Shown piece after piece: positions 1 through 34,282 of a stretch of 34,282 bases of DNA. Each line of letters starts with the position of its first letter. The stretch's first letter is position 1. Below the pieces are notes generated by a model. That model did not search any database and was not told the DNA's origin. It worked only from the letters and a program-made list of their open reading frames with translations. The stretch covers positions 1 to 34,282 of the forward strand of contig SVAX01000012.1 of assembly GCA_015059155.1 (NCBI GenBank), written 5' to 3'. Made by a program: the position numbers and the translations under genes. Source of the DNA: Bacillota bacterium. Lineage in GTDB: Bacteria > Bacillota_I > Bacilli_A > RF39 > UBA660.

Positions 1-37
1 TTTAATCAGATCCTTTCAATGTTTAGTATCCAATCAC

Positions 38-46
38 ATTGTATCA
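38..46 (-). promoter_or_regulatory. Possible outward-facing extended -10 promoter at the left edge
   Basis: Read on the minus strand, TGATACAAT is a TGn extended -10 element. Further downstream (positions about 8-17) a GAAAGGATC stretch could be a ribosome binding site. This suggests that a minus-strand gene begins just beyond the left edge of the window. No good -35 is visible. Confidence 0.3.
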
Positions 47-84
47 TAAAGTTTCTGAAATGACTCTTTTTTTTATAAAATGAA

Positions 85-116
85 AAATAGTGTCAAGTTA
101 TTCACCAACACTATTT
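85..116. repeat. 9-bp perfect inverted repeat with 14-nt loop
   Basis: AAATAGTGT at 85-93 pairs with ACACTATTT at 108-116. No T-tract follows on either strand, so it is not a standard intrinsic terminator. It lies in the otherwise featureless region before the first gene and could be a protein-binding palindrome or a weak stem-loop. Confidence 0.35.
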
Positions 117-244
117 ATTATAGAACCAATTAAAAATTTACCTGTAATTTTTTTGTTTCTGTAAAAATTAGGTTACAATTAAGCAAAAATGTTCATTTGA
201 ATAATAAATTTAAGTGTGTTATCTTGATAAACAGGAGGGATAAT

Positions 245-1135
245 ATGAATTACTATAATGAGATAAAGAAAAATTTAATAAAATGTGAAATATACGATAA
301 ATCTAAAGATTTTTCTAAAAATAAAAATCGAGTTATAACGTATTTTGAGAATGGGAAACTATTAAATAAAGCAGGTAAAGAATATGGTAAAAATGTAATT
401 AAGCAATATTCAGAAAAATTAATGATTGAAGTTGGAAAAAAATACAATGAAAGAACTTTGTATAGAATGAGAAAATTTTATGAGGTATTTAGCAATGAAA
501 AATTGACACCATTGGTGTCAAAATTGAGTTGGAGTCATTATATACAACTTTTATCACTGAAAAGTGTTGATGAAATAATTTATTATATTAACGTTACTCT
601 AAATAATAATCTAAATAAAAGAGAACTACAAGAAAGAATTAATAATCAAGAATATGATAGATTAAATGATGAAACTAAAATTAAACTCATTGAATCGGAA
701 GAATTAAAAGTAAATGATTTAGTTCCTAATCCAATAATAATTAAATCAAATCTATTAAAAGAAGATTTAACTGAATATGCATTAAAACAAGCTATATTAA
801 ATAATTTAGATGAATTTTTATTACAGTTAGGTAATGGATTTACTTACGTAGGTAATGAATATAAAATTAAATTAGATGATAGATATAATTACATAGATTT
901 ACTTTTATATAATATTAAATATAAATGTTATGTAGTTGTAGAGTTGAAAATAACAGAACTTAAGAAAGAGCATACGGGTCAGGTTATGACATATATGAAT
1001 TACATTGATAAAAATATAAAAACAATTGAAGAAAACAAAACAGTAGGAATAATTATTTGTAAAAAAGATAACATGTATGTAATAGAGTTTTGCTCTGATG
1101 ATAGAATAATTGCTCGAGAATATAAATTGGTATAA
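245..1135 (+). CDS. DUF1016/YhcG-family PDDEXK nuclease
   Basis: The protein (296 aa) matches the YhcG/DUF1016 architecture. The N-terminal helical domain (about residues 5-145) contains the family pattern running from the YGKNVIKQYSEKL stretch to a WSHY motif. The C-terminal PDDEXK-type nuclease domain (about 170-296) has YIDLLLYN followed by VVELKI, which supply the acidic and E-x-K catalytic residues, and then GQVMTYMNY. The ATG at 245 is chosen because AGGAGGG lies just before it; the frame is open further upstream to 197 without a ribosome site. The product ends right after the nuclease core (ends EYKLV), a little earlier than the usual family tail. Such proteins are nucleases of uncertain role, often found in accessory or defence-type regions; that role here is inference. 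The gene is followed directly by dinD remnants. Confidence 0.8.
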   Translation: MNYYNEIKKNLIKCEIYDKSKDFSKNKNRVITYFENGKLLNKAGKEYGKNVIKQYSEKLMIEVGKKYNERTLYRMRKFYEVFSNEKLTPLVSKLSWSHYIQLLSLKSVDEIIYYINVTLNNNLNKRELQERINNQEYDRLNDETKIKLIESEELKVNDLVPNPIIIKSNLLKEDLTEYALKQAILNNLDEFLLQLGNGFTYVGNEYKIKLDDRYNYIDLLLYNIKYKCYVVVELKITELKKEHTGQVMTYMNYIDKNIKTIEENKTVGIIICKKDNMYVIEFCSDDRIIAREYKLV

Positions 1136-1198
1136 TATAATAGTTACAGGATATGGTTATAATGCCAAAGAAGAGAAATTATATTTATTAAAAGATAG

Positions 1199-1647
1199 AA
1201 TAAAGATTATAGACTTTCAAGATATGCTTGTTATTTAATAGCTCAAAATGGTGATTCAAGAAAAGAAATAATAGCTCTTGCACAAACTTATTTTGCAGTG
1301 CAAACTAGAAAACAAGAATTAAGTGAAAAAAGTATAATGAACTTACTGAATATGAGAAAAGATTCTATCAAAGAAATTTAACTAAAAAAGAAAATTATTC
1401 ATTAAATCAAACTGAACAAAAATTAAAAAATGATAGTATTCAAAGTGAACATAATGCTAATATAATTCACTATAATATGGGGAGGGATATTAGAAATTTT
1501 ATTGCAAATCAAGGTGGTACAATGCCAGAAAAATTGCCAATTCCTAATAAAAGTTTAAAAGAAATAGAAAAAGAGAATAAAAGTAAACTTATAGATAATG
1601 GTATTGATGATATGATATTTGACACTACATATACATTAAATTCTTAA
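1199..1647 (+). pseudogene. Decayed dinD-like gene
   Basis: Translated pieces match the intact DinD encoded at 29933-30760. From 1205 one frame reads [15 protein letters not shown] and then [15 protein letters not shown], corresponding to residues about 84-122 of the intact protein, and it stops at 1379-1381. Another frame, entered near the A-run at 1326-1331, continues with [15 protein letters not shown] and ends with QTEQKLKND, GGTMPEKLP and a stop at 1645-1647, matching residues about 212-261 of DinD. The N-terminal ~83 residues are absent. So is the central block that in the intact copy carries GYKGLYGGETA and ILDYMGSEEL. I interpret this as a second copy broken by 5' loss, an internal deletion of roughly 55 codons, and a homopolymer frameshift. 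No start codon with a ribosome site is visible. Confidence 0.8.
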
Positions 1648-1714
1648 AATAATTACATTTTTCATATTTTTTTCATAAAAAAGGTATAAACTAATTATAG
1701 CTAGGAGGAATAAT

Positions 1715-2884
1715 ATGGAAAATAAAAACAAAATAATTGATGGAGAAATTATAAAAGAAAGTAATAATAAAGTAGAAAAGAAAGAAAATTTTTTTACCTC
1801 TAAAATATTTTTAACAATATGTTCATTTGTTTTGGGTGCTGGGATAATGTTTGCTTTTATTGCTATTGTTAGTAACGGAAATATATTGGTTAGAAAAGTT
1901 ACTAGTGAAAATGTTAAAACAACTACAGTAGAAGAAATAAGTGATTTAAAACTTGCTATAAACAATGTTTATGAAGCTGCTGTATATATTGAGGTTACAG
2001 GGGATAGAAGTTCATCTTCTGGATCTGGTTTTGTTTATAAGAAAGATGATAAATATGGTTATATTTTAACTAATTATCATGTTATAAAAAATGGTAGAAA
2101 GTTTGTTGTAACATTTTCAGATGGAGAAGAGGTAGAAGCTAGTTTAGTAAGTGGTGATGAATATTATGATATAGCGGTACTTAAAGTTAAAATAGATAAA
2201 ATAAAAAAAGTTGCTACTTTAGGTGATTCCTCTACTATTGAACTTGGAGATACAGTATTTACTGTAGGTGCTCCTTTGGGTAAAGAATATATGGGTACAA
2301 TTACAAAAGGTATTGTATCTGGAATAAATAGAATGGTATCAGTAGAACTTACAAGTGGAAATTATCTTATGGAAGTAATTCAAACGGATGCATCTATTAA
2401 TAGTGGTAATAGTGGTGGACCTATTTGTAATATAAAAGGAGAAGTCATTGGTATAACTTCATCTAAATTAGTAGGTAGTGGTGTAGAAGGTATGGGATTT
2501 GCCATTCCTATAAATTCTGTGTTAGAAATTATTGATAGTATAGAAAGTGGAACAACTTTATCAAGACCATATTTAGGAGTTCAACTTGTGGATCTTACAA
2601 ATACATTTGCTTTACAATATTACTACAATATAAGAATTAGTAGTGATGTAACATTTGGAGCTGTTTTAAGCTATATAGAAGAAAAGCAACCTGCATCTAA
2701 AGCTGGATTAAAAATTGGAGATGTAATAGTTGAAATGGATGGAGAAAAAGTAGAGGATGTATCTTATTTTAAATATTTATTATATAAGCATAAAATAGGG
2801 GATACGATAACAGTTAAGTATTATAGAGAAAATACATTATTAGAAACAAAAATAGAACTTACGGAATCAATAAAAGGTGAGTAA
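1715..2884 (+). CDS. HtrA/DegP-like membrane-anchored serine protease with PDZ domain
   Basis: This is a 389-aa trypsin-like protease of the HtrA (DegP/DegQ, Bacillus HtrA/YkdA) family, which degrades or refolds damaged envelope proteins. A short cytoplasmic N-terminus (about 30 residues, charged) is followed by one membrane segment (about 31-53), so the protease sits outside the cell. The catalytic triad is visible: His122 (TNYHV), Asp152 (YYDIAVLKV) and Ser233 in GNSGGP. One PDZ domain covers about 283-380, with a GLKIGDVIVEMDG core. Length and order are normal for Gram-positive HtrA. The start ATG has a strong AGGAGG about 6 nt upstream. It stands 54 bp before an ABC transporter gene with no terminator seen between them, so co-transcription is possible. 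Confidence 0.93.
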   Translation: MENKNKIIDGEIIKESNNKVEKKENFFTSKIFLTICSFVLGAGIMFAFIAIVSNGNILVRKVTSENVKTTTVEEISDLKLAINNVYEAAVYIEVTGDRSSSSGSGFVYKKDDKYGYILTNYHVIKNGRKFVVTFSDGEEVEASLVSGDEYYDIAVLKVKIDKIKKVATLGDSSTIELGDTVFTVGAPLGKEYMGTITKGIVSGINRMVSVELTSGNYLMEVIQTDASINSGNSGGPICNIKGEVIGITSSKLVGSGVEGMGFAIPINSVLEIIDSIESGTTLSRPYLGVQLVDLTNTFALQYYYNIRISSDVTFGAVLSYIEEKQPASKAGLKIGDVIVEMDGEKVEDVSYFKYLLYKHKIGDTITVKYYRENTLLETKIELTESIKGE

Positions 2885-2938
2885 TTCACTTTTTAATAAT
2901 TCCATTATAATTCTATATATTTAAATAAGGAGGTTTTT

Positions 2939-5368
2939 ATGTTAGAAATAAAGAATATTACAAAAATATATAAAACAGGTTCATTTACTCAAAAAGCTTT
3001 AAATAAAGTCAATATAAATTTTAGAGAAAATGAATTTGTATCTATACTAGGACCATCTGGAAGTGGGAAAACAACACTTTTAAATGTAATAGGTGGTTTA
3101 GATAAATATGATAGTGGGGATTTAGTTATAAATGAAGTTTCTACTAAAAAATATAAAGATAAAGATTGGGATACATACAGAAATCATAGAATAGGTTTTA
3201 TATTTCAAAGTTATAATTTAATCCCACATCAAACGGTTTTATCAAATGTAGAACTTGCTTTAACACTTTCAGGTATAGGAAAAAGAGAAAGAAGAAAAAG
3301 AGCTATTAAGGCTTTAAAAGAAGTAGGGTTAGGTGAACATATTCACAAGAAACCAAATCAAATGAGTGGCGGGCAGATGCAAAGAGTAGCTATTGCAAGA
3401 GCTCTAATAAATAATCCTGATATACTTCTTGCTGATGAACCAACAGGTGCTTTAGATTCTGAGACTAGTGTTCAAATTATGAATTTATTAAAAAAAATAA
3501 GTAAAGATAAATTAGTTATAATGGTAACGCATAATCCAGAATTAGCTAATGAATATTCAAACAGAATAATAAGCTTAAAAGATGGTGAAGTAATAAATGA
3601 TACTAATCCATATGATGGTAAAGATAAAATAGATTATAAAACAGGTAAAAGTAAAAAAACAAGTATGAGTTTCTTTACTGCTTTATCTTTATCGCTTAAT
3701 AATTTAATGACTAAAAAAGCTAGAACTATTTTAACTGCATTTGCAGGTTCTATAGGAATAATTGGTATAGCTTTAATACTTTCTTTATCAAATGGAGTTA
3801 ATAATTATATAGCGAAGGTTCAAGAAGATACTTTAACTAGTTATCCTTTAACAATAGAAAAAAATAGTGTAGATACAGCTACTCTAATGTCTTCTTTTAT
3901 GGGTCAAAATTCTAATGATGAACATGGGTTAGATGCTATATATTCAAATAATATAATGACGGATATGATTAGTACTATGTATGGTGGTATTACTACTAAC
4001 AATTTAATTGAATTTAAAAAATATTTAGATAATAATAAGGATTTAAAAAAATATGTTAATGATATTAAATACACATATAATTTAGATTTACAAATATATA
4101 CTAATGCCAGTTTAAAAGTAAATCCTAGTAATATGATGAGTATGTTTAATCCTAATGCTCAAAATACTAATAGTAGTATGTCAGGTGGAATTCAAATATT
4201 TAACGAGCTTACAACTAATAAAACTTTATTAAATAGTCAATATGAAGTAATAAGTGGTAAAATGCCTGAGAGTTATGATGAAATGGTATTAATAGTTGAT
4301 GAAAATAATGAAATTGTAGATTATGTATTATATGCAATAGGCTTAAAAGATCAAAAAGAAATACAAGAAACTATGATGAATATGATGAATGGAAATGAAA
4401 TTCAAGAATTTGAACAAACTAAATATTCATATGAAGATATATTAAATACTGATTATAAACTTGTATTAAATTCTGATTATTATAAAAAAGAAAATGGTGT
4501 TTGGGTAGATAAGAGTAATGATTTACACTATTTAAGTGAACTTGTAGATAATGGAATAAAGTTAAATATAGTAGGTATAATTAAACCAAAAGACGGAAGT
4601 AATATATCGATAACAAATGGTATAGGATATACTAAAGAATTATCTGAATATGTTATAAATGAAATCAATGAAAGTGAAATAGTAAAAGAACAATTAGAAA
4701 ATCAAAATATAAATGTATTTACAAACCAAGAATTTAAGGATTTAGAAACACTAGAAAATAACTTAAGTAAAATGGGTGCAGTTGACTTAGATAATCCGTA
4801 TACTATAAATATTTATCCTAAAGATTTTGAATCTAAAGATAAAATAGAAGAAATAATTAATAAATATAATGATTCAAAAATAGAATCAGGAGATGAAGAA
4901 GATAAGATAGAATATACTGATTATGTAGGTTTACTTATGAGTAGTGTAACTACAATAGTAGATGTTATTGGATATGTACTTATCGCATTTGTATCTATAT
5001 CTTTAGTAGTATCTAGTATAATGATTGGTATTATCACTTATATTTCTGTTCTTGAAAGAACTAAAGAAATAGGAATATTAAGATCTATAGGCGCAAGTAA
5101 GAAAGATATATCTAGAGTATTTAATGCTGAAACATTTATAGTAGGATTAACATCAGGTGGTATAGGTATACTAATTACTTGTATATTAAATGTATTTATT
5201 AATATACTTATTAAGAATGTAACAGGTGTAGTTGTGTCAGCGACTCTTCCTATTAAAGCAGCAATAATTCTTATAATTATTAGTACATTGCTTACTATGA
5301 TTGCTGGATTAATACCTTCTAAAATAGCAAGTAAAAAAGATCCAGTAATAGCTTTAAGAACTGAATAA
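2939..5368 (+). CDS. MacB-like ABC transporter, ATPase fused to FtsX-type permease
   Basis: This 809-aa single-chain transporter belongs to the MacB/LolD-FtsX class. The N-terminal ATPase (about 1-225) has Walker A GPSGSGKT (38-45), the Q-loop IFQ (88-90), signature MSGGQ (142-146), Walker B ILLADEP with Asp166-Glu167, and the switch His198. After a short linker, TM1 is at about 263-290. A very large extracytoplasmic domain follows (about 290-665, rich in Asn, Met and Ser), and then three C-terminal TM segments. The FtsX hallmark ERTKEIGILRSIGASKKDI lies between the second and third TMs. MacB-type pumps act mechanically on periplasmic or surface substrates. No HlyD/MacA-type adaptor or sensor kinase is adjacent, so the substrate is unknown. 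It starts with AGGAGG 6 nt before the ATG and ends in a terminator whose stem overlaps its stop codon. Confidence 0.92.
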   Translation: MLEIKNITKIYKTGSFTQKALNKVNINFRENEFVSILGPSGSGKTTLLNVIGGLDKYDSGDLVINEVSTKKYKDKDWDTYRNHRIGFIFQSYNLIPHQTVLSNVELALTLSGIGKRERRKRAIKALKEVGLGEHIHKKPNQMSGGQMQRVAIARALINNPDILLADEPTGALDSETSVQIMNLLKKISKDKLVIMVTHNPELANEYSNRIISLKDGEVINDTNPYDGKDKIDYKTGKSKKTSMSFFTALSLSLNNLMTKKARTILTAFAGSIGIIGIALILSLSNGVNNYIAKVQEDTLTSYPLTIEKNSVDTATLMSSFMGQNSNDEHGLDAIYSNNIMTDMISTMYGGITTNNLIEFKKYLDNNKDLKKYVNDIKYTYNLDLQIYTNASLKVNPSNMMSMFNPNAQNTNSSMSGGIQIFNELTTNKTLLNSQYEVISGKMPESYDEMVLIVDENNEIVDYVLYAIGLKDQKEIQETMMNMMNGNEIQEFEQTKYSYEDILNTDYKLVLNSDYYKKENGVWVDKSNDLHYLSELVDNGIKLNIVGIIKPKDGSNISITNGIGYTKELSEYVINEINESEIVKEQLENQNINVFTNQEFKDLETLENNLSKMGAVDLDNPYTINIYPKDFESKDKIEEIINKYNDSKIESGDEEDKIEYTDYVGLLMSSVTTIVDVIGYVLIAFVSISLVVSSIMIGIITYISVLERTKEIGILRSIGASKKDISRVFNAETFIVGLTSGGIGILITCILNVFINILIKNVTGVVVSATLPIKAAIILIIISTLLTMIAGLIPSKIASKKDPVIALRTE

Positions 5369-5396
5369 AGGTACTTGAAAAAGTACTTTTAATTTT
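5367..5396 (+). terminator. Intrinsic terminator after the ABC transporter
   Basis: A ten-pair stem (AAAGGTACTT with AAGTACTTTT, one G-T pair) around a GAAA loop, followed by a T-rich stretch. The left arm starts inside the TAA stop of the transporter gene. Confidence 0.8.
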
Positions 5397-5418
5397 ATAT
5401 AATGAAAGTGGTGATAAA

Positions 5419-6387
5419 ATGAAAGTAACAATACTTGGAGCAGGTGCTTATGGTCTTGCTTTATCAAAAGTACTTGTAGAAAATAAAAATGAAGTAGTTA
5501 TATGGACTCCTTTTGAAGAAGAAAAAAATGAACTATTAAAAACTAGAAAAAGTTCTAATTTAAAAGAATATACATTAGATAATAGTGTGGTTATAACTAC
5601 TGATTTAGAAGAGTCTATAAGAAATAGTGAATTAATTGTAATAGCTATTCCAACTAAATTTATATCTGATGTATGTAAAAATCTTAAAAAATATATTAAA
5701 TCAAATCAACACATTTGTATAGCTAGTAAAGGTATAGAACAAGAAACTTATTTGTTTGTTCATGATATAATAAAAAAACAAATAAAAACTAAATATATAG
5801 GTGTTATATCTGGACCTAGTTTTGCAATCGATTTAGTTTTAGGTGTTCCTGTAGGTTTAGCAGTTGCATCTAAATCAAAAAAAACATTAGATATAATAAG
5901 AAGTGCATTTTGTAATGATCATTTTAAATTATATCCAACAAACGATATAATAGGAATAGAAGTGTGTGGAGCTGTTAAAAATATAATCGCAATAGCATCC
6001 GGAATGATAGATGGAATTGGATATCCGATATCAACTCAAGCATTATTATTAACTCAGTCTCTTCATGATATAAAAGAGTTAATATATGAATTAGGTGGAT
6101 CAAAAAAAACTATACTTAGTTTTGCAGGCTTTGGGGATATCATACTTACTTGTACAAGTGAAAAAAGTAGAAATTATACATTTGGTAAATTAATTGGTTC
6201 TAATGCTTCTAAAGAAGAAATAGAAGAATATAAGAATAATATGACGGTAGAAGGATTATATACATTAAAAAGTATATATGGATTAATGAAGAAAGAAAAG
6301 ATAGAAATACCTACAATAAATATAATCTATGATATAGTATTTAAAGATGAAAAAATTGATAAATTAATAGAACATCTTATGATTTGA
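5419..6387 (+). CDS. gpsA: NAD(P)-dependent glycerol-3-phosphate dehydrogenase
   Basis: GpsA reduces dihydroxyacetone phosphate to sn-glycerol-3-phosphate, the backbone for phospholipids, in the cytoplasm. The 322-aa protein has the N-terminal Rossmann signature GAGAYGLALS (residues 7-16) and the family blocks SKGIEQET, ISGPSFA, the catalytic-Lys region GAVKNIIAIASGMIDG, and FGDIILTCTSEKSRN (family form GLGDL-TC-S..SRN). Length is normal. In many Firmicutes gpsA sits next to der or near ribosome-assembly genes; here it stands alone between a transporter and an NrtR-like gene. The ribosome site is weak (AAGTGGTGAT). Its own stop overlaps the -35 of the next promoter. Confidence 0.95.
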   Translation: MKVTILGAGAYGLALSKVLVENKNEVVIWTPFEEEKNELLKTRKSSNLKEYTLDNSVVITTDLEESIRNSELIVIAIPTKFISDVCKNLKKYIKSNQHICIASKGIEQETYLFVHDIIKKQIKTKYIGVISGPSFAIDLVLGVPVGLAVASKSKKTLDIIRSAFCNDHFKLYPTNDIIGIEVCGAVKNIIAIASGMIDGIGYPISTQALLLTQSLHDIKELIYELGGSKKTILSFAGFGDIILTCTSEKSRNYTFGKLIGSNASKEEIEEYKNNMTVEGLYTLKSIYGLMKKEKIEIPTINIIYDIVFKDEKIDKLIEHLMI

Positions 6388-6412
6388 CAAAATAGGGACT
6401 TCATATTATAAT
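6384..6412 (+). promoter_or_regulatory. Consensus sigma-A promoter
   Basis: TTGACA at 6384-6389 and TATAAT at 6407-6412 are both perfect consensus hexamers with the ideal 17-bp spacer. The -35 overlaps the TGA stop of gpsA. It drives the two-gene unit at 6445-7163. Confidence 0.9.
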
Positions 6413-6444
6413 AAAATTGTATTCTGGACACAAAGAGAGGTATT

Positions 6445-7026
6445 ATGAAAGTAGTAGTTAAAAATATAATAAATATATTTACTATAATAGATGGTAAAAT
6501 AAATTTATTAGTAAAAGATAATAATATAATAGAAATAGATTGTTTAGATCAATTGGATTTAATTAACAATGATTATATTAAAGATAATATAGATATAAAA
6601 GATTTAAATTTAAAACAGTGTTATACATTTAGTAAAAAAGAAAAAGATAAATTAGAATTAAAAGTATTATATATTGATATTATTAATATAGATAGTATAA
6701 AATTAAGTAATGGATTTGATTTTATTGAATTAGATAAGCTAGATAAAGAAAATGATTATATAAAAGCTAGTATAGAATTTTTAAAAAAGGAATTAGTTTT
6801 AAATAGTACTATAAAAAAATTATATCCTAATGAATTTGTATTACCAGAAATACAAAAGATTTATGAATATTTATTAGATAAAAAATATGATAGAAGAAAT
6901 TTTAGAAAGAAATTAATTAAATTAGATGTAATAGAAGATTTAGATAAAATTAGTTCAAATAAAACTGGGAGACCAGCAAAACTTTATAGATTCAAAGAAA
7001 TTAAAACAGATAAAATATTGTTTTAG
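6445..7026 (+). CDS. NrtR-like regulator with Nudix-derived N-domain lacking the Nudix box
   Basis: The C-terminal ~60 residues (about 126-184) match the winged-helix DNA-binding domain of NrtR-type regulators: LYPNEFVLPEIQKIYE, then DRRNFRKKL, and GRPAKLYRF near the end. In NrtR this domain follows a Nudix domain that senses ADP-ribose-type ligands and controls NAD metabolism genes. Here the N-terminal ~120 residues have the right size and position, but I see no Nudix box (GX5EX7REUXEEXGU), so catalysis is unlikely and ligand sensing uncertain. The protein is 193 aa, at the short end for the family. It is transcribed from a consensus promoter and is followed after 11 nt by a tiny membrane-protein gene, with which it probably forms an operon. 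The regulated genes are unknown; no NAD gene is in the window. Confidence 0.7.
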   Translation: MKVVVKNIINIFTIIDGKINLLVKDNNIIEIDCLDQLDLINNDYIKDNIDIKDLNLKQCYTFSKKEKDKLELKVLYIDIINIDSIKLSNGFDFIELDKLDKENDYIKASIEFLKKELVLNSTIKKLYPNEFVLPEIQKIYEYLLDKKYDRRNFRKKLIKLDVIEDLDKISSNKTGRPAKLYRFKEIKTDKILF

Positions 7027-7037
7027 GAGGTATTTAT

Positions 7038-7163
7038 ATGACGAAGTGGGGAGTAAGATCAATGGTTTGGTATATATTTATACTTATAGTAGCATTCTGT
7101 GTATCGTTGTATCACTACATGCAGTTTATAAATGATCCTGGCATACAAAAGATATTTTCTTAG
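7038..7163 (+). CDS. 41-residue single-span membrane protein
   Basis: This small gene has a strong AGGAGG (7025-7030) 7 nt before its ATG and ends TAG just before a terminator. The product starts MTKWGVRSM, has one hydrophobic span (about residues 9-25, VWYIFILIVAFCVSLY) and ends PGIQKIFS. The ribosome site, the position between an operon partner and a terminator, and the plausible membrane span support it as real. I do not recognise a family. Its tight linkage to the NrtR-like gene is the only clue to function. Confidence 0.7.
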   Translation: MTKWGVRSMVWYIFILIVAFCVSLYHYMQFINDPGIQKIFS

Positions 7164-7174
7164 AAACAAATAAT

Positions 7175-7202
7175 AGAGTCACATTTTGTGATTCTTTTTT
7201 TC
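7175..7202 (+). terminator. Intrinsic terminator ending the NrtR-like unit
   Basis: Nine-pair stem AGAGTCACA / TGTGATTCT (one G-T) with a TTT loop, followed by seven or more T residues. Confidence 0.88.
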
Positions 7203-7340
7203 TATAATTATAAAAAGATAATAAATTATTAATAATCTTTTAAATATTGTCAGAACAAAAGTCAAAATATAAGTTATTTTTACTTTGATTTTGTATACTA
7301 AATTAATATTTCTATGATATAATTAATTAAGGTGGTAAAT

Positions 7341-9509
7341 ATGAGAAAAGATAATCCAAATATAAATTTTGATGAATTACATGATAAGGTGTCAACCTAT
7401 ATAACAAATAAAGAAGATTTAAAATTAATAACTAAAGCTTATCTTTTTGCGTATGAAAAACATTTTGGACAAAAAAGACATACTGGAGAAGATTACATAG
7501 TACATCCTTTAAATGTTGCATATATTCTTGCTGATATAAATGCGGATTATCAAACTATTTGTGCCGCACTTCTTCACGATACAATCGAAGATTGTGATGT
7601 AACAAAAGAAGAATTAACTTTGGAATTTAGTTTGGAAATAGCTAATTTAGTTAATGGAGTAACTAAAATAAATAAACTTAATTTTAGTGGAGATAATGAG
7701 GCACTACTAGCTAATCATAGAAAAATAATAGTAGGGTTAACTGAAGATGTTAGAGTTATAATTATAAAACTTGCGGATAGACTTCATAACATGAGAACTC
7801 TATGGATATTAAGTGAAAAAAGTCAAAAGTCAAATGCAAAAGAAACGTTAGATATATTAGTTCCAATTGCTCATAGACTTGGTATGAATAAAATAAAAAG
7901 TGAATTAGAGGATTTATCACTTAGATATTCTAAGCCAGATGTATTTTTTTCTATAGTTGAAAAATTAAATCAATCAAAAGTAGAGAGAAATGCTAATGTA
8001 GAGTTAATGAAAGAATCATTAATTAATTTATTAAATAGTCATGGGATTAAACATAAAATAAAAGGTAGAGCTAAAAGTATATATAGTATTTATAAAAAAC
8101 TTGATACTGGTAGAAGGTTTAGTGATATATATGATTTACTTGCTCTTCGTATCTTTGTTGATACAGAACAAGATTGTTATCAAACATTAGGTTTGATACA
8201 TTCTAAATATAGACCTATACCTAAAAGATTTAAAGACTATATTGCAATGCCAAAAGAAAATGGATATCAGTCGCTCCATACAACAGTATTTGGTGAGAAT
8301 GGTCAACTTTATGAAATCCAAATAAGAACATATGAAATGGATAGACTTGCTGAGCATGGTATTGCATCACACTGGTCTTATAAAGAAAAAGGTAAGACTA
8401 TAATGCAATCTGCTATGGAAGAAAAATTACAATTCTTTAGATCTATTATGGAATTATCTCAAGAAGAAGATAATGATGAAACGTTTGTTAATAGTGTTAA
8501 AGAAGATGTGTTAAAGAAAATTATTTATGTATTTACTCCAAAAGGAGATGTAATTGAGTTACCAGTAGGGGCAACTCCAATAGATTTTGCTTATAGAGTA
8601 CATAGTAAAGTTGGAGATTCTATGGTAGGTGCTATTGTAAATGGAAATATAGTACCACTTGATTATAAATTACAAGATAATGATATAATAAAAATAAATA
8701 CAAATAAAGCCTCAACCCCTTCTAAAGAATGGATTAATATGGCATATACAGCTCAAGCAAGAAATAAAATAAAAGCATTCTTTAATAGAATTGATAAAGA
8801 AGAAAATCTTAAAAAAGGTGAAGAATTATTAACTAAAGAATTAAGAAGAAAAAAAATATCTTCATCAGAATTTTTTAAAGATGAAAATATTGATAAAATA
8901 TTAGATGAATTACACGTAGGAGATTTAACTGAATTATATATAAATATGGGGAATAATAAATTTAGTCCTGTATCAGTTGTAAATATATTTAATAGTGAAG
9001 AAATATCAAAAGAAGAGTTGATATTAAATAAAGTTAATAATAATATCGAAACTAAAATAAATGTAAAGAATGATATTATAGTAGAGGGAATAGATGAAAT
9101 AAAAGTAAATGTAGCTGCTTGTTGTAAACCTATTCCTGGTGATGTTATAGTAGGTTATATTACTAAAGGTAATGGTATTAGTGTACATAGAAGTGTTTGT
9201 CCTAATATAAGTGAATTAGATAAAAGACTTATAGATGTTTCTTGGAATGAAGAGATTGATAAAAAATATTCTACTAATATATTAGTTCATACATTGAAAA
9301 TAAGTAATAATAAAAATATATTAATAGATATTATATCTAAAACATCATCATCAGATGTAGTAATTCAAAGTATAAATACAATTAGTACCGATGATGATTA
9401 TATGTTTGATATAACACTACTTGTTCCTAATAAAGAAAGATTATTAAAATTTATTAATGATCTAGAAATGTTAGATAGTATAACTCGTGTAGAAAGAATT
9501 ATAAAATAG
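7341..9509 (+). CDS. relA: Bifunctional (p)ppGpp synthetase/hydrolase (Rel)
   Basis: Rel makes and degrades the alarmone (p)ppGpp in the stringent response. The 722-aa protein has the complete long-RSH layout. The HD hydrolase domain (about 30-160) includes His55 and His79-Asp80 (LLHDTIED). The synthetase domain (about 235-350) includes the RFKD motif (296-299), which marks the bifunctional class rather than the EXDD of synthetase-only RelA, plus GYQSLHT and YEIQIRT. A TGS domain follows (about 390-455, VFTPKGDVIELPVGATPIDF), then the Cys-Cys zinc-finger region (AACCKPIPGD) and a C-terminal ACT domain. ATG 7341 is preferred to the in-frame GTG at 7332 because GGTGGT is its ribosome site. It is followed 16 nt later by dtd, the usual Firmicute neighbour. 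A TATAAT lies at 7318-7323 without a clear -35. Confidence 0.96.
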   Translation: MRKDNPNINFDELHDKVSTYITNKEDLKLITKAYLFAYEKHFGQKRHTGEDYIVHPLNVAYILADINADYQTICAALLHDTIEDCDVTKEELTLEFSLEIANLVNGVTKINKLNFSGDNEALLANHRKIIVGLTEDVRVIIIKLADRLHNMRTLWILSEKSQKSNAKETLDILVPIAHRLGMNKIKSELEDLSLRYSKPDVFFSIVEKLNQSKVERNANVELMKESLINLLNSHGIKHKIKGRAKSIYSIYKKLDTGRRFSDIYDLLALRIFVDTEQDCYQTLGLIHSKYRPIPKRFKDYIAMPKENGYQSLHTTVFGENGQLYEIQIRTYEMDRLAEHGIASHWSYKEKGKTIMQSAMEEKLQFFRSIMELSQEEDNDETFVNSVKEDVLKKIIYVFTPKGDVIELPVGATPIDFAYRVHSKVGDSMVGAIVNGNIVPLDYKLQDNDIIKINTNKASTPSKEWINMAYTAQARNKIKAFFNRIDKEENLKKGEELLTKELRRKKISSSEFFKDENIDKILDELHVGDLTELYINMGNNKFSPVSVVNIFNSEEISKEELILNKVNNNIETKINVKNDIIVEGIDEIKVNVAACCKPIPGDVIVGYITKGNGISVHRSVCPNISELDKRLIDVSWNEEIDKKYSTNILVHTLKISNNKNILIDIISKTSSSDVVIQSINTISTDDDYMFDITLLVPNKERLLKFINDLEMLDSITRVERIIK

Positions 9510-9525
9510 TATTTAAAGGTGAAAA

Positions 9526-9966
9526 ATGAAAATATTAGTACAAAGAAGTTTAAAATCTAGTGTAATTGTTGATGAAAAAATAGTAGGGAGTATAGATAGT
9601 GGGTTTGTACTACTTGTTGGGTTTACTCATACTGATACTAGTAAAGATATAGATTATTTAGTAAATAAAGTTATTAATTTAAGAATATTTGATGATGAAA
9701 ATGGTATTATGAATAAAAGTATTCTTGATGTAGGAGGAAGTGTTTTAAGTATTTCGCAGTTTACTTTATATGCAGATACTAAAAAAGGTAATAGGCCAAG
9801 CTATATAAATGCTATGGGTGGAGAAAATTCTATAAAATTATATGAAGAATTTAATGAAAAGTTAAGTAATTTTGTTAGTGTAGAAACAGGAATATTTGGT
9901 GCCGATATGAAAGTAAGTATAACTAATGATGGACCTGTAACTATAATGTTAGAAAGTAGAGGATAA
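9526..9966 (+). CDS. dtd: D-aminoacyl-tRNA deacylase
   Basis: Dtd removes D-amino acids (and Gly from tRNA-Ala) mischarged onto tRNA, a chiral proofreading step. The 146-aa protein has the two diagnostic motifs of its cross-subunit active site: SQFTL (77-81), supplying the GQ/SQ backbone site, and NDGPVT (134-139), the NxGPxT motif. Length is standard. It sits between rel and an AI-2E family gene with almost no spacing (the next ATG begins 2 nt after its stop), so rel-dtd-AI-2E look like one operon. The ribosome site is AAAGGTG. Confidence 0.96.
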   Translation: MKILVQRSLKSSVIVDEKIVGSIDSGFVLLVGFTHTDTSKDIDYLVNKVINLRIFDDENGIMNKSILDVGGSVLSISQFTLYADTKKGNRPSYINAMGGENSIKLYEEFNEKLSNFVSVETGIFGADMKVSITNDGPVTIMLESRG

Positions 9967-9967
9967 C

Positions 9968-11029
9968 ATGTTTAAAAATAAAGTAAATTTTAAATTAGTA
10001 AATATAGCTATAGTAGTTCTAATAGTTTTCTTGTTATATCAAACAGGCCATTTATGGATGGGTATAACAGATAAAATATTACAAATATGTTTGCCTTTCT
10101 TATTTGCATTTGCTATGGCTTATGCAGTACAACCTTTTTTACAAAAAATGATTGATAAAAAAATCCCTAAATGGTTAGGTATAATAATAATAATTTTTGT
10201 TATATTATCTTTAGCTTCACTTGTAATTTACTTAATAACTACTGTTATGATAAGCCAGATGACTAGTTTATTTAATAATATAATTCAATTTATTAATTCT
10301 TTAGGGCAGACTAGTTTTGACTTTAACTTAGTTGGACTTGAAACTAGTTTAACCGATACATTTAGAACAATACTTACTAATTTAGGTACTTATGTATCAG
10401 ATGGGGCAATCAATATAATTGATTCATCTTTAGGAGTTATTTCAACGATATTTATAGTATTTGCTGCATTTATTTATTTCTTAATTGATATGGATAAGAT
10501 AAGAGAAGAAATTAAATTTTTCTTTAGTAAAAAAAGTAAAAAAACATTTAACTATGTTAGAACTTTAGACCACCAAATGAAAAATTATTTAAATGGTATG
10601 GTACAAGTAATTATAATAACTTTAGTAGAGTATACATTAGTTTATACAATAATTGGTCATCCGAATGCTATTCTTTTAGGCTTTTTAGCAGCTGTTGCTA
10701 ATCTTATCCCATATTTTGGAGGAATTGCAGTTAATATAATTGCTGCTATTACTGCTGTTGTAGTAAGTCCAGGATTACTTTTTAGAACTATTATCGCGTT
10801 TGCTATATTAAGCGCTATTGACAGTTATGTAATAAATCCTACTGTATATGGAAAAACTAACTCAATTCATCCACTAGTAACTATAATGGCTTTATTTGCA
10901 GGAGGAATATTATTTGGAATACTTGGTGTATTTATCTCGTTCCCACTTGCTATTATAGTTGTTACAACTCATAAATATTATAAAGAAGATATAACTCGTA
11001 ATATAAAAAAAGTAAGAAATAATGATTGA
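9968..11029 (+). CDS. AI-2E family (PerM/YtvI-like) polytopic membrane protein
   Basis: This 353-aa membrane protein has the AI-2E family pattern: two or three N-terminal TM segments (about 10-30, 34-55, 65-90), an amphipathic mid-region (about 95-145), and a C-terminal bundle. Recognisable blocks are LIPYFGGIAVNIIAAI, NPTVYGKTNSIHPL and FISFPLAIIVV. Members are proposed exporters or ion antiporters; the substrate cannot be told from sequence, and a quorum-sensing role should not be assumed. It starts 2 nt after the dtd stop and so is translationally linked to it. A hisS promoter begins over its stop codon. Confidence 0.88.
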   Translation: MFKNKVNFKLVNIAIVVLIVFLLYQTGHLWMGITDKILQICLPFLFAFAMAYAVQPFLQKMIDKKIPKWLGIIIIIFVILSLASLVIYLITTVMISQMTSLFNNIIQFINSLGQTSFDFNLVGLETSLTDTFRTILTNLGTYVSDGAINIIDSSLGVISTIFIVFAAFIYFLIDMDKIREEIKFFFSKKSKKTFNYVRTLDHQMKNYLNGMVQVIIITLVEYTLVYTIIGHPNAILLGFLAAVANLIPYFGGIAVNIIAAITAVVVSPGLLFRTIIAFAILSAIDSYVINPTVYGKTNSIHPLVTIMALFAGGILFGILGVFISFPLAIIVVTTHKYYKEDITRNIKKVRNND

Positions 11030-11054
11030 TAAAATAGTAAAAAAATTGTATACT
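11026..11054 (+). promoter_or_regulatory. Sigma-A promoter for hisS
   Basis: TTGATA at 11026-11031 and TATACT at 11049-11054 are separated by 17 bp. The -35 overlaps the stop codon of the preceding gene. An 8-bp inverted repeat (AAATAGTA / TACTATTT) overlaps the spacer and -10 and could be a weak terminator or an operator. Confidence 0.7.
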
Positions 11055-11078
11055 ATTTAAAACGAAAGAAGTGATTAT

Positions 11079-12347
11079 ATGATACAAAAAGCAAAAGGTA
11101 CTTATGATGTATTTGGTGAGTATGGTAAACGACTTTTATATGTTGAAGAATTAATCGAAGGATTAATGGAAAAGTATAATTATGAATACTTTAGAACTCC
11201 AATATTTGAATCTAGTAATTTATTCCACAGAGGTGTAGGAGAAACCACTGATATAGTAACTAAAGAAACTTATGATTTTAAGGATAGAGGTAATAGAGAT
11301 TTAACTTTACGTCCTGAAGGTACTGCTAGTATAGTTAGAAGTTTTATAGAAAATAAAATGTATGGAAATCATACAATACCAGTTAAAGCATGGTATTATG
11401 GTCCTATGTTTAGATATGAGAGGCCTCAATCAGGAAGGTTTAGAGAATTCTATCAATTTGGTGTAGAAGTATTTGGTACTGATGATCCAATTGCTGATGC
11501 AGAAGTTATAAGTATACCAGTTAATCTTTATAAATTATTAGGTTTAAAGGGAATAAAAGTAAATATTAATACATTAGGTGATAGTGAGTCTAGAGAAATG
11601 TATAGACAAGCTTTAATTAAATATTTTGAACCATATATAAATGAATTATGTGAAGATTGTAAAGAAAGATTTATAAAAAATCCTTTAAGAATATTAGATT
11701 GTAAAGTGGATGCTAAATCAGAGATATTAAAGAATGCTCCAAAAACTATTGATTATTTAAATGAATCTAGTAAAAAACATTTTGAAGAAGTAAAAAAATA
11801 TTTAGATAGTATGCATATAGAATATGAAGTAAACACTAATTTAGTTAGAGGATTAGATTATTATACTCATACTGTATTTGAAGTTGAAGCTAGTGTAGAA
11901 GGCTTTGGTAGTCAAAATGTTTTATGTGGTGGAGGAAGATATGATAATTTAGTAGAAACTTTAGATGGACCTAAAACTAGTGGTGTTGGGTTTGCTATGG
12001 GACTTGAAAGACTTATGACTGCTTTAGATTATGAAAAAGTAGAAATGCCTTTAATAAATGGTATTGATTGTTATATTATTCCTATGAGTGAAAATGAAAA
12101 AGAATATGCTACTCATTTATGTATGGAACTTAGACTTAATGGTTTTATTACGGATATAGATTATAATAATAGAAATCTAAAAAATAATTTTAAAAACGCA
12201 GATAGACTTAATAGTAGATTTGTTATTATTATAGGAGAAGAAGAAAAAAATAGTAATATAATTACGATAAAAAATAATGATACAAAAGAAGAATATAAAG
12301 TAAAATATGAAGAATTAATAGATTTTTTAGATGAACACATTAATTAA
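11079..12347 (+). CDS. hisS: Histidyl-tRNA synthetase
   Basis: Class II synthetase charging tRNA-His; 422 aa, normal length. Visible blocks are motif 1 (FRTPIFESSNLF), the TLRPEGTAS stretch, motif 2 (FRYERPQSGRFREFYQFG), the two histidine-binding motifs RGLDYYTHTVFE and GGGRYDNL, and motif 3 (GVGFAMGLERL). A C-terminal anticodon-binding domain covers about 330-422. It has its own promoter at 11026-11054 and a strong terminator immediately after. Unlike aspS and pheST in this window it has no T-box leader: the gap to the upstream gene is only 49 bp. Confidence 0.97.
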   Translation: MIQKAKGTYDVFGEYGKRLLYVEELIEGLMEKYNYEYFRTPIFESSNLFHRGVGETTDIVTKETYDFKDRGNRDLTLRPEGTASIVRSFIENKMYGNHTIPVKAWYYGPMFRYERPQSGRFREFYQFGVEVFGTDDPIADAEVISIPVNLYKLLGLKGIKVNINTLGDSESREMYRQALIKYFEPYINELCEDCKERFIKNPLRILDCKVDAKSEILKNAPKTIDYLNESSKKHFEEVKKYLDSMHIEYEVNTNLVRGLDYYTHTVFEVEASVEGFGSQNVLCGGGRYDNLVETLDGPKTSGVGFAMGLERLMTALDYEKVEMPLINGIDCYIIPMSENEKEYATHLCMELRLNGFITDIDYNNRNLKNNFKNADRLNSRFVIIIGEEEKNSNIITIKNNDTKEEYKVKYEELIDFLDEHIN

Positions 12348-12374
12348 GAATTGACAAAAAGTCAATTCTTTTTT
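12346..12374 (+). terminator. Intrinsic terminator after hisS
   Basis: Perfect ten-pair stem AAGAATTGAC / GTCAATTCTT with an AAAAA loop and a T-tract. The left arm overlaps the hisS stop codon. Confidence 0.92.
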
Positions 12375-12401
12375 ATACTTTATATTATAGGAGTGTGTTT
12401 T

Positions 12402-13265
12402 ATGAGGAATAGAAGAGATGGAAAAATAATAAAAGATATAAATGGAATGTTTCAATTAATGTTAGATTTAAAACCTAAAAGGTGTGATAGTGATGTTTTT
12501 ATAAATCAAAAAATGGATGTTACTAAATTAGTTGAATATGTAGAAAAGAAGAAAAAAGATGGTAAAGATATTACTTATTTTCATACTTTTTTAACAGCTA
12601 TAGGTAAAACTTTTTATAATAGACCTAAATTAAATAGATTTATCGCAAATCGTCATGTTTATGAGCACAATGATATAACAATTTCTTTTGTTGCTAAAGT
12701 ATCATTTGATGATAGAAGTGAAGAAATAATGGTTATGATACCAATAGATGAAAAAGATAATATTAATACAATAAGTAAAAAAGTTAAAGATAAAGTAGAT
12801 AGCATAAGAAATAAAAAGGCAGTTAAGGAAGGTGCTAATAGTGCTATTGACGTTGTTGGTAAATTACCTAATATAATAAGAGTTCCTCTTATGGGACTAT
12901 TTAAATGGATGGATAAAAAAGATTTACTTCCAAAAAGTCTTATAAAAGATAATTTATATTATAGTAGTATAATAGTTTCTAATTTAGGTGCTATTAAATG
13001 TGGAGCAATATACCATAATCTTACTGATTTTGGTACTTGTTCATCTCTTGCTACAATGGGAGAAATAAAAAAAGAAGAAATAATAAATAGTAAAGGTAAA
13101 AAAGAAATTAGAAGTATATGTGAGTTTGGGATTAATTTAGATGAAAGAATAGCTGATGGATATTATTTTGCTAAATCTGTACAATTACTTCAATATATAT
13201 TTGATAATCCTGAATTATTAGAAGAAGATGTTTCAAGTAAAATAAAAGTTAATGAAATTAGATAA
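12402..13265 (+). CDS. Stand-alone 2-oxoacid dehydrogenase E2-like acyltransferase domain protein
   Basis: The 287-aa protein is a free-standing CAT/E2-type catalytic domain, without the lipoyl or E1/E3-binding domains of true E2 subunits. Family features are the FLTAIGKTFYNRPKLNRFI block, SNLGAIKCGAIYHNLTDFGT (form of S-x-G near the acyl site) and the C-terminal active-site region. That region reads LDERIADG (residues 247-253), where E2 enzymes have DHRxxDG: the catalytic His is replaced by Glu248 while the Asp-Gly pair is kept. Classical acyltransfer is therefore doubtful. ATG 12402 is used because AGGAG precedes it; the frame runs open upstream through the hisS terminator. It is monocistronic between that terminator and the aspS T-box. 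No dehydrogenase subunits are nearby. Confidence 0.75.
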   Translation: MRNRRDGKIIKDINGMFQLMLDLKPKRCDSDVFINQKMDVTKLVEYVEKKKKDGKDITYFHTFLTAIGKTFYNRPKLNRFIANRHVYEHNDITISFVAKVSFDDRSEEIMVMIPIDEKDNINTISKKVKDKVDSIRNKKAVKEGANSAIDVVGKLPNIIRVPLMGLFKWMDKKDLLPKSLIKDNLYYSSIIVSNLGAIKCGAIYHNLTDFGTCSSLATMGEIKKEEIINSKGKKEIRSICEFGINLDERIADGYYFAKSVQLLQYIFDNPELLEEDVSSKIKVNEIR

Positions 13266-13270
13266 AAATA

Positions 13271-13298
13271 TTGAAAAAAATAAAAATAATGTTATAAT
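13271..13298 (+). promoter_or_regulatory. Sigma-A promoter for the aspS T-box transcript
   Basis: TTGAAA at 13271-13276 and TATAAT at 13293-13298 with a 16-bp spacer, just after the stop of the E2-like gene. Transcription would start near 13305, a few nucleotides before T-box stem I. Confidence 0.8.
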
Positions 13299-13307
13299 AT
13301 AGTTGTA

Positions 13308-13500
13308 TTTGTTTGAAAGAGTATATATAAATAATTTAAAGAGAGTTAGTGGTGGTGTAAACTAATAATGATTTTATATAGAAAGACATCAAACGTTAAA
13401 TAATCGGGTAACTACGTTAAAAGTTATAAAGGTAGAGTAAATCTATGAATCAAGGTGGCACAGCGATCATATCGCCCTTGTATTTATGGATTTTTTTATT
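13308..13500 (+). ncRNA. T-box riboswitch, aspartate-specific, upstream of aspS
   Basis: The leader senses uncharged tRNA-Asp and controls read-through into aspS. The base of stem I pairs GTTTGA (13311-13316) with TCAAAC (13389-13394), and an upper helix pairs the TATATA tracts at 13322-13327 and 13375-13380. The internal loop between them holds GAAA then GAC (13385-13387) then A, which is the specifier position with an Asp codon. The T-box sequence AGGTGGCACAGCGA lies at 13453-13466. Its TGGC (13456-13459) is complementary to a GCCA 3' end, as expected for tRNA-Asp with discriminator G73. The competing terminator pairs CAAGG/CCTTG (13451-13455/13476-13480) and GCGAT/ATCGC (13463-13467/13471-13475), followed by T7. 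The TGGCACA bulge is the antiterminator bulge. Confidence 0.93.
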
Positions 13501-13514
13501 TAAAGGAGGAATTT

Positions 13515-15257
13515 ATGAAAAAATATAATAATGGAACATTTACAATTAAAAATGTAGGAGAAAAAGTAGAATTGTATGGTTGGGTGTCAAAAGCTAGAAA
13601 TCTTGGTGGATTAATATTTGTTGATCTTAGAGATAGAAGTGGTATTATTCAATTGGCTTTTAGACCAGAAAATAAATATTATGACATAGCAAATTCTCTT
13701 AGAAATGAATATGTTATAAAAGTAATAGGTACAATAGTAGAAAGAGAAAATAAAAATGTAAATATACCGACTGGAGAAATAGAAGTAGATGTGGAATCTT
13801 TAGAATTAATTAATAAAAGTATTGAATTACCATTTTCAATATCTGATGACGTAAATGCACTAGAAGATACAAGGCTTAAATACCGTTATTTAGATTTAAG
13901 AAGAAATAATATTCAATCAAACTTAATATTAAGACATAAAGTATGTTTACTAGCAAGAAATTATTTATCAAATTTAGGATTTTTAGAATTAGAAACTCCA
14001 ATACTTTGTAAAAGCACTCCAGAAGGAGCAAGAGATTATTTAGTACCATCAAGAGTATTTAATGGAAAATTTTATGCTTTACCACAATCTCCACAAATAT
14101 ACAAACAATTACTTATGATAGGTGGCATGGAAAAATATTTTCAAATTGCTCGTTGTTTTAGAGATGAAGATTTAAGAGCTGATAGACAACCTGAATTTAC
14201 TCAAATAGATATTGAAATGAGCTTTGCTGATGAAGAGGATATTTGGGGAATTACAGAAGGATTAATGAATAATATTTTTAAAGAATTAAAAGGTATTGAA
14301 TTAGAAAAGTTTCCTCGTATTTCTTATAGTGAATGTATGAGACGTTACGGTAGTGATAAACCTGATACTCGTTTTGAAATGGAACTTAATAATGTATCAG
14401 AAATATTTAATAATACAGAGTTTACAATTTTTAAAAACATTTTAGAAGAAAATGGAATTATAAATGCAATAGTTGTTAAAAATGCAGCAGATAAATATTC
14501 AAGAAAAGATTTAGATAAATTAACAGAATTTGTTAAAGTTTATGGTGCTAAGGCTTTATCATGTTTAAAATATAATGATAGTGAATTTACTGGTTCTATT
14601 GCTAAAGTAATTAATGAAACAGAAAAACAAGAATTAATTAAAAAATTAAATATAGAAGAAAATGATATGGTTTTATTAATTGCAGATAAACAAAAAGTTG
14701 TTTATGCATCATTAGGTGCTCTTCGAATTAAATTAGGTCGCGATTTAAATCTAATAGATGAATCAAAATATAATTTTTTATGGGTAACAAATTTCCCTAT
14801 GTTTGAATATAGCGAAGAAGAAAATAGATATGTAGCATGTCATCATCCATTTACTGCACCTAATAAAGAAGATATTGATAAACTTATGACGGATAAAGAA
14901 AACTGTTATTCAAGAGCATACGATTTAGTTTTAAATGGATATGAATTACTTAGTGGATCAGTTCGTATACATGATGAAGAAACTCAATCAAAAGTATTTG
15001 AATCAATAGGTTTAACTATGGATGAAGCTAAAGATAAGTTTGGATTCTTCTTAGATGCATTTAAATATGGTGCTCCTAATCATTGCGGTGTAGGAATTGG
15101 ATTAGAAAGATTAATAATGATCTTAGCTGGTACTGATAATATACGTGACGTAGTTGCTTTTCCTAAAACAGCTTCTGCATCTGATTTAATGAGTGAGTGT
15201 CCAAGTGAAGTTCATGAAAAACAATTGATGGAACTTGGATTAGAAATAAAAAAATAG
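13515..15257 (+). CDS. aspS: Aspartyl-tRNA synthetase
   Basis: Bacterial-type class II AspRS, 580 aa, charging tRNA-Asp (possibly also tRNA-Asn in non-discriminating forms; not decidable here). The N-terminal OB-fold anticodon domain (about 1-110) includes YGWVSKARNLGG and VDLRDRSGIIQL. Then come QSPQIYKQLLMIGG, motif 2 (CFRDEDLRADRQPEFTQID), the bacterial GAD insertion domain (about 275-410), and motif 3 (GIGLERLIMILAG). The true ATG at 13515 follows AAAGGAGGA; an in-frame ATG at 13455 lies inside the T-box and would be wrong. It is controlled by the T-box leader and followed by a terminator, so it is monocistronic. Confidence 0.97.
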   Translation: MKKYNNGTFTIKNVGEKVELYGWVSKARNLGGLIFVDLRDRSGIIQLAFRPENKYYDIANSLRNEYVIKVIGTIVERENKNVNIPTGEIEVDVESLELINKSIELPFSISDDVNALEDTRLKYRYLDLRRNNIQSNLILRHKVCLLARNYLSNLGFLELETPILCKSTPEGARDYLVPSRVFNGKFYALPQSPQIYKQLLMIGGMEKYFQIARCFRDEDLRADRQPEFTQIDIEMSFADEEDIWGITEGLMNNIFKELKGIELEKFPRISYSECMRRYGSDKPDTRFEMELNNVSEIFNNTEFTIFKNILEENGIINAIVVKNAADKYSRKDLDKLTEFVKVYGAKALSCLKYNDSEFTGSIAKVINETEKQELIKKLNIEENDMVLLIADKQKVVYASLGALRIKLGRDLNLIDESKYNFLWVTNFPMFEYSEEENRYVACHHPFTAPNKEDIDKLMTDKENCYSRAYDLVLNGYELLSGSVRIHDEETQSKVFESIGLTMDEAKDKFGFFLDAFKYGAPNHCGVGIGLERLIMILAGTDNIRDVVAFPKTASASDLMSECPSEVHEKQLMELGLEIKK

Positions 15258-15283
15258 AATAGCTTTTAAGTTATTCTTTTTTT
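15256..15283 (+). terminator. Intrinsic terminator after aspS
   Basis: AGAATAGCTT at 15256-15265 pairs with AAGTTATTCT at 15268-15277 (one G-T pair, tight loop), followed by a T-tract. Confidence 0.85.
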
Positions 15284-15292
15284 CAAAAACAT

Positions 15293-15321
15293 TTGATTTT
15301 AATTAATTTTTATTATATAAT
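15293..15321 (+). promoter_or_regulatory. Sigma-A promoter for the SPFH gene
   Basis: TTGATT at 15293-15298 and a perfect TATAAT at 15316-15321, spacer 17 bp. It lies 37 bp before the start codon. Confidence 0.78.
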
Positions 15322-15357
15322 GATATTAGTATATAGTATACAAGGAAGGGTGATAAA

Positions 15358-16596
15358 ATGGGTTTAATTAAAGCTGCATTTGCTGCAGGTTCTAGTACAC
15401 TTGCAGATCAATGGTTAGAGTACATATATTGTGAACGTATGGAAGATAATGTACTTATGAGAAAAGGTGTTTCTAAAAAAGAAGGTTCAAATACTAAAGG
15501 AACAGATAATATAATTACTAATGGAAGTAAAATAGTAGTAGGAGAAGATCAATTTTTAATAGTTGTTTCAGATGGTAAAATAGTAGATTTTACTGCTGAA
15601 GCTGGACGATATACTTTTGATCAAGGAACTGAACCATCAATGTTCTATGGTGGATTTGGTAAAGGATTAATAGAATCTTTCAAAAAATTTGGAGAAAGAT
15701 TTACAACTGGTGGAGTTGCGCCTCATGATCAAAGAGTATATTTTGTTAATACTCGTTTAATAAAAGGAAATAAATTTGGTACAACAACTCCAATTCCATT
15801 TAGAGATAGTGAATTTGGAATGACTGTAGATATTAGATGTTATGGTGAATATGTAATGGAAATTACAGATCCACTTGCTTTCTATCATTCTTATGGTGGA
15901 AACATAGAACAAGATTATGTTATAGATGAAAGTTTTAAAGATACATTCTTAGCTGATTTCTTACAGGCTTTACAACCTGCTTTAGCTAAAGTAGCTACAC
16001 AAAGAATATCTTATGATATGTTACCAGGAGCTGTAACCGAAATAAGTGCTGCTGTAAAAGAATGTTTACAAAGTACTTGGGGTTCTCAAGGTATAAATGT
16101 AGAAAGAGTATCAATAGCTAGTGCTACTCCAACAGAAGAATCTGCTCAAGCAATTAAAGCTGCTCAAGGAGATAGATTATATGCTATGAATCCTGCTATG
16201 CAAGGAGCTCGTGCTAATGCTGCTGCTAGTGAAGCTATTAAAACTGCTGCAGGAAATGAAGCTGGAGCTATGACTGGATTTATGGGAGTTGGAATGCTAA
16301 ATCAAGGTGGAGCTATGTTTGGTGCTAATATGTCACAACAATCACAAGCTCAAACTGGAATGGATTCTATGAATGTTGCTGGTGGAGGAGTTGTAATGCC
16401 TAGCCCAGAAACAAAAGAAGAAACTAAAGTTGAAGGCGTTAAATGCCCTAATTGTGGAAATATGATAATTTCAAATTTCTGTACAGAATGTGGTACTAAA
16501 AGACCAGAGGAAACAAAAGATAGAGTTTGTCCAAATTGTGGAGAAAAAGTAATTCCAAATGCTAAATTCTGTATGAATTGTGGAACTCAAATTTAA
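15358..16596 (+). CDS. SPFH-domain protein with C-terminal double zinc ribbon (YdjI-like)
   Basis: The 412-aa protein has an N-terminal SPFH/band-7 type region (about 20-285) of the YdjI/virion-core-like subgroup, with blocks QWLEYIYCERM, FVNTRLIKGNKFGTTTPI and ALQPALAKVA. An Ala/Gly/Met-rich linker follows (about 285-355), then two CxxC-x(8-11)-CxxC zinc ribbons: Cys363/366/375/378 and Cys391/394/406/409. It lacks an N-terminal TM segment. In Bacillus, YdjI helps recruit phage-shock-type membrane-stress proteins; a similar scaffolding role at the membrane is inference. No PspA homologue is adjacent. It has its own promoter and terminator, so it is a single-gene unit. Confidence 0.85.
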   Translation: MGLIKAAFAAGSSTLADQWLEYIYCERMEDNVLMRKGVSKKEGSNTKGTDNIITNGSKIVVGEDQFLIVVSDGKIVDFTAEAGRYTFDQGTEPSMFYGGFGKGLIESFKKFGERFTTGGVAPHDQRVYFVNTRLIKGNKFGTTTPIPFRDSEFGMTVDIRCYGEYVMEITDPLAFYHSYGGNIEQDYVIDESFKDTFLADFLQALQPALAKVATQRISYDMLPGAVTEISAAVKECLQSTWGSQGINVERVSIASATPTEESAQAIKAAQGDRLYAMNPAMQGARANAAASEAIKTAAGNEAGAMTGFMGVGMLNQGGAMFGANMSQQSQAQTGMDSMNVAGGGVVMPSPETKEETKVEGVKCPNCGNMIISNFCTECGTKRPEETKDRVCPNCGEKVIPNAKFCMNCGTQI

Positions 16597-16619
16597 AGAA
16601 TCTTAGGATTCTTTTTTTT
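16596..16619 (+). terminator. Intrinsic terminator after the SPFH gene
   Basis: AAGAATC / GATTCTT seven-pair stem with TTAG loop and a run of T. The left arm starts at the last base of the stop codon. Confidence 0.85.
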
Positions 16620-16649
16620 GTAAAGTTTACAAAAAAGAATATAAAAATA

Positions 16650-16679
16650 TTGAAATAATAATTATATATGTGTTACAAT
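16650..16679 (+). promoter_or_regulatory. Promoter for the surface-protein gene
   Basis: TTGAAA at 16650-16655 and TACAAT at 16674-16679 with an 18-bp spacer. TGT just upstream of the -10 gives an extended TGn element. Confidence 0.6.
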
Positions 16680-16731
16680 AAGTATGTATAAAAAATAGAA
16701 GAGATTTGCATATTAAGAAGGGTAGGATAAA

Positions 16732-18012
16732 ATGAGAAGTGAAAGAAGAAAAAAAGTAATGACACTTGGAATACTAGCAGTATGTGTATTAACAATATCA
16801 ATAGGTTTTGCAGCATTCTCAAGTATATTAAATGTTAAAACAAGTGCATCAGTAAGTCCAGATGCAAGTAAGTTCGGAGTAATATTTTCTAGTGACGGAA
16901 ATAGTACAAGTACAACACAAACAGTAAATCCAAACTTATCAACATATGGAGGTGCAGCAACAATAACAAATGGAATAAATCCAGTAATAAGTGGATTAAG
17001 TGCTAAATTTACAGCTCCAGGAGATAGTGTAACATACACATTCTATGCAAAAAATACAGGAGAGTATTTAGCATACTTAAACTATATAACATTCATAGGG
17101 AATAAAACTTGTACACCTGGAACAGGGACAACACAAGCATTAGTAGATAGTGCATGTAATGGAATAAGTATGAGTGTAAAAGTAGGAAATGATGCAGCAG
17201 TAACAGGAAGTACATCATTAATAACAAATCATACACTCGCAGCAGGAACAAGTGAACAAGTAGTAGTAACAATATCTTATGCATCAGGTGCAGCAAGAGC
17301 AGATGGATCATTTACAGTAACATTTGGAGATGTAATGTTAACATATAGTTCAGTAGCTGATTATGTACCTGAAGCAGAGTCAATATGTAAATTAGTAGAT
17401 GATGCAGATGTAGATGGAGAAATAAGTCCGGGAGATGAATATCTATGTGCAGTAGAAGAAGACATGGATTTAGAAAATGATGAAGGATATACATTCTATG
17501 TATTAGGTAATAATAATGATGGAAAAACTAATTTAATAATGTTTGCTAATATAAATGCAAGTGGACAACCAGTAGACTCAGATGATGTAGTGGATAAAGG
17601 ATATGTGGCGTGGTATAGTGGTACGTCAAATGCAAATGGTCCAGTAACAGCAATGAACTACTTAAACAATGCAACAACATCATGGAAAGAAGAATTAAGA
17701 CTTAATGAAACATATGATGATGAAGGAGAACATTTTACCAACTTTCCATTAAATGGGAAAGCAAGATTACCAAAATTATCAGAGGTAGACGATAAGAACT
17801 CAACTGATGATTCATATTTGTTTGATTACATGGAAGATTATGGGTATCAAACAAATGTAGTATCTGGTGTTTATGCTTATTGGTTACTTTCCTCTTATGC
17901 AAGTTCCACTTACAAAGCCTGGATTTTAAATACTAAAGCTTTGAACGGCGACTTCGCCATGAGCTATGCTGATCTTGCTGGTGTTCGCCCAGTAATAACA
18001 GTTCAACTTTAA
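16732..18012 (+). CDS. Large surface protein with SipW/TasA-like N-terminus and C-type-lectin-like C-terminal domain
   Basis: The 426-aa protein begins with a basic stretch and one hydrophobic segment (about 8-28, TLGILAVCVLTISIGFAAFS), the pattern of SipW-dependent/camelysin-like secreted proteins. A beta-rich Ala/Thr/Ser region (about 35-208) contains FYAKNTGEYLAYLNYI. A second module (about 215-426) has GDEYLC, YTFYVLGNNNDGKTNLIM, GPVTAMNYLN and ARLPKLSEV, and ends YWLLSSYA...AW...GVRPVI, resembling the DUF6273-type repeats of gut Firmicutes and C-type-lectin-like folds. It is probably exported and surface-exposed. The last ~45 codons (from about 17869) use GGC, TTC, GCC and CGC codons absent or rare in the A-ending-codon body of the gene: the CGC at residue 419 is its only non-AGA arginine. 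It stands alone between promoter and terminator. No sortase motif is seen. Confidence 0.72.
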   Translation: MRSERRKKVMTLGILAVCVLTISIGFAAFSSILNVKTSASVSPDASKFGVIFSSDGNSTSTTQTVNPNLSTYGGAATITNGINPVISGLSAKFTAPGDSVTYTFYAKNTGEYLAYLNYITFIGNKTCTPGTGTTQALVDSACNGISMSVKVGNDAAVTGSTSLITNHTLAAGTSEQVVVTISYASGAARADGSFTVTFGDVMLTYSSVADYVPEAESICKLVDDADVDGEISPGDEYLCAVEEDMDLENDEGYTFYVLGNNNDGKTNLIMFANINASGQPVDSDDVVDKGYVAWYSGTSNANGPVTAMNYLNNATTSWKEELRLNETYDDEGEHFTNFPLNGKARLPKLSEVDDKNSTDDSYLFDYMEDYGYQTNVVSGVYAYWLLSSYASSTYKAWILNTKALNGDFAMSYADLAGVRPVITVQL

Positions 18013-18026
18013 TATAAAAAAATATA

Positions 18027-18056
18027 AGAGGTTTACTAAAGTAAACTTCTTTTTTT
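18027..18056 (+). terminator. Intrinsic terminator after the surface-protein gene
   Basis: AGAGGTTTAC pairs with GTAAACTTCT (ten pairs, one G-T) around a TAAA loop, followed by six T residues. Confidence 0.9.
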
Positions 18057-18067
18057 GTATAAAAATG

Positions 18068-18076
18068 TGGTATAAT
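18068..18076 (+). promoter_or_regulatory. Extended -10 promoter for prmC
   Basis: TGGTATAAT: a perfect -10 with a TGn extension, 26 bp before the prmC start. No convincing -35 is present. Confidence 0.6.
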
Positions 18077-18102
18077 ATTTTTATATCTTATGAGGTGATT
18101 AG

Positions 18103-18804
18103 ATGAGTGATTTAGAATATTTAAAAAAATATTATAAAGGTAATATAGATGATGCAATTAAAAGATATGAAAATGGGGAACCTGTTCAATATATTGTAGG
18201 TGATGTTGATTTTTATGGAAATGTTATAAAGGTAGATAAAAGGGTATTAATACCTAGATTTGAAACAGAAGGTTTATGTGAGATTGCTTTAAATTATTTA
18301 ACTAATACTAATTTAGATGTAATTGATTTAGGTACTGGTAGTGGATGTATACCTATTACTTTGAAAAAGAAATTACCTAATATAAATATGGATGCAGTAG
18401 ATATAAGTTTAGATGCTTTAGAACTTGCGAAAGAGAATGCAAGATTAAATAATGTTGAAATAAATTTTATACATGGTGATATGGTAAAACCATTAGATAA
18501 GAAGTATGATTGTATAATAAGTAATCCACCATATTTAGCTCACAATGCAGAAGTTATGGATATTGTAAAGAATAATGAGCCTAATATAGCTTTATATGCA
18601 GAAAATAATGGATATTATTTTTATGAAGAAATACTTAAAAATTATAAGAATCATTTAAAAGATAAATATTATATATTTTTTGAAATAGGTTATAATCAAG
18701 GTGAAAAAGTTAGTGAGTTAGCTTTAAAGTATTTAGATTGTAATGTAGAAGTAAGAAAAGATTTACAAGGTTATGATAGATATGTAATCATAGAAAGTAA
18801 GTGA
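18103..18804 (+). CDS. prmC: Release-factor glutamine N5-methyltransferase
   Basis: PrmC (HemK) methylates the GGQ glutamine of peptide-chain release factors using S-adenosylmethionine. The 233-aa protein has the SAM-binding motif DLGTGSGC (75-82), the substrate-pocket motif NPPY (141-144), and the family hallmark PRFETE (51-56). It is shorter than typical PrmC (about 280 aa): the N-terminal helical substrate-recognition domain is cut down to about 25 residues. prfA, the usual upstream neighbour, is not present; a surface-protein gene is there instead. Its stop is 4 nt before the rnhB start, so prmC and rnhB are probably co-transcribed. The ribosome site is GAGGTGATT. Confidence 0.93.
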   Translation: MSDLEYLKKYYKGNIDDAIKRYENGEPVQYIVGDVDFYGNVIKVDKRVLIPRFETEGLCEIALNYLTNTNLDVIDLGTGSGCIPITLKKKLPNINMDAVDISLDALELAKENARLNNVEINFIHGDMVKPLDKKYDCIISNPPYLAHNAEVMDIVKNNEPNIALYAENNGYYFYEEILKNYKNHLKDKYYIFFEIGYNQGEKVSELALKYLDCNVEVRKDLQGYDRYVIIESK

Positions 18805-18808
18805 TGAT

Positions 18809-19429
18809 ATGGATTTATGGATGTATGAAAATGAGCTTTTTAAAGAAGGGATAGATTTAATAGGTGGTGTAGATGAAGTAGGTAGAGGCCCATTAATAGG
18901 AAATGTGGTTGCTGCTTGTTGTGTATTACCTAAAGATTTTAAATTAGATGGTCTTAATGATTCAAAGAAATTAAGTGAGAAAAAAAGAGATGAGTATTAT
19001 AATTATATAATAGAAAATTGTATAGCTTATGGTATAGGAAAAGTTAGTCCTGAAGAAATTGATGAAATAAATATATATGAAGCAAGTCGTAAGGCTATGA
19101 TGATTGCGATTAATGAAGTAAAAAAGCAAATCTCTTTAGAGCACGTCTTAGTAGATGCAATGCCACTACCTGATTTAGATATACCCCATACTCCTATAAT
19201 AAAAGGAGATTCTAAAAGTATTAGTATTGCAGCTGCTAGTGTGATTGCTAAAGTTGTTCGTGATAGAGAAATGTATGAATTAGATGAAAAATATCCTATG
19301 TATGGATTTAATAAGCATAAAGGGTATCCTACTAAAAAACATATAGAAGCTATAAATACATATGGACTTATTGAAGGATATAGAAAATCTTATGGTCCTG
19401 TAAAAGAGGTATTAAATGCAAGTAAATAG
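18809..19429 (+). CDS. rnhB: Ribonuclease HII
   Basis: RNase HII cuts RNA in RNA-DNA hybrids and at single ribonucleotides in DNA. The 206-aa protein shows the conserved acidic tetrad: Asp22-Glu23 in GGVDEVGRGPL, Asp116 (HVLVDAMP), and Asp134 in KGDSKSISIAAASVIAKV. It also has NDSKKLSEKKR and the C-terminal GYPTKKHIEAI block. Its start lies 4 nt after the prmC stop with little ribosome site of its own, suggesting translational coupling. Its end overlaps the next gene by 14 nt. Confidence 0.96.
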   Translation: MDLWMYENELFKEGIDLIGGVDEVGRGPLIGNVVAACCVLPKDFKLDGLNDSKKLSEKKRDEYYNYIIENCIAYGIGKVSPEEIDEINIYEASRKAMMIAINEVKKQISLEHVLVDAMPLPDLDIPHTPIIKGDSKSISIAAASVIAKVVRDREMYELDEKYPMYGFNKHKGYPTKKHIEAINTYGLIEGYRKSYGPVKEVLNASK

Positions 19430-19922
19430 ATTAGTAGTTGGAGATCTTGAAACAAACTGTTATATATTAATTAATAATAATAAATGTTTAATTATAGATC
19501 CAGGCGATGAATATGAAAAAATAAAAAATGAAGTAAGTAATAAGGAAGTTGTTGGAGTAATAATAACTCATCACCACTTTGATCATATAGGAGCTTTAAA
19601 TTATTTTAATAAATCTTTAATATTAGATAAAAGTAATTTAGAAGAAAAAGAGTATGATATAAATGGTTTTAAATTTGAAGTAATCTATACTCCAGGACAT
19701 AAAGAAGATTCAATTACTATATATTTTAAAGAACAAAATATTATGTTTACAGGAGATTTTATATTTAAAGGTACTATTGGAAGAATGGATTTAGAAGGTG
19801 GTAATGCTTTAGATATGAAGAAAAGTTTGGACAAGCTGAAAAAATATGATGGAAATATAAAGATATATCCTGGACATGGTGAAAGTACTTATTTGTATAA
19901 AGAGAATCTTAATATATTATAA
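19416..19922 (+). CDS. MBL-fold metallohydrolase (glyoxalase II-like)
   Basis: The 168-aa protein is a compact metallo-beta-lactamase-fold hydrolase of the YcbL/glyoxalase II-like group. The metal-binding motif THHHFDH gives His52, His54, Asp56 and His57. Further ligands are His95 (YTPGHKEDS), Asp114 (FTGDFIF) and His154 (YPGHGEST). It also has the family LETNCYIL and GTIGRMDL blocks. It is shorter than the usual 200-210 aa. The gene overlaps the 3' end of rnhB by 14 nt and has an AAAGAGGT ribosome site inside rnhB. The substrate is unknown; thioesters such as S-lactoylglutathione analogues are possible from family membership only. Confidence 0.88.
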   Translation: MQVNRLVVGDLETNCYILINNNKCLIIDPGDEYEKIKNEVSNKEVVGVIITHHHFDHIGALNYFNKSLILDKSNLEEKEYDINGFKFEVIYTPGHKEDSITIYFKEQNIMFTGDFIFKGTIGRMDLEGGNALDMKKSLDKLKKYDGNIKIYPGHGESTYLYKENLNIL

Positions 19923-19938
19923 TTTTTGGAAGTGAGTT

Positions 19939-20655
19939 ATGAAAAAAATAAGAAATAGTACAATTATTGCTATAGCTATTATGAATTTAAATAAAAAAGA
20001 AATTGGAGTAGAAGATTTATTGGATTATGCTAAAAAGATATCTAGTTATTTTAAAGATAAAGGATATAATGTATCTAAAATAGATAAAACTAGTATTTCT
20101 AATTTTTTTAAAACGTTTCCTTATATAGGTAATGTTAAAAATGAAAAAGTAAAAATAAGTGAAAAAATATCAGATAGAATGAAAAATTTCTTTTTATGTA
20201 ATATAGAAGAAAGTTTAAGTGATGATATAAGACAAAATGATAAGTATGTTTTTCCTATAGTTAAGGGAGAAGAATTAATAATTTTATCTTATTTTGTTGA
20301 TTCAGAAATATTAAGTAGTTATAATGAACAATTTTATTATGATTCTATAAAAAATAAAGCACATATAATTGATTTAGGAGTAGTTAAAGAAAATCCTGAA
20401 TATAAAAATATTATTTCATTTTTAAAAAATGAATCAGTTTCAAAAAAAGAAATTTTAAATTATAAAGATTTAAGTAAATTATTTGAATATAATAATTCAA
20501 ATAAAAATGAAGATTTAAAACAATTATTAGAAAAATTTAATTTATCTGATGAGGTCAACAATATTTCTTTAATATATGAAACAATATTTTATTATTGCCA
20601 TATAGCTAATAATAATAAAATAAACTTAGAAGAACATAAAGTATTAGTTAAATAA
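19939..20655 (+). CDS. Conserved-looking hypothetical protein (238 aa)
   Basis: I do not recognise this protein. It starts with a short mildly hydrophobic stretch (STIIAIAIMNLN) that is too short to be a clear TM span, followed by a Lys/Asp/Asn-rich, mostly helical sequence with IGVEDLLDYAKKISSYF and ISEKISDRMKNFFLC. Two Ile/Leu-rich segments (about 108-120 and 155-165) look like beta strands. A clear ribosome site (GGAAGTGAG), 16-nt spacing from the MBL gene and 9-nt spacing to the GNAT gene show it is a real member of the prmC-rnhB-MBL operon. Function cannot be assigned. Confidence 0.65.
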   Translation: MKKIRNSTIIAIAIMNLNKKEIGVEDLLDYAKKISSYFKDKGYNVSKIDKTSISNFFKTFPYIGNVKNEKVKISEKISDRMKNFFLCNIEESLSDDIRQNDKYVFPIVKGEELIILSYFVDSEILSSYNEQFYYDSIKNKAHIIDLGVVKENPEYKNIISFLKNESVSKKEILNYKDLSKLFEYNNSNKNEDLKQLLEKFNLSDEVNNISLIYETIFYYCHIANNNKINLEEHKVLVK

Positions 20656-20664
20656 AAGGAATAT

Positions 20665-21225
20665 ATGAATAATAAGTTAGAACAAAAATTTATAAATATA
20701 TTAAAAAAATATTGTAATGAAAAAATAATAGAAAATATTAGTTTAGTAGATATTAGTGATAATAAAAAATTAATTGAACAAGGTGTTTTATTTGATGATG
20801 GACATACTTGTTATCACGATTATGAAAAATTAGAAGATGTAATTATAGGTTTAGTAACTTCAGCAGATAATTATGGAATATATTTGGGAAGTGAATTTAT
20901 TGGTATTGTAAGTATATTTAATAAATATTATAAAGATTTAACTAGATTAGAAATATCTATATGTATAAAAAATGAATATAGAAATAAAAATATAGGTAAA
21001 TATTGTTTAGAAACTACAATACATAATTATTTTAAAAATCAGAAAAATAAGAGTATTCATTTATCTATAAGAGAAGATAATATTAAATCTAGAAAAATTG
21101 CTGAAAATTGTGGTTTTAAATTATATACTGGTTATAAATGTGACAATATTTTTACTGATCAAACTGGTAATATTATCCCACAAGTTCAGTATTTATTAAA
21201 AAGAAAGGATTATATAAAAAAATGA
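20665..21225 (+). CDS. GNAT-family N-acetyltransferase
   Basis: The 186-aa protein has the GNAT fold pattern: strand-4/helix-3 motif A reads LEISICIKNEYRNKNIGKYCLE (split here around residue 105), where EYRNKNIGK stands for the acetyl-CoA pyrophosphate loop R/Q-x-x-G-x-G/A with the first Gly replaced by Asn. It is followed by REDNIKSRKIAENCGFKLYTGY (about 137-157), the typical N-x-x-S/A...GF motif B. An N-terminal ~45 residues precede the domain. The substrate is unknown. It is the last gene of the prmC operon; the pheST T-box promoter begins right after it. Confidence 0.78.
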   Translation: MNNKLEQKFINILKKYCNEKIIENISLVDISDNKKLIEQGVLFDDGHTCYHDYEKLEDVIIGLVTSADNYGIYLGSEFIGIVSIFNKYYKDLTRLEISICIKNEYRNKNIGKYCLETTIHNYFKNQKNKSIHLSIREDNIKSRKIAENCGFKLYTGYKCDNIFTDQTGNIIPQVQYLLKRKDYIKK

Positions 21226-21247
21226 TATTTCCTTTTTTAAAAAAGTG

Positions 21248-21256
21248 TGATATAAT
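21248..21256 (+). promoter_or_regulatory. Extended -10 promoter for the pheST T-box transcript
   Basis: TGATATAAT, a perfect -10 with TGn extension; the region 17 bp upstream is a poor -35. It lies 23 bp after the GNAT stop. Confidence 0.65.
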
Positions 21257-21269
21257 TTATACATTAAAT

Positions 21270-21495
21270 GTGAAAAGAAAAACTGTGATGGAAGAATAGT
21301 AGTAAGTCTAATTATTATTTAGAGAAAAAGTGGTTGGTGAAAACTTTTAATAAATTCTTATGAATTCACTTTCTAGTGTTATTAATAGTAAACGAGTAAT
21401 GATCGTTATCTCATTTAAAGGTAATATTTATTAACTATTATGAAATAGGGTGGTACCGTGATTAATTCGCCCCTATATTTATAATAGTTTTTTTG
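21270..21495 (+). ncRNA. T-box riboswitch, phenylalanine-specific, upstream of pheST
   Basis: The leader responds to uncharged tRNA-Phe. The stem I distal part has the usual AGTGGTTGG segment followed by AAAACTTTT. In the specifier loop GAA precedes TTC (21365-21367, a Phe codon), which is followed by A, the same context as the aspS leader. GGAAG and CTTTC can close the base of stem I. The T-box sequence AGGGTGGTACCGTG is at 21447-21460. Its TGGT (21451-21454) complements an ACCA tRNA end, as expected for tRNA-Phe with A73. The terminator arm pairs ATAGGG (21445-21450) with CCCTAT (21471-21476) around a short GTGA/TTCGC stem; T7 follows at 21488-21494. Confidence 0.94.
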
Positions 21496-21510
21496 TTAGG
21501 AGGGTAAAGT

Positions 21511-22566
21511 ATGATAGAAAAAGTAGAAATGTTATGTAAAGAGATTGAAGAAAAAATAAGTGGTGTTTCATGTTTAAAAGATTTAAATGATTTAAAAGTA
21601 GAATACATGGGTAAAAAAGGTATAATAACAGAATTACAAAGTGGTATTAAGGATGCTTTAGATAAAAAAGAATATGGTATGCAAGTTAATACTGTTAGAA
21701 CTACTTTTAATGAGTTATATGATAAGAAGTTAAAAGAATTAGAGTTAGAAGAATTAAATAGAAAAATAGAAAGTGAAAGAATAGATGTAACATTGCCTAG
21801 TAAAAGAGTTAGATGTGGTTCTAAGCACCCTATGACTCGTATTCAAGAAGAATTAGAAGATTTATTTGTATCTATGGGATATGATGTATATGATGGCCCA
21901 GAAATAGAAACAGATGAAAATTGTTTCCAAAAATTAAATTTACCTATAGGCCATCCTGCTAGAGATGCTCAAGATACATTCTATTTGGAAAATGAATATG
22001 AAGCATTTTTGCTTAGAAGTCAAACTTCAACTGGTCAAGTAAGGGTAATGGAAGCTAATAAGGAAAAAGGCCCAATAAGAGTTGTTTGTCCTGGTAAAGT
22101 GTATAGAAGAGATGACGATGCTACTCACTCTCATCAATTTATGCAAATGGAAGGTCTTGTTATAGATGAAAATGTATCTATGGCAGATTTAAAAGGAACA
22201 CTTGAAACATTCTGTAAAAAATTATTAGGAGAAAAAACTGATGTTAGATTTAGACCAAGTTTCTTTCCTTTTACTGAGCCTAGTGTTGAGGTAGATGCTA
22301 CTTGCTTTAAATGTGGAGGAAAAGGATGTCCACTTTGTAAACAAACAGGTTGGATAGAAGTATTAGGTGCTGGTATGGTTCATCCTGATGTGCTTAAAAT
22401 GAGTGGATATGACCCAGAAAAATATCAAGGATTTGCTTTTGGTACAGGATTAGATAGATTTGCTATGTTTAGATTTGGTATAACTGATATTAGAACCATA
22501 TATGGAAATGATGTAAGATTTTTAAATCAATTTGGAAGAGGAGATGAGACACATGAAACTAAGTAG
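21511..22566 (+). CDS. pheS: Phenylalanyl-tRNA synthetase, alpha subunit
   Basis: The 351-aa catalytic subunit of the alpha2-beta2 class II PheRS. The N-terminal coiled-coil region (about 1-85) is followed by the catalytic core: GPEIETDENCFQKLN, GHPARDAQDTFYL, LLRSQTSTGQVR, GKVYRRDDDATHSHQFMQ (motif 2 area), FRPSFFPFTEPSVEVD and GTGLDRFAMFRFG (motif 3). The CxxCGGKGCPLC insertion (about residue 265) is typical of this lineage. It has an AGGAGGG ribosome site after the T-box terminator. Its last 14 nt overlap the pheT start, so the subunits are coupled. Confidence 0.97.
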   Translation: MIEKVEMLCKEIEEKISGVSCLKDLNDLKVEYMGKKGIITELQSGIKDALDKKEYGMQVNTVRTTFNELYDKKLKELELEELNRKIESERIDVTLPSKRVRCGSKHPMTRIQEELEDLFVSMGYDVYDGPEIETDENCFQKLNLPIGHPARDAQDTFYLENEYEAFLLRSQTSTGQVRVMEANKEKGPIRVVCPGKVYRRDDDATHSHQFMQMEGLVIDENVSMADLKGTLETFCKKLLGEKTDVRFRPSFFPFTEPSVEVDATCFKCGGKGCPLCKQTGWIEVLGAGMVHPDVLKMSGYDPEKYQGFAFGTGLDRFAMFRFGITDIRTIYGNDVRFLNQFGRGDETHETK

Positions 22567-24916
22567 AAAATTTTTAAGTGATTATGTAGATATTAAAGAG
22601 AATATTACTACAAAACAACTTGCAGAAGATATGACTAATGTTGGTAATGAATATGATTCTTGTGAAAGATTAATACCTGCTACTAACTTAGTAATTGGTA
22701 AAGTTATTGAATGTGTTGATCATCCTGATAGTGATCACCTTCATGTATGTAAAGTAGATGTAGGAACTGAAATTTTAAATATTGTTTGTGGTGCTCCTAA
22801 TTGTCGTACTGGACTTAAAGTAATCGTTGCTTTAGCAGGAGCTAAACTTCCAGGTGGAGAAATAAAAAAAGGTATGATTAGAGGAGTAGAATCTAATGGT
22901 ATGTTATGTTCTATGGCAGAACTTGGTTTAGATTCTAAATTCTTAAATGAAAAAGATTATGCTGGAATATATGAATTAAATAGTGAAGCTAAAGTCGGAG
23001 AAGATCCAATCAAATATTTAGGACTTGATGATGAAGTTATTGATTTTGAACTTACTTCAAATAGAGGAGACTTATTAAGTATTTTAGGTATGGCTTATGA
23101 AGTAGGTGCTATATATGGAGAAAAAGTAAAAGATATAGATCTTTCTTATAATGAAAAAGGAAATATAGATTTTAACTTAGATATTAAAACTGATAATTGT
23201 AAATTATTTTTAGCTAAACAAGTTAAAAATGTAACTATAAAAGAAAGTCCAGAATTTATTAAAAATAGATTAATTGCTAGTGGTATTAGACCTATAAATA
23301 ACGTAGTAGATATTTCTAACTATGTAATGCTTGAAACAGGACAGCCATTACACTTCTATGACAACGACTCTTTAGGTGATACTATCGTAGTTAGAATGGC
23401 TGAAAATAATGAATTATTAACAACGTTAGATAACGAAGAAAGAACTTTATCAGCTGACGATATAGTAATAACTGATGGAAGTAAGCCTGTAGGTCTTGCT
23501 GGAGTTATGGGTGGACTTTCTACAGAAATAGAAGAAAATACAAAAAATATATTAATAGAAGCTGCTATATTTAATAATATTAAAATTAGAAAAACTGCTA
23601 AAAAAATACTTAGAAGTGAAGCTTCTAATAGATTTGAAAAAGGTATTGATCCTAAAAGAACTTATATGGCAATAGATAGATGTTGTAATTTGTTAGAAAA
23701 GTATGCTGATGCTACTATAGTTGGTGGTATGGTTAGTATAGATAATACTGATTCTAAAGATAAAGAAATAACAGTTTCTTTAGAAAAAATAAATAAAGTA
23801 TTAGGTACAAATATACAAAAACAAGAAGTTATTGATATTTTTAAAAGACTTGGATTTAGTGTTAAAGAAGAAAATAATGTATTTAATGTAACTGTACCAA
23901 CAAGAAGATTAGATATTTCAATTAAAGAAGATTTAATTGAAGAGGTTGGAAGATACTATGGTATGAATAAAATAGAAGGTTCTAAATTAATTTTACCTTT
24001 AAAAGAAGGTCATTTAGATAGAACTAGAAGACAAATAAAAAACAAAATGATTTCTATGGGATTAAATGAAGCTTTATCTTATGCATTAATTCCAGAAGAT
24101 CAAGTACACAAATACACTACTGATGAATTTACTCATATTAATCTTGCTGATCCTATGAGTGAAGATAGAAAAACACTTCGTTATAGTTTACTTTATTCTT
24201 TAGAACAAATCTACAGCTATAATAAAGCTCGTAATTTTAAAGATACTTGTATTTTTGAAATAGGAAAAGGATTCTTTAAAGAAAATGATGAATACAAAGA
24301 AGAATTAAAACTTGCTGGACTTATGACAGGAAAGTATTACTTAGATATAAATAATACTAATGTAGATTTCTATATTGTAAAAGGTATAGTAGAAGAATTA
24401 CTTGACTATTTAGGATATAGTGGTAGATATACAATAGCTAGTGGTAATGTTCCAAATGAACTTCATCCTGGAGTATCGGCTACTATAAATTTACAAGGTA
24501 ATGTTATTGGTATAATAGGTAAACTTCATCCATCAATTACCAAAGATAATGTATTTGTATTTGAGATTAATTTAGAGAAACTTTTAAAAAATAGAACATC
24601 TAATATTAAATTTAAAGAAATACCAAAATTCTTAGGTATGGAAAAAGATGTTTCATTCGTAGTTAAAAAGAATGTTACTAATAAAGAAATTATTGATGTA
24701 ATAAAAAAATCTGGTGGTAGATTACTTACAAATATAGAAGTATTTGATGTATATACTGGAGATAAAATTAATAATGATGAAGTATCAATTGCTTATAATT
24801 TAAAATTTGAAGATATAAATAAAACACTTACTGAAGAAGAAGTAATGACAGTATTTAATAAAATAATAAGCGATGTAGAAAATAAGATAGGTGCTAAAGT
24901 AAGAAACGGAGAATAG
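22553..24916 (+). CDS. pheT: Phenylalanyl-tRNA synthetase, beta subunit
   Basis: The 787-aa beta subunit carries tRNA recognition and editing. Domains in order: N-terminal segment; EMAP-type tRNA-binding domain (about 40-150, VIECVDHPDSDHLHVCKVD, NIVCGAPN, LPGGEIKKG, GMLCSMAELGL); B3/B4 editing domain (about 205-375, NRGDLLS just before it, RPINNVVDISNYVMLE); B5 domain (about 395-465); catalytic-like core; and C-terminal FDX-ACB domain (about 690-785, IPKFLGMEKDVSFVV). The ATG at 22553, with GAGGAG upstream inside pheS, is preferred over an in-frame ATG at 22532, because homologues begin at MKLSRKFLSDYV. The full length is present. A terminator follows at its stop. Confidence 0.97.
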   Translation: MKLSRKFLSDYVDIKENITTKQLAEDMTNVGNEYDSCERLIPATNLVIGKVIECVDHPDSDHLHVCKVDVGTEILNIVCGAPNCRTGLKVIVALAGAKLPGGEIKKGMIRGVESNGMLCSMAELGLDSKFLNEKDYAGIYELNSEAKVGEDPIKYLGLDDEVIDFELTSNRGDLLSILGMAYEVGAIYGEKVKDIDLSYNEKGNIDFNLDIKTDNCKLFLAKQVKNVTIKESPEFIKNRLIASGIRPINNVVDISNYVMLETGQPLHFYDNDSLGDTIVVRMAENNELLTTLDNEERTLSADDIVITDGSKPVGLAGVMGGLSTEIEENTKNILIEAAIFNNIKIRKTAKKILRSEASNRFEKGIDPKRTYMAIDRCCNLLEKYADATIVGGMVSIDNTDSKDKEITVSLEKINKVLGTNIQKQEVIDIFKRLGFSVKEENNVFNVTVPTRRLDISIKEDLIEEVGRYYGMNKIEGSKLILPLKEGHLDRTRRQIKNKMISMGLNEALSYALIPEDQVHKYTTDEFTHINLADPMSEDRKTLRYSLLYSLEQIYSYNKARNFKDTCIFEIGKGFFKENDEYKEELKLAGLMTGKYYLDINNTNVDFYIVKGIVEELLDYLGYSGRYTIASGNVPNELHPGVSATINLQGNVIGIIGKLHPSITKDNVFVFEINLEKLLKNRTSNIKFKEIPKFLGMEKDVSFVVKKNVTNKEIIDVIKKSGGRLLTNIEVFDVYTGDKINNDEVSIAYNLKFEDINKTLTEEEVMTVFNKIISDVENKIGAKVRNGE

Positions 24917-24930
24917 TATATTCTCTTTTT
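24908..24930 (+). terminator. Intrinsic terminator after pheT
   Basis: GAGAATA / TATTCTC seven-pair stem with a GTA loop overlapping the pheT stop, followed by five T residues. Confidence 0.75.
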
Positions 24931-24984
24931 CTTTACTTTTTAATTTTTTTATGATAAGATAAAGGCCTTTGTAAGGGGTGTTTT

Positions 24985-26223
24985 ATGAAGTATTTTAAAC
25001 AATTCTTAGAATTATTTAAATCGTTATTTAAAATTGGTAAACAAACAACAAAGTTAGATAGTTTATTAGATCAAATAGATGTAGGTGACATTATTTGGGC
25101 TAAAAGATATGAAACTAAAGAGGAAAAAAAATTAATACCAGAGGGACATTTAGAAGGGCCGTCTATTGTATTAGACAAGTGTGATAAAGGATTAGTATGT
25201 TCTCCTGGAACTAGTGTTTATCATGAAAACGAGATTTCCAAATATTTTGAATTAGATAATTTAGATTATAGATTGATGAAAAAAACTTTTTTTAGACTAA
25301 GTGATTTACGTATTATTGATAATAAAACTTTTATTAAAAAGTTAGATAGATTAAAAGAAGAAGATATGAAAAGTTTATTAAGACAATTAAAAATAAGCAG
25401 AAATAATTATTATAAAATTGATGGAGAAAAACATAAAATTTTTGTTGAACTTGATGTAGGGGATATAATTAATAAAGTTTTTAATTATTTAATAATTGAT
25501 ATTGTTGATAATAAATTTTTATGTATTCCAATAAAACAAACAAATACAGATTTAAAATATAATTTAAAATTTGATTATTTTAGAAATTTAGATTATTCTA
25601 AAGTTACTTTAATAGATAATAATGAAGACATTAAATATTTAAATAGTGCTTCTAGTAATTCATTACTTTTTGTTTTGAAAAAACAAAAAGAATATGTGGA
25701 ACACTCTAAAAATCAAAAAATTACTCAAAGAGGTAGTGTTATTAATAAAGATAATAAATACTATTATGTTTATGGAGAAGAAGGTCCTGATTGGTTAGTT
25801 TTTGAAATAAGCAAATTAAAAAGCCAAAAATTAGATGTAATTATTATAAACAATAAAAAGTTTTATACTGATTATAAGAATAAAACCATTAATAAAGAAG
25901 AAAATTTTAATACTTTATCATTAGCTACTTCATCTGAAATAGATGAAATAAAAGAAAAAAGAAAAGAATATATAAAATCACACAAAGATATAAAAATTAA
26001 TGAAGCAATAAGTAAAATTGATAAAGTAGAAACAATAAAACTTGAATATAATAAAAAAGTTATTATTAATGGTGAGGAATATATTATTAGCGAGATAATA
26101 GGAAATATGATTGGTTGCATGAATAAAGGTGATATAGTTTTACCACAAAGAAAATTAAAATATTTTAATATAAATAATGTTAAGATAGAAGAAGTTATTG
26201 AAGAAAAAGTATTAAAAAAATAA
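24985..26223 (+). CDS. Hypothetical protein with repeated beta-barrel-like units (weak PemK/MazF-like start)
   Basis: The 412-aa protein has no family I can name securely. After an amphipathic N-terminus, residues 32-75 (VGDIIWAKRY...PEGHLEGPSIVL) resemble the opening strands of PemK/MazF-type SH3-like barrels. Comparable units recur: VGDIINKVFNYLIIDIV at about 158, RGSVINKDNKYYYVYG at about 249, and a short VIINGEEYIISEIIG at about 359. The first three are each followed by a Lys/Asp-rich stretch and a charged helix (about 115-138, 218-240, 310-332). I infer three or four degenerate tandem copies of one domain. None shows a catalytic pattern, and no antitoxin is adjacent. The ribosome site is AAGGGGTG. 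Confidence 0.6.
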   Translation: MKYFKQFLELFKSLFKIGKQTTKLDSLLDQIDVGDIIWAKRYETKEEKKLIPEGHLEGPSIVLDKCDKGLVCSPGTSVYHENEISKYFELDNLDYRLMKKTFFRLSDLRIIDNKTFIKKLDRLKEEDMKSLLRQLKISRNNYYKIDGEKHKIFVELDVGDIINKVFNYLIIDIVDNKFLCIPIKQTNTDLKYNLKFDYFRNLDYSKVTLIDNNEDIKYLNSASSNSLLFVLKKQKEYVEHSKNQKITQRGSVINKDNKYYYVYGEEGPDWLVFEISKLKSQKLDVIIINNKKFYTDYKNKTINKEENFNTLSLATSSEIDEIKEKRKEYIKSHKDIKINEAISKIDKVETIKLEYNKKVIINGEEYIISEIIGNMIGCMNKGDIVLPQRKLKYFNINNVKIEEVIEEKVLKK

Positions 26224-26275
26224 AATTCTACATATTTCTTACTAAAAATAATTTACAATAAAATAGGTGAGGAGT

Positions 26276-26653
26276 ATGTACTATTTATTTATAATAAAAG
26301 ACAATTACTTTAAAAATAATAAAGAATATCTATATGATATATTATATAGGTTAAAAACTATGCATAAAGAAAATTATAGTTATGGTATTAGTTTATATTA
26401 TAATATTTGTAATTTATTTGATGTAAAAGCATTAAAACATTATATTAAATCTAAAACTAATTTAGAATTTAAAAATAATAAATTTTATTTAGATAAATAT
26501 AATTATTTTGAAGTAAGAAAAAGTTGTTGTGTTATTAATAATGATAAATATTTAAAAGAGATACTTTGTATATTTTATATCTACAATAAAAATATATTTA
26601 TATGCAATTTTGATACTAATGAATATTTTTGGTTAAGAGATAAATTTAAATAA
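26276..26653 (+). CDS. Putative SirA-like sporulation inhibitor of replication
   Basis: The 125-aa protein resembles SirA (YneE) in overall size and in its two recognisable ends: an N-terminal YYLFIIKDNYF (compare hxYYIYLIEEExA..YF) and a C-terminal FEVRKSCCVI...FICNFDTNEYFWL (compare the Bacillus ending with a ...WLNP turn). In Bacillus subtilis SirA binds domain I of DnaA and blocks new rounds of replication under Spo0A control. The gene immediately upstream of yneF is sirA in Bacillus, and here the next gene is yneF, which supports the call. ATG 26276 is chosen over an in-frame GTG at 26267, which is part of the GGTGAGG ribosome site. Sequence identity is low; confidence rests on pattern plus synteny. 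Confidence 0.55.
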   Translation: MYYLFIIKDNYFKNNKEYLYDILYRLKTMHKENYSYGISLYYNICNLFDVKALKHYIKSKTNLEFKNNKFYLDKYNYFEVRKSCCVINNDKYLKEILCIFYIYNKNIFICNFDTNEYFWLRDKFK

Positions 26654-26665
26654 TAGTTGAAAAGC

Positions 26666-26694
26666 TTGAAAAACGAAGTGTAATATAGTAAAAT
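26666..26694 (+). promoter_or_regulatory. Promoter for yneF
   Basis: TTGAAA at 26666-26671 and TAAAAT at 26689-26694 with a 17-bp spacer, located 22 bp before the yneF start. Confidence 0.6.
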
Positions 26695-26716
26695 ATAGTA
26701 AGAAAGGATGATATTT

Positions 26717-26926
26717 ATGTTAATGGATATATTATATATAGTAATAGGATTAGTAGTAGGAGTTATTTTAGGATTTTTCTTAGCTAGAACTTACATGAAA
26801 AAATATTTGAAGAAAAACCCACCTATAAATGAACAAATGATTAAAGCTATGATGACACAAATGGGAAGAACTCCTAGTCAAAAGCAAGTTAATCAAATGA
26901 TGAAGTCTATGAATAAATATATGTAA
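26717..26926 (+). CDS. yneF: UPF0154 (YneF) small membrane protein
   Basis: The 69-aa protein has one N-terminal TM segment (about 4-24, [19 protein letters not shown]) and the highly conserved cytoplasmic tail of the YneF family: [19 protein letters not shown] followed by [15 protein letters not shown]. The start at 26717 is chosen for 9-nt spacing from AAAGG; the in-frame ATG at 26708 touches the ribosome site. The molecular role of YneF is unknown; its gene commonly follows sirA in Bacillus, as it does here. Confidence 0.93.
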
Positions 26927-26955
26927 TAGATTAATTTTACTTTTTTATGATTGTG

Positions 26956-26964
26956 TGTTATAAT
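26956..26964 (+). promoter_or_regulatory. Extended -10 promoter upstream of the small membrane gene
   Basis: TGTTATAAT, a perfect -10 with TGn extension, 31 bp before the start at 26995. The -35 is weak. Confidence 0.5.
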
Positions 26965-26994
26965 AACGATCATCTACAGAAAAGGAAGGCAATT

Positions 26995-27195
26995 ATGAAA
27001 AAGTTTATAGGTAAGCAAAAGAACTGTTTTTGGACTTTGTTAGGTTTAATATTAGTTTGTGAAATTTTGCTTAAAATAGATAATAAAATTATTCAATCTA
27101 TAGGTATTGTTTTAACACCTTTTATAGTGATGTTTGGATACTTATTGATCAGAAATGATGAAAAAAATTTAACACAAAAAAACGAAGAAAATTAA
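26995..27195 (+). CDS. 66-residue hypothetical membrane protein
   Basis: ATG 26995 has AAAGGAAGG about 7 nt upstream, so it is preferred over the longer in-frame ORF from 26947. The product has two hydrophobic segments (about 12-25 and 35-52, IGIVLTPFIVMFGYLLI) between a Lys-rich start and a polar tail ending NEEN. No family is recognised. It has its own promoter and shares a bidirectional terminator with the convergent lipoprotein gene. Confidence 0.65.
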   Translation: MKKFIGKQKNCFWTLLGLILVCEILLKIDNKIIQSIGIVLTPFIVMFGYLLIRNDEKNLTQKNEEN

Positions 27196-27207
27196 TTCTT
27201 CGTTTTT
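27178..27207. terminator. Bidirectional terminator between convergent genes
   Basis: Perfect 12-pair stem AAAAACGAAGAA (27178-27189) / TTCTTCGTTTTT (27196-27207) with a six-base loop. A-tract on one side and T-tract on the other let it serve both the small membrane gene on the plus strand and the lipoprotein gene on the minus strand. Confidence 0.92.
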
Positions 27208-28054
27208 ATTTATACAATTGTAATTTTAAATTTTCTAAGTTTTGATCCATTAAAAGAATGTAATTGTTCTTTTCTACATTAATATCTTGTAAATTTGTCA
27301 TAGTATAAAGTTCTAAAGAAGAAGCATCAGTTTCTTTCAGAAACTCATTTATTTCTTCATTATCTTCTTTATATTTAATAAATACATAATCACAAGTTCC
27401 ATCTTTTAATAATTCTTTAGCTTCATTAATAGTTTTTTCTTTTGCTGTATCTGGATCAATAGAAATAACATCAATTCCATATTTTTCTAAAAATAGAAAA
27501 GCATCATCACTAACGATAATAGTAGTATTAGAAGCTTTTTTCATTGTTGAATAATATTTTCCGTCTAATTTAGTTAATTCTATTTTTAAATTTTCATAGT
27601 TTTCATCTATTTCATTAATTAAATAAGTACTATTTATATATTCTTTAAATCCTTCTTTAATTTTATTTGCAATAGTAAGCAAATTATTTGGATCTAACCA
27701 TAATTCTTCTATAGAGTATTCATAATTTATTTTTTCTGTACTATTAATTATTAATAAATTATCATTATACATTTGCTTTACATAATTTTTTTCATCTGAT
27801 AATTCATTAAAAACAAATAAATCATATTCACTATATTGTTCTAATAATACATCAGTAATAGTAAAATCAATTGCTTCATCATCTTTTGGATAAATACTAG
27901 TAATAGTACTATGGTCCCCATATAATTCACTAACTACATATTCAATAGGGTAATAAGATGTGATAATTTTTATATCCTCCATAGAATCATTATTAAAACA
28001 TCCTGTCAACCCTAACAATATAATTCCTATAAATAAACTTTTAATTTTTTTCAT
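27206..28054 (-). CDS. ZnuA-like (cluster A-I) metal-binding lipoprotein homologue lacking the His ligands
   Basis: The 282-aa protein has a lipoprotein signal (MKKIKSLFIG..., lipobox LTGC with Cys19) and the scaffold of ZnuA/TroA-type metal-binding proteins: TSYYPIEYVVSELYGD, YDLFVFN, LWLDPNNLLTIANKI and a paired C-terminal lobe. The expected metal ligands are changed. Where the family has PHxFE/PHDYE, this has EAIDF (Ile62). Where it has H-x-W-x-DP, this has ELWLDP (Glu117). Where it has SHDAF, this has SDDAF (Asp183). So it probably does not bind zinc or manganese in the usual way. No permease or ATPase genes are adjacent. It overlaps the 3' end of yidD by 14 nt and is presumably co-transcribed with it. 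Confidence 0.75.
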   Translation of the reverse strand: MKKIKSLFIGIILLGLTGCFNNDSMEDIKIITSYYPIEYVVSELYGDHSTITSIYPKDDEAIDFTITDVLLEQYSEYDLFVFNELSDEKNYVKQMYNDNLLIINSTEKINYEYSIEELWLDPNNLLTIANKIKEGFKEYINSTYLINEIDENYENLKIELTKLDGKYYSTMKKASNTTIIVSDDAFLFLEKYGIDVISIDPDTAKEKTINEAKELLKDGTCDYVFIKYKEDNEEINEFLKETDASSLELYTMTNLQDINVEKNNYILLMDQNLENLKLQLYK

Positions 28055-28271
28055 ATTTCTTCTCCTTTATCAAAGGATCATATCCACCATTAGATAGTGG
28101 ATTGCACCTCATTATTCTTTTAATAGTAAGTATACTTCCTTTAATGCAGCCATAAGTATTAATAGCCTCAATTCCATAATTGGAGCAAGTAGGTATGAAT
28201 TTACAGGCTTTATGAGACCTAAATGGCAGCATCTGATATACTCTAATACAACCTATTAGTATATATTTCAT
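28041..28271 (-). CDS. yidD: Membrane protein insertion efficiency factor
   Basis: YidD is a small membrane-associated protein that helps YidC insert proteins. The 76-aa product has the family core: LIGCIRVYQ, then CKFIPTCSNYGIEAINTYG (Cys23, Cys29) and IKRIMRCNPLSNGGYDP (Cys56, GGYDP). The N-terminus is slightly shortened in the FISP loop (QMLPFRSHKA). It is usually found with rnpA and yidC, but here it is separate and overlaps the ZnuA-like gene. The start ATG is at 28269-28271 on the minus strand. Confidence 0.94.
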   Translation of the reverse strand: MKYILIGCIRVYQMLPFRSHKACKFIPTCSNYGIEAINTYGCIKGSILTIKRIMRCNPLSNGGYDPLIKEKKYEKN

Positions 28272-28286
28272 TTTAACACCACTATA

Positions 28287-28292
28287 ATTATA
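28287..28292 (-). promoter_or_regulatory. Possible -10 element for yidD
   Basis: On the minus strand the sequence reads TATAAT, with a weak TTTACT 17 bp upstream (28310-28315). It would give a very short leader before the yidD ATG. It is divergent from the rnc promoter. Confidence 0.4.
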
Positions 28293-28342
28293 CTAAAAAA
28301 GAAGGAAAAAGTAAAATAAGAATTTCTATTTTTATAAATTTT

Positions 28343-28351
28343 TGATATAAT
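28343..28351 (+). promoter_or_regulatory. Extended -10 promoter for rnc
   Basis: TGATATAAT, a perfect -10 with TGn extension, 16 bp before the rnc start; no clear -35. Confidence 0.55.
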
Positions 28352-28367
28352 GGTATGGGTGGTATGA

Positions 28368-29051
28368 ATGGAATTATTAGAAAAATTAGAAATACCTTAT
28401 AAAAATGTTAAATTATATGAAAGGGCATTAACTCATACTTCGTTTGCTAATGAAAATGCTGTTAAAAGTTATGAAAGATTAGAATTCTTAGGAGATACAG
28501 TACTTGATTTAGTTATAAGTGATTATTTATATAAGAATACTGAGTATGAAGAAGGTAAGATGACTAAATATAGAAGTCATTATGTATGCGAAAATGCTAA
28601 CTTCGAATATTCTACAAGACTTGGTTTAAATGAGTATTTAAGATTAGGACATGGTGAAGAAGAAAGAGGAGGAAAGTATAGGAAAGCAATAGTTGCTGAT
28701 ATTTTTGAATCTTTTATAGGAGCTATGTACTTAGATTTGGGATATGATGAAGTTAAGAAATTTATTTATAAACATATTATACCTTTAATAGAAGATAAAA
28801 CAGTAGATTTCTTTGATGATTATAAATCAGTATTACAAGAATTAGTACAAACAGATAAGAAAAGTTTAGAGTATGTTGTAATAGATGAACAAGGTCCTGC
28901 TCATGACAAAACATTTACAGTAGAAGTAAAAATAGATAATATAGTATATGGAGAGGGTACTGCTCACAGTAAAAAAGAAGCAGAACAAATAGCTGCAAAA
29001 GATGCTTTAAAAAAAGCACAAAACGGTAATTTTAACAAGGAGGAGAGATAA
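28368..29051 (+). CDS. rnc: Ribonuclease III
   Basis: RNase III cleaves double-stranded RNA, including rRNA precursors. The 227-aa protein has the signature ERLEFLGDTVLD (36-47) with Glu39 and Asp43, and the second catalytic pair Asp111 and Glu114 in DIFESFIGAMYLD. The C-terminal double-stranded-RNA-binding domain (about 150-224) begins DYKSVLQELVQ and ends with AEQIAAKDALKKA. The ATG at 28368 fits GGGTGG upstream; an overlapping out-of-frame ATG at 28364 is not used. It is followed 2 nt later by yebC, whose ribosome site AAGGAGGAG lies at the rnc 3' end, so both genes are one operon. Confidence 0.97.
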   Translation: MELLEKLEIPYKNVKLYERALTHTSFANENAVKSYERLEFLGDTVLDLVISDYLYKNTEYEEGKMTKYRSHYVCENANFEYSTRLGLNEYLRLGHGEEERGGKYRKAIVADIFESFIGAMYLDLGYDEVKKFIYKHIIPLIEDKTVDFFDDYKSVLQELVQTDKKSLEYVVIDEQGPAHDKTFTVEVKIDNIVYGEGTAHSKKEAEQIAAKDALKKAQNGNFNKEER

Positions 29052-29053
29052 TT

Positions 29054-29767
29054 ATGGGAAGATTTCCAAATATAGCAGCTGCTAAAGCTAAAACAGGAGC
29101 AGCTAAAGGTAAATTATATGGTATGTATGCTAAAGAAATATATCAAACAGCAAAAAATGGAGGTACTACTCCAGAAGGGAATCCAGCGCTAAAACGTTTA
29201 ATTGAAAAAGCTAAGAAAGACCAAGTACCTGGTGATGTAATTAAAAGAGCTATAGATAAAGTTAATAGTGGTACTGGTGAAAACTATGAAACATTAACTT
29301 ACGAATTATTTGGACCAAATGGTTCTACATTAATGGTAGAATGTTTAACAGATAATGTAAATAGAAGTGTAAGTGATGTTAGAACTGTAGTTAATAAGTG
29401 TAAGGTTAAAATGGGAGCTATGGGTAGTGTAGCTTATATGTATGATAATTTATGTATAGTAGGATTTACAGGCCTTACAGAAGATGAAATTATGAATGCT
29501 TTAATAGAAAATGATATAGACTTTGTAGATATGGAAAATACAGATGGAAATACATTAATATATGGTAATCCTAATGATTTATTTAGAATTAAAGAAGCTA
29601 TATTAAGTATTAAGGGAGATATAGAATTTACAGTAGATGAAATATCCTTACTTCCAAAAGATAGAATTACACTAATAGGTGAAGATTTAGAAACATTTAA
29701 TAAATTACTTACTATGTTAGATGAAGTAGATGATGTACAAAATGTGTATCATAATGTAGAACTTTAA
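29054..29767 (+). CDS. YebC/PmpR family protein, YeeI type (YebC2-like)
   Basis: The 237-aa protein has the three-domain YebC/TACO1 fold. Its N-terminal GRFPNIAAAKAKTGAAKGKLY differs from the GHSKW start of the main YebC group and resembles Bacillus YeeI (YebC2/YeeN). Other family blocks: FGPNGSTLMVECLTDNVNR, MGAMGSVAYMYD and ending DVQNVYHNVEL. Recent work assigns YebC2-type proteins to relief of ribosome stalling at proline-rich sequences; older annotations call them transcriptional regulators. It is co-transcribed with rnc. The strong ribosome site lies within the end of rnc, and a terminator follows at the stop codon. Confidence 0.93.
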   Translation: MGRFPNIAAAKAKTGAAKGKLYGMYAKEIYQTAKNGGTTPEGNPALKRLIEKAKKDQVPGDVIKRAIDKVNSGTGENYETLTYELFGPNGSTLMVECLTDNVNRSVSDVRTVVNKCKVKMGAMGSVAYMYDNLCIVGFTGLTEDEIMNALIENDIDFVDMENTDGNTLIYGNPNDLFRIKEAILSIKGDIEFTVDEISLLPKDRITLIGEDLETFNKLLTMLDEVDDVQNVYHNVEL

Positions 29768-29790
29768 TACCACAAATCGTGGTATTTTTT
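29766..29790 (+). terminator. Intrinsic terminator after yebC
   Basis: AATACCAC / GTGGTATT eight-pair stem with a five-base loop, beginning inside the stop codon and followed by T residues. Confidence 0.9.
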
Positions 29791-29841
29791 ATATATTAAG
29801 AAAGTTATTGGTAATTTCATCAAAGTTTCACATAAATTTCA

Positions 29842-29870
29842 TTTACAAACAAATGTTCTTGTGATATAAT
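29842..29870 (+). promoter_or_regulatory. Sigma-A promoter for dinD
   Basis: TTTACA at 29842-29847 and TATAAT at 29865-29870 with a 17-bp spacer and a TGA extension before the -10. A LexA-like operator lies between the two hexamers. Confidence 0.82.
29846..29859 (+). promoter_or_regulatory. LexA (DinR)-like SOS operator
   Basis: CAAACAAATGTTCT matches the Gram-positive LexA box CGAACRNRYGTTCG at all but two of 14 positions (A for G at the second and T for G at the last). It overlaps the -35 and spacer of the dinD promoter, a position suited to repression. Confidence 0.7.
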
Positions 29871-29932
29871 TTGAATACAACTAAAACAATGGCTTGATTA
29901 TTAAAAATAATTATTATATAAAGGAGGTTAGT

Positions 29933-30760
29933 ATGAACGAAATTAAAGAATATAATACAAATGTTTTTGAGAGCATTAAACATTTAGATAAAAATGGTAA
30001 CGAATATTGGGAAGCTAGAGAACTTATGCCTATTTTAGAGTATAATAAGTGGGAGAATTTTCATAAGGTAATTAAAAAATCAATGGTAGCTTGCGAAACT
30101 AGTAATAATAGTGCTTTAGACCATTTTCCTGAGTTCAGGAAAATGGTTGAAATAGGTTCTAAAACAAAAAGAGAAACTATTGATTATAAACTTTCAAGAT
30201 ATGCTTGTTATTTAATTGTACAAAATTCAAATCCACAAAAGAAGTCAGTAGCTCTAGGACAAACTTATTTTGCGGTACAGACGAGAAAACAAGAACTAAC
30301 AGAAGAATATTTTAAATCTTTAGATGAAGATGGTAGAAGATTAGTTGTTCGTGGTCAAACTATTGATAAGAATAAACTTTTATATAGAGCAGCTAAAGAT
30401 TCTGGCGTAGAAAACTACGGTAAGTTTACTAACTATGGATATAAAGGCTTATATGGCGGTGAGACTGCTAGTGATATTGCAAAAAGAAAAGGTCTTCATA
30501 ATAATGAAGAAATATTAGATTATATGGGTAGTGAAGAGTTAGCTGATAATTTATTTCGTATTGTTCAAACAGAGGCAAAATTAAAAAAGGATAAAGTTAA
30601 TAATGAAGATGATGCTAATGATACACATTATGAAGTAGGAAGTGTGGTAAGAGAAACTATAAAAAAATTAGGCGGTACAATGCCAGAAAATTTACCAACT
30701 CCAGAAAAATCTATACAAGAGTTAGAACTAGAAAAATTAAAAGAACTTCAAAACCAATAA
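29933..30760 (+). CDS. dinD: DNA-damage-inducible protein D (DinD-like)
   Basis: The 275-aa protein matches DinD, whose Escherichia coli member is SOS-induced and reported to inhibit RecA filament activities. Family blocks: N-terminal ESIKHLDKNGNEYWEAREL and LEYNKWENFHKVI (Bro-N-like region, about 12-120), then [28 protein letters not shown], the central GYKGLYGGETASDIAKRKG and ILDYMGSEELADNLFR, QTEAKLKKD and the C-terminal GGTMPENLPTPEKSIQ. The ATG at 29933 follows AAGGAGG at 8 nt; upstream in-frame ATGs lack one. A LexA-like box in its promoter agrees with SOS control. It is monocistronic, ended by a terminator. A decayed second copy lies at 1199-1647. Confidence 0.92.
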   Translation: MNEIKEYNTNVFESIKHLDKNGNEYWEARELMPILEYNKWENFHKVIKKSMVACETSNNSALDHFPEFRKMVEIGSKTKRETIDYKLSRYACYLIVQNSNPQKKSVALGQTYFAVQTRKQELTEEYFKSLDEDGRRLVVRGQTIDKNKLLYRAAKDSGVENYGKFTNYGYKGLYGGETASDIAKRKGLHNNEEILDYMGSEELADNLFRIVQTEAKLKKDKVNNEDDANDTHYEVGSVVRETIKKLGGTMPENLPTPEKSIQELELEKLKELQNQ

Positions 30761-30785
30761 GAAATATTAATTCAATATTTCTTTT
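30759..30785 (+). terminator. Intrinsic terminator after dinD
   Basis: AAGAAATATT / AATATTTCTT ten-pair stem with AATTC loop, then a T-rich run. The left arm overlaps the stop codon. Confidence 0.82.
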
Positions 30786-30832
30786 CTATTTTAAATTTTT
30801 AATCCTTGGTGTATAATGTTTATGGTGATAAT

Positions 30833-31981
30833 ATGAAAAAAATAATATTAGTAATTATAACTTTATTTTTATTTATAAATATTAACGCTTTAGAAATAAA
30901 TTCTAAGAATGCAATTTTATATAATATGAACGAAAAAGAAGTTATATATGAGAAAAATAGTGAAGAAGTAGTACAAATAGCATCTCTAACTAAAATAGTA
31001 ACTGCAATTACAGTGATAGAAAATACTGAAGATTTAAATAAGGAAGTTACTATTAATAGAAAAATGCTACAAGGATTAGATGGGTATGCTAAAGCAGGAT
31101 TTAAAGTAGGAGATAAGCTAACTTATTTAGATTTACTGTATGCTTTAATGTTACCTAGTGCTGCAGATGCTGCTCAAGCTTTAGCTATATCTGTTAGTGG
31201 TAGTATAGAAGAATTTTCTAATTTAATGAATCAAAAGATTGAAGAAATAGGAGTAACCAATTCTAAATTTGATAATCCAGTAGGTATGGATAGTGAAAAT
31301 AATTATTCAACTGCTTCTGATTTATCTAAAATTTTAATATATAGTTTAGAAAATGAAACATTTGAAGAAATATTTAACAGTAATACATACAAGATAAAAA
31401 GTATAAATAAAGTTGTAAAGAAAACATTGTCTTCATATGATACTGATACATCTTTTATTACAGGAGCTAAAACAGGATTTACATATGATGCAGGTAAATG
31501 TTTAGCTAGTACAACAACTTTAGAAGGAGTAGATTATTTATTAATAACACTAAATGCGGATATTAATGGTGAGTATCATGCTATTGACTCTGTTAATATA
31601 TATAAACATTATTCTAGTAATTATGGATATATAGATGTTTTAAGTAAAGGACAAATGCTTAAAACTATAAATGTTAAACATAGTAAAACAAAAACATATG
31701 ATATAATATCAAAAGATGAAATTAGTTTATATTTAGAAAAAACAATAAGTAAAGAAAATCTAATATATAAATATGAAGGTGTTGAAGAATTAAATAGGGA
31801 TATAAAAAAAGGGGATAAACTTGGGACAATATCTATACTAAATGATGAAAAAGTTTTATATGTTTATGATGTATATTTAGATGCTGACATAGAATATTAT
31901 AATTATTTATTATATATTAGTGTTGGAATTATAATATTAATAATGACATTTCTATTTTTTAAAAAAATAAAATCAAAATAA
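30833..31981 (+). CDS. D-alanyl-D-alanine carboxypeptidase (peptidase S11, DacF-like)
   Basis: A low-molecular-weight PBP that trims the terminal D-Ala of peptidoglycan stem peptides. The 382-aa protein has an N-terminal signal peptide (about 1-19), Ser51-x-x-Lys54 (ASLTK), a second motif at Ser109 reading SAAD where PBP5-type enzymes have SxN, and Lys213-Thr-Gly in GAKTGFTYDAG. A beta-rich stalk domain follows (about 265-350). It ends with a TM segment (about 358-377) and a basic tail, so it is membrane-anchored at the C-terminus rather than by an amphipathic helix. The ATG at 30833 replaces an upstream in-frame TTG. A TATAAT lies at 30812-30817 with a poor -35. It sits just before mraY. Confidence 0.92.
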   Translation: MKKIILVIITLFLFININALEINSKNAILYNMNEKEVIYEKNSEEVVQIASLTKIVTAITVIENTEDLNKEVTINRKMLQGLDGYAKAGFKVGDKLTYLDLLYALMLPSAADAAQALAISVSGSIEEFSNLMNQKIEEIGVTNSKFDNPVGMDSENNYSTASDLSKILIYSLENETFEEIFNSNTYKIKSINKVVKKTLSSYDTDTSFITGAKTGFTYDAGKCLASTTTLEGVDYLLITLNADINGEYHAIDSVNIYKHYSSNYGYIDVLSKGQMLKTINVKHSKTKTYDIISKDEISLYLEKTISKENLIYKYEGVEELNRDIKKGDKLGTISILNDEKVLYVYDVYLDADIEYYNYLLYISVGIIILIMTFLFFKKIKSK

Positions 31982-31987
31982 TTTTTG

Positions 31988-32012
31988 CTTGATTAATTAA
32001 TCAAGTTTTTTT
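31988..32012 (+). terminator. Intrinsic terminator after the carboxypeptidase gene
   Basis: The palindrome CTTGATTAATTAATCAAG is followed by seven T residues. Confidence 0.9.
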
Positions 32013-32057
32013 GTCCTAATATATATATATAAGAATAAAATTAACTAGAGGGATTTT

Positions 32058-33050
32058 ATGATTATACTAACTAAAGCAGTGCTTGTAATGATGATTAGTT
32101 TGCTTTTATCTATAGTAACAGGTATAGTTTTAATACCTATATTAAAAAGATTAAAAGCTGGACAAAGATTAAGTGAATATTTAGAAGAAAGACATAAAAG
32201 TAAACAAGGCACGCCAACTATGGGAGGTTTAATATTTATAATACCTGTTATAGTTGTGATGTTGTTTATGTGTTTATTTGGTAAAATAAAATTTAATACT
32301 ACAATATTTATAGTAATATTTACTTTCTTATCTTATTCTTTAATAGGATTTATAGATGATTTTTTAATAATAAAAAGAAATAATAATAAAGGGTTAACTG
32401 AAAGTTCAAAATTTATATTACAAGTTGTAATAGCTATAATATTTTTTTATTTATTCATGAAAAGTGGTAATGAACCCTTACTTTGGATACATACTTTAGG
32501 AATAAAACTTGATATAGGTTTTTTATATGGATTAATTATATTATTAGTACTAGTATCTAGCAGTAATGCGGTTAATATTACAGATGGATTAGATGGACTT
32601 GCTGGTAGTTTATCTTTAATAGCTTTTTTTACTTTTGGTATTATTAGTTATAATACAGGGTGGCTAGAAGGATATGAAGAAGTGTCTTTGTTTTGTTTTT
32701 CTATATCAGGATCTTTAATAGGATTTTTACTATTTAATTTAAACCCTGCAAAAGTATTTATGGGAGATACAGGTAGTTTAGCTTTAGGAGCTGCTATGGG
32801 AGCTATTGCTATACTTACACGCCATGAAATATTATTAATATTAATAGGTATAGTATTTGTAATAGAAACTTTAACTTGTATAATACAAAGAGTTTATTAT
32901 AAATTTACAAAAAAAAGATTATTTTTAATGACTCCTATACATCATTCATTTGAGAAAAAAGGTTATAGCGAAATTGATATAGTAAAATTATTTTGTTTAG
33001 TAGGAATACTTTCTAGTATGGTTGCTATTATATTTGGTGTTGTTCTATAA
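32058..33050 (+). CDS. mraY: Phospho-N-acetylmuramoyl-pentapeptide-transferase
   Basis: MraY makes lipid I by moving phospho-MurNAc-pentapeptide onto undecaprenyl phosphate in the cytoplasmic membrane. The 330-aa, roughly ten-TM protein has the diagnostic motifs KSKQGTPTMGGLIF (about 48-60), Asp100-Asp101 (FIDDFLIIK), NAVNITDGLDGLAG with Asp176/Asp179, NLNPAKVFMGDTGS with Asp237, and the loop HHSFEKKG (295-302). It is complete. The murD that normally follows is missing; the next gene is an FtsW/RodA-type gene, so the division/cell-wall cluster is rearranged. The ribosome site is AGAGGG. Confidence 0.97.
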   Translation: MIILTKAVLVMMISLLLSIVTGIVLIPILKRLKAGQRLSEYLEERHKSKQGTPTMGGLIFIIPVIVVMLFMCLFGKIKFNTTIFIVIFTFLSYSLIGFIDDFLIIKRNNNKGLTESSKFILQVVIAIIFFYLFMKSGNEPLLWIHTLGIKLDIGFLYGLIILLVLVSSSNAVNITDGLDGLAGSLSLIAFFTFGIISYNTGWLEGYEEVSLFCFSISGSLIGFLLFNLNPAKVFMGDTGSLALGAAMGAIAILTRHEILLILIGIVFVIETLTCIIQRVYYKFTKKRLFLMTPIHHSFEKKGYSEIDIVKLFCLVGILSSMVAIIFGVVL

Positions 33051-33086
33051 TTTTGATAAATAAAATAAAATTATATGGGTGATATA

Positions 33087-34085
33087 ATGAAGAATAGAAG
33101 AGTAGAATTAACTTTATTAATAAGTGTTATTATAATATCTTTGTTTGGAGTTATTATGATTTATTCTTCATCATATGTATGGGCAGAGTATAAATATAAT
33201 GATCCGTATAAATATTTAAAGAATCAAGCTTTATTTTTTATTATAGGTATAATTTTAATGAATATAGTAAGTAAGATAGATTATAAAAAATATTTTAAAT
33301 ATTCAAATAAAATATTATTAGTATGTGTTGTTCTTTTAATACTCGTACTTATACCTGGTATAGGTACTGTTAGAAATGGTTCAAGAAGTTGGTTTGGTAT
33401 AGGTTCTTTTGGTATACAACCTAGTGAGTTTGCTAAATTAGGTCTTATAATTTTTACTAGTAAATATTTATCTAATAATCCCAATTGTATGAAAAATTTT
33501 AAAAAAGGAGTATTACCAATACTTTTGATAACCATAGGTATATTTGGGATAATAATGCTTCAACCAGATTTTGGAACAGGTACTATACTTGTTATGACTA
33601 TAATAGGATTATTATTTGTTGCTGGATTAAATATAAAAATATTTTTAAAGTTTGGTATAGTTGCTGTAGTAGGAGTAGTTGCTTTAATACTTGTTGCGCC
33701 TTATCGTTTAAAACGTATATTATCATTTTTAGATCCTTGGAGTGATCCTTTGGGGAGTGGATTTCAGATAATTCAAAGTTTGTATAGTATAGGTCCTGGA
33801 GGATTATTTGGACTTGGATTTGGCAATTCTATACAAAAACATTTTTATTTACCAGAACCTCAAACAGATTTTATATTTTCTATAATTTCAGAGGAATTTG
33901 GTTTTATGGGAATAATAATAATAACATTTTTATTTATAATAATATTTTATAATTGCCTAAAAATTAGTATGAAGTGTAATGACTTATTTGGCAAATATTT
34001 GTCATTCGGTATTACTTTTGGGCTTATATTTCAAACTATACTTAATTTAAGTGTAGTAGTTGGATTAATTCCTGTAACGGGGTAA
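33087..34085 (+). CDS. ftsW: FtsW/RodA/SpoVE-type SEDS glycosyltransferase, C-terminally truncated
   Basis: SEDS proteins polymerise lipid II into glycan strands. The reading frame gives 332 aa, preceded by GGGTGAT. Most of the fold is present: N-terminal TMs (MIYSSSYVWA), GSRSWFGIGSFGIQPSEFAKL (split after residue 110), QPDFGTG (159-165), LDPWSDPLGSGFQ, GPGGLFGLGFGNS, and the catalytic Asp261 in LPEPQTDFIFSIISEE. It stops right after VGLIPVTG (325-332). In the family this is followed by a conserved P-x-x-SYGGSS segment and the last TM; neither is present in any frame of the remaining 197 bases. The gene therefore looks cut by foreign sequence or rearrangement. FtsW, SpoVE and RodA cannot be separated firmly; position after mraY favours FtsW/SpoVE. 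Confidence 0.85.
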   Translation: MKNRRVELTLLISVIIISLFGVIMIYSSSYVWAEYKYNDPYKYLKNQALFFIIGIILMNIVSKIDYKKYFKYSNKILLVCVVLLILVLIPGIGTVRNGSRSWFGIGSFGIQPSEFAKLGLIIFTSKYLSNNPNCMKNFKKGVLPILLITIGIFGIIMLQPDFGTGTILVMTIIGLLFVAGLNIKIFLKFGIVAVVGVVALILVAPYRLKRILSFLDPWSDPLGSGFQIIQSLYSIGPGGLFGLGFGNSIQKHFYLPEPQTDFIFSIISEEFGFMGIIIITFLFIIIFYNCLKISMKCNDLFGKYLSFGITFGLIFQTILNLSVVVGLIPVTG

Positions 34086-34282
34086 ACACTGCTAGATAAC
34101 TGATTACGACAAACAAGTTTTTCCTTTATTTTAAAGGGTTTGCGAAGATTAAGTAAAATTTCATTAAATAAAAAAATTGATAAATTTAATAAAAATACAA
34201 AAAAATACAAAAAAATGCAGATAAAAATTAGGGGTAATTTTACCATTACTGCGAAAAAGTTATATTGAGCAATACCAAAGAT
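34086..34282. other. Non-coding sequence breaking the ftsW-type gene, up to the window edge
   Basis: There is no ORF and no ftsW 3' homology in these 197 bases. They are AT-rich with a directly repeated AAAAATACAAA unit near 34191-34210 and a possible weak stem (TTTTCCTTT with AAAGGG) near 34120-34140. This could be the left end of an inserted element whose coding part lies beyond the window; no terminal repeat or transposase is visible here. Confidence 0.35.

Follow-up and report, generated by a model that had tools for sequence, protein, structure and literature searches.

The window, that is, the whole stretch of DNA that was analysed, is a complete contig of 34282 b (contig C12 of genome G000), and the gene break described here thus lies at a contig end. 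The last open reading frame starts at 33075 or 33087 and runs to 34085, reading ...NLSVVVGLIPVTG before a TAA stop codon at 34083-34085, and the 197 b that follow (34086-34282) are not SEDS-like. The Pfam SEDS profile match of the truncated protein reaches position 327 of 356, and approximately 31 codons are missing from the cut gene, including those for the final helix and for the SYGGSS motif. The initial annotation had stated that the gene stops after VGLIPVTG and runs on into unrelated DNA, that its conserved C-terminal segment is missing and that the 197 b are of another kind, all of which is borne out. The features around the break are collected in Table 1, and the last of them continues off the contig. 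No intron or other RNA family in Rfam matches this left end of the inserted element, and a search of the rest of the genome for further copies of the 197 b, as had been suggested, gave only short, mostly AT-rich matches.

Table 1. Features at the right-hand end of the window (contig C12).
Feature	Position	Strand	Remarks
mraY, gene preceding spoVE (context)	32058..33050	+	in G001 and G003, an intact spoVE follows an mraY of 90-91% identity
spoVE 5' part, 332 codons, up to V-T-G	33087..34082	+	NCBIfam TIGR02615 (spoVE), 402 bits; missing end on contig C16
attL core GG, crossover point	34080..34081	+	joining attL to attR at ACnGG keeps the frame in 16/16 pairs
Left end of inserted element: attP right arm and conserved non-coding end	34082..34282	+	~77% identity over 204 b with the element ends of G216, G177 and G140

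Identity of the cut gene

The initial annotation took the gene for an essential ftsW, and this proved to be wrong. Namely, the NCBIfam spoVE profile gives the truncated protein its top score, ahead of ftsW (360 bits) and rodA (278 bits), and the intact orthologue in G001 lies above the NCBIfam cut-off for spoVE. What is more, the genome carries two further SEDS copies, both intact, of which the one on contig C3 is best matched as ftsW and the one on C8 as rodA; the window gene neither has FtsW as its top score nor is the sole such copy. Across 58 genomes of the family, spoVE was found in 42 of the 49 that carry spoIVA and in 2 of the 9 that do not (Fisher p=0.0003), the other 7 of the 49 being without a spoVE-grade match. 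Given the profile scores, the separate ftsW and rodA copies and the co-occurrence with spoIVA, the gene is a sporulation SEDS gene and not the essential divisome one: judged by these comparisons, the cut gene is spoVE, the sporulation-specific member of the group. In B. subtilis, spoVE is established as a mother-cell gene of cortex synthesis. Judged by its close relatives, among them Candidatus Faecisoma, the host falls within the RF39/UBA660-like Bacilli, an uncultured group, and RF39 is predicted to be spore-forming in a published survey (PMC10868615).

The second flank of the insertion

The missing 3' end, sought in the initial annotation as that of an ftsW-type gene, was located on another contig of the same genome, at G000:C16:25423-25524 (minus strand), where SEDS profile positions 322-355 (VTLPFLSYGGSS...) are found near the end of a 25835-b contig. 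Both junctions, on C12 and on C16, thus lie no further than about 0.2-0.3 kb from contig ends. The open frame upstream of the 3' fragment ends in ...DYMSLRIPTRDQITRLVDKVEIDKDKKIYVYLKFPELLIEN and a stop codon, and is 63-67% identical to the C-termini of the large serine recombinases (LSRs) that belong to related elements in G140, G198 and G009. In G001 and G003, from the same genus, mraY, an intact spoVE and the sortase gene of C16 share one contig, and it is for this reason that we take C12 and C16 to flank one and the same insertion. The central portion of the element in the window did not turn up in its bin, whose other LSRs share no more than 39% identity with those of the spoVE elements.

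As to those other LSRs, three different genes of about 600-650 codons each lie within 11 kb at G000:C9:107810-118630; they are unrelated to the spoVE type, with which they share 23-29% identity. At G000:C3:55595-56392, a 683-codon LSR gene is immediately upstream of the ftsW-like gene, on the same strand.

Recurrence of the cut

All RF39 genomes compared here are metagenome bins. Of 16 genomes in the host genus, 5 show spoVE interrupted at the identical point, and 10 have an intact copy. Among 30 further genomes of the family, foreign DNA follows directly after V-T-G in 18 genomes from 17 genera; as the reading covered these 30 only, chosen for weak or extra matches, the count of 18 is a lower bound. 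The same codon is consequently cut in at least 18 genera including the host genus, and the earlier remark that the break falls exactly at a conserved position holds well beyond the window: the break is no chance event, being shared by 4 more genomes of the genus and by another 17 genera. The element ends seen at the cut in these other genera are of at least five kinds, namely TATGCCCTTTTG, TAAGTCC/TAAACA, TATGCAAGAA, GTAGCATTTT and GTAATACTTCG. One further locus (L098, G204:C8:34000-38000) holds an intact spoVE with a second spoVE 3' end about 1.2 kb further on, which may be the remnant of an element whose target gene was repaired.

Anatomy of the elements and their att sites

Four elements are complete, with both junctions on a single contig: those of G009 (2.96 kb), G159 (7.9 kb), G140 (8.7 kb) and G198 (14.6 kb). 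Their order is attL, a conserved non-coding end of approximately 190 b, varied cargo, an ORF of 41-63 aa, the LSR gene and attR. The LSR is full-length in all four, and in G009 it has the Resolvase (PF00239), Recombinase (PF07508) and zinc-ribbon (PF13408) domains. The small ORF before the LSR is conserved in 23 of 37 LSR loci, shares a common core, G..L.EIL, and is a possible recombination directionality factor (RDF); it is not seen in the incomplete element of the window. A conserved AT-rich block is visible before it, in which a sigma-E/K promoter and background are indistinguishable.

The cargo includes genes for a CYTH protein, methyltransferases, NUDIX, radical SAM, UvrD-like and RelA-like proteins, several of them named by eye. 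As defence cargo, we considered the PADLOC matches (a methyltransferase, a UvrD-like helicase and a viperin-like radical SAM protein), and they are too general to make up a system. No phage structural genes were recognised, mostly by eye, in the ORFs of the four complete elements; nor did IMG/VR or phage records hold close phage relatives, the relatives of the LSRs in viral collections being at most 38% identical. A T-box leader (Rfam RF00230, 111.6 bits) was seen at L063:253-450 in G015.

The attB site is formed by the codons for the conserved motif V-T-G-V-T (GTnACnGGnGTnAC). When it is reconstructed as the left flank up to ACnGG followed by the right flank, VTGVTLPF is read in frame in all 16 cases with both ends known, the crossover core being GG and the third base of the glycine codon being supplied by the attR side. 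Inverted repeats in attP, assessed by ungapped shuffling, are significant only in G148 (p=0.0005) and G008 (p=0.03), and hence we draw no support from them.

Recombinases of the spoVE elements

In an LSR alignment scan with one genome per species (84,980 species), 80 loci were obtained. LSRs at least 43% identical to the query have 38 loci that are readable downstream, and all 38 are in spoVE. In particular, in 35 of these the spoVE 3' end is identified by motif within 400 b; in L181 and L182 it is present as GVTLPLMSYGGTS, as read from the sequence; and in an Erysipelotrichaceae bin (L188:2273-4523) the element is reversed, with its LSR end towards the 5' half of spoVE. In the LSR tree, a branch with support 99 separates the 37 spoVE rows from all others. 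The hosts of this LSR type include the Erysipelotrichales genera Massilimicrobiota, Thomasclavelia and Longicatena, and Massilimicrobiota sp. An134 (NZ_NFLH01000038, L182) is recorded as a strain and not as a metagenome-assembled genome. A single clade of recombinases has spoVE as its dedicated target, both in an uncultured gut order and in the Erysipelotrichales, with related recombinases located in spoIVA, cotE and cotZ.

Other split sporulation genes

The gene spoIVA is split near codons 120-128 (T-P-W) in G017, G036, G061, G066 (L128-L135), G107 and G251, and in G036, G061 and G066 an LSR of another family directly precedes its 3' half. Three genomes (G014, G107 and G251) combine a cut in spoVE with what appears to be a cut in spoIVA, although G014 shows the 5' half of spoIVA only. 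More distant LSRs end directly at spore-coat genes that are truncated, namely cotE (L190, L200 and L204, in all of which the first 36-38 profile positions of cotE are absent) and cotZ (L207 by Pfam and L210 by eye). We entertain, as a tentative idea that we would rather doubt than defend, that sporulation in RF39 could depend on several parallel recombinase edits of the mother-cell chromosome, with spoVE and spoIVA, as well as cotE and cotZ in relatives, each split by an LSR element of its own and rebuilt on schedule. If true, this would amount to a multi-locus somatic genome rearrangement within one cell.

Proposed excision during sporulation and its alternatives

The explanation that we consider likely is that a skin- or gin-like intervening element resides in spoVE and is excised in the mother cell during sporulation. 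According to it, the LSR of the element would have joined attP to attB within the V-T-G-V-T codons, with GG as the core. During sporulation, a small directionality factor, probably the product of the 41-63-aa ORF, would switch the LSR to excision, the LSR would cut the element from the mother-cell chromosome, restoring spoVE for cortex synthesis, and the forespore would keep the element. The precise insertion, the LSR end on C16, the recurrence and the in-frame rejoining are read from the sequence, and excision and its timing are what we infer. The initial annotation had listed an integrative element with precise excision among its options, and this one has become the best supported, with an LSR element placed exactly at the codon and flanks that rejoin in frame; its stated reason, that the SEDS gene is essential, does not hold.

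Could the element simply inactivate spoVE, its carriers sporulating badly or not at all and losing it by rare spontaneous events only? Excision has not been observed, in that no genome with the element also showed a restored attB or a circular attP; moreover, spoVE may be dispensable to some members of the family, as 7 of the 49 spoIVA genomes are without a spoVE-grade match, and conserved codons are in general common attB sites for serine integrases. That said, spoIVA is kept in all 25 genomes with a cut spoVE, whereas it exceeded the cut-off in none of 15 genomes chosen for lacking spoVE. Both halves of the gene are still open in the cut genomes, and their pN/pS, at 0.14 for the 3' fragment and 0.17 for the 5' part as compared with 0.22 and 0.15 in intact genes, shows no relaxation, although a recent insertion would also leave intact halves without any timed excision, which counts against our explanation. 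The small ORF is kept alongside the LSR, and the presence of elements in spoIVA, cotE and cotZ as well speaks for a preference for sporulation genes. All in all, we regard mere inactivation as unlikely. In two genomes the assembly itself offers a hint: the contigs of G147 end right at GG, and in G188 they share an overlap of 77 b and stop 3 b past GG. Such breaks may arise because attL and attB forms coexist or, equally, because strains are mixed.

The remaining alternatives are far less credible. An insertion in an essential ftsW, excised in all growing cells, would agree with the position of the SEDS gene next to mraY, but the top SpoVE score, the other copies that fit FtsW and RodA, and the absence of the gene from lineages without spoIVA make it extremely improbable. 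Much the same holds for a chimera assembled at a repeat, which the initial annotation had considered: both junctions are indeed close to contig ends, but homologous element ends meet the same codon in independent assemblies and four genomes have both junctions on one contig; the contig break is real, but we see hardly any chance of a mis-join. Removal from RNA, as a self-splicing intron or IStron, could account for the precise in-frame rejoining and the conserved left end of approximately 190 b. However, no group I or II match was found in Rfam at E up to 1-2, the complete G009 element included, and an LSR at the right end together with variable multi-gene cargo, in elements of up to 14.6 kb, fits recombination of DNA; we accordingly give this possibility next to no credence.

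Relation to known systems

Sporulation genes described as split in the literature consulted are sigK, spoVFB, spoVR, spsM, gerE, kamA and yabG, and the intervening elements, such as skin, gin, yin and SP-beta, are nearly all in mother-cell genes (PMC6957869, PMC5595907, PMC10747680). Closest in kind is gin in gerE of Bacillus cereus, a non-phage element, as the present ones also appear to be, whose serine recombinase likewise splits a mother-cell sporulation gene and whose small RDF, GirX, has a candidate counterpart here; it differs in its target, its size of 28.6 kb and its three recombinase genes, and its excision has been demonstrated both in sporulation and in vitro (PMC5595907). The skin element that interrupts sigK in B. 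subtilis and C. difficile resembles the present ones in that an LSR splits a mother-cell gene whose halves join in frame, with the RDF gene (in the present elements a candidate) near the recombinase gene, but it is prophage-like, and its excision and sigma control have been demonstrated (PMC5025042, PMC6957869). Finally, SP-beta in spsM, vfbin in spoVFB and yin in yabG share the SSR unit attL - rdf - int - attR within a split sporulation gene, the rdf being a candidate in the present elements; they are prophages or prophage-like, and none in these papers is in spoVE, spoIVA, cotE or cotZ (PMC4191935, PMC10747680, PMC6957869). A text search of the open-licence literature found no prior report of a split spoVE, spoIVA, cotE or cotZ.

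The spoVE element would be a further case of the known sporulation gene-intervening elements, unusual in its breadth, where the switches reported so far in sporulation genes are limited to a few genes, for the most part of Bacillus and species of the Clostridium type. With its many natural replicates, it lends itself to the study of why mobile elements pick mother-cell genes and of the smallest size that an excision unit may have (2.96 kb in G009), and recombinases whose att sites are known come with it. What is more, where sporulation is predicted from bins, split genes will be mistaken for lost or broken ones.

Inspected by eye, the DNA after other LSRs resembles cwlD (L219), a polysaccharide deacetylase gene (L209/L211), spoVAD (L224) and the gene for a collagen-like spore protein (L195/L206). 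In Clostridium bins (L226, L227 and L228), again by eye, the LSR is directly followed by the apparent 3' part of the essential gene valS.
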